In this document: positions 1-64,000 of the stretch, one piece after another
How the letters are laid out: the number at the start of each line of letters is the position of its first letter
How positions within the stretch are numbered: the first letter of the stretch is position 1
Assembly: GCF_003725695.1 (NCBI RefSeq)
Contig: NZ_RJSE01000003.1
Span: 692,026 to 756,025 of the forward strand
DNA: 64,000 nucleotides
From: Nocardioides marmoriginsengisoli
Lineage (GTDB): Bacteria; Actinomycetota; Actinomycetes; Propionibacteriales; Nocardioidaceae
Direction of reading: 5' to 3'
The notes under the pieces: model-generated
The model's input: the letters and a program-made list of their open reading frames with translations, nothing else
Database searches by the model: none
What the model was told of the DNA's origin: nothing
Translations under genes and position numbers: made by a program

Positions 1-1428
1 GAGAGCGGAGACCGGCTCGTCGCAGACGATCAGCTCCGGCTCGGGCGCGAGCGCGCGGGCGATCGCGACCCGTTGCCGCTGGCCGCCGGAGAGCCGCAGC
101 GGCCCGGTCTCGACGTGCTGGCGGCCGAGGCCGACCTGCTCCAGCAGCCGCACGATCCGGTCGAGCGACTCCTCCTTCGAGGACGGCGGGGTCGGGCCGC
201 GGGTCAGCGCGTCGGCGAGGATCCGGCCGACCGGCCAGCGCGGGTCGAACGAGCTCAGCGGGTCCTGGTAGACCACGCCGACCCGGCTCCGCAGCGGTCG
301 CCGGTCACGGTCGCTCAGGGTGCTCCACGGATTGCCGCGGAGCCGCACCTCGCCGCCCTCGGCACCGAGCAGCGCGAGCGCGATCCGGGCGGTGGTGGTC
401 TTCCCGGAGCCGGACTCGCCGACGATGCCGACGGTCTCGCCGGCGAAGACCTCGAACGAGACGTCGTCGACCACGGTCCTGTCCACGCCGTCCGGGCCGC
501 GGAACACCTTGGTCAGGTGCCGGGCCTCGAGCAGCGGCCTGCCCCGGTCGATCGGCCGCCGGGTGCGCGGCACCGACGTGCTGCCGGCGACCAGGCGAGT
601 CCCACGGGTGTGCTCGGACGGGACCGCGGCGATCAGCGCCCGGGTGTACTCGTGCCGCGGCGCCCGGAGCACCTCGGCCGTCGGGCCGTGCTCGACGATC
701 TCGCCGTGCCGCATCACCGCGACCTCGTCGGCCAGGCGGGCCACCACCGAGAGGTCGTGGCTGATCAGGATGATCGCGGTGCCGCGTTCCTTCGAGGCCG
801 CCAGCAGGTCCAGCACCTGGGCCTGCACGGTGACGTCGAGCGCGGTGGTCGGCTCGTCGGCGATCAGCAGCGGCGGGTCCAGCGCGATCGCCGAGGCGAT
901 CAGCGCCCGCTGCCGCAGTCCGCCGGAGAGCTCGTAGGGCCGCTGCCGGGCACGGAGCTCCGGCTCGGGAACGCCGACCGCGTCGAGCAGCTCGACCACC
1001 CGCTCGGCCCGTGAGCCCCGGTCGCCCCAGCCGTGCAGCTTGAGCGGCTCCCCCACCTCGTCGCCGACCCGGCGGAGCTGGTCGAGCGAGACCAGGGCGT
1101 CCTGGAGCACGAAGCCGATCTCGCTGCCGCGGATGCCGCGCCAGGAGCGTTCGCCGACGTGGCGCAGGTCGGTCGGCCCGAGCTCGAGGCGATCCGCGCG
1201 GACCGAGGCACCGGATCCGGTGAGCCCGACCAGGGTGCGGGCGGTGACGCTCTTGCCGGAACCGGACTCCCCGACGATCGCCAGGCAGCGTCCCGGCCGG
1301 ATGCCGAACGAGATGCCCTTGACCACCTCGGTGCCGCCGAAGGCGACCCGCAGGTTCTCGACGGCGAGCAGGTCGTCCTCCCGCTCGGCGGTGGCGGCGG
1401 CTCCGGGCTTCGAGGCGAGGATCGTCAT
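1..1428 (-). CDS. Fused two-domain dipeptide/oligopeptide-type ABC ATPase (partial)
   Basis: ATP-hydrolysing subunit of a family-5-type (Dpp/Opp) importer. The ATG overlaps the TGA of the upstream permease (ATGA). Translation from 1428 shows two nucleotide-binding domains in one chain. The first has Walker A GESGSGKS, signature LSGGLRQR and Walker B LLIADEP. The second has Walker A GESGSGKT, signature LSGGQRQR and Walker B LIVCDEP. This equals DppD and DppF joined, common in actinobacteria. The frame is open through base 1, so the last part of the second domain (D-loop, H-switch and C-terminal tail) lies outside the window. It is the last visible gene of the monooxygenase/transport operon. 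Confidence 0.93.
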   Translation of the reverse strand, partial: MTILASKPGAAATAEREDDLLAVENLRVAFGGTEVVKGISFGIRPGRCLAIVGESGSGKSVTARTLVGLTGSGASVRADRLELGPTDLRHVGERSWRGIRGSEIGFVLQDALVSLDQLRRVGDEVGEPLKLHGWGDRGSRAERVVELLDAVGVPEPELRARQRPYELSGGLRQRALIASAIALDPPLLIADEPTTALDVTVQAQVLDLLAASKERGTAIILISHDLSVVARLADEVAVMRHGEIVEHGPTAEVLRAPRHEYTRALIAAVPSEHTRGTRLVAGSTSVPRTRRPIDRGRPLLEARHLTKVFRGPDGVDRTVVDDVSFEVFAGETVGIVGESGSGKTTTARIALALLGAEGGEVRLRGNPWSTLSDRDRRPLRSRVGVVYQDPLSSFDPRWPVGRILADALTRGPTPPSSKEESLDRIVRLLEQVGLGRQHVETGPLRLSGGQRQRVAIARALAPEPELIVCDEPVSAL

Positions 1429-2276
1429 CGTGCAGCTCCTTCCAGTCGGTGTTGCAGCGTGCGGCCGAGCGAGGTGACGGCCAGGGCGACCAGCACGATC
1501 ACCAGGCCCGGGAGGATCTCCAGCCACCACGACGTGGTGATGTACTGCCGGCCGGCGTCGAGCAGCGCGCCCCACTCCGAGCTCGGCGGCGAGACGCCCA
1601 GACCGAGGAACGCCAGCCCGGAGGCCCAGACGATCGACTGGCCGACGCCGAGGGTCATCACCGCGACCAGCGGGCGGATCGCATTCGGGAACAGGTGCCG
1701 GCGGATCACCGTCGTCCGCCGGTGCCCGAGCGCGCCGGCGGCTTCGACGTACCCGGACTGTCGGACGCTGCGGACCTGGCCGCGCACCATCCGGGCGTAG
1801 CCGGGCGCGGACCCGAGGCCGACCGCAACGATCACGGTGCCGACGGACGGGCCACGGATCGAGATCAGCAGCAGTGCGAGCAGCAGCACCGGGAACGCGA
1901 AGACCACCTCGAGCGCGCGGGTGATCACCACGTCGACCCAGCCGCCCGCGAGTCCGGCGGTGAAGCCGAGCAGGATCGCGACGGCCATCGCCAGCGCGGT
2001 CGCACCGAGGCCGATGCCGAGGGACTCCCGGGCGCCGTAGACGACCCGGGTGTAGAGGTCGCGCCCGGCGTCGTCGGTGCCGAAGGGGTGACTCCAGGAC
2101 GGGTGCGCGAGGTTGTTCTGCAGGTCGATCGCGGTCGGGCTGCGGTGGGTCAGCAGCCCGGGGACCAGTGCGGCGAGCACCAGGAACGCCACCACCAGCA
2201 GGGCGAGCACGGTCCCGGGACGAGCGCGCAGGTCGAACCGGATTGCCGGTCGCGCTGGCAGGGTCAGCGCGCTCAT
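1425..2276 (-). CDS. ABC transporter permease, DppC-like
   Basis: Inner-membrane permease of 283 residues with an N-terminal transmembrane helix (about residues 20-42, after an LRARPGTVLALLVV start), then the DppC-type periplasmic segment with HPFGTDDAGRDLYTRVVYGA and the BPD_transp_1 domain. The EAA loop reads EAAGALGHRRTTVIRRHLFPN, the contact to the ATPase. The chosen ATG overlaps the TGA of the DppB-like gene upstream, and its own stop overlaps the ATPase start, so translation is probably coupled. Confidence 0.95.
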   Translation of the reverse strand: MSALTLPARPAIRFDLRARPGTVLALLVVAFLVLAALVPGLLTHRSPTAIDLQNNLAHPSWSHPFGTDDAGRDLYTRVVYGARESLGIGLGATALAMAVAILLGFTAGLAGGWVDVVITRALEVVFAFPVLLLALLLISIRGPSVGTVIVAVGLGSAPGYARMVRGQVRSVRQSGYVEAAGALGHRRTTVIRRHLFPNAIRPLVAVMTLGVGQSIVWASGLAFLGLGVSPPSSEWGALLDAGRQYITTSWWLEILPGLVIVLVALAVTSLGRTLQHRLEGAAR

Positions 2277-3292
2277 CGCTGACCTCCCTTGCTCACGGCC
2301 AGCCGCGGGTCGACCAGTCGGAACGCGAGGTCGACCAGCAGGTTCGCGACGACGTACACCGCGGCGACGACCAGCACGATCCCGGACACCGTCGGCACGT
2401 CCCGGGTGTTCACGGCGGTGACCAGGACCTGCCCGATCCCGGGCCGGCCGTAGATGTTCTCGGCGATCACGGCACCGGAGATCAGCGCACCGAGCGCCCA
2501 CCCGGAGAGGGTGATCGCCGGCAGCACCGAGTGCCGCAGCGCATGCCGGAGGCGGACCCCCGTGTCGCTCATCCCGCGGGTGCGGGCGGTGGTGACGAAC
2601 GGCTGGTCGAGGACCTTCTCGAACTCGTCGCGGGTGACCTGACCGAGGAATCCGGCCAGCGGGATCGCCAGGGTCAGCACCGGCAGCACGGTCCCCCAAA
2701 GGTCGGTGCCGCCGATCACGGGGAAGATCGGCCACTTCACCGCGAAGAGCACCAGCAGCACCACCCCCACCCAGTACGGCGGCAGGCTGGCGGTGACCGC
2801 CTCCCAGGAGGATCCCAGTCCCGAGACGAAGCGGCCGCGCTTGACGGTCAGCAGGGTGATCGTCAGGGCCAGCAGCCAGGCGACCACCAGGGCCGAGAGA
2901 GTCAGCACCAGACTCGGCAGCAGCTGGTCGCCGATCACCTGGGTCACCGGGCGGTACTGGGTGAACGAGGTGCCGAGGTCGCCCTGGAAGAGACCGCCCA
3001 CGTAGTGCAGCCACTGCACCAGGACCGGGTGGTCGAACCCGAACTTCTCGTTGACCGGCGCCAGCTCGGCGGCGCTCCACTTCTGGGAGCGGCCGGTCTG
3101 CAGGTTGAGGATCGTGGTGGCCCGGTCGCCGGGGATCAGCAGCTGGGCGAAGAAGGTCACCGAGGCGGCGGCGATCAGCACCAGGACGGCGCTGAGCACC
3201 TTGCCCAGCAGGGCCGGCGCCTTGCGGGCCGCCTCCTGGGCCGCCCGTGCGCCCGAGCGCACGGACGGCCGCGTATCGAGAGCGATCGACAT
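2273..3292 (-). CDS. ABC transporter permease, DppB-like
   Basis: Permease of 339 residues, normal for the DppB/OppB family. One N-terminal helix (about 27-50) is followed by a large extracytoplasmic segment and a five-helix BPD_transp_1 domain. The segment contains GDRATTILNLQTG and PVLVQWLHYVGGLFQGDLGTS, the conserved DppB signature. The EAA-like loop is near TTARTRGMSDTGVRLRHALR. The gene begins 11 bases after the binding-protein stop. With the DppC-like protein it forms the translocation channel. Confidence 0.95.
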   Translation of the reverse strand: MSIALDTRPSVRSGARAAQEAARKAPALLGKVLSAVLVLIAAASVTFFAQLLIPGDRATTILNLQTGRSQKWSAAELAPVNEKFGFDHPVLVQWLHYVGGLFQGDLGTSFTQYRPVTQVIGDQLLPSLVLTLSALVVAWLLALTITLLTVKRGRFVSGLGSSWEAVTASLPPYWVGVVLLVLFAVKWPIFPVIGGTDLWGTVLPVLTLAIPLAGFLGQVTRDEFEKVLDQPFVTTARTRGMSDTGVRLRHALRHSVLPAITLSGWALGALISGAVIAENIYGRPGIGQVLVTAVNTRDVPTVSGIVLVVAAVYVVANLLVDLAFRLVDPRLAVSKGGQR

Positions 3293-3303
3293 GTCAGGTC
3301 AGC

Positions 3304-4941
3304 TCACTTCGTGAAGTAGGCATCCGCGAAGACCGGCTCGCCCTGGCTCTTCTCGAGCCAGAAGTCCTTCAGGTCCTTCGCTGCCGCGTAGGTGCTGTTC
3401 TGGGTGTAGAGCGGCAGGGTCACGGCGTTGTCGGAGATGATCTGCTGCGCCTGCTGGTAGAGCTCGCTGGCCTTGGCCGGGTCGGTCGAGGTGTTGGCCT
3501 CATCGATCACCCGGGCGAGCTCGTCGTTGTTGTAGAACGACTGGTTGTTGCCGTTCGGGTTGGCCTCGGTCGAGGGCCGCCAGACGATCCAGAGGATCGA
3601 GGGGCTCGGGCTGGTCCAGTAGAACGGCGAGGCGTCGTACGCGTCCGGGCCGGAGTACTTCCCGGCGAACACCTCGGCCTGGGTGGCCGGGATCAGCTTC
3701 ACGTTGAAGCCGATCTTCTTCCACTGCTCCTGGAGCACCTGGAGCACCACGGCGCCCTCGGTGTTGATCACCGCACCGGCCGGGTACGGGAACTTCACGA
3801 ACAGCTGCTTGCCGTTCTTGGTCCGGTAGCCGTCGGAGTCCCGGCCGGTCCAGCCGGCCTGGTCGAGCAGCGCGTTGGCCTTGTCCGGGTCGTAGGCGTA
3901 GTCCTTGGCGGCGTCGGCGTTGTAGTCCGGCGTGGCCTGCGAGACCGCCCCGTTGCCCTCGTAGGGGATCACGCCGTGGAAGCCGGCCTCGACCGCGCTC
4001 TTCCGGTCCGCGCCGTAGGAGAACGCCTGCCGGACCAGCTTGTCGGTGAAGACGCCCTTGACGGTGTTGATGTACGCCGAGACCGGCTTGCCCGGGGTGA
4101 TGTAGAGGGTCGTGTCGAACTTCGACTCGGCCTCCTTCCAGTTCACCGTCGGGACGTCGTACACGACGTCGGTCTGGCCGGTGGTCAGCGAGGCGTAGCG
4201 GGAGACCCCGTCGGGGACGAACTTCCACTGCACCTCGTCGACGATCGCCGGGCCCTGGTGCTTGGCGGTGGCCGGCCAGGAGGTGTAGTTCGGGTTCTTC
4301 TTCAGGATCACCTCCTGGCCGTGCTTCCACTCCGCGACGGTGAAGCCGCCGGAGCCGATCGGCTGCTCGCAGTTCTCCTTCGCGCTCCGGTTCTTCAGCG
4401 CGGTCGGCGACTGGATCCCGAAGTAGCCCTGGGTGATCAGGGTCAGGAACGGCGTGTACGGGTGCGTCAGGGTGATCTCGACGTGGGTGGCGTCGATCGC
4501 CTTCGCCGACTTGAAGTACGGGTCGATGGAGACCTTGGCGGTGCTGTTGCCGCCCTTGTTCTCCCAGTAGTCGAAGTTGTAGGCGACGGCCTCCGCGTCG
4601 AGCGGGGTGCCGTCGGTGAACTTCACGCCGTCCTTGAGGGTGAAGGTGTAGGTCTTGCCGTCCGGCGAGACCTTCCAGGCCGTGGCCAGCCAGGGCTGGA
4701 CCTGGTCGTTGTCGTCGAGCGTCACCAGGCCGTCGAGCACCTGGCGGGAGATGTAGGCCTGCTGGATCCAGCCGCCGAAGATGCACGGCGGCTCCTGCTC
4801 GTGGGCGTAGACGATGGTGCCGCCCTTCACCGGGGTACCGCCGTTCGCGCTCTCGTCACTGCTGCCGCAGGCGGTCAGCGTCCCGGTCGCGAGGACGGCG
4901 GTGGCACCGAGGGCTAGGAGTCGGTGGAGGGGTGTCTTCAC
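3304..4941 (-). CDS. Extracellular solute-binding lipoprotein, family 5
   Basis: Substrate-binding protein of 545 residues. It starts at a GTG whose last bases overlap the stop of the upstream monooxygenase (GTGA). The N-terminus is a lipoprotein signal: positive start, hydrophobic LLALGATAVLATGTLTA, then the cysteine of LTACGSS. SBP_bac_5 features follow: ATAWKVSPDGKTYTFTLKDGVKF, DAEAVAYNFDYW, and a C-terminal LYQQAQQIISDNAVTLPLY. Family 5 proteins carry peptides, nickel chelates, opines and, in Chelativorans, EDTA (EppA). The ligand here is unknown. Co-transcription with two flavin monooxygenases suggests an organosulfur or amine compound rather than a peptide. Confidence 0.94.
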   Translation of the reverse strand: MKTPLHRLLALGATAVLATGTLTACGSSDESANGGTPVKGGTIVYAHEQEPPCIFGGWIQQAYISRQVLDGLVTLDDNDQVQPWLATAWKVSPDGKTYTFTLKDGVKFTDGTPLDAEAVAYNFDYWENKGGNSTAKVSIDPYFKSAKAIDATHVEITLTHPYTPFLTLITQGYFGIQSPTALKNRSAKENCEQPIGSGGFTVAEWKHGQEVILKKNPNYTSWPATAKHQGPAIVDEVQWKFVPDGVSRYASLTTGQTDVVYDVPTVNWKEAESKFDTTLYITPGKPVSAYINTVKGVFTDKLVRQAFSYGADRKSAVEAGFHGVIPYEGNGAVSQATPDYNADAAKDYAYDPDKANALLDQAGWTGRDSDGYRTKNGKQLFVKFPYPAGAVINTEGAVVLQVLQEQWKKIGFNVKLIPATQAEVFAGKYSGPDAYDASPFYWTSPSPSILWIVWRPSTEANPNGNNQSFYNNDELARVIDEANTSTDPAKASELYQQAQQIISDNAVTLPLYTQNSTYAAAKDLKDFWLEKSQGEPVFADAYFTK

Positions 4942-6353
4942 TGGATCGCTTCTTTCTTGGTTGGGCTTGCATCGGGGAGGTGGGCTCCCCCGCGGTAACG
5001 GGTGGCCGGGTGGGTGTCGGGGAGCCGGTCGCCGGCGCCGAAGATCCGGGCTCGCAGCGACTCGTGGACGTCGTACGACGCCCGCAGCCGGCCGCGCTCG
5101 CGGAGCACCGGGACGACCAGCTCGATGAAGTCCCGGGCGGTGTCGTAGGAGTGGTACTGGAGCAGGTTGATGCCGTCGATGCCGACCTCGTCGAGCCAGC
5201 GCTCGATCTCGTCGGCGACCACCTCGGGGGTGCCGACGGCGAGCAGCGGCTGGGTGCTCAGGTCGCCGAAGCCGGCCAGGAACTCCCCGACGGTCTGCTC
5301 CGGATCGAAAGTTTTCCACCGCCCGACTCCCCCGTCATCGGCGGTGATCTCCTGGAGCTTGGTCTCCGGCGGGAACGCGGTCGGGTCGAACGGCAGCCCG
5401 GTGTGCGCGAGGTAGCCGTCCTGGCTGGCGTACTCCTGGAAGGTGGCGAGCTTGGCATCCGCCTCCTGCTGGGTCCGCCCGACGATCACGCCGGCGATGG
5501 TGATGAACCGGACGTCGTCCGCCTCGCGGCCGGCGGCAACCGCCTCCTTGCGGATCCGGGCGATGGTCTCCTGCAGCGACTCGACGGTGGCGCCGCCGGT
5601 GAAGACCACCTCGGCGTGCTTGCCGGCGAACGCCGAGCCGGCGTCGGAAGCCGTCGCGGTGAAGATCACCGGGGTGCGCTGCCGGGTCGGCGACGGCAGG
5701 TGCGGGCCCTCGACCTTGAAGTAGGTGCCGTCGTGGTGGATCGGCCGGATCTTCGCGGGGTCGGCGAAGACGTTGCCGTCGCGGTCCGCAGTGATCGCGT
5801 CGTCGTCCCAGGAGCCCTCCCACAGCTTGTAGAGGACGTCGAGGTACTCCTCGGCGAGCTCGTAGCGGTGGTCGTGCTCGACCTCGTCGTCGTGGCCGAA
5901 GTTCCGGGCGGCGTTCGGCAGGTAGGAGGTGACCACGTTCCAGCCGACCCGGCCCTTGGTGAGGTGGTCCAGGGTGCTGACCCGGCGGGCCCACGCGAAC
6001 GGCGGCTCGTACGTCGTGGAGAAGGTGATCCCGAAGCCGAGGTGCTGGGTGACCGCGGCCATCGCCGGGACCACCAGGGCGGGGTCGTTGTTCGGGATCT
6101 GCAACCCCTCGCGGATCGAGGTGTCGGCCGAGCCGCGGAAGACGTCGTACGTGCCGATCACGTCGGCGAGGAAGACCGCATCGAAGCCGCCGTCCTCCAG
6201 CAGCCGGGCCAGCTCGGTCCAGTAGTCGAGGTCGTTGAACCGCTCCCGGTTGTTGTCCGGCAGCCGCCACAGCCCGTGGGTGATGTGGCTGACGCAGTTC
6301 ATCTCGAACAGATTCAGGACGAGGCGCTTCTTCTCACCGGGTACGGCGCTCAT
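4938..6353 (-). CDS. LLM flavin-dependent monooxygenase, NtaA/SnaA/DmoA type (second copy)
   Basis: Reduced-flavin-dependent monooxygenase of 471 residues, belonging to the group of NtaA, EmoA, DszA and DmoA that cleaves C-N or C-S bonds. It carries the luciferase-like barrel with FNDLDYWTELARLLE, AVFLADVIGTYDVF, WARRVSTLDHLTKGRVGWNVVTSYLPNAARNFG and the late GTPEVVADEIERWLDEVGIDGINLL. The ATG overlaps the stop of the first copy (ATGA). It resembles the first copy throughout, so the pair looks like an old duplication with different substrate loops. No flavin reductase lies nearby, so FMNH2 must come from elsewhere. Confidence 0.93.
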   Translation of the reverse strand: MSAVPGEKKRLVLNLFEMNCVSHITHGLWRLPDNNRERFNDLDYWTELARLLEDGGFDAVFLADVIGTYDVFRGSADTSIREGLQIPNNDPALVVPAMAAVTQHLGFGITFSTTYEPPFAWARRVSTLDHLTKGRVGWNVVTSYLPNAARNFGHDDEVEHDHRYELAEEYLDVLYKLWEGSWDDDAITADRDGNVFADPAKIRPIHHDGTYFKVEGPHLPSPTRQRTPVIFTATASDAGSAFAGKHAEVVFTGGATVESLQETIARIRKEAVAAGREADDVRFITIAGVIVGRTQQEADAKLATFQEYASQDGYLAHTGLPFDPTAFPPETKLQEITADDGGVGRWKTFDPEQTVGEFLAGFGDLSTQPLLAVGTPEVVADEIERWLDEVGIDGINLLQYHSYDTARDFIELVVPVLRERGRLRASYDVHESLRARIFGAGDRLPDTHPATRYRGGAHLPDASPTKKEAIQ

Positions 6354-7765
6354 GACGTCGCGCCGACCCGGACATCGAGCCTGTCGAGATGCGGCTCGCC
6401 GAACGCACCGCGGTAGTGGCTCGCCTGGTGCCGCTCGGGCAGCCGGTCGCCGTTGCCGAAGAGCTTCTGCCGCAGGGTGCCCTCGGCGTACTCCCGCTGC
6501 TGGAGCCCGCGGGCCTGCAGCACCGGCGTGACGTGGTCGACGAAGTCGTCGTAGGTGCCGGGGATCTCGGCGTTGACCAGGTTGATCCCGTCGATGCCGG
6601 CCGCCTGCCAGACCTCGAGGGCGTCCGCGATCTGCTCCGGCGTCCCCACGATCCGGTTGTTGGTGGCGGTGTAGTGCGCGACGTCGCGCAGGGTCGCCGG
6701 CCGGTCGGTGACCAGGTCCTTGATCCAGCCCACGATCGACTGCACCCCCTCGGTCTTGATCTCGCCGACGGGGGTGTCCAGGTCCTCGTGCCCGAAGTCG
6801 ATGCCGACCGCACCGGACATGTGCGAGAGCTGGGCGTCGTAGTCGATCCACTCGTCGAGCTCGGCGGAGATCCGCTTGGCCTCCTCCTCGGTGGAGCCGG
6901 GGACGATCAGCAGGCCCTGGAAGAACTTCAGGTCGGTGCGCAGCCGGCCGTAGCTGACCGCGCGGGCCCGGATGTCGGTGGTGTCCCGGGAGGCCGAGGC
7001 CGGGTTGGGGGCCTGCACGAAGATCGCCTCGGCGTTCTTGGCGGCGAAGGTGCGGCCGGCCTCGGAGGCCCCGGCCTGGAAGAGCAGCGGGGTGCGCTGC
7101 GGCGACGGGCTGACCAGGTGCGGGCCCTCGACCTGGTAGCGCTGGCCGACGTGGTTGATCCGGTGCACCTTGTCGTAGTCGGCGTGGATGCCGGACGCGG
7201 CGTCCTGGACCAGCGCGTCCTCCTCCCAGGAGCCCTCCCAGAGCTTGTAGGTGACGTCGACGTACTCGTCGGCCCACCGGTAGCGCTCGTCGTGCGCGGT
7301 CAGACCCTCGTGCCCGAAGTTGCGGGACGCGTTCGGCAGGTAGTTGGTCACGATGTTCCAGGCGATCCGGCCCTTGGTGGCGTGGTCCAGCGTGGAGATC
7401 CGGCGGGCGAAGTTGAACGGGTGCTCCTGCAGGATGCTCGCGGTGAACGCGATCCCGAGGTGCTCGGTGGCGTAGGCGATCGCGCTGGCCAGCACCGACG
7501 GGTCGTTGCTCGGCACCTGCAGGCCCGCCTCGAAGTACTTGCGCTCGTCGCCCCGGTACGGCGCGTAGAGCCCGACCACGTCGGCGAAGAAGATCGCGTC
7601 GAACTTCCCGCGCTCCAGGGTCTTGGCGAGGTTGACCCAGTGGTCGAGGTCGTTGAAGTCGGTCTGGCGGGCAGTCGGCCGGCGCCAGGTGCCTTGGACG
7701 ATGTGGCCGGTCGTGTTCATCACGAACGCGGCGAAGTGCAGGGGTTGCTGAGGACTCTCGGGCAT
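6350..7765 (-). CDS. LLM flavin-dependent monooxygenase, NtaA/SnaA/DmoA type (first copy)
   Basis: First structural gene of the operon, 471 residues from an ATG with GGAG about ten bases upstream. Motifs: FNDLDHWVNLAKTLE, DAIFFADVVGLY, RRISTLDHATKGRIAWNIVTNYLPNASRNFG, and GPHLVSPSPQRTPLLFQAG. It should use FMNH2 and O2 on a small organic substrate brought in by the co-encoded ABC importer. The C-terminal residues HLDRLDV are encoded by a copy of the 19-bp interspersed repeat (6373-6391), so the tail may be a recent extension. A longer in-frame start exists upstream at 7846, but it overlaps the attenuator and has no ribosome-binding site. Confidence 0.93.
   Translation of the reverse strand: MPESPQQPLHFAAFVMNTTGHIVQGTWRRPTARQTDFNDLDHWVNLAKTLERGKFDAIFFADVVGLYAPYRGDERKYFEAGLQVPSNDPSVLASAIAYATEHLGIAFTASILQEHPFNFARRISTLDHATKGRIAWNIVTNYLPNASRNFGHEGLTAHDERYRWADEYVDVTYKLWEGSWEEDALVQDAASGIHADYDKVHRINHVGQRYQVEGPHLVSPSPQRTPLLFQAGASEAGRTFAAKNAEAIFVQAPNPASASRDTTDIRARAVSYGRLRTDLKFFQGLLIVPGSTEEEAKRISAELDEWIDYDAQLSHMSGAVGIDFGHEDLDTPVGEIKTEGVQSIVGWIKDLVTDRPATLRDVAHYTATNNRIVGTPEQIADALEVWQAAGIDGINLVNAEIPGTYDDFVDHVTPVLQARGLQQREYAEGTLRQKLFGNGDRLPERHQASHYRGAFGEPHLDRLDVRVGATS
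6373..6391. repeat. 19-bp interspersed repeat, copy 1
   Basis: Reads CATCGAGCCTGTCGAGATG on the plus strand. It lies inside the 3' end of the first monooxygenase gene and is translated in frame as HLDRLD. See the other copies at 8045, 10401 and 33476. Confidence 0.75.
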
Positions 7766-7792
7766 GGCAGGTCTCCGGGGAGTGGAAGGGCA

Positions 7793-7837
7793 CCCCAGCG
7801 GGCCGCCGGGGTCGAGTCGGGAGCCGGCGATGCCGGC
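7793..7837 (-). promoter_or_regulatory. Hairpins between leader peptide and monooxygenase gene (possible attenuator)
   Basis: Downstream of the leader-peptide stop the transcript can form GCCGGC-N3-GCCGGC (7823-7837) and then a CCCCGGCGG/CCGCTGGGG hairpin (7793-7811) just before the GGAG of the first monooxygenase gene. Position and order suit leader-peptide control of termination or of ribosome access. There is no U-tract, so the mechanism is unclear. Confidence 0.4.
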
Positions 7838-7842
7838 AGAGC

Positions 7843-7914
7843 TCACCGACAGAGAGAACTAGCGGTGCGCAGGAGGTCGACGTGGCGACGGACGGTGTGG
7901 AACGTCGTGCTCAT
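7843..7914 (-). CDS. Cys-Arg-ending leader peptide of the monooxygenase/ABC operon
   Basis: Short reading frame of 23 codons, sequence MSTTFHTVRR followed by HVDLLRTASSLCR and TGA. It has a strong ribosome site (GAGGAG, eight bases before ATG). From memory, short ORFs with the same RRHVDLLR...LCR ending are annotated in Streptomyces and relatives as putative leader peptides before sulfur-assimilation and ABC-transport operons. In mycobacteria, cysteine-containing uORFs act as cysteine-responsive attenuators. The cysteine is next to last before the stop, where slow decoding could be sensed. It lies 77 bases before the first monooxygenase gene. Its presence argues for regulation by sulfur supply. 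Confidence 0.75.
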   Translation of the reverse strand: MSTTFHTVRRHVDLLRTASSLCR

Positions 7915-7952
7915 GGGTCGGTCTCCTCTCGCTGCTCGCTTTGTGTACCAAC

Positions 7953-7983
7953 ATAGTAGACTTACTTGCATATCGAATAGCAA
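7953..7983 (-). promoter_or_regulatory. Candidate promoter of the leader/monooxygenase operon
   Basis: On the minus strand TTGCTA (7978-7983) and TACTAT (7953-7958) are 19 bases apart, in an AT-rich patch between the divergent LysR gene and the leader peptide. The same patch is the natural place for the LysR binding site. The spacing is a little long, so the call is tentative. Confidence 0.4.
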
Positions 7984-8044
7984 GCCGGCGAGGAACGGCG
8001 TTGCCGATCACCCCGTCGCCGCCACCGATCACCACGAGCCCGGA

Positions 8045-8063
8045 CGTCGAGCTTGTCGAGACG
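8045..8063. repeat. 19-bp interspersed repeat, copy 2
   Basis: Reads CGTCGAGCTTGTCGAGACG, with the match to copy 3 extending to about 25 bases (one mismatch). It lies in the leader region of the LysR gene, 20 bases before its ATG, and contains GTCGAG twice. Confidence 0.75.
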
Positions 8064-8082
8064 CCTGAACCAGGAGCAGAAG

Positions 8083-9006
8083 ATGCGCATCGAACAGCTT
8101 GAGTACGTCGCCGCGGTCACCCAGTACGGCTCGGTACGTCGCGCCAGCGAGCAGCTGCACGTCTCCCAGCCGGCCGTGAGCGAAGGCATCCGCAAGCTCG
8201 AGCGCGAGCTCGGGGTGACCCTGCTCGACCGGAGCCGGGCCGGGTCGAAGATCAGCCTGGCCGGCCGCGAGCTGATCCAGCCGATCGTGGACATCCTCGA
8301 ATCCGTCGGCCGGCTGCGCACCGCCGCCGGCGACCAGCTCGCGACCAGGCGGCTGGTCCGGGTCGGCACCGTCAACGCCGGCACCGCGTCGCTGGCCCTC
8401 CCGGCGATCCGGGCGTTCACCGGCGAGCACCCCGGGTCGTCGGTGGAGATCCGGAACCTGCAGCAGGAGGAGATCCAGCTCGCCCTGATGGAGGGCTCCC
8501 TCGACGTCGGCCTGATCAACCTGCTCGACGGCGACGACCTGCCCCCGGAGCTGGAGGCGGACCGACTGCTGGTCGGGCGCCCGGTCGCGGTGGTCCCGGC
8601 CGCCCACGCGCTAGCCGCCGCCGACGAGGTCACGACCGACGATCTCCGCGCCGAGCGGTTCGTCGCGATGCGGGCCGGCTACCTGATGTACCGGTTCGCG
8701 CACCGGCTGTTCGGCCCCGACCTCCCGGCCGAGTGGCACGCCACCGACGGCGCCGAGATGGGCAAGATGATGGTCGCCGAGGGGATCGGCCTGACGATCC
8801 TGCCGGACTACAGCGTCACCGGCGACCCGCTGGAACGGGCCGGCCTGATCGTCACCCGACCGCTCGCCGGCGACCGGACCACCCTCACGCTGGCAGCGGT
8901 CCACCGCCGCCAGTCCCGGGTGCCGGCGGCCGTCCGGGACTTCCTCGGACACCTACGCGAGCAGGCCGAGGACGGAGCGCCTAGCCGAGTCCGGGAATCT
9001 TCTTGA
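8083..9006 (+). CDS. LysR-family transcriptional regulator
   Basis: DNA-binding regulator of 307 residues. The N-terminal winged helix-turn-helix reads MRIEQLEYVAAVTQYGSVRRASEQLHVSQPAVSEGIRKLE, the standard LysR/CysB/CynR start. The C-terminal effector domain runs from about residue 90. The ATG at 8083 is preferred because AGGAG lies just upstream and the family begins there. A start 30 bases earlier has no such support. Divergent orientation to the monooxygenase/ABC operon makes it the likely regulator of that operon. Its 3' end overlaps the methyltransferase gene by 26 bases, tail to tail. Confidence 0.93.
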   Translation: MRIEQLEYVAAVTQYGSVRRASEQLHVSQPAVSEGIRKLERELGVTLLDRSRAGSKISLAGRELIQPIVDILESVGRLRTAAGDQLATRRLVRVGTVNAGTASLALPAIRAFTGEHPGSSVEIRNLQQEEIQLALMEGSLDVGLINLLDGDDLPPELEADRLLVGRPVAVVPAAHALAAADEVTTDDLRAERFVAMRAGYLMYRFAHRLFGPDLPAEWHATDGAEMGKMMVAEGIGLTILPDYSVTGDPLERAGLIVTRPLAGDRTTLTLAAVHRRQSRVPAAVRDFLGHLREQAEDGAPSRVRESS

Positions 9007-11752
9007 GCCCCGCACCCAGCCTGGTGTAGTTGACCCGGACGCCGTCGTCGAGGTCCAGGCTCAGCCGTAGGTCGGCCAACGGCTCCAGGACGTCCCGGTC
9101 GTACGCCGTCAGCTCCGGCCGCTGGGGTCGCGCGGTGAGGTGCTTGCGGACCGCGACCACCGTCTCCGGGGTGTAACTGTGCAGGTACGTCAGCGCTTGG
9201 AACGCCCCTCGCGAGCTGGTGAACATCCAGTAGACCGGGCGCTTCCGGAAGCGCAGCACGTGGTCGGCGTAGAACGACTTCGCCAGGTAGTCGCTTCCGA
9301 CGGCCTCGGCGACGAAGCGCCGGTTCTCCTCCAGGTGCTCCTCGCCGAAGGTCGCGGCCAGGAAGTCGTCGAGCAGGACGGGGAGAGCCGCTACCGGGAT
9401 CACGTTGTCGGCGACCTGCTCGACGGGGGCGGCGTACCGCCCGAAGAGGCACCCGACGGCGTACGAGATCAGGTCGCGGACGATGTCTGCTGACGTGGGC
9501 ACGGCCTGCACCGCGCGATCTGGCCCAGCGACCTCGGCACCGTCGTAGGCACGCGCCAGCAAGCCGTCCAGCTCGTCCTCGATCGCAGCGAGTCGCTGGA
9601 CCTCGGCGGTGCGCTGCTCCTGCAGCCCGCGGACGTACTCCGCCACCGTCCCGCGCTCGAACCCGGGCGGGACGAAGTCCGGCGAGGTCTCCTGCCGGTT
9701 CCACGCACTCCGCTGGAGGTCGACCGCCTCCCGGGCCAGCGCGACGATCCGGTCGCGGTCGGCGTCGGCGTACGGGTCCGGGAGCCGGCGGATCGCCCCG
9801 GAGTTGAAGTCGAGTGCGGGCGCGAGCGCCTCCAGGAACCGGCCGGCGACCTCGGAGTTCAGCAGCGCCAGGTAGAAGAGCCGATCCTCCTCGCTGTCCG
9901 CGAAGAGGCACTGGCCCTTGGTGTCGAAGATCGAGCCGGGGTCGGCGTACCGGGCGGCGAGGCGGCCGTGCCCGATGGTCGTCCAGGTCACCGACGGCTG
10001 GAAGTAGCGGTCCTGGTTCCAGCACTTGGCGTTGTTGGTGCTGATCAGCCCGGCCGCCAGGTTCGCGGCCTTGGTCGCCTTGATCTGCTCGCCGTCGTTG
10101 TGCCACTGCACCACTACCTCGTTGGTGCCGAACCAGCGGTGCGCGCGGCCGCCCTTGTTGTACGGCACCCAGGTCGCGTCCCGGCCGAGCGCCTCGGTCG
10201 ACACCTCCCACCAGTACCGCAGGAACCGCTCGTTGTCGCCGGTCGCCATCCCGGACCGGGTGTCGACGCGCTCCGCGATCGGCGGGAGGTGCGCGAACGC
10301 GTCCAGCAGCTCGGGCGTGAGCCAGTACGCGAACACGCCCCCCGGCAACTGGCTGAGCTGGTGCCCGTCCACGTCGAATCGCCGCCCGACCCCCACCCCG
10401 GACGTCGAGCCTGTCGAGACGCCCGCACCGCGATAGGCCTCCCGAGCCACCAGCTCCTTCCGGTCCCGCGGCACGTCCACCAGCCGGAAATACGCTCCCG
10501 GACCACTCGCCGGTGCGTTCCGCAGCACGAACGCGCAGGTGGTGACGACCTCGCCGCGGCCGACCTCGAAGGCTCCCGGCCCGAGGTGGCTGAGCGTCAC
10601 CACCGACCAGCGATCCCGTACCGACTCCCGGAGGGCGGTGTAGCTGGGCAGGAACATCCAGCCCTGCATCGTGATCATCCCGACGAGCCCGCCCGGCCGG
10701 GCCAGCGCCATCGCCCGGCCGATGAACGCGGCGTACAGGTCCAGCTTCCCGGCCAGCTGGTCCTGCCGGAGCCGCTCGACGAGCAGGTCGCTGAGGTTCT
10801 TGCTGCCCAGGTACGGCGGGTTGGTGACGACCACGTGGTAGTCGCCGGAGAGGTACGCGGCCTGCTCCCGCACCAGTCGCTCCCGGGGCCGGTCGCTGCG
10901 TCGCGGCAGCTCCCCGGGCCGGATCAGCGAGCCGAACGTGTCCGCGTGCTCGAACGCGTTCCAGTCCCCCGCGGGCAGCTCGGTGAGCTCGTCGGCCGTG
11001 AACGACACCGGTCGCAGCGCGCAGACCTGCGGCTCGATCGGCCCCGTCATCCCCCGCTGCCGCGCCTTCATCGTCAGCGCGAACGACGCCAGCGCCGCCA
11101 CGTCCGGGTCGATCTCCACGCCGTACAGGTTGCGGGTGAGGATCAGCTGCGGGATCTCCGCGGCGTCGTACCCGGCCTCGGTGTAGATCGCGTGCAGCAG
11201 GTCGAAGGCGTAGGTCAGCATGTGCCCGGAGCCGCAGGCCGGGTCGAGCACGGTGAGGTCTTCGGGCCCGCTGATCCGGAGGAAGTCGGTGTCCGGCTCG
11301 GCCGGGGTGACGTAGTACGGCATCTGCTCGGCCAGCCGCGATTCCGGATGATTCAGCAGCCACAGCCGTCCGAGGGTGTTCTCGACGAGGTGCCGGACGA
11401 TCCAGTGCGGGGTGAAGAGCTGGGTCGCCGCCGGGATCTCGGCCGGGCCGGCCTTCCGCCGCTGCTTGAAGCCGGCGAAGACCTGGTCCTTGCGCTCGGC
11501 GATCCAGGCCTGGTGCAGCCACCCGACCACCTCGACGTCCTGGCAGACCTCGTCGGTCAGCACCTCACGGACCCGCGCTCGGACGTCGGCCGGACTCGCG
11601 GGCGCCTCGAAACCGGCCGCTCCGACTACGGCGGCCACCCGCTCCTGCACGAGCCCCATGAAGCAGAGGTACGCCGCGCGCTCCCCCAGCTCCCGCTGCA
11701 GCTCCGCGCGCACCGAGGTCACCAACGATCGCAGCGCACTCGCCCGGGGCAC
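8981..11752 (-). CDS. PglX-like adenine-specific DNA methyltransferase, solitary
   Basis: Protein of 923 residues resembling BREX-type PglX. Features are TQLFTPHWIVRHLVENTLGRLW, the SAM motif DPACGSGHML (about residues 170-180), the catalytic NPPY (NPPYLGSKN), and MITMQGWMFLPSY. It should methylate adenine in a specific DNA site. PglX proteins are usually near 1,200 residues, so this is a short form. No pglZ, brxC, brxL, brxA or brxB gene lies in the window, so it is not part of a BREX locus here. It may be an orphan methylase or a methylase-nuclease of the Eco57I type. The 19-bp repeat (10401-10419) is translated in frame inside it as VSTGSTS. Confidence 0.85.
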   Translation of the reverse strand: MPRASALRSLVTSVRAELQRELGERAAYLCFMGLVQERVAAVVGAAGFEAPASPADVRARVREVLTDEVCQDVEVVGWLHQAWIAERKDQVFAGFKQRRKAGPAEIPAATQLFTPHWIVRHLVENTLGRLWLLNHPESRLAEQMPYYVTPAEPDTDFLRISGPEDLTVLDPACGSGHMLTYAFDLLHAIYTEAGYDAAEIPQLILTRNLYGVEIDPDVAALASFALTMKARQRGMTGPIEPQVCALRPVSFTADELTELPAGDWNAFEHADTFGSLIRPGELPRRSDRPRERLVREQAAYLSGDYHVVVTNPPYLGSKNLSDLLVERLRQDQLAGKLDLYAAFIGRAMALARPGGLVGMITMQGWMFLPSYTALRESVRDRWSVVTLSHLGPGAFEVGRGEVVTTCAFVLRNAPASGPGAYFRLVDVPRDRKELVAREAYRGAGVSTGSTSGVGVGRRFDVDGHQLSQLPGGVFAYWLTPELLDAFAHLPPIAERVDTRSGMATGDNERFLRYWWEVSTEALGRDATWVPYNKGGRAHRWFGTNEVVVQWHNDGEQIKATKAANLAAGLISTNNAKCWNQDRYFQPSVTWTTIGHGRLAARYADPGSIFDTKGQCLFADSEEDRLFYLALLNSEVAGRFLEALAPALDFNSGAIRRLPDPYADADRDRIVALAREAVDLQRSAWNRQETSPDFVPPGFERGTVAEYVRGLQEQRTAEVQRLAAIEDELDGLLARAYDGAEVAGPDRAVQAVPTSADIVRDLISYAVGCLFGRYAAPVEQVADNVIPVAALPVLLDDFLAATFGEEHLEENRRFVAEAVGSDYLAKSFYADHVLRFRKRPVYWMFTSSRGAFQALTYLHSYTPETVVAVRKHLTARPQRPELTAYDRDVLEPLADLRLSLDLDDGVRVNYTRLGAGLKKIPGLG
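10401..10419. repeat. 19-bp interspersed repeat, copy 3
   Basis: Reads CGTCGAGCCTGTCGAGACG. It sits inside the PglX-like gene without breaking the frame, encoding VSTGSTS between two conserved blocks. This suggests insertion into a tolerant loop. Confidence 0.75.
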
Positions 11753-11830
11753 CTCGGCATCCTCTCAGACCGGCCGGGACCTGCACACAACCTTCACACG
11801 TCGCCGACGACTTCTGACCGGTCCGGCTCC

Positions 11831-11842
11831 TAGGCTCGGAAC
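11831..11842 (+). promoter_or_regulatory. -10 element for a leaderless response-regulator transcript
   Basis: TAGGCT at 11831-11836 is followed by six bases and the ATG at 11843, with no Shine-Dalgarno sequence. This is the usual arrangement for leaderless mRNAs in actinobacteria. Confidence 0.45.
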
Positions 11843-12529
11843 ATGCCCGCACCCTCCAGGATCCTCGTGGTCGAGGACGACGCCGTGATCAACCAGGCGG
11901 TCACCGACCGGCTCCGCGGCGAGGGGTACGAGGTCGACCAGGCCTGGGACGGCCCGGGGGCGGTCGCGCTCTTCGCGGAGACCGACCCGGACCTGGTGCT
12001 GCTGGACGTGATGCTCCCCGGGTACGACGGCCACGAGGTCTGCCGCCGGATCCAGGCCGAGCGCCCGGTCCCCGTGCTGATGGTCACCGCCCGGGACGAC
12101 GAGACCGACATCCTGGTGGGCCTCGGCGTCGGCGCCGACGACTACCTGACCAAGCCGTTCCGGATGCGCGAGCTGGTGGCCCGGGTGGCCGCCCTGCTCC
12201 GCCGGGTGGAGCGAGCGACGACACTGGCCTCGCGGTCCGAGGTCGCGTTCGGCGACCTGCGCATCGACGCCGGCTCGCGCCGGGTCCAGGTCGGCGACGC
12301 CGAGGTGCACCTGACCCCGATCGAGTTCGACCTGCTGCTCTGCCTGGCCGGCAGCGTCGGCGTGGTCCTCACCCGGGAGAGCCTGTACGCCGAGGTCTGG
12401 GGTTGGTCGGGCGCCTCGGGCACCCGGACGGTCGACAGCCACGTCAAGGCGCTGCGCGCCAAGATCGGCGCGGACCGGATCCGCACCGTCCACGGCGTCG
12501 GCTACGCACTCGAGCCGGGTGCCTCGTGA
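11843..12529 (+). CDS. OmpR/PhoB-family response regulator
   Basis: Two-domain regulator of 228 residues. The receiver domain has the acidic pair EDD (11-13), phospho-acceptor D55 in LLDVMLP and K104 in YLTKPF. The winged-helix domain (about 130-225) ends in SHVKALRAKIG...RIRTVHGVGYAL, as in OmpR/PhoB proteins. The TGA overlaps the GTG of the histidine kinase, so the two form an operon and almost certainly a cognate pair. The target genes and signal are unknown. Confidence 0.96.
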   Translation: MPAPSRILVVEDDAVINQAVTDRLRGEGYEVDQAWDGPGAVALFAETDPDLVLLDVMLPGYDGHEVCRRIQAERPVPVLMVTARDDETDILVGLGVGADDYLTKPFRMRELVARVAALLRRVERATTLASRSEVAFGDLRIDAGSRRVQVGDAEVHLTPIEFDLLLCLAGSVGVVLTRESLYAEVWGWSGASGTRTVDSHVKALRAKIGADRIRTVHGVGYALEPGAS

Positions 12530-15117
12530 ACCGGGCGCTCGACGGGGTCAACTCGGTCAAGGTCAAGCTCGGCCTGCTGGTCGCGATCAGCGTCGTGGTG
12601 GCCTCGGTGGTCGCGGCGATCGGCGCCGGCAGCGGGGTGGGCTTCTGGCTCAGCATCCCGGTCACGGTGGCGCTGGCGCTCGGTGTGACCCAGCTGCTCG
12701 CGGTCGGGATGACCTCGCCGCTGCGGGAGATGACCGCGGTCGCGCGGCAGATGGCCCGCGGTGACTACTCGGGCCGGGTGACCGCCACGTCGAGCGACGA
12801 GGTCGGCGACCTGGCGCGTGCCTTCAACCGGATGGCGGAGGACCTCGCCGCGGTCGACCGGCAGCGCCGCGAGCTGGTCGCGAACGTCAGCCACGAGCTC
12901 CGGACGCCGCTCACCGCACTCTGCGCGGTGCTGGAGAACCTGGTCGACGGGGTGGCCGAGCCGGACCCGGTCACCCTCGGGACCGCGCTGGCCCAGGCCG
13001 AGCGTCTTTCCGCACTCGCCTCCGACCTGCTCGACCTCGCCCGGGTCGATGCCGGTCACGCCGAGCTCACCACGACCGCCGTACCGGTGCGGGCACTCCT
13101 GGAGCGCGCCGTGGCCGAGGCACGGGTGGTCGGCCGCGCGGTCACCTACGAGGTCAGTGTCACGCCGGCCGCGATGACCGCCCCGGTGGACGAGCCCCGG
13201 GTGCACCAGCTGGTCGCGAACCTGCTGGACAACGCGTCCCGGCACAGCCCCGTCGGCGGCGTGGTCCGGATCTCCGCGGTGGACCTGCCCGAGGGCTGGC
13301 GCCTGGAGGTCACCGACCAGGGCCCCGGCCTGCCGGTCAGTCTGCGGGACCGGGTCTTCGAGCGCTTCGGAAGCTTCACCGACACCGAGGGCGGCGGGGG
13401 CACCGGGCTCGGCCTGGCGATCGCCCGCTGGGTGACCGACCTGCACGGCGGCACCATCGGCTTCATCGACCCCGAGCCCGGCGCGACCGGTGCCCGGGTC
13501 CGCGTCGACCTCCCCCGCGAACCACGGCAGCGCACGCAGCCGCCCAGCACGGACCTTTCCCCGACGACCCAGGAGCCCGTGATGACACAGCCCCCTCTGC
13601 CCCCGTACCCGACGTCGCGCCGCGAGCCGGTCCCACCGCCCCCGTCCCCGCCGCAGGTGCCGACGACCGACCCGCTCTTCGGCAGCTTCTGGCCGGAGGT
13701 CAACCTCTCCGGGAACGCCCTCGCCGTCGTCGCGTCCGTCGCGGTCGGCGTCCTGGCCGCCCTGTTGTTCCCGGACTACAACCTGGGCCTGGGCACGTTC
13801 CTCGTGCTGCTCGCCGCGGGCGCGACGGTGCTCCGCTTCAGCGTGAACCGCCGGTCGCCGTTCACCCTCGCCTGCGCTGTTCTGTGCGCGTTGCTGGCGT
13901 CCACGGTGATGATCCGCGACGCCGAGTGGGTGGTCGTCCTCTGCCTCTTCGCCGGCGGAGCGGTCTGCGTCGCCGGGCTCGTCAACGGACGCACGCTGCC
14001 CGCTTTCGTCCTCGCCGGCATTTCCTGGCCGCTGGCCGGCATCCGCGGCCTCCCCTGGCTCGGTCGGTCGTTGCGCGAGATCACCGGTGCGCGCAACGCG
14101 GCCGTGCTCCGCACCGTGGTGCTGTCGGTGTTGGGCCTCATCGTCTTCGGCGCGCTGTTCGCCTCCGCCGACGCCCTGTTCCGGGAGTGGGCCGACGCCG
14201 TGCTCCCGGAGCTCGAGCTCGACTCCGTGATCCTGCGCGCGTTCATCACCGTCGCGGTCGGCGGCGCGGTGCTGGCGGCGTCGTACCTGGCGCTGAACCC
14301 GCCGCGGGTCGAGCCGAACGGCGGCCCGGCGCGCCCGGTCGCTCAGCGCTACGAGTGGCTGGCGCCGGTGCTGCTGATCGACGGCGTGTTCCTGGTCTTC
14401 CTCGGTGCGCAGGTCACGGTGATGTTCGGCGGCCACGACTACCTGGCCCGCACCACCGGCCTGACCTATGCCGAGTACGTGCACCAGGGCTTCGGCCAGC
14501 TCACGGTCGCGACCGCGCTGACCTTGCTCGTGGTGTGGGCCGCCGCCCGCAAGGCACCCCGGACGACGCGGGAGGACGTCGCCTGGTTGCGCGGTTCGCT
14601 CGGACTGCTGTGCACCCTCACGCTGGTCGTGGTCGGCTCGGCGCTGTACCGGATGCACGTCTACCAGGACGCCTACGGCTTCACCCGGCTGCGGCTGGTG
14701 GTGGACGTCTTCGAGGGCTGGCTCGGATTGGTCGTGATCGGTGTGATGGTGGCGGGCCTGACCGCCGGAGCGGCCTGGGTCGGGCGGGCCGCCCTGCTCA
14801 GCGGCGCGACGGCGCTCCTGCTGCTGGCCGCGATCAACCCGGACGCATGGATCGCGGAGCACAACGTGAGCCGGTACGCCGAGACCGGCAAGATCGACTT
14901 CGACTACCTCCGCGGGTTGTCCGCGGATGCCGCTCCGGCGCTGGCGAAGCTGCCGGAGGACGTCATCGACTGCGCCCTGGTCCGCGAGCCCCGGGACGAC
15001 GCCTGGCTCGAGTGGAACCTCGGCCGGCACCGCGCGGAGTCGATCCTGAAGGAGCACCAGGGCGACGCCGAGCTGACCGGGTCCGAGTGCGAGCGGGCGG
15101 CGGTCGTCGTCCGCTAG
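12526..15117 (+). CDS. Histidine kinase continuous in frame with a DUF4173 membrane protein
   Basis: Open frame of 863 codons from a GTG overlapping the response-regulator stop. Residues 1-350 form a sensor kinase: two helices (about 14-60), HAMP (about 62-112), HisKA with phospho-acceptor H123 in VSHELRTPL, and HATPase with NLLDNASRHSP, DQGPGLP and GTGLGLAIARWV. After a proline-rich linker the second half (about 380-720) has many hydrophobic helices and the DUF4173 pattern, including the late NVSRYAETGKIDFDYLRGLS. These parts are usually separate genes. A Shine-Dalgarno plus ATG at 13571-13584 could give a free DUF4173 protein of 511 residues, so the product may be a fusion, two proteins, or both. 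Confidence 0.85.
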   Translation: MNRALDGVNSVKVKLGLLVAISVVVASVVAAIGAGSGVGFWLSIPVTVALALGVTQLLAVGMTSPLREMTAVARQMARGDYSGRVTATSSDEVGDLARAFNRMAEDLAAVDRQRRELVANVSHELRTPLTALCAVLENLVDGVAEPDPVTLGTALAQAERLSALASDLLDLARVDAGHAELTTTAVPVRALLERAVAEARVVGRAVTYEVSVTPAAMTAPVDEPRVHQLVANLLDNASRHSPVGGVVRISAVDLPEGWRLEVTDQGPGLPVSLRDRVFERFGSFTDTEGGGGTGLGLAIARWVTDLHGGTIGFIDPEPGATGARVRVDLPREPRQRTQPPSTDLSPTTQEPVMTQPPLPPYPTSRREPVPPPPSPPQVPTTDPLFGSFWPEVNLSGNALAVVASVAVGVLAALLFPDYNLGLGTFLVLLAAGATVLRFSVNRRSPFTLACAVLCALLASTVMIRDAEWVVVLCLFAGGAVCVAGLVNGRTLPAFVLAGISWPLAGIRGLPWLGRSLREITGARNAAVLRTVVLSVLGLIVFGALFASADALFREWADAVLPELELDSVILRAFITVAVGGAVLAASYLALNPPRVEPNGGPARPVAQRYEWLAPVLLIDGVFLVFLGAQVTVMFGGHDYLARTTGLTYAEYVHQGFGQLTVATALTLLVVWAAARKAPRTTREDVAWLRGSLGLLCTLTLVVVGSALYRMHVYQDAYGFTRLRLVVDVFEGWLGLVVIGVMVAGLTAGAAWVGRAALLSGATALLLLAAINPDAWIAEHNVSRYAETGKIDFDYLRGLSADAAPALAKLPEDVIDCALVREPRDDAWLEWNLGRHRAESILKEHQGDAELTGSECERAAVVVR
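13571..13584 (+). promoter_or_regulatory. Internal ribosome-binding site and ATG for DUF4173
   Basis: AGGAG at 13571-13575 lies six bases before an in-frame ATG at 13582, at the kinase/DUF4173 junction. Initiation here would give a protein beginning MTQPPLPPYP. This raises doubt whether the natural product is a fusion. Confidence 0.6.
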
Positions 15118-16946
15118 GGCGTCCAGTCCTCGATCCTCGGGAGCGAGTCGAAGTGCTCGCGCAGCCAGCTGCGCACCTCGTACGTCGCTCGTACGTCGTC
15201 GCCGTTGTACCGGTGCAGCCACTCGATCGCGGACTGGTCACCCGCGACGGCCTTCCCGTGCTGGAGCATCGAGAAGTCGCCCCCGGTGTCGCCCTCGTCC
15301 CAGCTGGCCCCGATCGCCTTCCCGACGTTCTTCAGACTGCGGCCGTGGCCGGTCAGCACGTGGCGGTCCCAGACGACAGCCAGGTCGATCCACTCCGCAT
15401 CGATCACGGCGTTCAAGTCGTCGAGTGACGGAAGGTCAGGGTGGGCCGCGGCGTTGACGATCCGCCGCATCTCCCGGATCTCGGCGTTGGTCCAGTAGTA
15501 GACGCGGATCGCACCGCCCAGCGCTGCTGCCCGCTCCCGCTGCTCGGCCAGCCAGGTCCAGAACCGGAGGAACACCTCGGCCTCGGCGAGGGCGGTGAGC
15601 TCGGCGTAGGTGTCGAACGGACGGTAGTCCTCGACGACGCCTCGGACGACCGGGAGCGCGCCCCAGAGGTAGACCCGCCCGTTCTCACTGACCGAGCTGG
15701 CGCTGGACTCCATGTCGACGTCGATCTCGATGACGGCCGGGGACAGGTCGAGCGTGGCCACGCCACGCTGCTTGTGCGGCACGCCGGCGCCGATCGCCCG
15801 GGCGGTGTCGATGTGCTTGACGAAAGAGGCCCCACCCGGGCCGGTGCCGCTGAACGCGAGCGTCTCGGCGTGCAGCCGACCGTGGAGGTCGCCGGCGGTG
15901 GTGCAGCCGAGCGAGGCGAGCTCGACGAGGAGCTCCGGACGCTTGTCGAGGAGCTCCGCCAGCGGTGTCTCGCCGGTCGCACTCTGCACCTTGGCGAGCA
16001 TCGGCCCGGTCAGGGCCGAGACCACCGACGCGGTCAACGGGTCCAACGCGGCCAGGTCTGCACGTCTCAGCACCCCGCGGGCGGTGAACGCCTCGAACCA
16101 GTCCGCCTTGAAGCTCGGAAGCAACGAGATGTGGTCGTCGTCGAGAAGCTCGGCCGAGCAGGTCGCCGACCATGGGCACCTCTCGCACTCCGGGACGGCC
16201 ATCGGCAGCACCCGGCGCGGGCTCGTCGGATCGCCGGCGCGCGCAGTGGCATGCGCGGCCACCTCGATCCGGAAGCCGAACTCGTGGTCGTAGCTCTCCT
16301 GCAACGAGACGGGGTCCGCCGACCAGCCGACCTTCTCGGTCGGCGCAGCGAGATCGAGCCAGACCAGGTCTCCGGAGCGGTCGATCACGGCTCCCCGAGG
16401 GGCACCGGAGACGAACCCGAGAGCCTCGAGCGCGCGCCAGTAGTGCGCCAGCGCGAATGCGTTCTGGATCACCCGGTCGGCCTTCCAGGTGGCTCCGGCA
16501 CGGTCGACGAGCTCCGCCGGCGCCGCGAGCGTCGAGACCCGCACCGTCTTCTTGGCGTGCGACTGGGTGACACCGTGCAGCTGGATCTCGACGGGAACGT
16601 AGCCCGCCGCTTCGCGCAGCAGGATCCGCGGACTACCCATCCGGCCGTTCGCCGCGTCGATCGGCAGCCGCGGGTACAGGATCAGCTCAGCGCCAGACTC
16701 CAGCGCGGCAAGGGTCTGGGCCTCGGCGTCCGGCCCGGGTTGGACCACGGTCGCCGAAGGGTGCAGCCGGGCGAGCTGCGCGAGGATGTCGGTCCGGTAG
16801 TCGGCCGCCGCGTCCAGGTGCCCCTGGGCGGTGGTGGAGACCTCGGAGCGCTCGGCGGCGGCTGGCGGCAGCACGTCGTACTGGACCCGGACCGCGCAGC
16901 TCGACGCGGCGCGCGGGCCGAGCGGCTTCACGGTCGTTGGGCTCAC
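15114..16946 (-). CDS. TM0106-family RecB-like putative nuclease
   Basis: Protein of 610 residues with the layout of TM0106/YprB-type proteins. The N-terminal part resembles PD-(D/E)XK nucleases and contains cysteines of the RecB type (CERCPWSATCSAELL). A middle helical region follows (about 270-360). The C-terminal RNase H-like domain has IEIDVDMES, HGRSLKNVGKAIG and YNGDDVRATYEVRSWL, giving the acidic D/E...D set. It probably acts on nucleic acid ends in repair, but biochemical function is unproven. The stop overlaps that of the DUF4173 gene by four bases. It follows two WYL regulators on the same strand. Confidence 0.8.
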   Translation of the reverse strand: MSPTTVKPLGPRAASSCAVRVQYDVLPPAAAERSEVSTTAQGHLDAAADYRTDILAQLARLHPSATVVQPGPDAEAQTLAALESGAELILYPRLPIDAANGRMGSPRILLREAAGYVPVEIQLHGVTQSHAKKTVRVSTLAAPAELVDRAGATWKADRVIQNAFALAHYWRALEALGFVSGAPRGAVIDRSGDLVWLDLAAPTEKVGWSADPVSLQESYDHEFGFRIEVAAHATARAGDPTSPRRVLPMAVPECERCPWSATCSAELLDDDHISLLPSFKADWFEAFTARGVLRRADLAALDPLTASVVSALTGPMLAKVQSATGETPLAELLDKRPELLVELASLGCTTAGDLHGRLHAETLAFSGTGPGGASFVKHIDTARAIGAGVPHKQRGVATLDLSPAVIEIDVDMESSASSVSENGRVYLWGALPVVRGVVEDYRPFDTYAELTALAEAEVFLRFWTWLAEQRERAAALGGAIRVYYWTNAEIREMRRIVNAAAHPDLPSLDDLNAVIDAEWIDLAVVWDRHVLTGHGRSLKNVGKAIGASWDEGDTGGDFSMLQHGKAVAGDQSAIEWLHRYNGDDVRATYEVRSWLREHFDSLPRIEDWTP

Positions 16947-17032
16947 GGGTCCTCCAGGTGGTTGCGGGAACAGAGGCTACGGCGAGCCCCCGACAGAGGG
17001 GCGACGAAGGCGTGGAGGCCTTGAGGACCAGG

Positions 17033-18022
17033 TCACGCCCGAACAGCCCCGCCCTGCCCCCGATGGTGGGCAAGCAGCTGCTGGGCGACGTCGGCCAGCG
17101 CCGAGATCATCCCCGGAGGATCAACCACCCGAGCATCAGCCCCAGCCGCCAGCAGCAACAGGCCGACTCGGCGCTCCACCGGAGCCAGCAGCTCCAGATC
17201 CAGCGTCACGTCCTCCTCGTCGTCGCCGACGACGGTGACCTGCTCGGCGTACATGTCCGCAGCCCAGCGCGCCGCGTGCGGCACTCGCACCCGGACGGTC
17301 CGCGTGCTCCGCTGCTCCACCAACCGCGCCTCCAGGTCCGCGGGCGGTTCGAAGCTCTCGTCCAGGACGTCGTACGAGCGGAGGTTGGAGAGCAGGTACG
17401 TGCGCAGCTGCCCGTCCGCGTCCGGCGGCCCGGCGTCGATCTCCCACCCGCGGCGGGTCTGCACCAGCCGGTACGGGTCGATGACCCGGTCGATGACGCC
17501 TTCGCTCCAGGCCCGGGAGTACACGATCCGGACTCGCCGGTGATCGCGCGCAGCGTCCTGCAGCAGCTCGAGCCCGGTGCCGCTGGCTGTCTCGGACTCG
17601 ATCGGCTGCCCGACCATGGTCTCGGCCAGAACGTCCAGCGCCCCCTGCAGGTGCGGGTCGTCGGGGTCGATCTCCTGAAGGGCGAGTGCAGCGTTGTAGA
17701 TCAGGCCCAGCTCGCGGGCGTCGACGTACTCGACCCCGAGCTCGTCGCGCTGCCGGTCGTCGCTGAGCCGGACTACTTCGGCGTCGTTGGGGTCGACGTC
17801 GCTGCCGTCCGGGCCGAGGAAGTCGAGGGTCGGCGGTCGGGTGAGACCGAGGAACCCGTTGAGGTCGGCGGTGAAGAAGGCGAGCAGGTCGGCGCGGAGC
17901 TCCGCCGGCGGCGCGCCGACGCGTGCGGCGAGAGTGGCCAGCGGGAGCCCGTTCGGGTGGGCGGCGAGGATCGTGAAGACCTCGGGCAACCGGGCGAAGC
18001 GTTGCGCGTACTTCGGAGGCAT
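17033..18022 (-). CDS. WYL-domain regulator, PafC-like
   Basis: Protein of 329 residues with an N-terminal helix-turn-helix-like region (RLPEVFTILAAHPNGLPLATLAARVG) and a WYL domain from about residue 150 (VRIVYSRAWSEGVIDRVIDPYRLVQTRRGWEIDA). The ATG at 18022 has GGGGGAG five bases upstream, which favours it over the GTG six bases earlier. It follows the PafB-like gene by two bases. In mycobacteria PafB and PafC form a heterodimer that activates LexA-independent DNA-damage genes through ssDNA binding. The usual neighbours (tatA, tatC, Pup ligase) are not here, so orthology is not certain. Confidence 0.8.
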   Translation of the reverse strand: MPPKYAQRFARLPEVFTILAAHPNGLPLATLAARVGAPPAELRADLLAFFTADLNGFLGLTRPPTLDFLGPDGSDVDPNDAEVVRLSDDRQRDELGVEYVDARELGLIYNAALALQEIDPDDPHLQGALDVLAETMVGQPIESETASGTGLELLQDAARDHRRVRIVYSRAWSEGVIDRVIDPYRLVQTRRGWEIDAGPPDADGQLRTYLLSNLRSYDVLDESFEPPADLEARLVEQRSTRTVRVRVPHAARWAADMYAEQVTVVGDDEEDVTLDLELLAPVERRVGLLLLAAGADARVVDPPGMISALADVAQQLLAHHRGQGGAVRA

Positions 18023-18024
18023 CG

Positions 18025-18933
18025 TCACTCCCCCGCCATGAACGCGAGCTCGTCGAGCAGCTCGGTTCGGATCTCGTCGGGTCCGAGCACCTGGACGCGC
18101 GGCCCGAGCTCGTAGATCCGGGAGCGCAGCGCAGCCCGGTGGGTGACGACGTAGGTCAGCTCGATGTCGTTGCCGGCCTCGCGCTCGGACGCAGGCGCAC
18201 CGAGCCAACGCCGTACGTCGGGGGCGAACTCGGCAGGCGCACGCAAGGTGACCTCGACCGGTGGGTCGATCTCCCAGCTCATCGGGTTCAGCCCGGGGTG
18301 CCGGGAGGTCTCCAGGCGGACCGCGGGCGTGGTCGCATCGGCGGCGACCTCACTCATCCGGGAGATCACGAAGGACTTGACGACGTCGGAGCCGTCCTCG
18401 TGGCCGCGCAGGTACCAGGTGCCGTTCTGGGTGCGGGCGGACTCCGGGTGCACGGTCCGCAGCGAGCCGGCGTACCGGAAGCGGAGGATGCAGCCGAGCC
18501 GAAGCGCCTCGGACACCGTCGACATCGCCTGGTCGCCGTCACCGGGGACGGCGGTGATCACGTCGGCGGGGCGTTCGGAGGCCGGCAAGCCGAGGCGTTC
18601 CACGAGGTCGTCCCGGTTGACCAGGAGAACGGCTCGGAGCAGGGCAGCCTGTTGCTCGGGGGTGAGCTTGACGGCGATCCGGTTGTCGACGGTCACCATC
18701 CGGTAGATGCCGTGGTTGCCCTCGCCGCCGACGTTGTCGATCTGCCAGCCGAGGGCGCGCAGGTGACGGAACTCGCGGCCGAGCTGGCTGATGGTGTCCT
18801 CACCGTCGAACCCGGCGATCTCTGCCAGGTTGGTGGCGGCGACCCCGTGGCGTCCGGCCTGGTGCAGAACGGCGACGAGCCGCACCAGCCGCTCCATGGG
18901 GAGGCGCTGCTTGCCGCCGAGTTGGGTGTCCAC
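18025..18933 (-). CDS. WYL-domain regulator, PafB-like
   Basis: Protein of 302 residues. The helix-turn-helix reads MERLVRLVAVLHQAGRHGVAATNLAEIAG after a short start at GTG 18933 (VDTQLGGKQRLP). The WYL domain contains ILRFRYAG and QNGTWYLRGHE (about residues 150-190), and the C-terminal WCX extension is near RRWLGAPASE. It forms a pair with the following WYL gene, as PafB does with PafC. The start could instead be the ATG at 18897. Confidence 0.8.
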   Translation of the reverse strand: MDTQLGGKQRLPMERLVRLVAVLHQAGRHGVAATNLAEIAGFDGEDTISQLGREFRHLRALGWQIDNVGGEGNHGIYRMVTVDNRIAVKLTPEQQAALLRAVLLVNRDDLVERLGLPASERPADVITAVPGDGDQAMSTVSEALRLGCILRFRYAGSLRTVHPESARTQNGTWYLRGHEDGSDVVKSFVISRMSEVAADATTPAVRLETSRHPGLNPMSWEIDPPVEVTLRAPAEFAPDVRRWLGAPASEREAGNDIELTYVVTHRAALRSRIYELGPRVQVLGPDEIRTELLDELAFMAGE

Positions 18934-19000
18934 CTGGACAGTCTGCCGAGTCGCGGAGGCGGGACCACTGATATCCGGCCCAACACGCGGGACGGACCGG

Positions 19001-19831
19001 TCAGAGGTTGCCGAGCAGCCGCTGGAACTCGTCTGGATCGGTGAGGTTGCAGCCGAGATCGTGGTTCGCCTTGCGGCTGCCGTGGTAGTCGCTGGACCCG
19101 GTCGCCACCAGCTCGAGCTCCTGGGCCAGTGCCCGCAGGTCGGCCCGGGTCCGGGCGTCGTGCTCCTGGTGGTCGACCTCGATGCCAGCGAGACCGAGGG
19201 CAGCAAGCTGGTCGAACCGCTCGTCGGAGACCGCACGCCCCCGCTGCCCCCGAGCATGCGCCAGTACGGCGACTCCCCCGGCGGCGTTCAGTACGCCGAT
19301 CGCCTCTTCGAGGGTCGGCGCGTACCGCTCGACGTAGGCCCGACCGTGCGGGGCCAGGAACTCCTCGAAGGCGGTCTGCTGATCGGGAACGTGCCCGTCC
19401 CGCACCATGATCGCGGCCACGTGCGGCCGCCCGATCGAGCCGGCCCCGGCCTCGGTACGGATGGCTTGCTCGTCGAGGTCGATGCCGAGGCCGCGGAGTT
19501 TGGAGAGCAGCGTCGGGATCCGGCCGTCGCGAGAATCCGTCCCGCGCTGCAGCATCGCAACCAGGGCCGGGTGCGCAGGATCGAACCCGTACCCCAGCAG
19601 ATGCTGCCCCCGCCCCCGGTCCTTGGTGGCGAGCTCGATGCCGCGGATCAGTCGGATGCCATGGTGGTCAGCGGCGATCTGAGCATCCGCCCAGCCCGCG
19701 GTGGTGTCGTGGTCGGTCAGCGCAACCACGTCCAGCCCGGCTTGTGCTGCCTTCGCCATGAGGGTGCCCGGGTCGTCGGTGCCGTCGCTGCGGTCCGAGT
19801 GGGTGTGCAGGTCGATCCTCAGGTTGCTCAC
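19001..19831 (-). CDS. PHP-domain phosphoesterase (RNase AM/TrpH type)
   Basis: Metal-dependent phosphoesterase of 276 residues from a GTG. The metal ligands are visible: DLHTHSDRSDGT (HxH), ALTDHDTTAGWADA, RGIELATK, LAHARGQ and the C-terminal TGSSDYHG. In the family, YciV/RNase AM matures rRNA ends and related enzymes hydrolyse 3',5'-bisphosphates, so either substrate is possible. It stands alone between the WYL pair and the restriction gene. Confidence 0.9.
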   Translation of the reverse strand: MSNLRIDLHTHSDRSDGTDDPGTLMAKAAQAGLDVVALTDHDTTAGWADAQIAADHHGIRLIRGIELATKDRGRGQHLLGYGFDPAHPALVAMLQRGTDSRDGRIPTLLSKLRGLGIDLDEQAIRTEAGAGSIGRPHVAAIMVRDGHVPDQQTAFEEFLAPHGRAYVERYAPTLEEAIGVLNAAGGVAVLAHARGQRGRAVSDERFDQLAALGLAGIEVDHQEHDARTRADLRALAQELELVATGSSDYHGSRKANHDLGCNLTDPDEFQRLLGNL

Positions 19832-19999
19832 GTGCCTTCCAGTCTTCGATTCGCGCGAAGCCAGCGTCTCACCTCGCACGTCGCTCGCGGGGTCGCTGCC
19901 GAACTTCGGCGTTCCCCCACGCGATCTCAACAGCTCAGCCAAGCTACGTGAGGGAGCACGTCAAGTGGGGAAGGTGAACACCGAAGGGGTGTCACAGCA

Positions 20000-20899
20000 G
20001 TGGCCGAGTACGTCCGAGGCGAGATACCGGGTCAGCCAGTAGGCACGACCTACCTCAATCGCCGTGACGCCGCGGACAAGAAGGTCCACCAAGTCACCGT
20101 CCAGGGCATTGCAGGGAACACAGAGGTCGGCGCCGTCTCGATTGTGATCAATGGCGGGTATGTCGACGACGAAGATCACGGTCACTACGTGATCTACACA
20201 GGCGCCGGCGGCAACGACCCCGGGACCAAGAGGCAGATTGCAGACCAAAGTCTGACCTACATGTCCAACGCCGCATTGGTGGTCAGCCAAGAAAACGGCT
20301 ACCCGATCCGCGTCCTACGCGGGGCCAAGGGCGACCATCCAGATTCGCCGACGACGGGACTGCGCTACGACGGCCTCTTCCAAGTCACGGACCACTGGTC
20401 TGAACCAGGTAAGGACGGGTTTCTGATCTGGCGATTCCGTCTCGACCAGATCGACACCCAGACAGCCACAACCTTCGCCCCTGGTGTTGATCCGACAGCG
20501 GAGACTCCACCTCCCGGAGTCTCCGCGCCAAGTCGAACGTCTGGCGTTGTCGTGCGTGTGGTGCGCAGCACCGCGGTCAGTGACTGGGTCAAGAAGATCC
20601 ACAAGAACACATGCCAGATCTGCGGTATCCGCCTCACGTTGGCGGGCGGCGCGTACTCCGAAGGCGCCCACGTCCGCGCCCTTGGAGCGCCGCACAATGG
20701 ACCCGACACGGCCGACAATCTGCTGTGCCTGTGCCCCAACGATCACGTGCTGTTCGACCAGGGCGCGATCTACATCGAGGACGATCTGACGGTTCGGTCT
20801 CACACAGGCGCCGCTCTCGGCACGTTGACGACGAATACCGGACACTCGATCGACGTCGCGCACCTGAAGCAGCATCGCAACAGGTTCGGGTTCCCCTGA
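20000..20899 (+). CDS. SRA (YDG)-HNH modification-dependent endonuclease, type IV restriction
   Basis: Protein of 299 residues. Residues about 7-110 match an SRA/YDG domain: GEIPGQPVGTTYLNRRDAAD, VHQVTVQGIAG, GAVSIVINGGYVDDEDHG and YTGAGGND. This domain flips and reads 5-methylcytosine or 5-hydroxymethylcytosine. Residues about 200-275 are an HNH nuclease (CQICG, EGAHVRALG, DNLLCLCPNDHVLFD). The likely role is cutting of modified phage DNA. The GTG at 20000 fits the domain start, but the nearest ribosome-like GAAGG is 11 or more bases away. It opens the less GC-rich island. Confidence 0.88.
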   Translation: MAEYVRGEIPGQPVGTTYLNRRDAADKKVHQVTVQGIAGNTEVGAVSIVINGGYVDDEDHGHYVIYTGAGGNDPGTKRQIADQSLTYMSNAALVVSQENGYPIRVLRGAKGDHPDSPTTGLRYDGLFQVTDHWSEPGKDGFLIWRFRLDQIDTQTATTFAPGVDPTAETPPPGVSAPSRTSGVVVRVVRSTAVSDWVKKIHKNTCQICGIRLTLAGGAYSEGAHVRALGAPHNGPDTADNLLCLCPNDHVLFDQGAIYIEDDLTVRSHTGAALGTLTTNTGHSIDVAHLKQHRNRFGFP

Positions 20900-20906
20900 T
20901 CTGGCC

Positions 20907-21272
20907 CTAGCCAGCAAGACCAGCGGAGGTCTGCAACCTCGCCCTCGGTTCATAGAGCGAACTCGAAGAGCCGACCAGAACAAGGCCAGCAAGATCCTGC
21001 ATAACTCTTCGACCACCGTCGTCGAACGCATCCAGGATCAGGTCGAGCTCACCGAGATCAAGACGCAGTCCGCGTTGGCGCGTCCACCACTCGAGCAAGA
21101 CCTCGCATCCAGTTCCATCTTCACCTGAGACAAGTCGAGCCGTGTACTCATCCGTGCCGACCTCAGGACTCGCCAACTGAACAAGCGCACCAAGGTGGCG
21201 GTGTGGGACCTGGTCCTCGCCTCGCGCGAGGACGCACCACTCTGGACAGCTGCCCGCCGCGTCACCGTCCAA
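20907..21272 (-). CDS. DUF6907-like small protein
   Basis: Protein of 121 residues beginning at TTG, chosen because AAAGGAG lies seven bases upstream. The N-terminus has CPEWCVLARGED followed by HRHLGALVQLAS, the pattern of DUF6907 proteins that are frequent in actinobacterial mobile DNA. Function is unknown. It is divergent from the AlpA-like gene with a palindromic operator between them, and ends tail-to-tail seven bases from the SRA-HNH gene. Confidence 0.6.
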   Translation of the reverse strand: MDGDAAGSCPEWCVLARGEDQVPHRHLGALVQLASPEVGTDEYTARLVSGEDGTGCEVLLEWWTRQRGLRLDLGELDLILDAFDDGGRRVMQDLAGLVLVGSSSSLYEPRARLQTSAGLAG

Positions 21273-21296
21273 CTCCAGACTCCTTTCACTCTCGCT

Positions 21297-21320
21297 AATA
21301 GGTGATGATCATAACCTATT
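21297..21320. promoter_or_regulatory. 24-bp palindromic operator between DUF6907-like and AlpA-like genes
   Basis: AATAGGT and ACCTATT flank a centre containing ATGATCAT. The whole 24 bases are self-complementary except one base pair. It lies between two divergent genes, upstream of an HTH gene, and is AT-rich in a GC-rich region. This is what a regulator binding site looks like, probably for the AlpA-like protein. Confidence 0.65.
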
Positions 21321-21357
21321 TGTCGTGATGTGCGCCCGCCTTGCGTAGCTTTCGCGC

Positions 21358-21570
21358 ATGCGGATCGCATTGGCCGGCACTGCCGAGGTAGCTGCGATCC
21401 TCGACGTCTCACCGCAGCAGGTCCACCGACTGGCCCAGCGCGAAGACTTCCCGGAACCTGTCGCGGAACTCCATGCAGGACGCATCTGGCTCAAGACCGA
21501 CGTCGAGAACTGGGCCCGAGAGCACGCCGACCGGCGTCCCGGGCGCCCGGAGACCCCTCGACCCGATTAG
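21358..21570 (+). CDS. AlpA/MerR-like helix-turn-helix DNA-binding protein
   Basis: Protein of 70 residues: RIALAGTAEVAAILDVSPQQVHRLAQREDFPEPVAEL then GRIWLKTDVENWAREH, a winged HTH of the AlpA/excisionase type. Such proteins regulate or excise mobile elements. TAGCTT at 21346-21351 lies six bases before the ATG and there is no Shine-Dalgarno, so the message may be leaderless. No integrase is in the window. Confidence 0.8.
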   Translation: MRIALAGTAEVAAILDVSPQQVHRLAQREDFPEPVAELHAGRIWLKTDVENWAREHADRRPGRPETPRPD

Positions 21571-21740
21571 TACGGTGATGCGCGCTTCGTCATCCGGCTC
21601 GAGACGTTGAGGTGCTTGCAGTTAGCGAGATCGGTCGACTGATCGCGCTATGTCCGCATTTGAAGCCGTTATTGCCTGCCGCGCCCCAGCGGCAGACTGC
21701 CGTCTGGGCGACCGTCAATGACATCGGCCTGCCGTTCAGC
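21571..21740. other. Intergenic, no recognisable feature
   Basis: About 170 bases between the AlpA-like gene and the convergent 121-residue gene. No gene, terminator hairpin or repeat stands out. Confidence 0.5.
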
Positions 21741-22106
21741 TCAATCCACCTGCCACCTACGGCCGTCGATCACGCGGTTCCGGCCGAGCGCCTTGGCAAC
21801 TGCAAGCGCGGCGCGCGCGCCGGCAATGTCGACGCCAACGCCAACAGACCAGGTGGGATCAAACGATGGGTACTGTGCAGCACCAGGAGGCTCGCCTCCG
21901 CCTGATGCGATCACTGTGTCGGCGACGGTGAGCGCGACCGTGGCACCTAGATCAATGAACCATCTCGACAGGTGCTCGCGATCTGAATCGATTTGTCTGG
22001 ACGTCCGGACCAGGCCGTCCAGGTCGTTGACCGTCGCAAAGGTGTCGAGCAGCGCGCCGACCTCGTCCCCGTCAGCAATCGCGACCCATCCTTGCCGGTC
22101 AGGCAT
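21741..22106 (-). CDS. Hypothetical protein paired with the 2TM-SAVED-like gene
   Basis: Protein of 121 residues, not recognised. It begins MPDRQGWVAIADGDEVGALLDTF and ends VAKALGRNRVIDGRRWQVD. The middle is Gly/Ala-rich with no membrane helix or metal motif. Its ATG lies inside the end of the upstream membrane gene, an eight-base overlap, so the two are surely co-transcribed. A role as accessory or immunity factor to that protein is inference. Confidence 0.6.
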   Translation of the reverse strand: MPDRQGWVAIADGDEVGALLDTFATVNDLDGLVRTSRQIDSDREHLSRWFIDLGATVALTVADTVIASGGGEPPGAAQYPSFDPTWSVGVGVDIAGARAALAVAKALGRNRVIDGRRWQVD

Positions 22107-23115
22107 GGTCACTTGTCCACCTGGCTCTCCACTTCGACTGATCGCGGTCAAACTCCCACACACGCCACCCGGAAAAGCCGGACAGCACCAGCCCCAAGAC
22201 CATGCTGGCTTCAGGACCAACCGTTAGCGTCACATTGATCTCGTTGTCGGTTCGGTCCCGCGCAAGCCAACGAGCCCGCGCGCGGACGAATCTGGCAGCT
22301 GCAAAGGTCTCGTCCTCCGACACCGGCGCGCTTGATGGCCGAGCAGACGCAATCAGATGTATGGCGCGGGTGCAACACACGATCTGCTGCGCAAGTAGAC
22401 CCGCGAGCACAACTTCAGGGTTGTGGTCAGGACTGCGGAGTCGATCGATAACCCCAACTCCGCGTGGATTCGGGCAACCGCAGCCAATCCCACTTAGGTC
22501 GCGACCCTCAAAGAAACGACGGTGGAAATCTTGCCCGACGTGGTAGCGCACTGGACGCCAGACTTGGGACCTGGTTGGAAGTGTCATTATCTGAACCTCT
22601 GCCCCGAAAAGTGTCGGCCGCAGGATGTTTCCAAGGGCGAAGCCGATCGCGTCACTACTGCTTAGCGCAATCAAGACACGGGGAACGCCAACAGGGTTGC
22701 TTAGAGGAGCTACAACGCTCTGCGTCAGCTCGAGGACCGCCTTCGGAGGGCCTTCGGACCACGAGTTGAGGTTGTCGACGACCTCCAGAGGAACCCATGA
22801 TCTCGACGACCGCTTTAGCGCGGCAGAAACTTCCTGACGGTTGTCTAGTTCGCCCGGTCGGATGATCAGGCAGGCACCGACATCGAGCGATCTAGTGCGG
22901 GCCAGACCCCAAGCGATGCAGATAGCGACGAGTCCCAGCAGAAGGAGAGCAGCCAGCCACTTCACCTCGTCTGATGCCTTGCCGGGCAACAGAATCTCCT
23001 GAAGCGCATTGAGTATGCCGCCAAGGAAAGCCGCAGCCAGGAAGGCCAGGGCGAGCTCAAGCCGGCTGAACCGCGTAGCGATGTCGTGCATACGCGGACC
23101 GTCGAGGAAAGTCAT
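22099..23115 (-). CDS. Two-helix membrane protein with SAVED/CARF-like sensor region
   Basis: Protein of 338 residues from the ATG at 23115, chosen because GAGGT lies upstream. In-frame starts at 23145 and 23157 are weaker. Two N-terminal membrane helices (about 20-43 and 52-72) are followed by a soluble part with two similar Rossmann-like blocks. One is RVLIALSSSDAIGFALGNIL plus AEVQIMTLP (about 146-180). The other is NVTLTVGPEASMVLGLVL plus WRVWEFDR (about 294-324). This pattern is typical of SAVED/CARF sensors of cyclic nucleotides. Similar 2TM-SAVED proteins are CBASS effectors, but this one is transcribed apart from the CD-NTase. The family call is by eye and needs a profile search. Confidence 0.55.
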   Translation of the reverse strand: MTFLDGPRMHDIATRFSRLELALAFLAAAFLGGILNALQEILLPGKASDEVKWLAALLLLGLVAICIAWGLARTRSLDVGACLIIRPGELDNRQEVSAALKRSSRSWVPLEVVDNLNSWSEGPPKAVLELTQSVVAPLSNPVGVPRVLIALSSSDAIGFALGNILRPTLFGAEVQIMTLPTRSQVWRPVRYHVGQDFHRRFFEGRDLSGIGCGCPNPRGVGVIDRLRSPDHNPEVVLAGLLAQQIVCCTRAIHLIASARPSSAPVSEDETFAAARFVRARARWLARDRTDNEINVTLTVGPEASMVLGLVLSGFSGWRVWEFDRDQSKWRARWTSDHA

Positions 23116-23278
23116 ACGACTACCTCTACCGTCCGACGTGCTCATGGTCTCAGCCAAGCAGACTCTTGACGTCCCGTCGCGGAGCGTCCGCGTCTAAAGT
23201 TCCGGCCAGGACTGAATTCCGTCGCACGTCGGATACATCGCCGCCTCCGCGTCCGACGTTCAGGCTGGATGTTGACTC

Positions 23279-23602
23279 CTAGTCGAAGAGTGTGGCGAGC
23301 GCCCCATACCCGGACGCAACCACGAGGATCATCCAAGAAAGCACTGAAGCCCGGACTCTCCAGAACCGCCGCAGGAAGGCTGGCTCTTCGCCCGCGTCGA
23401 TCATCTGTTTGATGTCGCGACTCCGCCTCCACCTCTGAATCGGGTTCCGCCACCAGCTCACTTCAGTTCGTAGCTGATCTCTGGCGCCCCAGTGTTCGAT
23501 CACATCCTGCTCGTCATCGCGCAGTTGAGAGAGGGCCACCATCATTTGAATGACCGCGGCGGCGAAGACCCCGAGCGAAGCGTAGATAGGAAGCATCTTC
23601 AT
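23279..23602 (-). CDS. Small two-helix membrane protein
   Basis: Hypothetical protein of 107 residues. An N-terminal helix (IYASLGVFAAAVIQMMVAL) and a C-terminal helix (VLSWMILVVASGYGALATL) flank a basic, Trp-rich cytoplasmic stretch with WWRNPIQRWRRSRD. There is no clear ribosome site. It lies between the CBASS/HEPN terminator and the 2TM-SAVED-like gene on the same strand and may belong to that operon. Confidence 0.5.
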   Translation of the reverse strand: MKMLPIYASLGVFAAAVIQMMVALSQLRDDEQDVIEHWGARDQLRTEVSWWRNPIQRWRRSRDIKQMIDAGEEPAFLRRFWRVRASVLSWMILVVASGYGALATLFD

Positions 23603-23945
23603 GGGAGGAGCGTCGCATCTCCTTCCGACACGTACAGCCTTGTGCCGTAATGAGCGCGTTCCTTTCGGGCCTGGCCCGCGATGCCGTGTTTGGAATGGTG
23701 AGGGTCAAGTGAGTTGGCGCACGTCGAAGGACTTGATCACTGAGATTCACCGCCACCTCTCTGCGCCGCTGCCTCCGGCCTATGGCGGTATCAGTCGCTG
23801 TGATGGCCCACTACTGAGGAAGACGCCCAAGGGGCCGCCTCCACCGGAGACGGCCCCTTGTCACACTTACACACTAGGTTTAGCCGCGAGCGGACGCGTC
23901 CGTACCTGCCGCAGTGCAGCTGCGCCGTCAACAAGGTGCTGGGGG
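23603..23945. other. Gene-free stretch holding a terminator
   Basis: Between the HEPN gene and the small membrane gene. The strong hairpin at 23829-23859 is the only clear element. The rest shows no convincing reading frame on either strand. Confidence 0.5.
23829..23859 (-). terminator. Terminator of the CBASS/HEPN operon
   Basis: Arms AAGGGGCCG (23829-23837) and CGGCCCCTT (23851-23859) pair perfectly over nine bases with a 13-base loop. It lies 87 bases after the HEPN stop and separates the CBASS operon from the downstream membrane genes. Confidence 0.7.
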
Positions 23946-25412
23946 CTAGTGCCACGGAACGAACTGGGAGTCGCCTGATCCTCGGTACTCGAATGTCTTA
24001 CCCAGGTACCGCTCGTCGTAGTTGAGCCACCACAGCATCGCAAGGTTGAACATGGTGGTGGCAGCGAACCCTGTCTCAGCCCACTCTTCAGTACTCCACC
24101 GATTGGCTTGCTTCTGCTTGGGGTGGGCGACCTTGTTGCGCAGGCGCACGACACAGTCCAGAGCATCCGGGGTCGGCAGCTTCTTGGGTTCGGTGATGTC
24201 GGACTGCACCTTGGCCAAGTTGACCAGGTGCGGCGGAGCGGACATGTCTATCCCCGCAACCCTGAGAACCGTCCTCAACTGCTCGGTCGTACTGAAGTTG
24301 TAGTTGTCGTTCCACTGGCTTGCGGTCTTGTGGTCGGGGTGACCCGACGGTAGTTCTTCGACGAGGTGCGCGTAGGAAATCAGCTGCAGCGCCGAGACCG
24401 GCAGCAGCACCTTGATGTTGACCGTGGCGTCGTGCTCGGCCGCGTAGTGGTAGCCAAGGGCGTTCTCGAAGACCTCCCACCGCAGCGTGTCTTTGCTCGT
24501 TGCAAGCCCAGCCCTGAACAGTTCGGCCATCTGCGCGGCACTGACTGCCGGATCCAAGAAGGGCGTGGCGCCGATCGGCCTGTCGACGGCCCGGTCGCAC
24601 TGCCACCGAGTCCAGGTTGCCTTGCCGGCGCGGTAGCCGACGGGGAGCGCCGTTGAGATCACCCGCCCGAGCGCGAAGCCGCCCATAGTCTCGACGATCT
24701 TGAGGAGATCGAGAGCCTCGACGGCCCTGAAGGTCGTGCCGTCGTCGCGTCGGATCCGGCCGACGTGGGTGACTGTGTTCTTGCCTGTGGCCTGCATGTC
24801 CTTGCGCAGTTGGTCAGGCGCGATGTCTCCGCGAGGCTCGACTCGCAGCTGCCAGCCGTCGAGGACGATGTCGATACGACCCTGCCGCTCCTGGCCGTCG
24901 TGACAGGTGTTGAATCCGTCGCGGCCAAACCAGCCGTTGATGACGAAGAACGTGATGTAGTCCAGGTGGTCGGGATCGCCGACGTCGATACGCGCCAGGT
25001 TGTCGGCAAGGGTCCCGACGACCGCAGGCGCCTTGGGTCGTTGCGGTGCGCGGGTTGTCTTCGCTGGTGGCGGGACGGACTTCGCCGTGATGGTGAGCTG
25101 CTCCTGGTCGACCCACTTGGCTGGCTCACGGACGCCGACGGTGCCGCCCTTCTCCTTCCCGAAGTTCATCTCCCTCACGCCATGGGCGACGAGGGTCGGA
25201 CGGGGTTCAAGGTCGATGCTGATCACACCTCGCCACCGGAACGCGTTGAGGTCGAAGTCTCCGCGGTAAACCGGGATGCCGGTCGCCTCCAGCGGAGGAA
25301 GCGGGTAGTGGTGCTCCAATGCCTTGGGGAAGGTGTGGGTGATGACGCTGGTCGTCCCGTCGGGCAGCGTCATGGTCCTGGTGCACCCGCAGACGGGGTC
25401 GGTCACTGACAT
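23946..25412 (-). CDS. HEPN-domain protein following the CBASS genes
   Basis: Protein of 488 residues. The C-terminal region (about 400-475) is helical with LRNKVAHPKQKQ, where R425-N-K-V-A-H430 matches the R-X4-H signature of HEPN ribonucleases, followed by the hydrophobic MFNLAMLWWLNYDERYLG helix. The large N-terminal part is not recognised and could be a sensing domain as in ApeA-type proteins. It begins 88 bases after the Cap2 gene on the same strand. No JAMM motif of a Cap3 protease is present. Most HEPN defence proteins cleave RNA and cause abortive infection. That role here is inference. Confidence 0.65.
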   Translation of the reverse strand: MSVTDPVCGCTRTMTLPDGTTSVITHTFPKALEHHYPLPPLEATGIPVYRGDFDLNAFRWRGVISIDLEPRPTLVAHGVREMNFGKEKGGTVGVREPAKWVDQEQLTITAKSVPPPAKTTRAPQRPKAPAVVGTLADNLARIDVGDPDHLDYITFFVINGWFGRDGFNTCHDGQERQGRIDIVLDGWQLRVEPRGDIAPDQLRKDMQATGKNTVTHVGRIRRDDGTTFRAVEALDLLKIVETMGGFALGRVISTALPVGYRAGKATWTRWQCDRAVDRPIGATPFLDPAVSAAQMAELFRAGLATSKDTLRWEVFENALGYHYAAEHDATVNIKVLLPVSALQLISYAHLVEELPSGHPDHKTASQWNDNYNFSTTEQLRTVLRVAGIDMSAPPHLVNLAKVQSDITEPKKLPTPDALDCVVRLRNKVAHPKQKQANRWSTEEWAETGFAATTMFNLAMLWWLNYDERYLGKTFEYRGSGDSQFVPWH

Positions 25413-25500
25413 GTGCTTATCGTTCCAATGGGTTGGGTTAGTGTCGCGCCCTGCCGCGTGCGCGCCCCGCACGCGTCCCGGGTCGTCCGTGGCCGCCTGT

Positions 25501-27420
25501 TCACGCGGCGCGGTAGTGATGGGAGGGCGTTACGCCTGCGTGAGGCAGGGAGATCAGGTGCGTTCCGCTTGCTCCATCTCGGAGGTGGCTCGCTACCAGG
25601 GAGATAAGGCTGCCCGCGACAGACGCTAGATCGGCGGCCGAGCCGTGGAAGGTGGGGAGGGAACAGCCCCGGGTCGGCACGAACTCGTCGCCTGGCCCTG
25701 GTTCGTCCCAGAAGACGCGATACGCCTCAAGCGCGGGCGCAGCCTCGACGTCTACACCCGTTTGCCGGTCGATCGCGGTGACCGGAGTTGAGCCAGTTCG
25801 CCCTGCTACGACCGCCAACCCCAGGCTCCCGGTCCGTACGTCGGTCGAAATCTGAGCCACGACGCACCTGCGGTCAGCCCGGGTTGCGACGGCGTCCAGA
25901 CGACGGGCGACGGCGGGGTTGACGGTCGCGTCGATGATGGCGTCAACTTCGGTGGCGAGCCGTTCAAGCTCGTCGTCGGTCGGTATGTGTGCTCGCTGGA
26001 TGTTGGCCTCTGGTGCGATCGCTCGAAGGCGTTCGACGAGGCGGTCTGCTTTGGCGGCACCGATGTCGGCGTCGGTGTAGTTCTGGCGAACCAGGAGACC
26101 CCCGGTGACGCGACCGTGGTCGCAGACGGTGACTTCGCGTGCGCCTGCCCGGGTGACGAACTCTGCCGCCCATGAGCCGAGCCCGCCGACTCCCCAGACG
26201 AAAATGTTCTTGCCTTCGTACTCCGAGACTGGGCGGCCGATGTCGCGTCGGGTGGTCACCTCCGGCCGTTCGTCTGATACGTAGCACCAACGCAGCGGCG
26301 TTGTACGGTCCAGCCGGGCCTGGTCGAACTCGACGACGGCGGAGCGTCGCTCTTCCGCGACAGTTCGCAGGCGATCGCAGAGCGGCGCGTCGAAGTACAC
26401 GGCGATGAGGTGCCGCGGGCCACCGTGGGGGTGCGGCACAGCGATCATCAGCAGTTGTGAGGTGCCCGGAGGCTTTCGGGCCGCGCTGGCGGCGAGCACG
26501 GCGAGCATCGCGATCGAAGGGTCGTGGCCGAGTCGGAACCGGCGTTGCGCCAGCGGCTGAGGCCGAGGGAACGGGCACCGCGGTTTCCTGCACCGAGGGT
26601 TGGACTCGGTAGCGATTTCGCCCAGGTCGCGTAGCCCGGCCACGGGCGGCTGGTGAAACCTCCACGGCAGGGCCGGGTAGCCAAGCCCGATGCGTTGGGT
26701 GAGCTCGGGCAGGTAGGCGGTACCGGCGCCGAAGGGTAGGTCGTGGTCAGGGAAGAACACGGGTACGTGTTCGTATGCGGGTTCGGCGTCCTCCCCCTCT
26801 AGCTCGCCACGTCTATCCGTTGGGCGGTCTGCTCGCAGCTCGAAGCACCACGGCGACCGGGCGACCAGCCAGGCGCTGGCGATACTTCCGCGAGGTTGTG
26901 GGAGGTCGCGGACGACGATGGGAGCGAGCTGGTTGGCGTCGCGGGTCAGGTGGGGAACTCCCCCGACGGCGTGAAAGAGCGCTTCCTTGCCGTCGAACTC
27001 GCGGTTAGCTGCTTTCGTGAGGAATCGCCACAGCCGGTTGAGGACGCCTTCGGGGCCGTCGAGGCAGTGGCCGGGCTCCCACTCGCGGCTCTCGTCGAGG
27101 TAGAGGCAGAAGACCAGGCCGGAAAGGACATGGGCGTGGCCGAGGAACCGGATGTGATCGACGAAGACCGCCGGGGGGCGTTCGTCGGTTTCCTCTACGG
27201 CGAGGGTGAACTCTTCAGCTTCACCGAGCGGCAGGCCTCCTGGGATGACGGGGATCTCGCTGGTGTCGAGCCAGAAGCGGACCTGCAGGGAGCCGGTGTC
27301 GGCGTCCTGATGCGGTTGGCCCACGACGCGGAGGATGCCGCCGGACTGGGCGGCGGATGCCTTGAGCTGTTCGAGGCATTTGGCCTGCCATGGCGTGGGT
27401 GAGAGGCGACGCCGGGTCAT
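25501..27420 (-). CDS. cap2: CBASS Cap2: E2-E1 ubiquitin-transfer-like protein
   Basis: Protein of 639 residues with the Cap2 layout. The N-terminal E2-like domain (about 1-145) has HVLSGLVFCLYLDESREWEP with candidate catalytic C105. The C-terminal E1/ThiF domain (about 395-610) has the nucleotide loop GVGGLGSW (410-417), the CDHGRVTGGLLVRQNY segment and candidate catalytic C586 in RGCSLPTFHGSAAD. Cap2 conjugates the C-terminus of the CD-NTase to cell targets and so primes it. It starts eight bases after the CD-NTase stop. The usual deconjugase Cap3 is absent downstream. Confidence 0.9.
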   Translation of the reverse strand: MTRRRLSPTPWQAKCLEQLKASAAQSGGILRVVGQPHQDADTGSLQVRFWLDTSEIPVIPGGLPLGEAEEFTLAVEETDERPPAVFVDHIRFLGHAHVLSGLVFCLYLDESREWEPGHCLDGPEGVLNRLWRFLTKAANREFDGKEALFHAVGGVPHLTRDANQLAPIVVRDLPQPRGSIASAWLVARSPWCFELRADRPTDRRGELEGEDAEPAYEHVPVFFPDHDLPFGAGTAYLPELTQRIGLGYPALPWRFHQPPVAGLRDLGEIATESNPRCRKPRCPFPRPQPLAQRRFRLGHDPSIAMLAVLAASAARKPPGTSQLLMIAVPHPHGGPRHLIAVYFDAPLCDRLRTVAEERRSAVVEFDQARLDRTTPLRWCYVSDERPEVTTRRDIGRPVSEYEGKNIFVWGVGGLGSWAAEFVTRAGAREVTVCDHGRVTGGLLVRQNYTDADIGAAKADRLVERLRAIAPEANIQRAHIPTDDELERLATEVDAIIDATVNPAVARRLDAVATRADRRCVVAQISTDVRTGSLGLAVVAGRTGSTPVTAIDRQTGVDVEAAPALEAYRVFWDEPGPGDEFVPTRGCSLPTFHGSAADLASVAGSLISLVASHLRDGASGTHLISLPHAGVTPSHHYRAA

Positions 27421-27428
27421 CGTGGCGG

Positions 27429-28442
27429 TTACCCGGCCCGACCGCTGCGGGTGGACGTGAGCTCGGTTCCAGCTGCTCCTGCCCCGGCGCCGGTGGCCGG
27501 GAACTTGCTGCTGTTGGACCCGGCGTCGCTCGGCCCAAAGGAGTCGCCGAACAGCTCGCGCCACTTCTCGGTGCTGTCGGACCACGACGTGTTGGTGTTG
27601 ATGGCGGCGTCGACCAGGTCCGCCACGGTCTGGATGTCGCGGCGGAAGTCGTCGTACTCGGACTGGAGCCACCGACGGGTGAAGGAGGTCGACGAGTTGG
27701 GTGAGGGGTCGTCGACCTCAGGGCGGATCGACTGGTAGCGCACCCAGTCGGCGAGGTCGGTGGCGATCCGGTGCAGGGCGCGGGAGACGTTGTCGTAGCA
27801 GCCCGGGTGGATGCGTGCCGTCTCGTCGGTGATCAGGTTGCCGACGATGGTGGTCAGGATGACTGACTTGGTTTCGCTGTAGTAGCCGCGGTGGTCGCGG
27901 ACGTACTTCAGCAGCCGCAGGACGAGCTTCATGTTGCCCTTGGCGATCGCGTTCTTGTCCTTGACCCACTGGGTGAAGCCGTCGGGGTCGGTCTCCTCCC
28001 AGCCGTTGGTGTCGGTGTTGAGGATGCACTGGCCCTCGGGGTCGCGGTTGACGTAGGGGACGACGTCGACGTGCATGTCGTTGGCGTAGGTGACTCGAAC
28101 ACACCGGTTCTTCGCTTCGGCGGGAGTGTTGATGGACTGGGCCTCGACGTAGGCCTCCAGCGCGGCCAGGACGGGGGCCTGGTAGTCCGCGGGGCTCCAG
28201 CCGTCGTGCTCCTCGAGCTCGAGCATGAAGTCGGCGTCGAACTCCGCGTCTTCGGCGGGGTTGATGATGGTGCGCTGCGCCCAGGAACCCTGCTTCTTCA
28301 TGCCGAGGACTCGGGTGCCGAGGTCGGCCGCCTTGAGCGCAGTGAAGATGCGTTCGACGCGGGCGTCGAGGTGGTCGAGCTTGGACTGGGGAAGGTTGAC
28401 GACGTCCTTGAGGAAGTCGTTGAAGTGGCTGGTCTGCTCCAT
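27429..28442 (-). CDS. CBASS CD-NTase (cGAS-like nucleotidyltransferase)
   Basis: Protein of 337 residues making a cyclic oligonucleotide signal on phage infection. The Pol-beta-like motif is GS at 52-53 (QGSWAQRTI), with metal-binding D69 and D71 in EFDADFML and a third D126 in MHVDVVPY. Residues 280-337 form a Ser/Gly/Ala-rich flexible tail ending in glycine, suited to transfer by Cap2. It lies 14 bases after the patatin gene and 8 before Cap2. The product is unknown. Patatin effectors of known systems respond to 3',3'-cGAMP. Confidence 0.92.
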   Translation of the reverse strand: MEQTSHFNDFLKDVVNLPQSKLDHLDARVERIFTALKAADLGTRVLGMKKQGSWAQRTIINPAEDAEFDADFMLELEEHDGWSPADYQAPVLAALEAYVEAQSINTPAEAKNRCVRVTYANDMHVDVVPYVNRDPEGQCILNTDTNGWEETDPDGFTQWVKDKNAIAKGNMKLVLRLLKYVRDHRGYYSETKSVILTTIVGNLITDETARIHPGCYDNVSRALHRIATDLADWVRYQSIRPEVDDPSPNSSTSFTRRWLQSEYDDFRRDIQTVADLVDAAINTNTSWSDSTEKWRELFGDSFGPSDAGSNSSKFPATGAGAGAAGTELTSTRSGRAG

Positions 28443-28456
28443 TGCGAGACCACCTC

Positions 28457-29467
28457 CTACTGGTTGGGGTTCGGGGGTACGGCCGCCCGGTTGGCAGGTT
28501 CGTACGCGGGAGCGTGGTGGGCGGTGAACTTCTCGCGGACCTCAGGGGTGAGGTTGCGGCTGACGCTGCTGGCGAAGGATGCGACCTTGTTCGGGTCGAT
28601 GCGGTCCAGGGCGAATAGCTTTGATGGGACGTTCGCGTCGAGGCGGACGAAGTTGTCGAAGCCGATGAGGTGGTGTGCGAGGCCGACGGTGCTTGCGCTG
28701 CCCGCGCTGAGCACCAGAGGTACAGCCTTCAGGCCCCATCGGGCGATGCCTGCGGTGTTGAGCTTGTCGTTGTGGTTGACGAAAGGCGTCATCGTGCCGA
28801 TGTTCAGCACGCGGATCTTGTCCTGAGGAACTCCGAGCATGCTGGCGGCTTCGGCGATGGCGAGGACTGATGGGTTGTTCGCGAAGACTCCCCCGTCGAC
28901 GAGCTGGCAGCCGTCGACGTTCGCCGCTGCGAAGTAGGTCGGGGCGGCCGAGGTCGCCAAGGCGACGTCGACCATGGGGATACGGCCGTCCCGGGTCAGC
29001 CGCGGGCTGTGGGGTGTCTTGAAGAGGTGAACTTCGCCGCTGCGGAGGTCCCAGGACGGGATGAGGAGCCGCTTCGAGGATTCGGCGAGCACCCGGTCGC
29101 CCAGGACGGACTCGAGTGCCGTCCGGAGCGAGGAGGAGGAGTAGGCGGGGTTCGAGATGCGGCTCGGTCGTAGGACGAACTGCCTGCGGCGTGGGAAGAC
29201 CTGGTTGACGAGTTGGAGGTACTGCTCGGCGATCTCTGCGGGCCTGAGGCCGGCTCCGAGCCCCAGGGCGACAATGCCGCCGGCGGAGGTGCCTGCGATG
29301 AGGTCGAAGTGGTCGGTGATCGTCACGCCGAGGTCTTCCTCGATGCGAGCGAGCACGTGGGCGGTGAAGAGGGCCTTCGCGCCGCCACCGTCGAGAGCGA
29401 GAATCTGGAAGACCTCGCCGTCGAAGGGCTCGGGCGTCGGACCAGCCGAGGAGTAGGTCGAAGCCAT
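28457..29467 (-). CDS. capV: CBASS effector: patatin-like phospholipase (CapV type)
   Basis: Protein of 336 residues from ATG with AAGGAG six bases upstream. Patatin features: oxyanion loop LALDGGGAKALF (DGGG at 26-29), nucleophile S61 in GTSAGG, and catalytic D191 in DGGVFANNP. On binding the cyclic dinucleotide, CapV enzymes degrade membrane phospholipids and kill the infected cell. It is the first gene of the CBASS operon, and its start codon overlaps the stop of a doubtful upstream 91-codon frame (TGATG). Confidence 0.92.
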   Translation of the reverse strand: MASTYSSAGPTPEPFDGEVFQILALDGGGAKALFTAHVLARIEEDLGVTITDHFDLIAGTSAGGIVALGLGAGLRPAEIAEQYLQLVNQVFPRRRQFVLRPSRISNPAYSSSSLRTALESVLGDRVLAESSKRLLIPSWDLRSGEVHLFKTPHSPRLTRDGRIPMVDVALATSAAPTYFAAANVDGCQLVDGGVFANNPSVLAIAEAASMLGVPQDKIRVLNIGTMTPFVNHNDKLNTAGIARWGLKAVPLVLSAGSASTVGLAHHLIGFDNFVRLDANVPSKLFALDRIDPNKVASFASSVSRNLTPEVREKFTAHHAPAYEPANRAAVPPNPNQ

Positions 29468-29604
29468 CACTGCTCCTTGAGGTCGGTCGACGGGAGGGTC
29501 ATCAAGGTACGAACAGGCTCCGACAGTTCCCATGCGTGGCGGTGGGCCTGATGCCGTTCGAGTCGCGGGCTGCCGAAAGCTCCGCAAGGGCTGAGAAGCG
29601 AAGG

Positions 29605-29636
29605 GGCCCGCGTACCCCTGGTCGGGTGCGCGGGCC
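29605..29636. other. Hairpin upstream of the CBASS operon
   Basis: GGCCCGCG (29605-29612) and CGCGGGCC (29629-29636) form a perfect eight-base stem, with a possible inner ACCC/GGGT extension. On the minus strand it lies in the region ahead of the patatin gene and could be a leader structure or a plus-strand terminator. Confidence 0.45.
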
Positions 29637-29797
29637 TGTTGTTCGAGTTCGGGCTCGAGTGTCGATGCGACTCCGAAGTGCACTCGTGTGCCGGGTAGGC
29701 CGTGGCCCGGGTCGGCTGGTGCGTGCAGTTCTCGTTGTTCATCGTCTTGCTCCGTCTCGGGTGGACTGGTCGACCGTTCTTGCTTCGACCCGCCCCG

Positions 29798-29841
29798 GGT
29801 GTGGTGTCCCCTCACCGAGAGGGGTGAGGGGACACCACACC
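29798..29841 (-). terminator. Large hairpin terminator after nrdJ
   Basis: Arms 29798-29816 and 29823-29841 are perfect complements over 19 bases (GTGTGGTGTCCCCTCACC core) with a six-base loop GAGAGG. It lies about 80 bases past the nrdJ stop. There is no T-tract, as is common for high-GC terminators. Confidence 0.65.
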
Positions 29842-29921
29842 GTGGTTACTTCTGTCCTGCTCTTACTTCGACTGTCCTCTTGTTACTGCGCGGTCAGGGG
29901 ATACGAAACCGATGGTTATCG

Positions 29922-32810
29922 TCAGCTGCAGCCCGAGGTCGAGCCACACCCCTCGCACACGTAGCAGCTACCAGCAGGCCGCATCTTCGTCCCGCACGTC
30001 ATGCAGAGCGGGCTGTCCACGGCGGTACCCGTGATCTTCTCCAGCAGCTCAGCACTCGTGTGCGCCTCGGCCGGCGCGGGGCGCTCGAGGTTGATCACCG
30101 GGTCGGCCTTGACCTGGGCGGCCAGGGTCGGCAGCTCGCTGGTCTCGACGACCTCGACCTCGTGCGAGATCAGCTCCTCGGCGGAGCCGGTCTCCTCGAT
30201 CGGCTCGTACGACCCCGTCTCCAGGTGACGCTGACGCTCGTCGGCGGAGAAGATGCCGAGCTCGGAGCGCTCGTCGAAGGACAGGTAGTCCAGGGCCAGG
30301 CGGCGGAAGACGTAGTCCATCAGGGACTGGGCCATCCGGACGTCCGGGTCATCCGTCATGCCGGAGGGCTCGAACCGCAGGTTGGTGAACTTGGAGACGT
30401 AGGTCTCCAGCGGGACGCCGTACTGCAGGCCGATCGACACGGCGATCGAGAAGGCGTCCATCACGCCGGCCAGGGTCGAGCCCTGCTTGCCGAGCTTGAG
30501 GAAGACCTCGCCGAGCTCGCCGTCGTCGTGGGCGCCGGAGGTCATGTAGCCCTCGGCACCGCCGACCGTGAAGCTCGTCGTCCGGGAGACGCGGCTCTTC
30601 GGGAGGCGCTTGCGGAACGGCTTGTGGATCTCGACGACCTGCACGGCCTCGGCCGGGGCCGAGCCGTCCTGGAGCGCCTGGTCGGCCTTCGCCGAGTCCG
30701 ACTTGCCGTCGGACAGCGGCTGACCGACCTTGCAGTTGTCGCGGTAGACGGCCGTCGCCTTGAGGCCCAGCTTCCACGACTGCAGGTAGATGTCCTCGAT
30801 CTCCTCGACCGTGGCGCTCTCCGGCAGGTTGACCGTCTTGGAGATCGCGCCGGACAGGAACGGCTGGCAGGCCGCCATCATCCGGACGTGGCCCATCGGC
30901 TTCAGCGCCCGGGCGCCCATCGCGGTGTCGAAGATCTCGTAGTGCTCGAGCTTCAGGCCCGGCGCGTCGATGACGTGACCGTTTTCGGCGATGAAGTCGA
31001 CGATCGCCTCGACCTGCTCCTCCTGGTAACCCAGCTTGCGCAGCGCCCGCGGGATCGTCTGGTTCACGATCTGCATCGAGCCGCCGCCGACGAGCTTCTT
31101 GAACTTGACCAGCGAGAAGTCCGGCTCGATGCCGGTGGTGTCGCAGTCCATCATGAAGCCGATGGTGCCGGTCGGCGCGAGCACGCTCGCCTGCGCGTTG
31201 CGGAAGCCGTTCTTCTCACCGATCTTCAGCACGTCCGCCCAGGCCTTGGTGGCCAGCTTGTGGACCTGGCTGTCCGAGACGCCCAGCGTCCGGACGATGT
31301 CGTTCGCGGCCTGGTGCTTGCGCATGACCCGCTTGTGGGCCTCCGCGTTGCGGGCGTAGCCGGCGTACGGGCCGACGACGCCGGCCAGCTCGGCGGAGCG
31401 CTTGTACGAGACACCGGTCATCAGCGAGGTGATGGTGCCGGCCATTGCGCGGCCACCCTCGGAGTCGTACCCGAGGCCCATCGCCATCAGCAGGGCGCCG
31501 AGGTTGGCGTACCCGATGCCGAGCTGGCGGTAGTCCCGGGTGGTCTTGCCGATCGGCTCGGTCGGGAAGTCGGCGAAGCAGATCGAGATGTCCATCGCGG
31601 TGATGATCAGCTCGACGGCCTTCGCGAACAGCGGCGCGTCGAAGGTGTCGTCGTCCTTGAGGAACTTCAGCAGGTTCAGCGACGCCAGGTTGCACGAGGA
31701 GTTGTCCAGCGACATGTACTCCGAGCACGGGTTCGACGCGGTGATCCGGCCCGTCTCCGGGTTGGTGTGCCAGTCGTTGATCGTGTCGTCGTACTGCAGG
31801 CCCGGGTCGGCGCAGGCCCAGGCGGCCTGGCTGATCTTGGTGAACAGCTCCCGCGCGTCGACGGTCTCGATGACCTCGCCGGTGCTGCGCGAGCGCAGGC
31901 CGAACTCGGTGCCGTCCTCGACCGCGCGCATGAACTCGTCGTTGACGCGGACCGAGTTGTTGGCGTTCTGGTACTGCACGGAGGTGATGTCGGCGCCGCC
32001 GAGGTCCATGTCGAACCCGGCGTCACGCAGGGCCCGGATCTTGTCCTCCTCCTTGGCCTTGGTCATCACGAACTCTTCGATGTCCGGGTGGTCGACGTCG
32101 AGGACGACCATCTTGGCCGCACGACGCGTCGCGCCACCGGACTTGATGGTGCCCGCGGACGCGTCCGCACCGCGCATGAAGGAGACCGGGCCCGACGCCG
32201 TGCCACCGGAGCTCAGCAGCTCCTTGGAGGAACGGATCCGCGACAGGTTCAGGCCGGCACCGGAGCCGCCCTTGAAGATGAAGCCCTCTTCCTTGTACCA
32301 GTTCAGGATCGAGTCCATCGAGTCGTCGACGGCGAGGATGAAGCACGCGGACACCTGCTGGGGAGAGGCGGTGCCGACGTTGAACCAGACCGGGGAGTTG
32401 AACGAGAAGTACTGGTGCACCAGCAGCCAGGTCAGCTCGTGCTCGAACATCTCCGCGTCCTTCACGGTCGCGAAGTAGCCGTTCTCCTGACCGGCCTTCG
32501 TGTAGGTCAGGACGATCCGGTCGATGAGCTGACGCAGGCTCCACTCGCGGACGTCGGTGCCGAGCGCGCCACGGAAGTACTTCGTGGTCACGATCGTGGA
32601 GGCGTTGACGCTCCAGAAGTCGGGGTACTCGACGCCGCGCTGCTCGAAGACGGTCTCGCCGGTCTTCCAGTTGGTCTGGACGACGTCACGACGCTCCCAG
32701 TTGAGCTCGTCGTACGGGTGCACGCCCTCGGAGCTGAAGACTCGCTCGATCTTCAGCCCCTTGGCCCGCCGTGCCTGGGTCTTGCTGGACCCGCTCACCG
32801 TCTCGGTCAT
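29922..32810 (-). CDS. nrdJ: Vitamin B12-dependent (class II) ribonucleoside-diphosphate reductase
   Basis: Enzyme of 962 residues converting ribonucleotides to deoxyribonucleotides with adenosylcobalamin, independent of oxygen. Visible features: NSPVWFNVG, the loop FKGGSGAGLNLSRIRSS, NPCSEYMSLDNSSCNLASLNL with the catalytic N-x-C-x-E set, LAPTGTIGFMMDCDTTGIEP, and a C-terminal zinc-finger-like tail CMTCG...CYVCEGCGSTSGC that re-reduces the active site. Start ATG 32810. It lies downstream of nrdR on the same strand, as in Streptomyces. No B12 riboswitch was recognised. Confidence 0.97.
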   Translation of the reverse strand: MTETVSGSSKTQARRAKGLKIERVFSSEGVHPYDELNWERRDVVQTNWKTGETVFEQRGVEYPDFWSVNASTIVTTKYFRGALGTDVREWSLRQLIDRIVLTYTKAGQENGYFATVKDAEMFEHELTWLLVHQYFSFNSPVWFNVGTASPQQVSACFILAVDDSMDSILNWYKEEGFIFKGGSGAGLNLSRIRSSKELLSSGGTASGPVSFMRGADASAGTIKSGGATRRAAKMVVLDVDHPDIEEFVMTKAKEEDKIRALRDAGFDMDLGGADITSVQYQNANNSVRVNDEFMRAVEDGTEFGLRSRSTGEVIETVDARELFTKISQAAWACADPGLQYDDTINDWHTNPETGRITASNPCSEYMSLDNSSCNLASLNLLKFLKDDDTFDAPLFAKAVELIITAMDISICFADFPTEPIGKTTRDYRQLGIGYANLGALLMAMGLGYDSEGGRAMAGTITSLMTGVSYKRSAELAGVVGPYAGYARNAEAHKRVMRKHQAANDIVRTLGVSDSQVHKLATKAWADVLKIGEKNGFRNAQASVLAPTGTIGFMMDCDTTGIEPDFSLVKFKKLVGGGSMQIVNQTIPRALRKLGYQEEQVEAIVDFIAENGHVIDAPGLKLEHYEIFDTAMGARALKPMGHVRMMAACQPFLSGAISKTVNLPESATVEEIEDIYLQSWKLGLKATAVYRDNCKVGQPLSDGKSDSAKADQALQDGSAPAEAVQVVEIHKPFRKRLPKSRVSRTTSFTVGGAEGYMTSGAHDDGELGEVFLKLGKQGSTLAGVMDAFSIAVSIGLQYGVPLETYVSKFTNLRFEPSGMTDDPDVRMAQSLMDYVFRRLALDYLSFDERSELGIFSADERQRHLETGSYEPIEETGSAEELISHEVEVVETSELPTLAAQVKADPVINLERPAPAEAHTSAELLEKITGTAVDSPLCMTCGTKMRPAGSCYVCEGCGSTSGCS

Positions 32811-32936
32811 GCGTCGTTCCCCTTTGTGTCGATCACTGGCTTGATCCCTGGATGTACGTGGTGCTGGTGGTGCTGGTGGTGCCTGAGTTGGCCGCCCGGC
32901 GCACCGCTTCCCCACGGTGCACCGGGCAGATCTGGG

Positions 32937-33440
32937 TCAGCCCGTGGGCTGAGGTTCCGGCGTCGGCTCGATGAGCTCGACGTCCGGCGGGGTCGCGCGC
33001 TCGGCGCGGAGCATCGCGATCTCGGTCTCGAAGTCGTCGGCCGACTCGAATCCGCGGTAGACGCTGGCGAAGCGGAGGTAGGCCACCTCGTCGAGCTCGC
33101 GCAGCGGGTTGAGGATCGCCAGCCCGATCTCGTGGGCCGGCACCTCCGCCCAGCCGCCGGCGCGCAGGGTGTCCTCGACGGTCTGGCCCAGCCGGGCCAG
33201 GTCGTCCTCGGAGACCGGGCGACCCTTGAGCGCCTTCCGGGCCCCGGCGATGGCCTTGTCGCGGGCGAACGGCTCGCTGGTGCCGCTGCGCTTCAGGACG
33301 GTGAGCTGCATCTGCTCGACCGTGGTGAAGCGCTTCTCGCAGGACGGGCAGGTACGACGGCGCCGGATCGCCGACCCGTCCTCGGCCACCCGCGAGTCGA
33401 GGACCCGGGTGTCGGTACTGCGGCAGAACGGGCAGTGCAC
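32937..33440 (-). CDS. nrdR: Transcriptional repressor of ribonucleotide reductase genes
   Basis: NrdR of 167 residues from GTG. The zinc ribbon is [16 protein letters not shown]...[15 protein letters not shown]. The ATP-cone follows, with [29 protein letters not shown], and senses ATP/dATP. The C-terminal tail is acidic and proline-rich. It precedes nrdJ by 126 bases, and two NrdR boxes lie in front of it, so the nrdRJ unit is probably autoregulated. Confidence 0.97.
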
Positions 33441-33475
33441 GACGGGTCTCCTCTCCGCTTGGTGGCCGGCTCGGT

Positions 33476-33494
33476 CATCGAGCCTGTCGAGATG
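33476..33494. repeat. 19-bp interspersed repeat, copy 4
   Basis: Reads CATCGAGCCTGTCGAGATG, identical to copy 1. It lies between the NrdR boxes and the nrdR start, in the untranslated leader. Confidence 0.75.
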
Positions 33495-33567
33495 TAAAAC
33501 ATGTGGATCCGGCTGTGGATTCCTCGGGTAAAACCCCACTTTGCTGTGGGTAACCGGGTCATCCTGT

Positions 33568-33614
33568 GGAACTAGATGTGGATAACTACATCCGTGTAAG
33601 TACTAGATGTAGGG
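33568..33614 (-). promoter_or_regulatory. Two NrdR boxes
   Basis: The motif ACTAGATGT occurs at 33571 and 33602, exactly 31 bases apart (three helical turns). NrdR boxes come in pairs with this spacing and a (C)TACATCTAGT-like half on the opposite strand. They lie upstream of nrdR and should repress nrdRJ when dATP is high. Confidence 0.65.
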
Positions 33615-33818
33615 GTAAACTTACGCCCGGGCCGTGACCTATGCAACACCGGGGGGTGAAAAGTTCTGGCGGCCTGATCGCGATGCGCAAACGTGCAGGT
33701 CAGGGCGTTGAGAGGAGTCTGATCACCGGCGTGTCGACCACTCTTCCAGCGACCACCGACACTTCGCGGGGACCCGCTCCGGCGGTGCTCCCCGGTCGGA
33801 TTGGGCCTTTCGGCCACA

Positions 33819-34139
33819 ATGTCCCGCGTGGGCAAGCACTCGGGCGATCCGGTCGAGGAGGAACAGCTGCCGCCGGACCGGCGACGGCTGCTGAAACTTG
33901 CCGCCGGGATCACCGCGACCATCGTCGCGTGGGGGTTCCTGGTCGCCGAAGCGATCGACTTCGGGTCCCAGGGACGGTCCGGTCAGGGCGAGGCGTGGGT
34001 GTTCGCGTTCTTCGCGACGCTCGGCGCGACCGCCTGCATGTTCGTGACGCTGATCCTGGTCAACAAGGTGCTCGCCACGTTGCGCGGCGAGGTACGGGTC
34101 AAGACGGTCTCCGTGCCCGGGCGGCGGGCCGCTCGCTAG
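33819..34139 (+). CDS. Small two-helix membrane protein
   Basis: Hypothetical protein of 106 residues. A charged start (HSGDPVEEEQLPPDRRRLL) precedes helix KLAAGITATIVAWGFLVAEAI and a second helix FAFFATLGATACMFVTLILV. The C-terminus is basic. The start is uncertain: ATG 33819 was chosen, but a GTG nine bases later and a TTG at 33801 are possible. The gene stands alone. Confidence 0.65.
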   Translation: MSRVGKHSGDPVEEEQLPPDRRRLLKLAAGITATIVAWGFLVAEAIDFGSQGRSGQGEAWVFAFFATLGATACMFVTLILVNKVLATLRGEVRVKTVSVPGRRAAR

Positions 34140-34150
34140 AACCCCGCGCG

Positions 34151-34801
34151 CTACTCCAGCGTGGCCCTGAGGATCTCCAACGCCGCGACCGGGCCGCCCT
34201 CGATCGGCTCGGGACGGCCGAGCGGCTCCAGTACCTGGTCGCCGAGACGGTCCCCCCAGAGGACGAAGGAGACGCCGGCGGCGGAGTCGCTGAGCACGGC
34301 CGACTCGTACGCAATGCCCGAGATCCCCGGTTCGGTGACCTGCCGGAAGTAGTTCCCCCACGCACGGGTGCTCGGACGGTCCCGGTCGACGTTGATCGTC
34401 GCGGGCGCGTTCGCTCGTGCACGGTCCGCCTCGGAGAGCAGCGAGAGCAGCGCCACCGGCTGGGTCACCCGGAACCGCTGGATCGCGCGGGTGCTGATCT
34501 CGGTACGCGCGATCACCCGGGCTCCGGACGGCGACTCCGCGGCCAGCGACCTCAGCGTGCCCACGATCGCCGCGGTGCGGTCCAGAGCGCCGTACAGGTA
34601 CGGGTAGCGGTCACCTGGTGTCGGGTCGAACCGGCCGCCGGAGGCGATCGGCGCGACGTCGTAGTTCCAGTCGAGAGGACCGCGATCGCTGCGGGACACG
34701 AACACCCGGTAGAGCGTCGCGCCCGGCTCGATGACGTGGAGGCCCGGGTCGACCAGCGGCCGCTCGTACGCCGGCGGCGGGGGCAGGCGGTCAGTCGCCA
34801 T
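34151..34801 (-). CDS. RES-domain protein (NAD+ phosphorylase toxin-like)
   Basis: Protein of 216 residues. The RES layout is visible: LYRVF with R32, GGRFDP with R57, YPYLYGALDRTAAIVGTL, and the serine block GISGIAYESAV (S167). Active RES toxins such as MbcT degrade NAD+ by phosphorolysis and are paired with an Xre/MbcA antitoxin. Here the glutamate expected in the AxxE part seems replaced (VGTL, near G81), and no Xre gene is adjacent. Its ATG lies 11 bases inside the hydrolase-macrodomain gene, so it is the second gene of a coupled pair. Confidence 0.75.
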   Translation of the reverse strand: MATDRLPPPPAYERPLVDPGLHVIEPGATLYRVFVSRSDRGPLDWNYDVAPIASGGRFDPTPGDRYPYLYGALDRTAAIVGTLRSLAAESPSGARVIARTEISTRAIQRFRVTQPVALLSLLSEADRARANAPATINVDRDRPSTRAWGNYFRQVTEPGISGIAYESAVLSDSAAGVSFVLWGDRLGDQVLEPLGRPEPIEGGPVAALEILRATLE

Positions 34802-36230
34802 GGCCGGCCAGCCCGCTCAACTGCGTGCGGAGGAAGACGGCGTCCTCGAGGCGCTTGGTGATGAAGTGGATGCTCCACGCCGGGTCCTGCGCGAGCTCGT
34901 CCTCGAGCGCCGGCCAGATCCACTTGAAGCTCTCCTGCGGCGACAGGCCCCCACGTCCCGCGCCGAGCAGCGGGAAGCAGACCGAACGAGGGAAGTGGTC
35001 CAACTCCTCGGCGTCCTGCCGTGCCTGCTTCATCGTCGCCCGTACGGCGGCGCTCACCGCGTGCGGGTTGACGGCGTAGTCGTCGGTCTCCAGCACCGGC
35101 TCGGCGATCGCCGCGTGGTAGATCCGGACGGCGGTCGCGGGCTGCAGAGATCCCGCCGACGTCGGAGCGACCGTGCCGGGCAGCACGGTGAGACCGAGCC
35201 GGTGGTGCTCGGTCACCCACGCCGTGATCTCGTCGTGGATCGTGTCGGTGACGATCTCGCCGGACGGGCTCGTCGCCGCGCCGGCCCGCCGCAGCCGTCC
35301 GGACAACGACGGCTTGAAGAACTGGGACATCGCCAGGTAGGTGTTGCTGGACAGCACGATCGCGCCGAGACCGGCGAGCCGCTCGGGCGGGCCCGAGTGC
35401 ACGTGGAAGTCGACCGTCCCGCCGCCGATCGCGATCTGCACCGGAGGATCGGTGTGCAGCCGGTCCTGGAAGTGCTGCTCGGTGGAGGTCGCGAGGTTGG
35501 TGAACCCGACGACGGGAGGCTCCGGGATCGGCGCCTTGCTCGCTTCGATCAACCGCGTCTTGAGTGCCACGAAGGAGTCGTCGCTCGCGGACGTCGGCCG
35601 GATGATCGTCTTGTGGTCACCGGGGAGCGTGGTCGTCTGGGGCCACATCCCCTTGGCCGAGACCGCTCGCACGATGTTGTCCTCCATCGCGACGTGAGCC
35701 CGTACGTCGATGGGGCAGGTCGACGGGGTCAGATCGGTCGCCATCAGCACCCCGCGCATGATCCGCGCCTGGGCGGCCGCAACCGTGTCGGTGAGCGGTC
35801 TCAGATCCCGCTCCTGCGCGTGGGCCGGGAAGAACCCGCCCTTGCGCAGGGTCAGGAACGCCTCGGACCCGTTGTTCGGCGTCGCGAACATGAGGAAGGC
35901 GCGGACGCGCGCGAGCTCCTCGGCCCGTCCTTCGTCGAGCAGCCGCGCGAGGTAGCGCTGGATGATCAGCCCACCCTGGCTGTGGCCGACCAGGATCACC
36001 CGGGTGGCATCGAGGGACAGGAGCTTGTTGTCCAACCACTCAGCCAGATCGTTGAAATCGGGGATCCGGCGCGTCGGGTTCAGGCGGAACTTCGGGGACG
36101 GGTAGTCGACCGCCAGGCAGTCGACGATGTCCGCCAGTTCGGGATCGCTCCGCACCAGGTCGATCATCGGGGCCCACGCACGCGCCGACGAGAAGATCCC
36201 GTGCACGAACACGACGGATGCTTCAGGCAT
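34791..36230 (-). CDS. Alpha/beta hydrolase fused to a macrodomain-like region
   Basis: Protein of 479 residues, start ATG with GGAGG five bases upstream. The N-terminal half (about 1-255) is an alpha/beta hydrolase: VVFVHGIFSS and nucleophile S84 in GHSQGGLII. The C-terminal half (about 285-460) resembles a macrodomain: VQIAIGGGTVDFHVH, GAIVLSSNTYLAM, RIYHAA and PLLGAGRGGLSPQES, the usual ADP-ribose-binding loops. No signal peptide, so it is cytoplasmic. It overlaps the RES gene. An ester-bond hydrolase tied to ADP-ribose binding beside an NAD+-phosphorylase-like protein suggests one NAD+/ADP-ribose pathway. Confidence 0.8.
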   Translation of the reverse strand: MPEASVVFVHGIFSSARAWAPMIDLVRSDPELADIVDCLAVDYPSPKFRLNPTRRIPDFNDLAEWLDNKLLSLDATRVILVGHSQGGLIIQRYLARLLDEGRAEELARVRAFLMFATPNNGSEAFLTLRKGGFFPAHAQERDLRPLTDTVAAAQARIMRGVLMATDLTPSTCPIDVRAHVAMEDNIVRAVSAKGMWPQTTTLPGDHKTIIRPTSASDDSFVALKTRLIEASKAPIPEPPVVGFTNLATSTEQHFQDRLHTDPPVQIAIGGGTVDFHVHSGPPERLAGLGAIVLSSNTYLAMSQFFKPSLSGRLRRAGAATSPSGEIVTDTIHDEITAWVTEHHRLGLTVLPGTVAPTSAGSLQPATAVRIYHAAIAEPVLETDDYAVNPHAVSAAVRATMKQARQDAEELDHFPRSVCFPLLGAGRGGLSPQESFKWIWPALEDELAQDPAWSIHFITKRLEDAVFLRTQLSGLAGHGD

Positions 36231-36315
36231 TCAATCCTCCACGGGTGACTCCCGGACGGATCCTAGTGGCTGGCCCGCGGCGCGGGACTAGACCTGGACA
36301 GGTCGTCGGCGCTGG

Positions 36316-36711
36316 TCAGACCCGGTCGGCCAGGCGCCGTACGAACTTGAGACCCGACCAGATCTCGTCGATCGCGCAGACCTTCACGTCCACCACTCCG
36401 GCCGCGAGGCCGAGCTCGCGGACCTGGTTCTCGTCGAGGTCAGAGGGGACGCCGAGCTTGGCCGCGGACTTCTTCGGCCAGCAGACCCAGATCATCCCGG
36501 CCTGCTCGGTGTGCTCGATCAGGGTCGGCAGCCGCTTCGCCAGGGTGCTCGGCGCGGTGTGGAAGGTCAGCGTGATCGCGGCCAGCTTCGGCAGCCGGGT
36601 CGTGGTCGGCGCGGCCAGTGCGAACCCGTCCGGCGCGCGATCGAGGTAGACCGTCTGGGCGTCCTTGACGCCGAGCTTGGTCTCCAGCGGGGTGCCTGAG
36701 TAGCCGGCCAT
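36316..36711 (-). CDS. DUF3052 family protein
   Basis: Protein of 131 residues with the DUF3052 look common in actinobacteria: GYSGTPLETKLGVKDAQTV, the hydrophobic core ITLTFHTAPSTLAKRLP, GMIWVCWPKKSAAKLGV, LDENQVRELGLAAGVVDVKVCAIDEIWSGLKFV. Function is unknown. The ATG at 36711 agrees with family starts. It is divergent from the YhhN gene. Confidence 0.85.
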   Translation of the reverse strand: MAGYSGTPLETKLGVKDAQTVYLDRAPDGFALAAPTTTRLPKLAAITLTFHTAPSTLAKRLPTLIEHTEQAGMIWVCWPKKSAAKLGVPSDLDENQVRELGLAAGVVDVKVCAIDEIWSGLKFVRRLADRV

Positions 36712-36734
36712 GAACCGGACGCTACCGAAGGGAC

Positions 36735-36747
36735 TAGATTTCGGCTC
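36735..36747 (+). promoter_or_regulatory. -10 element for a leaderless yhhN-like transcript
   Basis: TAGATT at 36735-36740 is followed by seven bases and the GTG at 36748, without a nearby Shine-Dalgarno sequence. Confidence 0.4.
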
Positions 36748-37440
36748 GTGCCCTCACTCTCCACCTCCCTGAAGCTCAAGCTCGCGTACGTCGGGATCGC
36801 CGCCGTCGACACCTGGCTGTCGGGCTCCGCGAACCCGCGGGCCCACCAGGCCCGGGTCCTGACCAAGCCGCTGCTGATGCCCACCCTCGCCGCTTCCCTG
36901 ATCACCAGCCCGCGGGCCGCGAACTCGCCGCTGCGCACGTCCACCCTGGTCGCGCAGACGGGAGGCTGGGGCGGCGACCTCGCACTGATGGGCGACGGGC
37001 CGTCGAGCTTCCTCGCCGGGAGCGGGTCGTTCGCCGTCGGCCACGCCGCCTACATCAGCGGGTTCCTGGCCAACCGCAGCAAGGAGCGCCGACCGGGCCC
37101 GAAGGCGATCGCCGCGCTCTGGGCCGCCACCTCCCCCGGGATGGCGTTCCAGGCGTCCCGGCTCGACCGGCGCCTCGGCCCCGCGATCGCCGGCTACTCG
37201 GCGACGCTCGCGTCGACCGTCGCCGCGGCCACCCAGCTCGACCCCGCCCTCCCCCGCTCCGCGCGACGTCTGACCCTGGCGGGAGCGGGACTGTTCATGC
37301 TCTCGGACTCGATCCTGGGCACCCGGAAGTTCCTGCTGAAGAACCCGCCGCCGCGGATGGAGTCCGCGGTGATGGCGACGTACACGGCCGCGCAGTTCCT
37401 GCTGAGCGAGGGCGCGGCGCGAGCCGGGAGCCCGGCCTAG
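36748..37440 (+). CDS. YhhN-family membrane protein (lysoplasmalogenase-like)
   Basis: Protein of 230 residues with about seven hydrophobic helices. Family features include RVLTKPLLMPTLAASL, GDLALMG and FAVGHAAYISGFL, with the H and D residues proposed as catalytic in TMEM86/YhhN enzymes, and a late DSILGTRKFLL. Some members hydrolyse the vinyl ether bond of lysoplasmalogen. Activity in bacteria is rarely tested. Its end overlaps the next convergent gene by four bases. Confidence 0.85.
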   Translation: MPSLSTSLKLKLAYVGIAAVDTWLSGSANPRAHQARVLTKPLLMPTLAASLITSPRAANSPLRTSTLVAQTGGWGGDLALMGDGPSSFLAGSGSFAVGHAAYISGFLANRSKERRPGPKAIAALWAATSPGMAFQASRLDRRLGPAIAGYSATLASTVAAATQLDPALPRSARRLTLAGAGLFMLSDSILGTRKFLLKNPPPRMESAVMATYTAAQFLLSEGAARAGSPA

Positions 37441-38333
37441 AGGATCCCGAACGCGTCCCGGAACTGGTCCCGCGTCACGGTGCTGAGCTGCTCGGCCGGC
37501 AACACCAGGGTCCTCAGGTTGGGCAGGAACTCGGCAGCGAGCTCGACAGCGAGCTCCTGAGCCTGAGCCGGCTGCTCCGGTTCTGACATGCCGTAGGCGA
37601 TCACCAGGCACGGTACGGCGTTCGGCCCGAGCCTCTTGACCACTGCGGCCTGGTGGAGGACGGCCCGGCGGATCGTCGTCCGGTAGGACTTCAGGTGCCG
37701 GAGGTACTTCACGTCGATGACGTACTGGAAGCCAGAGCCTTCGGGCCGAGCCAGGACGTCGACGATGTAGTTCTTCTCGAGCCCCTGCACCTCGACGCCG
37801 AGCTCGACGCGGTGGGAGTCCCCCAGCGCATCCCGCGCCAACCCCAGCACGTCGAGCTCCGCCTGCAAGGCCCGAGAAGCCGGCTCCGCCCCCGAGGCAC
37901 CACCGACGGACTCCGGGGAGGCGTCGTCCTGAGCCTGGGCAAGCGCCTCCGCCTCGGCAGCGATCCGGCGCTCCGGCTCGGTGAGCTTGCGGAGCTCCAC
38001 CTCCTGCAGCTCGGCCGCCACCTTGTCGGCCTTGTCCTCGCTCTCCTGCCGCGGGATCCATCCCCGCAACCCGAGGTAGGCCACGATCAGTCCCACCGCA
38101 ATGCCGACGACCAGGAACCACGGCAGCGCGTTGGTCGCGAACTCGAGGAAGCCCTGCTTGTCGCGGATCGTCCGCTGGGCCGACGGCGTCAACCCGGCCA
38201 GCTCCTTGCGGGAGACCATCAAGCCGTCCTGCAACCGCAGGAAGAGACCACCGGCGGACAGAGTCGCCGCAACGATCCCCACACCGAGGGTGGTGAGGTA
38301 CTTGCTCAGGTGGCTCGCATCAGGTGACAACAT
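37437..38333 (-). CDS. Two-helix membrane protein with PD-(D/E)XK-like C-terminal domain
   Basis: Protein of 298 residues. Helices near 14-35 and 68-90 (LPWFLVVGIAVGLIVAYLGL) are followed by a charged coiled-coil-like stretch (about 95-140). The C-terminal domain has YIVDVLARPEGSGFQYVIDVKYL, a D-(x)n-DVK arrangement as in restriction-type nuclease folds, and then an alpha helix with QAAVVKRLG. Membrane-anchored nuclease-like proteins occur in phage defence, but this is unrecognised and the nuclease call is by motif only. It is a single gene. Confidence 0.55.
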   Translation of the reverse strand: MLSPDASHLSKYLTTLGVGIVAATLSAGGLFLRLQDGLMVSRKELAGLTPSAQRTIRDKQGFLEFATNALPWFLVVGIAVGLIVAYLGLRGWIPRQESEDKADKVAAELQEVELRKLTEPERRIAAEAEALAQAQDDASPESVGGASGAEPASRALQAELDVLGLARDALGDSHRVELGVEVQGLEKNYIVDVLARPEGSGFQYVIDVKYLRHLKSYRTTIRRAVLHQAAVVKRLGPNAVPCLVIAYGMSEPEQPAQAQELAVELAAEFLPNLRTLVLPAEQLSTVTRDQFRDAFGIL

Positions 38334-38423
38334 CGGCCCGATTTCGTAGGGGACGGACTGCGCCGCGACGCTATCGGTCGGTGCATCTCTTGAAAAGGGG
38401 CGTCACCCGGCGCCCGGACATGC

Positions 38424-38456
38424 CGAAGGGCGGGACCACGGAGATCCCGCCCTTCG
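38424..38456 (-). terminator. Terminator after the LysM gene
   Basis: CGAAGGGCGGGA (38424-38435) and TCCCGCCCTTCG (38445-38456) pair perfectly over 12 bases with a nine-base loop. It lies about 60 bases past the LysM stop. On the plus strand it is followed by TTTC, so it could act both ways. Confidence 0.7.
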
Positions 38457-38514
38457 TTTCACACAGCCGACGACCCGGGTCGAGGGGGTCTTCGGACGTT
38501 GGGGTGCCCGGCGA

Positions 38515-38877
38515 TCAGCCCTGCGGGATCGCGAGCTTCTGGCCGGCGACCAGGCCGCCACCGGGCAGCGAGTTGAGCTGCTGGATGCGGTGCACCATCT
38601 CGCGGACCTTGCCCGGCTCGGCGAGGTCGCCGGCGATGCCGTAGAGGGTGTCACCGGGCTGGACCTCGATCACGCGGACCGGCTCCGGCGTACCGGAGTC
38701 GAGGGTCGCGGTGGCCAGGCCGCCGAGGCTCACCATCACGACGAGCGCGATGGCGAGGAAGGCGAACAGGAAGACGATGCGTCCGCGCTGCGTGAGCCGG
38801 ACGGTCGCGTTGCGGGTCAGGCGCGGCGTACGCGCGGTGCCCGCAACGAAAGCTGGGGAGATGCTGAGTGTGCTCAT
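38515..38877 (-). CDS. LysM membrane protein, SOS-linked (YneA/DivS-like position)
   Basis: Protein of 120 residues, ATG with AGGAGG upstream. A cytoplasmic basic start is followed by one membrane helix (about 34-56) and a LysM domain (VIEVQPGDTLYGIAGDLAEPGKVREMVHRIQQLN...LVAGQKLAIP). It is divergent from lexA with LexA boxes in the shared region. In Bacillus the divergent neighbour of lexA, yneA, encodes a membrane-LysM protein that blocks division during the SOS response, and DivS plays this role in Corynebacterium. The same role is likely here but is inferred from place and domain. Confidence 0.85.
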   Translation of the reverse strand: MSTLSISPAFVAGTARTPRLTRNATVRLTQRGRIVFLFAFLAIALVVMVSLGGLATATLDSGTPEPVRVIEVQPGDTLYGIAGDLAEPGKVREMVHRIQQLNSLPGGGLVAGQKLAIPQG

Positions 38878-38985
38878 GGTGGTCAACCTCCTGGGGAAGA
38901 TCGGTTCTGTGACCCCTACGTCGTGTGCGGTCTGTCTATCCAGGACCCCCGACACATCCGGCCGGTTCCTCGATCAGACGTTCGA

Positions 38986-39001
38986 TCGAACACATGTACG
39001 A
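38986..39001. promoter_or_regulatory. LexA box 1
   Basis: TCGAACACATGTACGA matches TCGAAC-N4-GTTCGA at 11 of 12 defined bases. It is the box nearest the LysM gene. Confidence 0.75.
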
Positions 39002-39027
39002 AGTTAGATCACCTGTTCGAACATGTC

Positions 39028-39043
39028 AAGAACGTATGTTCGA
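39028..39043. promoter_or_regulatory. LexA box 2 (weaker)
   Basis: AAGAACGTATGTTCGA matches the LexA consensus at 10 of 12 bases, with a perfect right half. Further GTTCGAAC cores lie around it (39016, 39038). Confidence 0.5.
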
Positions 39044-39086
39044 ACACTTCGATTCCACGCTCGGCGCCGAGATGCGACACGCCCGT

Positions 39087-39102
39087 TCGAACATGTGTTT
39101 GA
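39087..39102. promoter_or_regulatory. LexA box 3 at the lexA promoter
   Basis: TCGAACATGTGTTTGA matches 11 of 12 consensus bases. It overlaps a likely -35 (TTGAAG, 39099-39104), 18 bases before a -10 TACCGT (39123-39128), so LexA bound here would block its own gene. Confidence 0.75.
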
Positions 39103-39134
39103 AGTTGACCCGTCTTTGGGTCTACCGTCGACCC
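39099..39134 (+). promoter_or_regulatory. lexA promoter, leaderless
   Basis: TTGAAG (39099-39104), an 18-base spacer, TACCGT (39123-39128) and then six bases to the ATG at 39135. There is no Shine-Dalgarno, so transcription probably starts at or beside the start codon. Confidence 0.5.
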
Positions 39135-39854
39135 ATGGCGACTGACGGCAACAACATCAGCGAGCTTCCCGACGCTCCCCCGGACGCGACCGGGCTGACC
39201 CCGCGGCAGAAGCGCATCCTCGGGTTCCTGCGCGACGAGATCGAGCAGCGCGGCTACCCGCCGAGCATCCGCGAGATCGGCGAGGCCGTCGGCCTGGCCA
39301 GCTCGTCGAGCGTCGCGCACCAGCTCCGGGTGCTCGAGGGCAAGGGGTTCATCAAGCGCGACCCCAACCGCCCGCGCGCTCTCGAAGTGTTCCTGCCCGA
39401 GCTGATGGCCGCCCGCAAGTCGATCTCCAGCGCGGACGACACCGAGCCCGACGTGACCGGCATCGGCGACCTGATGCCGACCGCGATGAACGTGCCGCTC
39501 GTCGGCCGGATCGCGGCCGGTGGACCGATCCTCGCCGAGGAGCAGGTCACCGAGGTCTACCCGCTGCCCAAGGACCTGGTCGGCGACGGCACCCTCTTTA
39601 TGCTCGAGGTCGTCGGTGACTCGATGATCGACGCCGCCATCTGCAACGGCGACTACGTGGTCATCCGCCAGGAGCGGACCGCGAGCAACGGCGACATCGT
39701 GGCCGCGCTGATCGACGGCGAGGCCACCGTGAAGACGTTCAAGCGCAAGGACGGCAACGTCTGGCTGATGCCGCACAACGACGCGTTCGAGCCGATCAAC
39801 GGCAACGACGCCTCGATCCTCGGCATCGTCACGGCGGTCCTGCGCAAGGTCTGA
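39135..39854 (+). CDS. lexA: SOS repressor LexA
   Basis: Repressor of 239 residues. The winged HTH starts [36 protein letters not shown]. The self-cleavage site is A128-G129 in RIAAGGPI, with nucleophile S163 in VGDSMIDA and general base K200 in ATVKTFKR. RecA filaments trigger cleavage. LexA boxes precede both this gene and the divergent LysM gene. Confidence 0.98.
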
Positions 39855-39928
39855 CCGACAGACAAATACTTTCGCCAATCCGGACATTTCCGGCACAGAG
39901 GCCCCGGCGCTGGGGAACACTTGCTCTC

Positions 39929-42247
39929 ATGAGCAAGAGCGCCGGGGCCCTGGTCGTTCTCAGCCTGTTCGCGGTCGCGCTCTCGCCGGTCCGGCCCGCC
40001 GCCGCGGACCAGGCACCGGGCGACAGCGGGGTCTCGCCCCGGGTCGAGAAGATCCTCGCGGCAGACGACACCGCGCACCTCGACGAGGACGGCTTCCTGT
40101 ACTACGTCGACCCGGCGCCGGAGCCGCCCGCCGGTCTCACCGGGCCGCAGCGCTCCCCCGGCTTCGCCACCAGCGAGGCCGGCCTGGCGATCCCGGTCCT
40201 GAACAGCCGGAGCTCGTCGACGCACACGATCTTCCTCGACTTCGACGGCATCGCGCTGTCCGCCGGCAGTGACTGGACCGTCGGCCCCGGAGACACCATC
40301 GCGGCCGGGAACTACACCGGCTTCACCCTCGACGGCAGCGCGGACTTCAGCCAGGCCGAGGTCGACTTCATCGAGAAGACCTGGCGGATCGTCGCCGAGA
40401 AGTACGCCCCCTTCGACGTGAACGTCACCACGGTCGATCCCGGCCAGGCAGCCCTGACCCGCACCGCCAGCAACGACACGGAGTACGGCGTCCAGGTGGT
40501 CGTCACCAACGATCCGAGTCCGGTCACCCAGATCTGCGGCAACTCCTGCGCCGGCATCGCGTTCGGCGGGCTCTTCGACGGCTGGCTCGACGGAAACCTG
40601 TACAACACCGCCGCCTACACGGTGGCCTGGGTGTTCTCGTCGAAGACCTTCGGCTCGGCACAGATGACGGCGCACACGGCCGCTCACGAGATCGGCCACA
40701 CGCTCGGGCTCGGCCACGACGGCGGTACGGCGAATCCCAACTACTACGCCGGGCACGCGAACTGGATCCCGATCATGGGACTGACCAACCAGAAGGCGGT
40801 CGCGCAGTTCAGCAAGGGCGAGTACGCCGGCGCGACCAACCAGCAGGACGACCTCGCCGAGATCGCGCTCAACGGCGACACCCACACCGCCGGCAGCCTG
40901 CTCCTGGCCGACGACTACGGCAGTGGGAACAGCCCGACCGCGATCGACGCGCTGCCGCCCGATGCACAGAACAACTACGTGATCGACGGGGTGATCAGCG
41001 GCGCGTCCGACGACGACCTGTTCTCGGTGACCCGCACCTGCACCGCGCCGCTGGTGGCGACCGCGACCGGCATCGGATCCGGTCAGAGCCTCGACATCGA
41101 GCTCGACATCCTGAGTGCGGACGGGTCCACGGTGCTCGCCAGCGACGACGAGCCGTCCGGGCAGAACACCTCGCAGCCCGGCGACATCGGCTACCTCCCG
41201 ACCGGCCTCGACGCGTCCGCGACGTACTCGCCGACGACCAGCGGGACGACGTACCGGGTCCGGGTCGAGGGGACCGGCGCCGGAGCCGACCCGAGCGTCG
41301 GCTACTCCGACTACGGCTCGATCGGGCAGTACCACCTGACCGTCAGCGCCTGCCCGGTCGTGGTCGGCACGATCCCCGGCGCCCCGGGCACCGCGACGGC
41401 GGCGCCGAACGCCCGGACGACCACCGGCACGGTGAGCTGGACGGTTCCCGCGAGCAACGGCGGCAGCCCGATCACCGGCTACACCGTCACCGGCCTGCCC
41501 GGCGGGACCAAGACGCTCGGTACGGCGCTGAGCCATCCGGCCACCGGCCTCGTGCCCGGCGAGACCTACACCGTCTCGATCTACGCCCGGAACGCGAACG
41601 GCCTCTCCGCCACCGCGGCCACGACCACGCTCGGGGTCGACACCTGGGTGCCGTCGGTGAAGCCGTCGCTGAGCGTCAGCACCAGCAAGCTGAACGCGAC
41701 GCTGCGGTGGGCCGACGTCAGCGCCGCCGACAACCCGGGGAGGGCCGTGCTGACCGGATGGACGCTCAGCACGAACAACCTGGGCGCCACCCCGGTCACC
41801 CTGCATCCGGCAGCGAGCGCGACCAGTCTCGTACTCAACGGCCTGACCGCCGGCAAGACCTACACGTTCCTGCTCCGGCCGTCGTACCTCGCCGAGGACC
41901 AGGCCGGCCTGCCGAGCCGTTCGCTCACCTTCACGATGCCGAGGAAGCCGTCGGCGCCGCGGATCGGGACGGCGGCCTCGGGGGCGAAGCGGGGCGTCAA
42001 GAACGCGGTCGCCCGCTGGACCGCGACCAGCAACGGCGGATCCCCGATCACCGGCTACCGGGTGATCGCCTCGAAGATCGTCAAGGGCAAGGTGGTCCGG
42101 ACCGCCACGTCGCGCGTCCTGCCCGCCTCGGCGCGCTCGTTCGTCTGGCGGCTGCCGGGCGGGTCGTACAAGTTCCGGGTGGTGGCGTACAACGCCATCG
42201 GCGCCTCCCCCGCATCCGGCTATTCCAGGCTCGTGGTGTCCCGCTGA
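39929..42247 (+). CDS. Secreted zinc metalloprotease with fibronectin type III domains
   Basis: Protein of 772 residues with a Sec signal peptide (LVVLSLFAVALSPVRPAAA). The protease domain has HEIGHTLGLGH (H253, E254, H257, H263) and a Met-turn in WIPIMG, typical of metzincin-like enzymes. A propeptide-like part includes YYVDPAPEP. A PPC-like beta domain (about 340-480) and three FN3 repeats follow. The last FN3 block ends in WRLPGGSYKFRVVAYN. No cell-wall anchor is seen. A similar gene follows directly, so this is a tandem duplication. Confidence 0.88.
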   Translation: MSKSAGALVVLSLFAVALSPVRPAAADQAPGDSGVSPRVEKILAADDTAHLDEDGFLYYVDPAPEPPAGLTGPQRSPGFATSEAGLAIPVLNSRSSSTHTIFLDFDGIALSAGSDWTVGPGDTIAAGNYTGFTLDGSADFSQAEVDFIEKTWRIVAEKYAPFDVNVTTVDPGQAALTRTASNDTEYGVQVVVTNDPSPVTQICGNSCAGIAFGGLFDGWLDGNLYNTAAYTVAWVFSSKTFGSAQMTAHTAAHEIGHTLGLGHDGGTANPNYYAGHANWIPIMGLTNQKAVAQFSKGEYAGATNQQDDLAEIALNGDTHTAGSLLLADDYGSGNSPTAIDALPPDAQNNYVIDGVISGASDDDLFSVTRTCTAPLVATATGIGSGQSLDIELDILSADGSTVLASDDEPSGQNTSQPGDIGYLPTGLDASATYSPTTSGTTYRVRVEGTGAGADPSVGYSDYGSIGQYHLTVSACPVVVGTIPGAPGTATAAPNARTTTGTVSWTVPASNGGSPITGYTVTGLPGGTKTLGTALSHPATGLVPGETYTVSIYARNANGLSATAATTTLGVDTWVPSVKPSLSVSTSKLNATLRWADVSAADNPGRAVLTGWTLSTNNLGATPVTLHPAASATSLVLNGLTAGKTYTFLLRPSYLAEDQAGLPSRSLTFTMPRKPSAPRIGTAASGAKRGVKNAVARWTATSNGGSPITGYRVIASKIVKGKVVRTATSRVLPASARSFVWRLPGGSYKFRVVAYNAIGASPASGYSRLVVSR

Positions 42248-42262
42248 GTGCCACACTCAGCG
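42242..42262. other. Hairpin spanning the stop of one protease and the start of the next
   Basis: CGCTGAGTG, a three-base loop, CACTCAGCG: a perfect nine-base stem containing the TGA (42245-42247) of the first protease and ending two bases before the ATG (42265) of the second. It takes the place where a ribosome site would be. Confidence 0.6.
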
Positions 42263-42264
42263 CC

Positions 42265-43908
42265 ATGAAGTCCCGGATCGTTCTCAGCGTCTCGCTCGCC
42301 GTCGTCGCGGCGTTGCTGCCGACGCAGTTCGCCGGCGCCGAGCGCGCTGCCCTCCCCGGCCACGACGACACCCTCCGGACCTCCCCGGACGGCTTCCGGT
42401 ACTACGTCGACCCGGCGCCCGAGCTGAGCGGCCCTGAGCAGGCCGACCGGGTCGCGCGCCCGGTCGCCGCGGCGGCACCGCTGAACCAGACCTTCCGGCT
42501 GCACAGCCTGGCCTCCTCGCCTCGCAAGCTGTACCTGGACTTCAACGGCTACACGATCCCCTCCGGCGGCGACTGGTCGGGCGCGGCCGCCGGGCCGGTG
42601 AGCGGCTTCAACCTCGAGGGCTCCGCGAGCACCTTCACCGCCGCGGAGCTGACCCGGATCCAGGAGATCTGGCGGATCGTCGCGGAGAAGTACGCACCGT
42701 TCAACCTCGACGTCACCACCCAGGACCCCGGCACGGCGGGCCTGCAGCGAGCCAGCGCCAGCGACAACGCCTTCGGCGTCCGGATGATCGTCACGAGCGA
42801 CCCGCGGCCGCGCAGCCAGGGGTGCGGCGGCTGCGCCGGCCAGGCCTACCTGGGGGTGTTCGACGATCCGAACGCCAACCACATCCGCCATGCCTGGGTC
42901 TACGCGTCGGCGACGTCCGGAATCGGCGTGGCCACCGCGAACGTGATCGCCCACGAGGCCGGGCACACCTTCGGACTCCACCACGACGGCAAGTCGGGGC
43001 TGATCGGCGGGACGGACTACTACGGCGGGCACGAGAACTGGATCCCGATCATGGGCCTGTCCACGAACGGCGTCGCGCTCGCCCAGTTCAGCCGCGGCGA
43101 GTACGCCAACGCGACCAACACCGAGGACGACCTGGCGATCATCGCCGCCCACGGGGCGCCGTACCGCGCCGACGACTACCCGAACACGCCGGGGACCGCC
43201 AGCACCCTGCCGACCGACTCGGTCTACCGGCGCACCGGCATCATCCGGAGCGCGGGCGACGTCGACGTCTTCAAGGTCAACCGCGCCTGCACCGGGACGC
43301 TCACCGCGACCGCGCGACCGATCGGGCTGGGCGGGGCGCTCGACATCGACCTCAAGGTGTACGGCGCAGCTGCCAACCTGCTCGGCTCGAACAACCCGCC
43401 GTCCAGCCAGCACCTGAACTCCGCCGGCGACGCGGTCCCTGACGGCGTCGGCGCGACCGTCACCGTGAGCGGCGCGGCGGCCGGCGCGTACTACGTGCGG
43501 GTCGACGGCGTCGGCAACGGCACTCCGCCGGCCAACGGCTACACCGACTACGGCAGCGTCGGCCAGTACACCGTCACGATCAGCGGCTGCCCGGCGAGCC
43601 GGCCGACGGCTGCCGGGATCGGCACCGCGTCCTCCGGCAAGAGGGGCGGCGCCAAGAACGCGATCGCGCGCTGGAAGGCGCCGGCCAGGACCGGCGGATC
43701 GCCGATCACCGGCTACAAGGTGATCGCCTACCAGGTGAACGCGAAGGGCAAGATCGTGAAGACGCGGGTCTCCGGCCTGCGCAAGCCCTCGACCCGGTCC
43801 TACACCTGGGCGCTTCCGGGCGGCCGGTACAAGTTCCGGGTGGTGGCGTACAACCGGGTCGGCGCGGCGCCGTACTCGCGCTACTCGCGGATCGTGCTGA
43901 GCAGGTAG
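42265..43908 (+). CDS. Secreted zinc metalloprotease, paralogue of the upstream gene
   Basis: Protein of 547 residues with signal peptide (IVLSVSLAVVAALLPTQFAGA). It shares RYYVDPAPE, IWRIVAEKYAPF, the zinc site HEAGHTFGLHH (H230, E231, H234, H240) and WIPIMGLS with its neighbour. It has the PPC-like domain but one FN3 repeat instead of three, ending YKFRVVAYNRVGAAPYSRYSR. ATG 42265 follows the first gene by 17 bases with no Shine-Dalgarno, so it may depend on translation of the upstream gene. Confidence 0.88.
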   Translation: MKSRIVLSVSLAVVAALLPTQFAGAERAALPGHDDTLRTSPDGFRYYVDPAPELSGPEQADRVARPVAAAAPLNQTFRLHSLASSPRKLYLDFNGYTIPSGGDWSGAAAGPVSGFNLEGSASTFTAAELTRIQEIWRIVAEKYAPFNLDVTTQDPGTAGLQRASASDNAFGVRMIVTSDPRPRSQGCGGCAGQAYLGVFDDPNANHIRHAWVYASATSGIGVATANVIAHEAGHTFGLHHDGKSGLIGGTDYYGGHENWIPIMGLSTNGVALAQFSRGEYANATNTEDDLAIIAAHGAPYRADDYPNTPGTASTLPTDSVYRRTGIIRSAGDVDVFKVNRACTGTLTATARPIGLGGALDIDLKVYGAAANLLGSNNPPSSQHLNSAGDAVPDGVGATVTVSGAAAGAYYVRVDGVGNGTPPANGYTDYGSVGQYTVTISGCPASRPTAAGIGTASSGKRGGAKNAIARWKAPARTGGSPITGYKVIAYQVNAKGKIVKTRVSGLRKPSTRSYTWALPGGRYKFRVVAYNRVGAAPYSRYSRIVLSR

Positions 43909-43961
43909 CCCCGACCGAAACCCGGTGGCTCCCGGCGAAGGCCTCTGGGTAGGTTCGACCG

Positions 43962-45215
43962 GTGACCTCGGACCCGCTGCCGCCGCTGACCCGGCGCGGC
44001 GTACCGATCGATCCGACGCTGCGGGTCCTCGCCCTCGGCACCCTGATCAACCGCGCCGGCGCCGGCGCGCTGGTCACCACGTTCGCACTCTTCTTCACCC
44101 GCGAGGTGGGACTGCACCCGGCCCAGGTCGGCGTGGCGCTCTCGCTCGGCGCCCTGGTCGGCATGCTCGTCCAGGTGCCCGGCGGCCACCTCGGTGACGT
44201 CCGCGGACCGCGGGAGGTGCTGCGGGTCGCCACCATCGCCACCGGCGTCGCGACCCTCGGGCTGCTCGTCGCCCGTCCGCTCTGGGCACTGATCGTGGTG
44301 ATGGCCCTGATCAACGCCGCCGACGCGGTCTCCAACTCGGTGCGCAACGGGTACGTCGCCCGGATCGCCGTCGGCGGCCAGGGCGTCCGGTTCAAGGCGT
44401 ACCTGCGGGCGATCACCAACGTCGCCATGGGACTCGGCGCGCTGCTCGGCGGCGTCGCGCTCGCGATCGACCGACCGTGGGCCTACCTCGCCGTCTTCGT
44501 GCTCGACGCCGGCACCTCGATCCTGGCCGGGCTGCTGTTCACCCGGCTCCCGCACCTCGAGCCCGCACCGCCGCGCGCGGACGGCGAACCGCGGCTGGCG
44601 GTGCTCCGCGACGCCCCGTTCGTGCTGGTGACGCTGCTGACCGGCGTGGTGTCGATGCACTTCGTGGTGATGGAGGTCGGCATTCCGCTGTGGATCAGCG
44701 AGCACACCGAGGCCCCGACCGCCCTGGTGGCGGTCCTGCTGATCATCAACACCAGCCTGGTCGCGCTGTTCCAGGTCCGGCTGAGCCTGGGGTCCGACAC
44801 GGTCGCCCGCTCGGCCCGGGAGATGCTCCGCGGCGCGCTCTGGATCGCCGGCGGGTTCGCGGTCATCGGACTCACCGACGGCCTCGCCCGGGTCGCGGCG
44901 ATCGCTCTCCTCGTGGTCGGCTCCTGCGTGCACGTCGTCGGCGAGATGATCAGCAGCGGCGGCCAGTGGGGCGTGTCGATGGGGCTCGCTCCGGCCGAGC
45001 GCCAGGGCCAGTACCAGGGGTTCGCCGGGCTCGGTTTCGGGCTGGCCAACGTGGTCGCTCCGACCCTGGTCACGCTGCTCTGCATCACCTGGGGACGACC
45101 CGGCTGGTTCGTGATGGGCGGACTGATCGTCGGCGCCGCGATCGCCCTGCGCCCGGTCACCACCTGGGCGCTGGCGACCCGCGAGAAGTACGGCGCCGCC
45201 ACCGCGAGCGGGTAA
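43962..45215 (+). CDS. MFS transporter
   Basis: Membrane transporter of 417 residues with about 12 helices. The MFS signature loop is GGHLGDVRGPREVLR between helices 2 and 3, and an inside loop is near RNGYVARIAVGGQGVRFKAYLRAITN. It begins at GTG with TAGGTT (43950-43955) six bases upstream and no Shine-Dalgarno, so probably leaderless. Substrate unknown; it looks like a drug-efflux member. Confidence 0.88.
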   Translation: MTSDPLPPLTRRGVPIDPTLRVLALGTLINRAGAGALVTTFALFFTREVGLHPAQVGVALSLGALVGMLVQVPGGHLGDVRGPREVLRVATIATGVATLGLLVARPLWALIVVMALINAADAVSNSVRNGYVARIAVGGQGVRFKAYLRAITNVAMGLGALLGGVALAIDRPWAYLAVFVLDAGTSILAGLLFTRLPHLEPAPPRADGEPRLAVLRDAPFVLVTLLTGVVSMHFVVMEVGIPLWISEHTEAPTALVAVLLIINTSLVALFQVRLSLGSDTVARSAREMLRGALWIAGGFAVIGLTDGLARVAAIALLVVGSCVHVVGEMISSGGQWGVSMGLAPAERQGQYQGFAGLGFGLANVVAPTLVTLLCITWGRPGWFVMGGLIVGAAIALRPVTTWALATREKYGAATASG

Positions 45216-45223
45216 GGCGTGCC

Positions 45224-47170
45224 TCAGCGACCGCTGAGCCGGGTCAGTGCCTTCCGGACGACCTCGGGGTCGGTCGTCATCCACATCGGCGGCAGGCTCG
45301 CCTTCAGGAAGCTGCCGTAGCGCGCAGTGACCAGGCGCGGGTCCAGGATCGCCACGACGCCCTTGTCGCTGGTCGTCCGGATCAGCCGGCCGGCGCCCTG
45401 GGCGAGCAGGAGCGCGGCGTGGGTGCCGGAAACCGACATGAAGCCGTTGCCGCCGGCCTTGTCCGCGGCCTGCGCCCGGGCCGACATCAGCGGATCATCC
45501 GGTCGCGGGAACGGGATCCGGTCGATCAGCACCAGCTGGCAGGTCTCCCCCGGGACGTCGAGGCCCTGCCACAGGCTGAGGGTCCCGAACAGGTTCGTGT
45601 GCGGGTCGCCGAGGAACTGCTTGGTCAGCTCGGGCAGCTGGGCGTCGCCCTGGCAGAGCGTGGTCAGGTGCGGAAGCCGGGTCCGCACCTCCTCGGCGGC
45701 GGCCTCGGCGGCGCGGCGGCTGGAGAACAACCCGAGGGTGCGCCCGTCGGCCGCGTCGATCAGGTCGACGATCTCGTCGAGCTGGACCTTCTGGAGTCCG
45801 TCGCGACCGGGCTGCGGGAGGTGCTTGGCGACGTACAGGATCGACTGTTGGCCGTAGTCGAACGGCGAGCCGACGTCGATCCCCTGCCAGGAGCCGCCTT
45901 CCGCCTCCCGGTCCAGGCCGACCGATCCGGCGACCACCGAGAAGTCGCCGCCGAGCATCAGGGTGGCCGAGGTGAAGACGACGGTCTTGTCGACCAGCAG
46001 CTTCTCGCGCATCTGCCCGGCCACGTTCAGCGGTGCCACGCAGAGCCGGTTGCCGCCGTGCCGGGCCTCGCGCTCGGAGATCCAGAGCACGTCGTACTCC
46101 GAGTCGGCCGCCATCCGCTCGGCGGTCGCGAACAGCTCCTGGGTCCAGCCCCGCGCCTGGGTGGCGCCGGCGTCCGCCTCGGCCCCGGGGGCCGCCTTGG
46201 GGAACGCGGTGATCAGCGCGCGGGCAGCGTCGCGGACCAGCTCCAGCGCATCGCTGATCGCCACCGGGACCGTCTCCAGCCGCCCGCCCGGGGTGGTGTC
46301 CACGGCATCGCGCAACGCCTCCGCCGCATCGGCGAGCGCATCCGCCTCGTCCCCGTCGACGTGGCGCTGGGACCGGCGCGCGGTGCGCTCGACATCGTTC
46401 GGGGAGAGCTCGTCGGTGGCGGCCTGGGTCACCCGGGAGGTGAGCTCGTGCGCCTCGTCGATCACCACGACGTCGTACTCGGGGATCATCGGGATGCCCT
46501 CGATGGCGTCGATCGCCAGCAGCGAGTGGTTGGTGACGACCAGCTGCGAGTTGGCGGCCTTCTCCTTGGCGCGCTCGGCGAAGCACTCGACGCCGTACGC
46601 GCACTTGGCGGCGCCGACGCACTCGCGCGCACTGACGCTGACCTGGCGCCAGACCTGGTCGGTATGGCGGGGAGCGTTGTCCTTCTCGCCGGTCCCGCCC
46701 TCCTTGGCCTCGTCCTCGATCCACTCGCGGAGCGCGACGACCTCGGCACCGATCGAGCCGGTCGGGAGGTCGACCAGGGTGCCCTGGTCGTCCGGGACGC
46801 CCTCGCGGACCCGGTGCAGGCAGGCGTAGTTCGACCGGCCCTTGAGGACCGCGAAGGTGGCCTTCTCGTGCAGGACCTCGTCGGCTGCCTCGACCAGCGC
46901 CGGGATGTCGCGCTCGACGAGCTGGTGCTGGAGCGCCAGCGTCGCGGTCGCGACCACGACCCGCTGGTGGTGCAGCAGCGCCGGGACCAGGTAGCCCAGC
47001 GACTTGCCGGTGCCGGTGCCCGCCTGGACCAGCAGGTGCTGGCCGGACTCCATCGCGGCGGTGACCGCCTCCGCCATCCGGACCTGGCCCGGGCGCTCGG
47101 AGCCCCCGACAGCACTGACCGCGGCCGCGAGGACGTCGCGGACCGTCGGCTTCTCAGGGGTGTCGGGCAC
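45224..47170 (-). CDS. DinG-type ATP-dependent DNA helicase
   Basis: XPD/Rad3-like superfamily 2 helicase of 648 residues. Walker A is AGTGTGKSLGYLVP (near residue 45) and the DEAH box is VVIDEAHEL. Four cysteines between them (CLHRV, CVGAAKCAYGVECFA) suit an Fe-S cluster. The C-terminal motif reads LFGTLSLWQGLDVPGE with VLIDRIPFPRPDDPL. It unwinds damaged or displaced 5' ends in repair. It ends nine bases from the convergent MFS gene. Confidence 0.93.
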   Translation of the reverse strand: MPDTPEKPTVRDVLAAAVSAVGGSERPGQVRMAEAVTAAMESGQHLLVQAGTGTGKSLGYLVPALLHHQRVVVATATLALQHQLVERDIPALVEAADEVLHEKATFAVLKGRSNYACLHRVREGVPDDQGTLVDLPTGSIGAEVVALREWIEDEAKEGGTGEKDNAPRHTDQVWRQVSVSARECVGAAKCAYGVECFAERAKEKAANSQLVVTNHSLLAIDAIEGIPMIPEYDVVVIDEAHELTSRVTQAATDELSPNDVERTARRSQRHVDGDEADALADAAEALRDAVDTTPGGRLETVPVAISDALELVRDAARALITAFPKAAPGAEADAGATQARGWTQELFATAERMAADSEYDVLWISEREARHGGNRLCVAPLNVAGQMREKLLVDKTVVFTSATLMLGGDFSVVAGSVGLDREAEGGSWQGIDVGSPFDYGQQSILYVAKHLPQPGRDGLQKVQLDEIVDLIDAADGRTLGLFSSRRAAEAAAEEVRTRLPHLTTLCQGDAQLPELTKQFLGDPHTNLFGTLSLWQGLDVPGETCQLVLIDRIPFPRPDDPLMSARAQAADKAGGNGFMSVSGTHAALLLAQGAGRLIRTTSDKGVVAILDPRLVTARYGSFLKASLPPMWMTTDPEVVRKALTRLSGR

Positions 47171-47197
47171 GAGGGGAAGAGTAGTCGGCGGTACGGA

Positions 47198-47233
47198 CGA
47201 AGCCCCCGCCGGTCGCGACCGGCGGGGGCTTCG
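47198..47233 (-). terminator. Perfect palindromic terminator after the lemA-like gene
   Basis: A 36-base perfect palindrome: 16-base arms beginning CGAAGCCCCCGCCGGT around a CGCG loop. It lies 11 bases past the LemA-like stop and in front of the DinG-type gene. Confidence 0.8.
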
Positions 47234-47244
47234 GGTGCTCGTCG

Positions 47245-48069
47245 TCAGGCTGTGGGCGGTGCCGCCGGCGGAGCGGTCGGCGGCTCCGGTGCCGTCGGAG
47301 GCTCCGCGGCAACCGGCGGAGCGGCGGGCGGCTCGGCAGGCGGCTCGGCGGCCACCGGCGGAGCGGCCGGGGGCTCAGCAGCCACCGGCGGAGCAGCAGG
47401 AGGCTCAGCGGCCACCGGCGGAGCAGCCGGCGGTGCGGGCGGTGCCGGCGGAGCGGCGGGGGCTGCCGGGGCCGCGGGCGGCGTCGGCGGGGCCGGCGGG
47501 GTCGCGGTGCCGAAGTTGACGGTCGGCGGGACGTCCTGCCCGGCCGGCGCCTCGTAGAAGTCGCGGGTCTTCACCCCGGCGAAGCCGGCGAGGAACATCC
47601 ACGGGATCGTCACGACGAGCTTGTTCAGCGTCGCCACCGCGTCGTTGTAGTACTGGCGGGCGAACGAGATCTTGTCCTCGGTGTCCTTCAGCTGCTGCTG
47701 GAGGTCGAGGAACTGGATGTTCGCCTTCAGGTCCGGGTAGGCCTCGGCGACGGCGTTCACCTTCACCAGCGCCTGCTGCATGGCAGCGTCGGCAGCAGCC
47801 TTCGCGGGGACGTCGTCGCCCTCGGCCGCGGCGGCCAGGCCGGCCCGCGCCTTGGTGACCTCCTCGAAGACGCCGGACTCGTGGGCGGCGTACCCCTTGA
47901 CCGTCTCGACCAGGTTCGGGATCAGGTCGGCGCGCCGGGTCAGCTGGACGTCGATCCCGCCCAGCGCCTCCTGGGCGGCGATGTCGGTGGTCCGGAGCTT
48001 GTTGAAGCCGACGATGACGAAGCCGACCAGCGCGATCAGGACGGCGACGATGATGAGGGCGACGATCAT
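47245..48069 (-). CDS. LemA-family protein with Pro/Ala-rich tail
   Basis: Protein of 274 residues. An N-terminal membrane anchor (IVALIIVAVLIALVGFVIVGFN) precedes the LemA helical domain: IDVQLTRRADLIPNLVETVKGYAAHE, AYPDLKANIQFLDLQQQLKDTEDKISFARQYYNDAVATLN. From about residue 185 the protein is Pro/Ala-rich with several PPVAAEPPAA units, which explains the GC-rich tandem repeat in the DNA (47250-47480). LemA proteins are surface-exposed or membrane scaffolds of unknown job, usually with a DUF2207 partner, as here. Confidence 0.9.
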   Translation of the reverse strand: MIVALIIVAVLIALVGFVIVGFNKLRTTDIAAQEALGGIDVQLTRRADLIPNLVETVKGYAAHESGVFEEVTKARAGLAAAAEGDDVPAKAAADAAMQQALVKVNAVAEAYPDLKANIQFLDLQQQLKDTEDKISFARQYYNDAVATLNKLVVTIPWMFLAGFAGVKTRDFYEAPAGQDVPPTVNFGTATPPAPPTPPAAPAAPAAPPAPPAPPAAPPVAAEPPAAPPVAAEPPAAPPVAAEPPAEPPAAPPVAAEPPTAPEPPTAPPAAPPTA

Positions 48070-48131
48070 GTGGTTCCTCTTTCCCTGAGGTTCGTACGGC
48101 TATTCAAGCGGATGGGCGGGCTCAGCAACAC

Positions 48132-49889
48132 TCACCAGGAGCCGCCGCCTCCGCCACCGCCTCCGCCGCCGCCGCTGAAGCCGCCCCCGCCACCTCCGCT
48201 GGAGGACGAGCTCTGGGTGGCGTTGTAGGCGGAGATCGCCGAGGAGACGGTGGAGTCGAAGCTGTCGACCATCTGGTTGACGAAGGTCGCGGCGTGCACG
48301 CCTGTGTACGTCGGGAAGTAGTTCGGTGCCGGCGGCTCCTCGCCGGTCTCGATCCGGTACTTCTTGGCCCACTCGTCGGCGCAGTCGAACGCCACCGCCC
48401 ACGGCAGGTAGGAGGTGTAGAGCTCCTTGCGGCCCGAGAAGTCGAAGCGATCCTGCGCCGACGGGGTCGACAGGGTCCGGTAGAAGCCGCCCACCCGCGA
48501 CCAGAGATCCCGGCCCGCGGCGGTACGGCGGGTGCCTGCACCGGTCGCGCCGACGCTGATCGCGGTGATCAGGAAGATGCCGGGAACGATCGCGATGATC
48601 GACATGTCGAACGGGTTGAACGCTCCCAGGTACACCGTGGCGCCGAGCAGCAGCAACAGGAAGAACCCGCCGAATCCGCCGAGACCGACGTTCTCCATCA
48701 GCCCGGACGTCTTCGCCCACCCCTTGGTGTTGGCGTCGAACGCGGAGAGCGCCGTCTTCAGCTTCTGGCCCGAGCTCACCGAGGACGGCGACGCGGTGAA
48801 CGCCGCACCGGGGCTCGCCACCCCGAGCGAGGTCCCGGCGAGCTGGGTGACCGAGTCGATCCTGCTCCAGGTGTCGGTCTTGTCGGTGCCGGTCAGGGTC
48901 CAGGACTTGCCGTCCTGGGCGAGGGTCACCGCGCCCTGCTCCGCGGCGTACATCATCGTGGCGACGAAGGCCTTGTTCTCCACCTTCTCGGTCATCAGGT
49001 ACGCCGCCTGCGCCGGCCCGATGCCCTCCGGCGGCGCGTACATCAGCGGGTACGGCGGCTGCTTCTCCCGGGTCTGCAGGCTCAGCGCCGCGCCGGCCAC
49101 GCCGAGCAGGCCGGCGAGCACCACCACGAAGCCGAGCAGGACCGGGTGCTGACCGAGGATCGGGTCGAGCTTGCTGGCCCACGGCCGGGTGTCGCCGTCG
49201 GGGGTCGCGAGGTCCAGGTCGGTCTTGATGGTGACCGGCGTGTTCGGCGCCAGCGGCCCGGTCTTCACCCGGATCGTCTCGGTGCCGTCGCCCTCCGCCG
49301 TACAGGAGCCGGCGCCGCTGCCGGCGCCCTCCGCGCACCGCAGGTTGGTGCCCGGTGCGGGCAGGTGCACGGTCAGGTCGGACTCCTTGATCGGCATCAC
49401 CCAGCCGGCGCCGATCAGGTTCCAGTAGAACTGGGTCGGCGAGCCGTCGTGACCCGGCGTCAGGGCGCCCTTGATCCGGTAGGAGATCCGGTAGACGTGC
49501 TCGCCCTGGATGGTGGTGTCACCACTGCCGATCTTCACGTTGCGGAAGCGGCCGCGCTCGTTGCTCTGGACGTCGAAGGGCTCGTCGCGCCCGTCCCGGG
49601 TGACGGTGATGTCCTTCGGGATCAGCCGGTTCTTCTCGACGTTCGGGTCCCGGGTGTCGAAGAGCCGGAAGATGCCGTGCCGGTCGCAGCAGGGCAGGTC
49701 GACAGTGAGCCGCTCGACGATGTCGACGTCGCCATTGGCCTTCACGTCGTAGTCGGACTCGTACTTGGTGATCGTCGCCGACTCCGACGGGGCCGAGGGC
49801 GAGGAGACGGCCGAGAAGGAGATTCCACCGATGGCGACCACGGCCGCCAGGACCAGCATGGCCAGCACCCGTGCCAGGAGTTGCTTCAT
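48132..49889 (-). CDS. DUF2207 membrane protein
   Basis: Protein of 585 residues. Signal peptide (LLARVLAMLVLAAVVAIGGISFSAV), then the DUF2207 extracytoplasmic domain (about 35-235; YDVKANGDVDIVERLTVDLP, YRISYRIKGAL), a helix near 245-265, a cytoplasmic part with a predicted winged-helix region, and two helices near 405-455. The C-terminus is a Ser then Gly repeat ending GGGSW, a tail typical of the family. It forms an operon with the LemA-like gene 62 bases downstream. Role unknown. Confidence 0.9.
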   Translation of the reverse strand: MKQLLARVLAMLVLAAVVAIGGISFSAVSSPSAPSESATITKYESDYDVKANGDVDIVERLTVDLPCCDRHGIFRLFDTRDPNVEKNRLIPKDITVTRDGRDEPFDVQSNERGRFRNVKIGSGDTTIQGEHVYRISYRIKGALTPGHDGSPTQFYWNLIGAGWVMPIKESDLTVHLPAPGTNLRCAEGAGSGAGSCTAEGDGTETIRVKTGPLAPNTPVTIKTDLDLATPDGDTRPWASKLDPILGQHPVLLGFVVVLAGLLGVAGAALSLQTREKQPPYPLMYAPPEGIGPAQAAYLMTEKVENKAFVATMMYAAEQGAVTLAQDGKSWTLTGTDKTDTWSRIDSVTQLAGTSLGVASPGAAFTASPSSVSSGQKLKTALSAFDANTKGWAKTSGLMENVGLGGFGGFFLLLLLGATVYLGAFNPFDMSIIAIVPGIFLITAISVGATGAGTRRTAAGRDLWSRVGGFYRTLSTPSAQDRFDFSGRKELYTSYLPWAVAFDCADEWAKKYRIETGEEPPAPNYFPTYTGVHAATFVNQMVDSFDSTVSSAISAYNATQSSSSSGGGGGGFSGGGGGGGGGGGSW

Positions 49890-49909
49890 GGGGATGACCC
49901 TAGCGATCG

Positions 49910-49999
49910 TCAGCCGCCGAGACCGCCCATGAACGAGAAGATGCTGAGCAGCGCGAGCATCATCGACATCAGCATCTCCGGCACCGTGGGGTCGTTCAT
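49910..49999 (-). CDS. Candidate 29-residue hydrophobic microprotein
   Basis: Reading frame of 30 codons: MNDPTVPEMLMSMMLALLSIF then SFMGGLGG and TGA. A hydrophobic, Met/Leu-rich helix follows an acidic start. TAGGGT lies seven bases before the ATG, a weak ribosome site. It fits between the hflX stop and the DUF2207 start, 22 bases after hflX. It is too short to be certain. Confidence 0.35.
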   Translation of the reverse strand: MNDPTVPEMLMSMMLALLSIFSFMGGLGG

Positions 50000-50021
50000 G
50001 GCGCGACCCTACTCCGGATCA

Positions 50022-51485
50022 TCAGCTCGGTTCGGACTCGCTCAACGTATACAGCTCGAGCTCCCCGGCCAACGCCTCACTCACCCGTGCGTGCACCAGG
50101 GTGCCGTCGGCGGTGTGCTCGGTGGCGAGCACCTCCGCCTTGTCGTGCAGCCGGCTGACCAGGTCGCCGCGGCTGTAAGGCAGCAGCAGCCGGACCTCGA
50201 TGGCCGGGCGCGGCAGGTCGTCCTCGATCGCGGCGAGCACCTCGGCGATGCCTTCACCGGTCTTCGCCGAGCAGACCACCGAGTGCGGTTCGTTCAGCCG
50301 CAGCCGGGCCAGGGTCAGCGGGTCGGCGATGTCCGCCTTGTTGATCACCACGAGCTCACGGACCTTGCCCGCGTCGACGTCCGCGAAGACGCCGCGCACC
50401 GCCGAGAGCTGGCCCTCGGGGTCGGGGTGCGAGCCGTCGACGACGTGCACGATCAGGTCGGCGTCGGCAACCTCCTCCAGGGTGCTGCGGAAGGCCTCGA
50501 CGAGCTGGTGCGGCAGGTGCCGGACGAACCCGACGGTGTCGGTCATCGTGTAGACCCGGCCGTCGCTGGTCGTCGTACGGCGGGTGGTCGGATCCAGGGT
50601 CGCGAACAGCGCGTCCTCGACCAGGACGCCGGCATCGGTCAGCCGGTTGAGGATCGAGGACTTGCCGGCGTTGGTGTACCCGGCGATGGCGACGCTGGGG
50701 ACGGCGTTGCGGTGCCGCTCGCCGCGCTTGGTCACCCGGGTGGTCTTCATCTGCGCGAGCTCGCGGCGGAGCTTGGCGATCTTGTCGTTGATCCGGCGGC
50801 GGTCGGTCTCGATCTTGGTCTCACCGGGGCCGCGACCACCGATGCCCTCACCGCCGGCCACCCGGCCACCGGCCTGACGGGAGAGCTGGCCGCCCCAGCC
50901 GCGCAGCCGCTGCTTCATGTAGCTCAGCTGGGCGAGCTCGACCTGCGCCTTGCCCTCCTTGGACTTCGCGTGCTGGGCGAAGATGTCCAGGATCAGCGCG
51001 GTCCGGTCGACCACCTTCACCTTGAGCTTGTCCTCGAGGTTGCGCAGCTGGCTGGGCGCGAGCTCGCCGTCCATGATCACGGTGTCCGCGCCGGTCGCCT
51101 GGACGATCTCCCGCACCCCGTCGACCTTGCCGCGGCCGATGTAGGTCGCCGGGTCCGGCTTGTCCCGGCGCTGGTAGACGTTCTCGAGCACCTGGGACCC
51201 GGCCGTCTCGGCGAGCAGCGCGAGCTCGGCCATCGAGTTCTCGGCGTCCTGGACGCTGCCCTCGGTCCAGACCCCGACGAGCACGACGCGCTCGAGCCGG
51301 AGCTGGCGGTACTCGACCTCGGAGATGTCCTCGAGCTCGGTGGAGAGTCCGACGACCCGGCGCAGGGCGTGCCGCTCCGCGAGCTCCATCGAACCGATGG
51401 TCTCCTCGGGGTCCGCCTCGTCGTCCCAGCCGGCCGTCTCGGCCAGCTCGTCGTCCAGGTCGAAGTCTTCAGGTGCGTTCGTCAT
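50022..51485 (-). CDS. hflX: Ribosome-associated GTPase HflX
   Basis: GTPase of 487 residues that splits stalled ribosomes. The N-terminal HflX domain has DPATYIGRGKVDGVRE and QLRNLEDKLKVKVVDRTALILDIFAQHA. The conserved linker is GGRGPGETKIETDRRRI. The G domain has G1 GYTNAGKSS, G3 DTVGF and G4 NKAD. A long acidic N-terminus (about 60 residues) is normal for actinobacteria. Confidence 0.97.
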   Translation of the reverse strand: MTNAPEDFDLDDELAETAGWDDEADPEETIGSMELAERHALRRVVGLSTELEDISEVEYRQLRLERVVLVGVWTEGSVQDAENSMAELALLAETAGSQVLENVYQRRDKPDPATYIGRGKVDGVREIVQATGADTVIMDGELAPSQLRNLEDKLKVKVVDRTALILDIFAQHAKSKEGKAQVELAQLSYMKQRLRGWGGQLSRQAGGRVAGGEGIGGRGPGETKIETDRRRINDKIAKLRRELAQMKTTRVTKRGERHRNAVPSVAIAGYTNAGKSSILNRLTDAGVLVEDALFATLDPTTRRTTTSDGRVYTMTDTVGFVRHLPHQLVEAFRSTLEEVADADLIVHVVDGSHPDPEGQLSAVRGVFADVDAGKVRELVVINKADIADPLTLARLRLNEPHSVVCSAKTGEGIAEVLAAIEDDLPRPAIEVRLLLPYSRGDLVSRLHDKAEVLATEHTADGTLVHARVSEALAGELELYTLSESEPS

Positions 51486-51525
51486 TGGTTACCAGAGTAG
51501 GCGGGCGCGCCACTGGTTAAAGCAG

Positions 51526-51569
51526 TCGTGCGCCTGATCACGTCATCGACGACGGGCTCAGGCGCACGA
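51526..51569 (-). terminator. Terminator after the SDR gene
   Basis: TCGTGCGCCTGA (51526-51537) and TCAGGCGCACGA (51558-51569) form a perfect 12-base stem with a 20-base loop, eight bases past the SDR stop. Confidence 0.6.
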
Positions 51570-51576
51570 CGGGAGA

Positions 51577-52353
51577 TCACTTGGGAGGCATCCGGATGCC
51601 GCCGTCGACGCGGATCGTCTCGGCGTTCATGTAGGAGTTGGTGATGCACTCGACGACCATGCTGGCCAGCTCGTCCGGGACGCCGAGACGCTTCGGGAAG
51701 AGCACGTTCTGGCCGAGGTTGGCCTTGAAGGCCTCCGACTCGGGGCCGACGCCGTAGATCGGGGTGTCGATCAGACCGGGGGCGACCGTGTTGAGCCGGA
51801 TGCCGGCAGCGGAGAGGTCGCGGGCGACCGGCAGGGTCATCCCGACGACGCCGCCCTTGGAGGCCGAGTACGACGCCTGGCCGATCTGGCCGTCGAACGC
51901 CGCGACGCTTGCCAGGTTGACGATCGCGCCGCGCTCGCCGGACTCGTTCGGCTCGTTCAGGCTCATCGCGGTGGCGGCGAGCCGGACGCAGTCGAAGGTG
52001 CCGATCAGGTTGATCGAGATGACCTTCTTGAAGGCGTCCAGGTTGTGCGCCGAGTCCGGGTTGCCGTCGCGCCCGATGGTGCGCTGGGCCCAGCCGATGC
52101 CGGCCGAGTTGACCACGGCGCGCAGCGGGGCGAGCTCGACGGCGGTGTTCACGGCCGTCTGGATCTGGTCGGTGTTGGTGACGTCGACGGTGACGAAGAC
52201 GCCGCCGATCTCCTTCGCGAGGGCCTCGCCGGCCTCCGCGTTCAGGTCGGCGATGACGACGACGGCTCCCTTGGCGGCGAGCTGACGAGCGGCGGCGGCC
52301 CCGATTCCGGAGGCCCCGCCGGTGACGATTGCACTGGCTCCATTGATGTCCAT
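51577..52353 (-). CDS. Short-chain dehydrogenase (3-hydroxyacyl-CoA dehydrogenase type II-like)
   Basis: NAD(P)-dependent enzyme of 258 residues. Rossmann loop TGGASGIGAAAA, NSAGIG, catalytic S in NLASVAAF and the YSASKGG pair. The sequence resembles HSD17B10/FadB2-type 3-hydroxyacyl-CoA dehydrogenases of beta-oxidation (MDINGASAIVTGGASGIG, DTPIYGVGPE). The ATG at 52353 has AGGA eight bases upstream; an ATG nine bases earlier is possible. Confidence 0.92.
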   Translation of the reverse strand: MDINGASAIVTGGASGIGAAAARQLAAKGAVVVIADLNAEAGEALAKEIGGVFVTVDVTNTDQIQTAVNTAVELAPLRAVVNSAGIGWAQRTIGRDGNPDSAHNLDAFKKVISINLIGTFDCVRLAATAMSLNEPNESGERGAIVNLASVAAFDGQIGQASYSASKGGVVGMTLPVARDLSAAGIRLNTVAPGLIDTPIYGVGPESEAFKANLGQNVLFPKRLGVPDELASMVVECITNSYMNAETIRVDGGIRMPPK

Positions 52354-52386
52354 GCCCGGCATCCTAGGACCCGGCCCGGCGCGGGG

Positions 52387-53037
52387 TCAGGAAGGGACCG
52401 ACACCTGGGCGGTCGAGGGCGGGAAGCAGTCCCGGAACACGGCCCGGGCGGCTCGGGAGCCCTCCACGTCGAGGGTCGCGTCGAGCTCGCCGCCGCGGTT
52501 GATCGCGAAGAGCCCGGCGGCCGTCCCGGAGAACGTCAGGTCGGGAGCGGCCGTGGTGTCGGCGCGGACCAGCTTGCCGGCGCGGACCTCGACCCAGTGC
52601 TCCTCGCCGTCGAGCAGGAAGCGGACCCGCAGGTCCTTGCCGGCGGCGCCGACCGGGTCGAAGAGCGCGGCGGCGCCGCCGAAGACCGCCATCCGCGGCG
52701 GGATGGTGCCCTCCGCCGGCTCCCGGAGGTACGGCATCCCGAACTGGGCCAGGGCGCGGAGCACCGGACGGATCCGGGTGCCGTCGCGAGTCAGCCGGTA
52801 GACGGTGCGGGCGGCCGGGGCGGGCAACTCGTGCTGCTCCACCAGACCCGCCGCCTCGAGATCGCGCAGCCGGTCGGTGAGCAGGTTGGAGGCGATCCCC
52901 GGGAGGGCGCCGCGCAGGTCGGTGAAGCGCTGCTCACCGAAGGAGAGCTCGCGGAGGACGAGCAGGGTCCAGCGGTCGCCGACGCGGTCGAGCGCGGTGG
53001 CGATGGTGCAGGGCTGGTCGTAGCTCTTGGACGGCAC
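52387..53037 (-). CDS. HxlR-family regulator with SCP2-like C-terminal domain
   Basis: Protein of 216 residues from GTG. The HxlR helix-turn-helix starts CTIATALDRVGDRWTLLVLRELSFGEQRFTDLRGALPGI, with the cysteine typical of the family. The C-terminal half (about 115-215) resembles an SCP2 sterol-carrier fold (FLLDGEEHWVEVRAGKLVRAD, DLTFSGTAAGLFAINRG). It is divergent from a DHA2 efflux gene and likely represses it. Confidence 0.9.
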   Translation of the reverse strand: MPSKSYDQPCTIATALDRVGDRWTLLVLRELSFGEQRFTDLRGALPGIASNLLTDRLRDLEAAGLVEQHELPAPAARTVYRLTRDGTRIRPVLRALAQFGMPYLREPAEGTIPPRMAVFGGAAALFDPVGAAGKDLRVRFLLDGEEHWVEVRAGKLVRADTTAAPDLTFSGTAAGLFAINRGGELDATLDVEGSRAARAVFRDCFPPSTAQVSVPS

Positions 53038-53067
53038 GCGCCCAGGATAGGACGGTTTACTTTCTTT

Positions 53068-53106
53068 ATCAATTGGTTGATTTTTTAAAGCGACATCGAC
53101 TAGGGT
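53068..53106 (+). promoter_or_regulatory. HxlR operator and leaderless promoter of the DHA2 pump
   Basis: ATCAA-TTGG-TTGAT palindrome at 53068-53081 overlaps a -35 TTGATT (53077-53082). An 18-base spacer leads to -10 TAGGGT (53101-53106), and the ATG follows seven bases later at 53114. A repressor on the palindrome would block the pump gene. Confidence 0.6.
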
Positions 53107-53113
53107 CACGTCC

Positions 53114-54577
53114 ATGACCTCCACCGTCCCCTCGGCCACCCCGGCGTCCGCCGCGGATCCCGCCGTACCCGACCGGACCGTGAGCCCCTGGGCCGTGCTC
53201 GGGGTCGCGAGCATCGCCGCGTTCATGGTCTTCCTCGACACCCAGGTCCTCTTCGTCGCCTTCGAGGACATCCGCGCCAGCTTCCCCGACGTCTCCTTCG
53301 CGACGATGTCGTGGACGCTCTCCGCGTACACGATCGCGCTGGCGGCGGCACTGGTCCCGGCCGGGCGGCTCGCCGACCGGTTCGGCCGCCGACGTACCTT
53401 CCTGATCGGACTGGTCGCCTTCACGATCGCGTCGGCGCTCTGCGCGGTCGCCGCCTCCCCCGGCCTGCTCGTCGGCTTCCGGGTCCTCCAGGCGCTCGGT
53501 GCCGCGGCGCTGGTCCCGGCCTCGCTGGCGATCGTGCTCTCGGTCTTCCCGCGCGAGAAGGTCCCGGCCGCGGTGGCGATCTGGGGCGCTATCGCCGCGC
53601 TCGCCGCGGCCGTCGGCCCGACGGCGGGCGCCCTGCTCGTCGACGCCTGGGGATGGCAGGCGGTCTTCCTGATCAACCTCCCGATCGGCGCGGTCGCCCT
53701 CGTGCTGGCCCGGCGCACGATGCCGGAGTCCCGCGAGGCGCAGACGACCCGGTTCCCCGACCCGATCGGCATCCTGCTGCTCGCCGGTGCGCTGAGCCTG
53801 CTCGCGCTCGGCATCGTGCAGAGCGACCAGTGGCACTGGCTCTCGGCACGCACGATCGGCGCCCTGGTCGCCGGCCTGGTCGTGCTGACCGTCTTCGTGG
53901 TCCGCACCCTCGGCCACCCGCACCCGGCGCTCGACCTCAGCCTGTTCGGGGCCGCGTCGTTCCGCTGGGCCAACATCGCGACGGCCGCCTTCACCATCGG
54001 CTTCACCGCGATGTTCTTCGCCCAGGTCCTCTTCCTCACCAACGTCTGGGGCTACAGCATCGTGAGGACCGGCCTGGTGATGATGCCCGGCCCGGTCGTC
54101 GTGATCGTGCTCGCGCCGCTCTTCGGCCGGCTCGCCGGCAGGATCGGCCAGCGCGCCATCCTCGTCCCCGGCGGACTGATCTACGCGGCCAGCGGACTGT
54201 GGCTGATCGCGGCGATGACCACCGAGCCGCACTGGGTCGAGCACCTGCTGCCCGGCGCCCTGCTCGGCGGCCTCGGCGTCGCGATGGTGATCCCGCACTT
54301 GACCAGCGCCGCGGTCCAGGGGCTGCCCGCCGATGCCTTCGGTGCCGGGTCGGCGGTCAACCAGGCGATCCGCCAGTTCGGCGCGACCTTCGGGGTAGCC
54401 CTGACCGTGGCGCTTCTCGGCACGGTGACGCCGCTCAACGCCCTCGACCACTTCCAGCGGGTCTGGTGGATGCTCGCGCTCTGCGGCGTCCTCACCTCGC
54501 TGGCTGCCCTGGCCCTGCCCCGACCGGCCCGGGCCACCGCACCGTCCACGACCGCAGAGATCGGAGACCCGGCATGA
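53114..54577 (+). CDS. MFS drug transporter, DHA2 (14-helix) type
   Basis: Efflux protein of 487 residues, the length and helix number of EmrB/QacA proteins. Motifs: VFLDTQVLFVAFEDI in helix 1, motif A GRLADRFGRRRTFLIG, and motif C-like LGAAALVPASLAIVLSVFP. It is opposite the HxlR gene, which probably controls it, and is coupled to the thioesterase gene by ATGA. Confidence 0.92.
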   Translation: MTSTVPSATPASAADPAVPDRTVSPWAVLGVASIAAFMVFLDTQVLFVAFEDIRASFPDVSFATMSWTLSAYTIALAAALVPAGRLADRFGRRRTFLIGLVAFTIASALCAVAASPGLLVGFRVLQALGAAALVPASLAIVLSVFPREKVPAAVAIWGAIAALAAAVGPTAGALLVDAWGWQAVFLINLPIGAVALVLARRTMPESREAQTTRFPDPIGILLLAGALSLLALGIVQSDQWHWLSARTIGALVAGLVVLTVFVVRTLGHPHPALDLSLFGAASFRWANIATAAFTIGFTAMFFAQVLFLTNVWGYSIVRTGLVMMPGPVVVIVLAPLFGRLAGRIGQRAILVPGGLIYAASGLWLIAAMTTEPHWVEHLLPGALLGGLGVAMVIPHLTSAAVQGLPADAFGAGSAVNQAIRQFGATFGVALTVALLGTVTPLNALDHFQRVWWMLALCGVLTSLAALALPRPARATAPSTTAEIGDPA

Positions 54578-55041
54578 CCCTCGACAGCGCGCCCCTCACC
54601 CTCGACGACATCGTCGCGATGACCGGACTGGAGCTGATGCGCGCCGTCGGCCGCGGGGACGTACCGCCACCGGGGATCGCGGTCACCCTCGGGATGATGC
54701 CGGTCGAGATCGACGACGGCGTCTGCACCTTCGAGCTCTCCCCCGACGAGCGGATGACCAACCCGCTCGGGACCATCCACGGCGGCATCGCGGCGACGAT
54801 CCTGGACTCCTGCATGGGCTGCGCGGTGCACACCACCCTGCCGGCCGGCGTCGGCTACACGACCGCCCAGCTCAACGTGCACTACCTGCGCGCGATGATG
54901 CCCGGGATGGGGCCGGTGCGCGCGACCGGAACGGTGCTGCACCGCGGACGCACCCAGTCGACCGCGGAGGGCCGGCTCTACGCGGCGGACGGCAAGCTGA
55001 TCGCGCACGCGACCACGACCTGCCTGATCCTGGGGGCCTGA
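54574..55041 (+). CDS. PaaI-family acyl-CoA thioesterase (hotdog fold)
   Basis: Protein of 155 residues. The hotdog signature is MTNPLGTIHGGIAATILDSCMGCAVHTTLP, with the HGG/D pair of PaaI-like thioesterases, then TTAQLNVHYLRAM and GRTQSTAEGRLYAADGKLIAHATTT. The ATG overlaps the MFS stop. It probably hydrolyses an aromatic or short acyl-CoA. A link to the pump is not obvious. Confidence 0.9.
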   Translation: MTLDSAPLTLDDIVAMTGLELMRAVGRGDVPPPGIAVTLGMMPVEIDDGVCTFELSPDERMTNPLGTIHGGIAATILDSCMGCAVHTTLPAGVGYTTAQLNVHYLRAMMPGMGPVRATGTVLHRGRTQSTAEGRLYAADGKLIAHATTTCLILGA

Positions 55042-55049
55042 CCCGCGGC

Positions 55050-55877
55050 TCAGAGGTCGGTGACGCCCTCCGCGACCAGGACCGCCGGGCCGGTCATCAG
55101 GATCCGGTCGTCCGGGGTCCAGACGATCTCCAGCGTCCCGCCCGGGACGTCCACGGTGTACGACGTCCCGCGCTCGGCCCCGTCGGCGAGTGCCGCGGCG
55201 ACCATCACCGCACAGGCGCCGGTGCCGCAGGACCGGGTCTCCCCCGAGCCGCGCTCGTGCACCCGGAGCGCGACGTGCTGCTCCCCGCGCCGTACGACGA
55301 ACTCGATGTTCGCCCCGTCGGGGAAGGCGACCCGGTCGTACTCGGGTTCGGTCCGCAAGTCGCCCGCGTCGGCGAGGTCGTCCACGAAGGCGACCGCGTG
55401 CGGGTTGCCCATGCTGATCCGGGTCGCCGCCCAGGAGCGGTCGCCGACGGTCACCTTGGTCTCGCCGGCCACCTCGGGGGCGCCCATGTCCACGGTGATC
55501 CGATCACCGTCGAAGGTCAGCGTCCGGATCCCGGCCCGGGTCGCCACCAGGAGCGGCTCGCGCGGATCGACGTCGGCGTGGGTCGCCAGGTACAGCCCGA
55601 GCACCCGGATGCCGTTGCCGCACATCTCCGAGAGCGAGCCGTCGCTGTTGCGGTAGTCCATGAACCAGCGCGCCTGGCCGCGCGCAGCGACCGCCGCGGG
55701 GTCCTCGGTGGCGTCGGTGCGCACCACCCGGATCACGCCGTCGGCGCCGATCCCGGCCCGGCGGTCGCAGAGCCGGGCCACCTGCTCGGCGGTGAGCTCG
55801 TGACGGCCGTTGGCATCGGGGATCAGCACGAAATCGTTCTCGGTGCCGTGTCCCTTGACGAAGGAGTAATCCACCAC
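55050..55877 (-). CDS. dapF: Diaminopimelate epimerase
   Basis: Enzyme of 275 residues that converts LL- to meso-diaminopimelate for lysine and peptidoglycan. The two active-site cysteines are in SEMCGNGIRVLG and TRSCGTGACAVMVA. The N-terminal FVKGHGTENDFVLIPD is normal. It ends eight bases after the thioesterase, convergent. Confidence 0.97.
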   Translation of the reverse strand: MVDYSFVKGHGTENDFVLIPDANGRHELTAEQVARLCDRRAGIGADGVIRVVRTDATEDPAAVAARGQARWFMDYRNSDGSLSEMCGNGIRVLGLYLATHADVDPREPLLVATRAGIRTLTFDGDRITVDMGAPEVAGETKVTVGDRSWAATRISMGNPHAVAFVDDLADAGDLRTEPEYDRVAFPDGANIEFVVRRGEQHVALRVHERGSGETRSCGTGACAVMVAAALADGAERGTSYTVDVPGGTLEIVWTPDDRILMTGPAVLVAEGVTDL

Positions 55878-55920
55878 CCCAGTCTAGGGCTGCGCGACCG
55901 CAGGCTCCCGGGCCGGCGGC

Positions 55921-57300
55921 CTAGTCCCCCGACTCGCGGCCGCTCAGCAGCTCCACCAAGGTCGGCAGCGCCGCGGTGAGCTCGGTGCGGGAGCACGCGG
56001 TGTACCCCAGCACGAGGCCGTACCAGCGAGGACGACCGGCGTGGTGGCGAGCCAGGCCGTCGAGTCGGATGCCGAGGCTCTCGGCCCGGCGTACGGCCTC
56101 GTCCTCGGCCCGGCCGGAGCGCAACGGCACCACCACGTGGGCACCGGCGTCGTCGCCCCGGACAGCGATCCCGGCCGACCCCAGCACGTCGACGATCAGC
56201 GCACGCCGCTCCGACAGCTCCCGTCGCAGCCGCCGCAGGTGCCGGCCCAGGTCCCCGTGCCGGGCCAGCTCGACCAGCAGCCGCTGCCCGGCGACCGACG
56301 GCCCCGTCGCGGTCCGGACCCGGAGGGCGCGGACCGCCTCGGTCACCGCCGGCGATCCGACCATCCAGCCGGTGCCGAGGGTCGGGGTGAGGATCTTGCT
56401 GGTGGTCCCCAGGTGCACCACCACGTCCGGCGCCAGTGCGGCGAGCAGCGGCAGCGGCGCGACGTCGTACCGGAGCTCGCCGTCGTAGTCGTCCTCGATC
56501 ACCAGCCAGCCCTCGCGCCGGGCGCGCTCGACCAGCTCGACCCGTCGGCCGGCCGGCAACCGCCCGCCCAACGGGTACTGGTGCGCGGGCGAGCAGAACA
56601 CCGCGCGGACCGAGGCGGGGATCTCGGCCACCCGGAGACCGTCGACGTCCACCGGCGCCCGGACGACGTTCATCCCCGCAGCCTTGAGCACCTGGACCGC
56701 GCGCTGGTAGCCGGGTTCCTCGACCGCGACCGTGGCGCCCCGGTCGAGGACCGCGGCGGCGAGCTCCAGGACTGCCGAGGTGGTGCCGCCGGTGGCGAGC
56801 ACCCCGTCGGCCTCGACGAGCAGCCCGCGGTGCCGCACCAGGTGCTCGGCCACGACCTCCCGGTACGCCGGCAGACCGGCGCGTTCCGGACGCGGCAGCG
56901 GGTCGGCGTCGGCCGCGGCCCGCCAGGCCCGACGCCACGCCGCCCGGTCGATCCCCGCGGCCCAGGGTGCCCCGGAGGTCAGATCGATCAGCGGCCGGGC
57001 GGCAGCGTCCGCCCGCGAGCGTCGCGGCTTCCCGGGCCGAGTTCCCGGCGGAGCCGTGGTGACGAACGTGCCGGAGCCGCGCCGGCCCGCGATCCAGCCC
57101 TCGGCGTGCAGCTGCTCGTACGCCGCCGCGGTCACCGTCCTGCTCACCCCGAGCTGCACCGCGAGCGCCCTGGTGGACGGCAGCTGGTCGCCGCTGCGCA
57201 GCTGGCCGTTCGCCGCCGCGGCACGCAGGGCGTCGGCGAGCTGGACGGCGAGGGGGACGTCTCGATCGCGGTCCAGCTCGACCGGTGGCACGGTGAACAC
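55921..57300 (-). CDS. MocR/PdxR-type regulator (GntR HTH plus aminotransferase domain)
   Basis: Protein of 459 residues. The GntR winged helix (about 10-75) has VQLADALRAAAANGQLRSGDQLPSTRALAVQLGVSRTV. The class I aminotransferase-like domain has GTTSAVLELAAAVLDRG, the EDDYDGELRYD block and the PLP lysine in LGTTSKILTPTLG. Such proteins sense PLP and often activate pdxST. Here it faces a pyridoxamine-oxidase-fold gene, a common MocR partner. Confidence 0.92.
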   Translation of the reverse strand: MFTVPPVELDRDRDVPLAVQLADALRAAAANGQLRSGDQLPSTRALAVQLGVSRTVTAAAYEQLHAEGWIAGRRGSGTFVTTAPPGTRPGKPRRSRADAAARPLIDLTSGAPWAAGIDRAAWRRAWRAAADADPLPRPERAGLPAYREVVAEHLVRHRGLLVEADGVLATGGTTSAVLELAAAVLDRGATVAVEEPGYQRAVQVLKAAGMNVVRAPVDVDGLRVAEIPASVRAVFCSPAHQYPLGGRLPAGRRVELVERARREGWLVIEDDYDGELRYDVAPLPLLAALAPDVVVHLGTTSKILTPTLGTGWMVGSPAVTEAVRALRVRTATGPSVAGQRLLVELARHGDLGRHLRRLRRELSERRALIVDVLGSAGIAVRGDDAGAHVVVPLRSGRAEDEAVRRAESLGIRLDGLARHHAGRPRWYGLVLGYTACSRTELTAALPTLVELLSGRESGD

Positions 57301-57301
57301 A

Positions 57302-57348
57302 AGTGGCCTCTCAATCTTCTATGCTTTTGGCCCTTCTAGGATGCCACT
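57302..57348. promoter_or_regulatory. Possible MocR operator
   Basis: AGTGGC (57302-57307) and GCCACT (57343-57348) are inverted 35 bases apart in the short AT-richer space between the divergent MocR and PNPOx-like genes. MocR proteins bind separated repeats, so this is a candidate only. Confidence 0.3.
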
Positions 57349-57368
57349 GGCTGCCCGATGCTGGAAGC

Positions 57369-58049
57369 GTGAACCGAGCCACCCTCTCCCCCACCCCGCG
57401 CAGCACGATCCGACGCGGCAAGAAACGAGCCGTCAACGAGCGCGAGGCGCTGGACGCCGTCCTGGATGCCGGCCTGATCTGCCACCTGTCGGTCGTCGTG
57501 GACGGCGCGCCGCTGGTGCTGCCGACCGGCTACGGCCGCGACGGCAACACCTTGTACCTGCACGGGTCCTCCGGTGCGCGCAGCCTCAGCGCCGCCGGCA
57601 CCAGCGAGATCTGCGTCGCCGTCACCCACCTGGACGGGGTCGTCTACGCGCGCTCGGTCTTCCACCACTCGGTCAACTACCGGTGCGCCGTCGTGCACGG
57701 CCAGGCCCGTGTGCTCACCGACGACGCGGACAAGCTGCACGGGTTGCGGGTGCTCACCGAGCACCTCGCGCCGGGGTCGTGGGCGCACACCCGGGAGCCG
57801 AACCGCAAGGAGCTGGCCCAGACGACCGTACTCGCGCTCGACCTCACCGAGGCGTCGGTGAAGATCCGCACCGGCCCGCCCGTCGACGACGAGGACGACG
57901 TCGATGCCGGGGCCGCCTGGGCCGGGGTCCTGCCGATCACCCAGACCTGGGGAATGCCGGTCCCGAGCCCGGACCTCGCCGACGGCTGGGACGTCCCCGG
58001 CCACGTGACCGAGCGGCACCTCGGCCGATCGGACGAGCTCAGCGCTTGA
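57369..58049 (+). CDS. Pyridoxamine 5'-phosphate oxidase-family protein
   Basis: Protein of 226 residues from GTG with a GGAAG-like site nearby. The split-barrel flavin-binding fold is suggested by AGLICHLSVVVDGAPLVLPTGYGRDGNTLYLHGSSGARSL and RSVFHHSVNYRCAVVHGQARVL. It resembles NimA/PNPOx-like proteins (flavin or heme binders) more than true PdxH. It is divergent from the MocR gene, its probable regulator, and overlaps the next gene by 11 bases tail to tail. Confidence 0.88.
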   Translation: MNRATLSPTPRSTIRRGKKRAVNEREALDAVLDAGLICHLSVVVDGAPLVLPTGYGRDGNTLYLHGSSGARSLSAAGTSEICVAVTHLDGVVYARSVFHHSVNYRCAVVHGQARVLTDDADKLHGLRVLTEHLAPGSWAHTREPNRKELAQTTVLALDLTEASVKIRTGPPVDDEDDVDAGAAWAGVLPITQTWGMPVPSPDLADGWDVPGHVTERHLGRSDELSA

Positions 58050-58563
58050 CCCGGAGCCTCCGGCAGGCGAACTCCCCGTTCTGGTCCAGGGCGATCTGCT
58101 CGAGCTCGATCCGCCGCGGCAGCATCGGCGCTCCGGATCCGAGGGTCAGCGGCGCGTACTGGATCCAGACCTCGTCGAGCAGACCGTGGTCGTGGAACTG
58201 GCCGGCCAGCTCACCGCCGCCGACGATCCAGACGTTCTTGCCGCCGGCAGCCTCGACCATCGCGACGTGCACCTCGGGAACGGGGTCGGTCGTGAAGCGG
58301 ACGTCGCCCGGTGGCGGGTCGAACGTGCGGTGCGTGAACACCCAGGTCGGCATCTCGTAGAACCACTCGTCGGGATGGTGGGTGCGCAGCCACTGGTAGG
58401 TGGTCGCTCCCATCGCGAGGGCGCCGACCTCCGCGATGAAGGCGTCGTACCCCTGCGGGCCGGCGCTGTCGACGTCACGGGTGATCAGCCAGGCGAGTCC
58501 GTCCTCGGGCTCGGCCGCGATGAACCCGTCAAGGCTGGAGGCGGTGAAGTACTGAGTCAGCAT
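58039..58563 (-). CDS. Dihydrofolate reductase/RibD C-terminal-family protein
   Basis: Protein of 174 residues. The NADPH-binding DHFR-like fold shows MLTQYFTASSLDGFIAAEPEDGLAWL, MGATTYQWLR and KNVWIVGGGELAGQFHDHGLLDEVWIQYAPLTLGSGAPMLP, the RibD_C pattern. Substrate unknown. It lies 12 bases downstream of miaA on the same strand in reading order. Confidence 0.9.
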   Translation of the reverse strand: MLTQYFTASSLDGFIAAEPEDGLAWLITRDVDSAGPQGYDAFIAEVGALAMGATTYQWLRTHHPDEWFYEMPTWVFTHRTFDPPPGDVRFTTDPVPEVHVAMVEAAGGKNVWIVGGGELAGQFHDHGLLDEVWIQYAPLTLGSGAPMLPRRIELEQIALDQNGEFACRRLRVKR

Positions 58564-58575
58564 GCGACGAGGTTG

Positions 58576-59487
58576 TCATCGAGCACCGACACTCTCGACG
58601 GCCTTGTCGATCCGGTCCGGGTCGTCGTACGCGACCCAGGAGATCCGGCCGTCCTTGCGGAACCAGCCGTCCTGGCGCCGGGCGAACCGTCGGGTGCCGG
58701 CGGCGATCTGCTCCCGCGCCCGGCTCTCGGAGATCTCACCGTCGAGGAAGGCGAGCACCTGCGGGTACCCGATGGCGCGCGAGGCGGTCACCCCCTCGCG
58801 CAGTCCGCGGGCGGCCAGGGACCGGACCTCCTCGACCAGGCCGTCGGCCCACATCGCGTCGACGCGTTCGGTAATCCGGGCGTCCAGGGTCGGTCGGTCG
58901 ATGTCGACCCCGATCTGGACCGTGCTCGGGTCGGCGTACGTCGGCGCCGGGAGGGTGCCGGACCAGGGCTTCCCGGTGACCGCGATCGCCTCGAGGGCTC
59001 GGACCAGTCGCCGACCGTTCAGCGGGTTCATCACCGCCGCAGCCTCCGGGGCGAGCTCGCCGAGCAGGCGGTGGAGCGCCTCGGGTCCCTCGGCCTCGAG
59101 GCGGGCCTCGTAGCCCGCCCGGATCTCGGGATCGGTCGGCGGGAACTCGAAGACGTCCACGACCGACCGGGTGTACAGCGCCGATCCCCCCACCAGCACC
59201 GGCACGACGCCGCGCGCCCTGCAGTCCGCGATGACGGCCTTGGCCAGCTCCTGGAACCAGGAGACGGTGGTCGGCTGGGTGATCTCCACCAGATCGAGCA
59301 GGTGGTGCGGGATGCCCCGTCGCTCGGCGACCGGCAGCTTCGCCGTACCGATGTCCATGCCTCGGTAGACCTGGAACGCGTCGGTGTTCACGATCTCCCC
59401 GCCGAGGCGTTCGGCGAGATCCAGCGCGAGGCTGCTCTTCCCGGCCGCGGTCGCGCCGACCACGGCGACGATCGGGACGGGAGGCAT
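58576..59487 (-). CDS. miaA: tRNA dimethylallyltransferase
   Basis: Enzyme of 303 residues that adds an isopentenyl group to A37 of tRNAs reading UNN codons, the step before MiaB. Walker loop GATAAGKSSLA, DAFQVYRGMDIGTAK, HHLLDLVE and VGGSALYTRSVVD are diagnostic. miaB lies 3.3 kb away on the same strand, a common actinobacterial grouping. Confidence 0.97.
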   Translation of the reverse strand: MPPVPIVAVVGATAAGKSSLALDLAERLGGEIVNTDAFQVYRGMDIGTAKLPVAERRGIPHHLLDLVEITQPTTVSWFQELAKAVIADCRARGVVPVLVGGSALYTRSVVDVFEFPPTDPEIRAGYEARLEAEGPEALHRLLGELAPEAAAVMNPLNGRRLVRALEAIAVTGKPWSGTLPAPTYADPSTVQIGVDIDRPTLDARITERVDAMWADGLVEEVRSLAARGLREGVTASRAIGYPQVLAFLDGEISESRAREQIAAGTRRFARRQDGWFRKDGRISWVAYDDPDRIDKAVESVGAR

Positions 59488-59580
59488 GGGAGCAGTGTGC
59501 CAAGAACCGGTGGTGCTGGCCGAACCCGGTGGGCGCTGTTAGTTTCTGCGATACCTCCCAGTTCTGGAATCGAGTTCGCC

Positions 59581-61113
59581 ATGTCGAATCAGGTCCTCAG
59601 TCCACGTCGCCCTCTGACGACGCTCCTCGCTGCCCTCGCTCTGGCACTCGCCGGCCTGCTCGTGCCCGTGGCCGCCCAGGCGGCGGTGACGCAGGGCATC
59701 GCCGGAACGATCACCCGGAGCGAACCTGCTTCGATGTCCGCCGTGGTGACCGCCTTCCTCGTCGGCCAGAAGAACGAGACGGCCTCCGTCTCGACGGGGT
59801 CGAACGGCGCCTACGAGCTCGCGCTGGCACCGGGCAGCTACTGGATCAAGATCGCTGAGCCGGGACAAGCGCCGGAGTGGAACGGCAACTCTCCGACCCG
59901 CGGCGGCTCCACCCCGGTGGTGGTCACCGCCGGCCAGGTCACCACGGTCAACGCCGAGGTGGCCCCGGGTGGATCGATCAGCGGAACCGTCAGCGTGCCG
60001 ACCGCCGGCGGCTACGTGTGGGCGTACGTCGCGGACGCCAGCTATCCCGGCGGCTACGCCGACTACCGGTCCAACGTCTCGAACGGGACCTACACGCTGT
60101 CGAACCTGCCCGCCGGCGACTACAAGCTCAACTTCCAGGTCTACGACGAGAACAACATCGGCTTCGAGAGCTGGTGGAACGGCAAGACCACGCTCGCGGC
60201 CGCCGACCCGATCACGGTCACCCCACCGACCGCCGTGACCGGGATCAACCCGACCCTGACCCTGATGGGCTCCATCAGCGGCACCGTCACGGCGTCGGGC
60301 TCCGGAGACAACGTGCCCGACGTCCTGGTCCAGCTCTGGATGAACGACGGCACCGGGTGGGGGTCCATCGACGGCTCCGCGTTCACCGAGGCGAACGGCA
60401 CCTACTCCATGTTCCTGCCGTCCGGGACCTACCGGGTCGAGTTCCGCCCCACGAATGCCAGCGTCCTGAAGAAGGAGTTCTGGAACAACGCCGATACCGT
60501 GCAGGCCGGCCAGAGCGTCGTCATCACCGCCGGCTCACCGCCGACCGACCTCGACGCCCAGCTGGACCCGCTGCCGCCCCTCCAGAACCTGACGAAGCCC
60601 TCGATCACGGGGACCCGCAAGGTCGGCTCGACGCTGACCGGGGTGCCGGGCACCTGGAACGCCGACCCGGAGTTCTACGCGATCCAGTGGCTGCGCAACG
60701 GCGTGGTGGTGCCGCACCCGAACGACTTCAACTACCAGGTCACTGCCGCTGATGCGGGCAAGCGGATCACGATGACGATCACCGCCCAGCGGACCGGCCT
60801 GGAGCCGGTGACGGTCTCGACCCTCCCGGCGACCATCGCGCTGCAGGTCCTCACGCTCACCACCAAGCCCGCCGTCCTCGGCAAGCCCAAGGTCGGCAAG
60901 CGGCTGCGCGCCGTGGCGCCGAGGAGCACGCCGGCGGCGACCGTGAGGTACCAGTGGTTGCGCAACGGCGTCGCGATCAAGGGCGCCACCCGGGCGACGT
61001 ACAAGCTGGTCCGGAAGGACAAGCGGAAGAAGGTCGGTGTCCGGATCACGCTGTCCAAGCCCGGGTACGCGACCGTCGTCCGCAAGGTCGTCCGGGCGAC
61101 CAAGGTCCGGTAG
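59581..61113 (+). CDS. Secreted repeat protein with carboxypeptidase-regulatory-like domains
   Basis: Protein of 510 residues with a signal peptide (LLAALALALAGLLVPVAAQA). Repeated blocks such as GSISGTVSVPTAGGYVWAYV and GSISGTVTASGSGDNVPDVLVQLW look like CarboxypepD_reg or SpaA-type beta sandwiches. The C-terminal half has two Ig-like blocks ending in YQWLRNGVAIKGATRATYKL. No enzyme motif or wall anchor is seen. It probably is an extracellular binding or structural protein. Confidence 0.8.
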   Translation: MSNQVLSPRRPLTTLLAALALALAGLLVPVAAQAAVTQGIAGTITRSEPASMSAVVTAFLVGQKNETASVSTGSNGAYELALAPGSYWIKIAEPGQAPEWNGNSPTRGGSTPVVVTAGQVTTVNAEVAPGGSISGTVSVPTAGGYVWAYVADASYPGGYADYRSNVSNGTYTLSNLPAGDYKLNFQVYDENNIGFESWWNGKTTLAAADPITVTPPTAVTGINPTLTLMGSISGTVTASGSGDNVPDVLVQLWMNDGTGWGSIDGSAFTEANGTYSMFLPSGTYRVEFRPTNASVLKKEFWNNADTVQAGQSVVITAGSPPTDLDAQLDPLPPLQNLTKPSITGTRKVGSTLTGVPGTWNADPEFYAIQWLRNGVVVPHPNDFNYQVTAADAGKRITMTITAQRTGLEPVTVSTLPATIALQVLTLTTKPAVLGKPKVGKRLRAVAPRSTPAATVRYQWLRNGVAIKGATRATYKLVRKDKRKKVGVRITLSKPGYATVVRKVVRATKVR

Positions 61114-61209
61114 CTCCGAGGTTTGAGCTGTGTACTTCCGGCCGATGATGTGGTGGGCTCGATCCGCGGGCTCACCGCATCTAACGGCAAGACAGAAAGA
61201 AGGACCGGT

Positions 61210-61413
61210 ATGGGATTTCTGGATGACGCCAAGGAGAAGCTGACCAAGGCCGTCGACAGCCAGGGCGAGAAGATCGCCAGCGGCCTCGACAAGGCCGGCG
61301 ACCTGATCAACGAGAAGACCGGCGGGAAGTTCGGCGACAAGGTCGACACCGGGGTCGACAAGGCCAAGGACGCCCTCGACGGGCTCGACGGCCAGGACGA
61401 CGACATCAAGTGA
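61210..61413 (+). CDS. MT0933-like antitoxin-family protein
   Basis: Charged helical protein of 67 residues: GFLDDAKEKLTKAVDSQGEKIASGLDKAGDLINEKTGGKFGDKVDTGVDKAKDALDGL. It matches the Rv0909/MT0933-type family by eye. AAGGA precedes the ATG. The usual toxin partner is not next to it: the following gene is an unrelated convergent DUF4242 gene. It may serve another purpose. Confidence 0.8.
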   Translation: MGFLDDAKEKLTKAVDSQGEKIASGLDKAGDLINEKTGGKFGDKVDTGVDKAKDALDGLDGQDDDIK

Positions 61414-61419
61414 CACCTC

Positions 61420-61458
61420 CGATGCCGCCGGACCGCCTCGCGCGGTCCGGCGGCATCG
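61420..61458. terminator. Bidirectional terminator
   Basis: CGATGCCGCCGGACCG (61420-61435) and CGGTCCGGCGGCATCG (61443-61458): a perfect 16-base stem with a seven-base loop between two convergent genes. Confidence 0.8.
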
Positions 61459-61462
61459 TCGT

Positions 61463-61717
61463 TCAGGAGCCGGCGACCACCGGGAAGATGTGGTCGGCTT
61501 CGAGCCCGTGCGCCTCGCGGTGCACCCGGGCAGCCGTCTCGGCGTCCGGCGCATCGACCAGGCAGAAGATCTTTCCGTTGGTCTCGTCGACCCAGTAGCT
61601 CTTGTAGTCGACGCCGTACTGGCCCTGGACCTTGAGGTCCTCGGCGTGGGCACCGGCCACGTCGGCAGCGGTCGCGCCTTCGGGCATCGTCTCGTGCACA
61701 TCCATGAAAAGTGGCAT
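61463..61717 (-). CDS. DUF4242 (SCO4226-type, nickel-binding-like) protein
   Basis: Protein of 84 residues: MPLFMDVHETMPEGATAADV, DLKVQGQYGVDYKSYWVDETNGKIFCLVDAPDAETAARVHREAHGLEADHIFPV. It matches the ferredoxin-like DUF4242 family, of which Streptomyces SCO4226 binds nickel. It is divergent from the AraC gene. Confidence 0.85.
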   Translation of the reverse strand: MPLFMDVHETMPEGATAADVAGAHAEDLKVQGQYGVDYKSYWVDETNGKIFCLVDAPDAETAARVHREAHGLEADHIFPVVAGS

Positions 61718-61761
61718 CGGAGTCTCCTTGTTCGGGTGGGCTTGCTGTCACACTCAGAGTT

Positions 61762-62778
61762 GTGCCCCGGTCGCCGACAGGCCATGACCAGATCCCCGCC
61801 GTACCTGACCAGGAACCCAGAGACGCGGCGCTCGCCGACGCCCTGAAGCGGCTGCACATCCAGGGCGCGATCTTCCTGCACGCGCGGTACACCGAAGGCT
61901 GGGCGTACAGCTCCGTGCCGACCGAGGACCTCGCCGCCCTGCTCGCTCCGCAGGCCCGCCGGATCGTCCCGTTCCACCTGGTCGCCGAGGGCCGGTGCTG
62001 GATCGAGGTCGGCGGCGACCGGCACTGGGCGGACGCCGGCGACGTCATCGTGCTCCCGTACGGCGACCCGCACCTGATGGGCGGCACCGAGGACTCCGAG
62101 ATCGTCGACGCGATGACCCTGGTCGACCCTCCCCCGTGGACGTCGATGCCGTTCATCGAGTACGGCCACGGCGGCGACCCGACCCACGTGGTCTGCGGCT
62201 ACCTGACCTCCGAGGACCGGCTGTTCGACGCCGACCTGCGGGTCTTCCCGCCGGTACTGGTCGTGCACCCGACCGGGTCGGCCGCCGAGTGGGTCCGGGC
62301 CAGCATCGACTACGCGCTGACGCAGACCTCCCTGGTCGACTCCGAGCACGCCGAGTCCCCCGCGCACCTGGTGCAGCTGCTCTTCGTGGAAGTGCTCCGG
62401 CTCTACCTGGCGGAGGCGCCGGCTCCGGAGCTCGGCTTCATCCGCGCTATCCAGAACCCGGTGCTCGCGCCGGCGATGGCGTTGATCCACCGGTCACCGG
62501 AGCGGAAGTGGACCGTCGCGGAGCTGGCGTCGGCCGCCGCGGTCTCCGAGTCGCTCCTCGACGAACGCTTCCGCGGCGTGCTGGGGCTGGCGCCGATCCG
62601 GTACCTGACAGCGTGGCGGATGCACCTCGCCCAGGACCTGCTGACCTCGACCGAGCTCGGGGTCGCGGCCATCGCGCGGCGGGTCGGCTACGAGTCGGAG
62701 GAGGCGTTCAGCCGGGCGTTCAAGCGCAAGCACGAGACCTCGCCGAGCGCCTGGCGGGTTCGCGGCCGCGCCGGCTGA
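61762..62778 (+). CDS. AraC-family regulator with N-terminal cupin
   Basis: Protein of 338 residues from GTG. The N-terminal AraC_binding_2/cupin_6 part has FHLVAEGRCWIEVGGDRHWADAGDVIVLPYGDPH. The C-terminal double HTH has WTVAELASAAAVSESLLDERFRGVLGLAPIRYLTAWRMHLAQDLL and IARRVGYESEEAFSRAFKRKHETSPSAWR. It is divergent from the DUF4242 gene and might control it. It ends four bases before the miaB stop. Confidence 0.92.
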   Translation: MPRSPTGHDQIPAVPDQEPRDAALADALKRLHIQGAIFLHARYTEGWAYSSVPTEDLAALLAPQARRIVPFHLVAEGRCWIEVGGDRHWADAGDVIVLPYGDPHLMGGTEDSEIVDAMTLVDPPPWTSMPFIEYGHGGDPTHVVCGYLTSEDRLFDADLRVFPPVLVVHPTGSAAEWVRASIDYALTQTSLVDSEHAESPAHLVQLLFVEVLRLYLAEAPAPELGFIRAIQNPVLAPAMALIHRSPERKWTVAELASAAAVSESLLDERFRGVLGLAPIRYLTAWRMHLAQDLLTSTELGVAAIARRVGYESEEAFSRAFKRKHETSPSAWRVRGRAG

Positions 62779-62782
62779 CGGG

Positions 62783-64000
62783 TCAGCCGCAGGCCGGAGC
62801 GTCGGCCAGAGGTGCCGGTACGCCGACCGTCGGCAGACCCAGCGAGACGCCCGCTGCCTTGGTCGTCGTACGGGCCTCCCAGGCGTCGCCGGCGCGGGTA
62901 CGGCGTACCGACAGCACCGGGGAGTCCGCGACCAGGTGGTGCGGGGCCGCATGGGTAACGGTGACCGTGACGACGTCCCCGGGCCGGACCTCCACGCGCG
63001 TGCCGGCGGCGTCGACCGGGGTGAAGTGCACCAGCCGGTTGTCCGGAGCACGCCCGGAGAGACGCAGTGTGTCCGCGTCCTTGCGGCCCTCGCCCTCGGA
63101 CACCATCAGCTCGACGGAGCGGCCCTCGAACGTCTGGTTCTCGGCGAGCGCGACCTCCTTGACCAGCGCGGCCAGGCGCAGGTAGCGGTCGGTGACCACG
63201 GCCGGGTCCACCTGGTCGGGCAGGTCCGCGGCGGGGGTGCCCGGGCGCTTGGAGTACTGGAAGGTGAAGGCGTTGGCGAACCGCGCCTTCCGGACGACGT
63301 CCAGGGTCGCCTGGAAGTCCTCCTCAGTCTCACCGGGGAAGCCGACGATGATGTCGGTGGTGATCGCCGCGTACGGCATCGCCTCGCGGACCCGGTCGAT
63401 AATCCCGAGGAAGCGCTCCTGCCGGTAGGACCGGCGCATGTCGCGCAGGACCTTGTCGGACCCGGACTGCAGCGGCATGTGCAGCTGCGGCATCACGTTC
63501 GGGGTCTCCGCCATCGCGGCGATCACGTCGTCGGTGAACGAGGACGGGTGCGGCGAGGTGAACCGGACCCGCTCCAGACCGGCGATCTCCCCGCAGGCGC
63601 GGAGCAGCTTGCCGAACGCCAGCTTGTCGCCGAACTCGACGCCGTACGTGTTCACGTTCTGGCCCAGCAGGGTCACCTCGGTGACGCCCTCGGCGACCAG
63701 CGCCTCGATCTCGGCCAGGATGTCGCCGGGACGGCGGTCCTTCTCGGCCCCGCGCAGGGCCGGGACGATGCAGAACGTGCAGGTGTTGTTGCAGCCGACC
63801 GAGATCGAGACCCAGGCGGCGTACGCCGACTCGCGCTTGGTCGGCAGCGTGGACGGGAAGACGTCCAGGGACTCCAGGATCTCGACCTGGGCCTCCTCCA
63901 GCGAGCGCGCGCGTTCGAGGAGGACCGGCAGCGACCCGATGTTGTGGGTGCCGAAGACGACGTCGACCCACGGCGCCTTGTCGGTGATCGTGGTGCGGTC
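62783..64000 (-). CDS. miaB: tRNA-2-methylthio-N6-dimethylallyladenosine synthase (partial)
   Basis: Radical-SAM enzyme that thiomethylates i6A37 in tRNA. The frame is open to the right edge, giving 405 residues of the C-terminal part. Visible: the radical-SAM cluster CNNTCTFC, the [20 protein letters not shown] block, [36 protein letters not shown] and the C-terminal TRAM domain. The N-terminal UPF0004 domain with its three cysteines is mostly outside. It supplies the step after MiaA. Confidence 0.96.

What the first reader, a model, noticed from the sequence alone, without database searches (positions are those of the whole stretch)
34151..36230. Alpha/beta hydrolase-macrodomain fusion coupled to a RES-domain protein
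RES enzymes turn NAD+ into ADP-ribose-1''-phosphate; macrodomains bind ADP-ribose. The two genes overlap by 11 bases. The RES protein seems to lack its usual glutamate and no Xre antitoxin is next to it, so this is not a standard RES-Xre pair. It may be a new NAD+/ADP-ribose defence or stress system in which the hydrolase part is the effector.
Basis: inference. Interest (0 to 1): 0.7.

Follow-up and report, generated by a model that had tools for sequence, protein, structure and literature searches.

The report
RES enzyme paired with macrodomain receptor
Two overlapping bacterial genes encode a lipase-like enzyme fused to an ADP-ribose-binding module and a partner related to NAD-destroying toxins; such modules and partners recur side by side in many actinobacteria, which suggests a NAD-derived signalling or stress system, although the partner in this genome has lost a key residue.

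Summary

The link is real. In 246 Streptomyces genomes, 40 of 40 strong hits to this macro family have a RES gene within 8.5 kb; 0 of 7 weak hits do. Two architectures recur. Hydrolase-macro genes have RES directly downstream in 6 of 7 loci, window included, without Xre. Macro proteins with another N-terminal domain have RES plus an Xre-like gene in 44 of 46 loci, mostly with CHAT. The same hydrolase without macro has no RES (0 of 56 loci), but is often fused to NB-ARC, TPR or EAD2, as immune effectors are.

Best reading: a RES/macro module in which a NAD-derived RES product is read, or removed, by the macrodomain, with the hydrolase as effector; Thoeris-like logic with RES for TIR. The window copy is a variant whose RES is probably inactive or altered. 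Defence is untested.

The parts
34791..36230 (-). Alpha/beta hydrolase-macrodomain fusion, 479 aa
35526..36230 (-). Alpha/beta hydrolase domain, residues 1-235 about; presumed triad Ser84 (35979-35981), Asp184 (35679-35681), His206 (35613-35615)
   Evidence: Abhydrolase_6 5.5e-15; S84 in 13 of 13, D184 and H206 in 14 of 14 hydrolase-macro sequences (one fragment lacks the S84 region). Triad role inferred from the fold family
34797..35435 (-). Macrodomain, residues 266-478
   Evidence: Macro 21.9 bits vs cut-off 22; fold match to macrodomains; local profile coordinates (the window helped build that profile)
34151..34801 (-). RES-fold protein, 216 aa, divergent, without the R-E-S glutamate
34559..34561 (-). 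Gly81 codon at the position of the conserved RES glutamate
   Evidence: alignments
34791..34801 (-). 11-base overlap of the two genes
   Evidence: sequence
33819..34139 (+). Left edge of the variable site: small protein, convergent, recognised in 13 of 17 fetched regions of the genus
36316..36711 (-). Right edge of the variable site: 131-aa DUF3052-like protein, recognised in 9 of 17 fetched regions of the genus
   Evidence: (PF11253, below cut-off)

Best explanation
The two genes are a divergent member of an actinobacterial RES/macro module. General scheme: a RES-fold enzyme, held in check until a trigger, converts NAD+ into an ADP-ribose derivative (ADP-ribose-1''-phosphate in the characterised NatT). 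A dedicated macrodomain protein encoded beside it binds that product. In the hydrolase-macro version, binding switches on the fused alpha/beta hydrolase, which then attacks a cell component such as membrane lipid, so that the cell stops or dies. Shown here: both folds (predicted), the fusion, the conserved hydrolase triad, the conserved RES/macro gene linkage, the reuse of this hydrolase on NLR-like proteins, and the loss of the RES glutamate. Inferred: product binding, activation, target and purpose. In the window the RES keeps Arg32, Arg57, Tyr70 and Ser167 but not the glutamate, and has neither an Xre neighbour nor the N-terminal extension of its counterparts, so it is probably a weak or dead enzyme kept as a ligand-binding regulatory partner; the signal would then have to come from elsewhere.
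For: RES within 8.5 kb of 40 of 40 strong macro-family hits in 246 Streptomyces genomes (26 within 1.1 kb, 4 at 4.1-4.2 kb, 10 at 7.0-8.4 kb), 0 of 7 weak hits; all 35 genomes with a strong macro hit have a strong RES against 3 of the other 211 (Fisher p 2e-39). Further class-wide strong loci: 5 of 7 near. Hydrolase-macro loci: RES directly downstream in 6 of 7 with the window, in two very different RES groups. Control: 0 of 56 loci with the same hydrolase but no macro. The hydrolase is fused to NB-ARC (14 of 43 C-termini), TPR_12 (16), EAD2 (6). NatT makes ADPR-1P (PMC11535050, passages). Thoeris precedent: His-ADPR activates ThsA by binding its macro domain (PMC11204291, passage).
Against: No biochemistry. 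The window's RES lacks a residue whose alanine substitution phenocopies deletion in GndR (PMC12457610, passages). The GDI motif of classical macrodomains (recalled) is not recognisable by eye, so the ligand cannot be read off. Hydrolase-macro occurs without RES at least once (L027, whose genome has no PF08808 hit), and two of seven class-wide macro loci lack a near RES. The macrodomain may remove rather than sense the product. Nothing ties the pair to phage: PADLOC gives only a chance-level LmuA hit (E 0.079) and no IMG/VR relative was confirmed.
Confidence: 0.5

Rival explanations
1. Eraser model: RES is the toxin and the macrodomain protein is an antidote or recycler that degrades ADP-ribose-1''-phosphate or removes ADP-ribose from targets; the hydrolase or N-terminal domain assists. 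The pair is then a toxin-antitoxin-like module.
For: Macrodomains are described as processors of ADP-ribose derivatives (PMC9503650, passages). None of the 6 RES genes beside hydrolase-macro has an Xre-like neighbour, so the macro protein could be the neutraliser there. The fused gene lies upstream of RES and overlaps it, an order common for antitoxins (recalled).
Against: In the other architecture the macro protein coexists with an Xre-like gene in 44 of 46 loci, so it is not the only control. A fused hydrolase that elsewhere sits on NB-ARC and EAD2 proteins is odd for a mere eraser.
Confidence: 0.27
2. Decaying remnant: in the window lineage the RES gene is a dying passenger of a once active pair and the hydrolase-macro acts alone or is also unused.
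For: Glutamate lost; RES is far diverged, with two relatives found in searches of 5.8 billion proteins that scored 2003 and 7998 candidates; the pair is in 1 of 24 genomes of the genus at a variable site.
Against: The reading frame is intact, codon-position GC is normal, the other pocket residues are kept, and P0002 at 41-42% identity also lacks the glutamate while keeping the rest, so the altered form has persisted.
Confidence: 0.15
3. Separate functions: the two proteins are neighbours for another reason, such as shared expression at a variable site.
For: The site holds unrelated cargo in sister genomes (by eye).
Against: Linkage recurs in Streptomyces with different order, strand and distance, in two other families (G767, G1014), and is absent in controls.
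Confidence: 0.05

Closest known systems
RES-Xre toxin-antitoxin modules (MbcTA, ParST, NatRT, P. putida RES-Xre)
   Same: The window's second protein has the RES fold; RES genes of the other macro architecture keep the glutamate (all 44) and have an Xre-like neighbour.
   Different: Window copy: no glutamate, no Xre found, no PF08808 hit; a macrodomain protein is the partner.
Macro-domain Thoeris (ThsA with macro domain, activated by His-ADPR made by a TIR protein)
   Same: A NAD-consuming enzyme family beside a macrodomain-bearing putative effector.
   Different: RES instead of TIR, alpha/beta hydrolase instead of the ThsA effector region; signalling not shown here. Compared through passages of PMC11204291 only.
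Actinobacterial conflict systems with effector-associated domains (Kaur, Burroughs, Aravind)
   Same: Alpha/beta hydrolase, Macro and caspase domains appear there as effector components (PMC7159879 and PMC8195603, passages); the same hydrolase is fused to EAD2 and NB-ARC.
   Different: The word RES occurs 0 times in the main text held of either paper; the RES/macro linkage was not seen in the passages.
DarTG (toxin ADP-ribosyltransferase with macrodomain antitoxin)
   Same: ART-fold enzyme next to a macrodomain protein.
   Different: Different ART family; RES has an Xre-like neighbour in 44 of 46 loci of the other architecture. DarTG known from listings and recall only.

Membership tests
RES domain family (PF08808) | RES/ART fold | tested here: met
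RES domain family (PF08808) | R-E-S residues | tested here: not met
   Arg57 and Ser167 kept, Glu replaced by Gly81
RES domain family (PF08808) | score above the curated cut-off | tested here: not met
   no hit at E<=1; relative P0123 has 79 bits
RES-Xre toxin-antitoxin system | adjacent Xre/MbcA/ParS-type antitoxin | tested here: not met
   no hit in the window with a local two-sequence profile; four neighbouring proteins have no such Pfam match
RES-Xre toxin-antitoxin system | toxicity by NAD+ consumption | not testable with these tools
   needs an assay
Macrodomain (PF01661) | macro fold | tested here: met
   target TM 0.70-0.80 to macroH2A, TTHA0132 and O. iheyensis macrodomains
Macrodomain (PF01661) | score above the curated cut-off | tested here: inconclusive
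   21.9 vs 22 bits; eight relatives 14-29 bits
Alpha/beta hydrolase (PF12697) | family score and Ser-Asp-His triad | tested here: met
   57.1 bits vs 26.3; triad residues conserved
Macro-domain Thoeris | TIR-domain ThsB gene next to it | tested here: not met
   no TIR among the six proteins scanned, the pair and four neighbours in 33801-38333
Macro-domain Thoeris | NAD-derived ligand activates the macro protein | not testable with these tools
   needs binding and activity assays
NLR-like/EAD effector hydrolases | hydrolase domain shared with STAND or EAD proteins | tested here: met
   28-50% identity to the hydrolase of loci L029-L084, some of them with NB-ARC, EAD2 or TPR

The most novel reading that the evidence does not exclude
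RES enzymes are messenger synthases: ADP-ribose-1''-phosphate (or a close relative) is an immune or stress second messenger in actinobacteria and this macro family is its receptor, driving a hydrolase directly, or a protease-linked response in the CHAT/caspase loci. The window's variant would be a further step in which the RES partner became a regulatory pseudo-enzyme.
Probability: 0.33. Interest if true: 0.88.

Novelty: new variant of a known kind. Interest (0 to 1): 0.68.

Why it matters
The NatT authors ask whether ADPR-1P has signalling properties like the TIR products or whether RES enzymes simply drain NAD+, and state that no RES toxin-antitoxin system had been implicated in immunity (PMC11535050, passages). 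A macrodomain protein encoded near RES in each of 40 strong Streptomyces hits makes that question testable: it names the candidate receptor or eraser, a candidate effector and a set of natural pairs. If true, RES joins TIR as a maker of NAD-derived signals.

Tried and rejected
First linkage test misled me: tblastn with the window's divergent RES found no RES beside the other hydrolase-macro genes; reading the neighbours and PF08808 showed them. The RES protein alone finds one relative, so linkage had to be tested through the macro family. Viral contigs: 64 and 14 stretches matched a pattern, none confirmed as a relative. NCBIfam gave only hydrolase models far below cut-off and one chance-level other hit, PADLOC one chance-level hit. 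No promoter- or terminator-like site in 33700-36800. A defence-island reading of the site was not supported: other cargo there looks, by eye, like regulators, VOC-like and secreted proteins. The RES tree places the window copy only with P0002 and warns of long branches, so I draw no firm descent for it. I considered the genome's other RES (L001) as source of a product; it keeps the glutamate but has Pro at the serine column, so this stays speculation. Literature: nine answered paper searches listed no paper that I could recognise as describing a RES/macro/hydrolase system; the library lacks most subscription papers.

Limits and rows dropped: of 80 GTDB loci (the best 80 of 96; L085-L102) with short partial matches were left out of the controls. 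Of 56 control loci, 46 had a C-terminus of 60 aa or more and 43 of these were scanned. One 77-bit fragment of the G631 macro gene was not counted separately. The genome tool scored at most 12 or 7 candidates a genome, so matches may be missed. Local profiles were built in part from the window, L023-L028, L103 and L104, whose own hits are by construction. Two faulty steps were replaced: (wrong column in the filter), and alignment A5 with an out-of-frame slice by A6. Two notebook figures, '28 within 1.1 kb' and '43 of 45', were miscounts; searches give 26 of 40 and 44 of 46.

Full report
What is there. On the minus strand, 36230-34791 encodes a 479-residue protein and 34801-34151 a 216-residue protein, overlapping by 11 bases. 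Both have normal codon-position GC. The first is an alpha/beta hydrolase (Abhydrolase_6, 57.1 bits) followed by a macrodomain that sits at the Pfam threshold (21.9 against 22 bits). A structure model (mean pLDDT 71) matches solved macrodomains of macroH2A, TTHA0132 and O. iheyensis with target TM-scores of 0.70-0.80 (query TM about 0.3, as one of two domains aligns) and, lower in the list, alpha/beta hydrolases such as RedJ and BioH (several rows titled as SPX-domain structures also appear, target TM 0.41-0.45). The presumed triad Ser84, Asp184, His206 is kept in the hydrolase-macro relatives that cover it: 13 of 13, 14 of 14 and 14 of 14.

The missing glutamate. RES is named for conserved Arg, Glu and Ser; in SlvT the putative site is R35, Y45, E56, S133 (PMC7301842, passages). 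By spacing these correspond to the window's R57, Y70, G81 and S167. In an alignment of 56 rows, two of which are the window's own copy, the 53 rows other than the window's and P0002 all have Glu here; Arg32 and Tyr70 are in 56 of 56, Arg57 and Ser167 in 55 of 56 (P0002 has Ala there, Gly in the alignment). In GndR, alanine at each R-E-S residue phenocopied deletion (PMC12457610, passages). The NatT paper names R23, R82, Y93, S184 and N193 as active-site residues, without the glutamate, in the passage I saw (PMC11535050). The window's RES is therefore probably inactive or altered; it is not a proven dead enzyme.

Is the pairing real? Of six other hydrolase-macro genes found in GTDB (L023-L028), five have a RES gene directly downstream (L023, L024, L025, L026, L028); the sixth (L027) lies in a genome without any PF08808 hit. 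My first test with the window's RES as probe had missed all five. Those five RES proteins keep the glutamate. Three of them (L023, L025, L026) carry about 190-240 residues before the RES domain; 2 of 4 scanned (L023, L025) match HEPN_RES_NTD1 weakly, below its cut-off (L028 was not scanned). The window's RES has no such extension (RES match from residue 5).

Survey. A profile of the macrodomain alone (alignment A3) was run on 246 genomes of the genus of G391. I take this genus as Streptomyces, because genome G585 in it has the same three RES places as the S. hainanensis genome of L024. It gave 40 strong hits (over 150 bits) in 35 genomes and 7 weak ones (68-82 bits). PF08808, an independent model, was run on the same genomes. 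All 40 strong hits have RES within 8.5 kb on the same contig: 26 within 1.1 kb, 4 at 4.1-4.2 kb, 10 at 7.0-8.4 kb; none of the 7 weak hits has one within 15 kb. All 35 macro-bearing genomes carry a strong RES (the 46 best rows, E below 1e-14), against 3 of the other 211; Fisher p 2e-39. These loci are related by descent, so the p-value overstates independence; but order, strand and spacing differ among them, and the linkage persists. In a class-wide draw of 394 genomes, seven further strong loci appeared and five have RES near; the exceptions are G739 (its RES lies about 0.7 Mb away) and G936 (a 3.75-kb contig; no RES in the genome). The five weak hits there have no RES on their contig.

Two architectures. 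Using local profiles on fetched regions, 46 loci (39 of the genus survey, 7 class-wide) carry the macro family without hydrolase; in 45 of them a different N-terminal domain of about 140 residues is recognised, which has no Pfam name in the members I scanned. In 44 of 46 a RES gene is near, and in all 44 an Xre-like gene lies within 300 bases of the RES. The C-terminal part of that Xre-like family matches the neighbours of six other RES genes (hhalign probability 97%), one of which is weakly Xre_MbcA_ParS_C in Pfam (E 0.0057); three of the Xre-like proteins themselves have no Pfam match. CHAT is present in 41 of 46 regions and a caspase-like gene in 19 of 46 (local profiles from two and one sequences). 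Pfam confirms CHAT and Peptidase_C14 in L170 and CHAT in L171; PADLOC's caspase model matches the L170 gene, and NCBIfam relates it to the EACC1-associated type, below its cut-off. The second architecture is hydrolase-macro: 7 loci with the window, RES directly downstream in 6, an Xre-like gene beside none of these 6, CHAT in 0 of 7. The macrodomains of the second architecture form one clade (99/98, 13 rows). Their RES partners do not look alike: the five Streptomycetaceae ones form a tight group far from the window's, which joins only P0002 (with a long-branch warning).

The hydrolase as effector. The same hydrolase without macro was found in 56 other GTDB loci (L029-L084, 28-50% identity); none has a RES or macro gene in the locus by the local profiles. 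Of 43 C-terminal parts scanned, 14 match NB-ARC, 16 AAA_16, 16 TPR_12, 6 EAD2 and 3 NACHT. This is the effector position of NLR-like proteins, and alpha/beta-hydrolases fused to such bacterial domains have been read as membrane-lipid hydrolases (PMC8195603, passage). The window's fusion puts the macrodomain where those proteins have a STAND or EAD part.

Where it sits. The pair was found in 1 of 24 genomes of the genus (own genome counted). I fetched 17 of the 20 other nrdR regions. In 9 of 17 the nrdR gene, the small gene and the DUF3052-like gene are all recognised, mostly followed by YhhN, LysM and lexA; between the two flanking genes there are about 121 bp in G016 (L239) and about 15 bp in G012 (L243), and other genes in others; 8 of 17 lack a recognisable DUF3052-like gene. 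The pair looks like an accessory insertion. The organism is an actinobacterium of the class of Streptomyces; its name is not given.

How it most likely works. Characterised RES enzymes consume NAD+; NatT makes ADP-ribose-1''-phosphate and nicotinamide, while others are reported or predicted as ADP-ribosyltransferases or a glycohydrolase. Macrodomains bind or process ADP-ribose derivatives (PMC9503650, passages). The simplest account of a fixed RES/macro pair is that the macro protein reads or removes the RES product. Because the macrodomain coexists with an Xre-like gene in one architecture and is fused to an effector-type hydrolase in the other, I favour reading (0.5) over removing (0.27). 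The nearest precedent is the macro-domain Thoeris system, where His-ADPR activates ThsA by binding its macro domain (PMC11204291, passage). In the window, loss of the glutamate goes with the lack of an Xre neighbour and of an N-terminal extension, which fits an inactive partner that needs no restraint; this is one case only. The same genome has another RES with its glutamate, though with Pro at the serine column, and an Xre-type neighbour (L001); that it supplies a product is speculation.

Novelty. Nine answered paper searches listed nothing that I recognised as this system; I saw listings, starts of abstracts and the passages cited, and read no paper in full. I rate it a new variant of a known kind: NAD-derived signalling or toxin-antitoxin logic with a new pairing of parts.

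Noticed in passing
G000:C2:205528-206004 (L001): The same genome holds another RES gene with its glutamate (Pro at the serine column) and a weakly Xre/MbcA/ParS-like neighbour.
   Followed up: partly
L170-L189, L211-L236: A recurrent cluster, mostly in Streptomyces: unnamed 140-aa domain fused to macro, Xre-like gene, RES, large CHAT protein, sometimes a caspase-like gene. The N-terminal domain has no Pfam match in the members scanned.
   Followed up: partly
L004 142-2346(-) (G002:C18): A genome of the same genus has this hydrolase fused to about 460 residues of unknown kind.
   Followed up: no
L070 7977-12797: 1606-aa open frame with the hydrolase, an nSTAND1/AAA region and a C-terminal stretch matching FHIPEP (65.9 bits); odd combination, perhaps a chance or composite match.
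   Followed up: no
L030 7983-11411: Open frame of 1142 aa in Nocardia albiluteola with hydrolase, AAA/NB-ARC-like, TPR and HAD phosphatase matches.
   Followed up: no
window 33819-36711 and L239-L255: Variable site between a small gene and a DUF3052-like gene, near nrdR and lexA, with different cargo in sister genomes.
   Followed up: partly
L027 (Actinomycetospora lemnae): Hydrolase-macro gene with no RES in the genome by PF08808; the next gene (9697-10614) has no Pfam match and looks membrane-like by eye.
   Followed up: no
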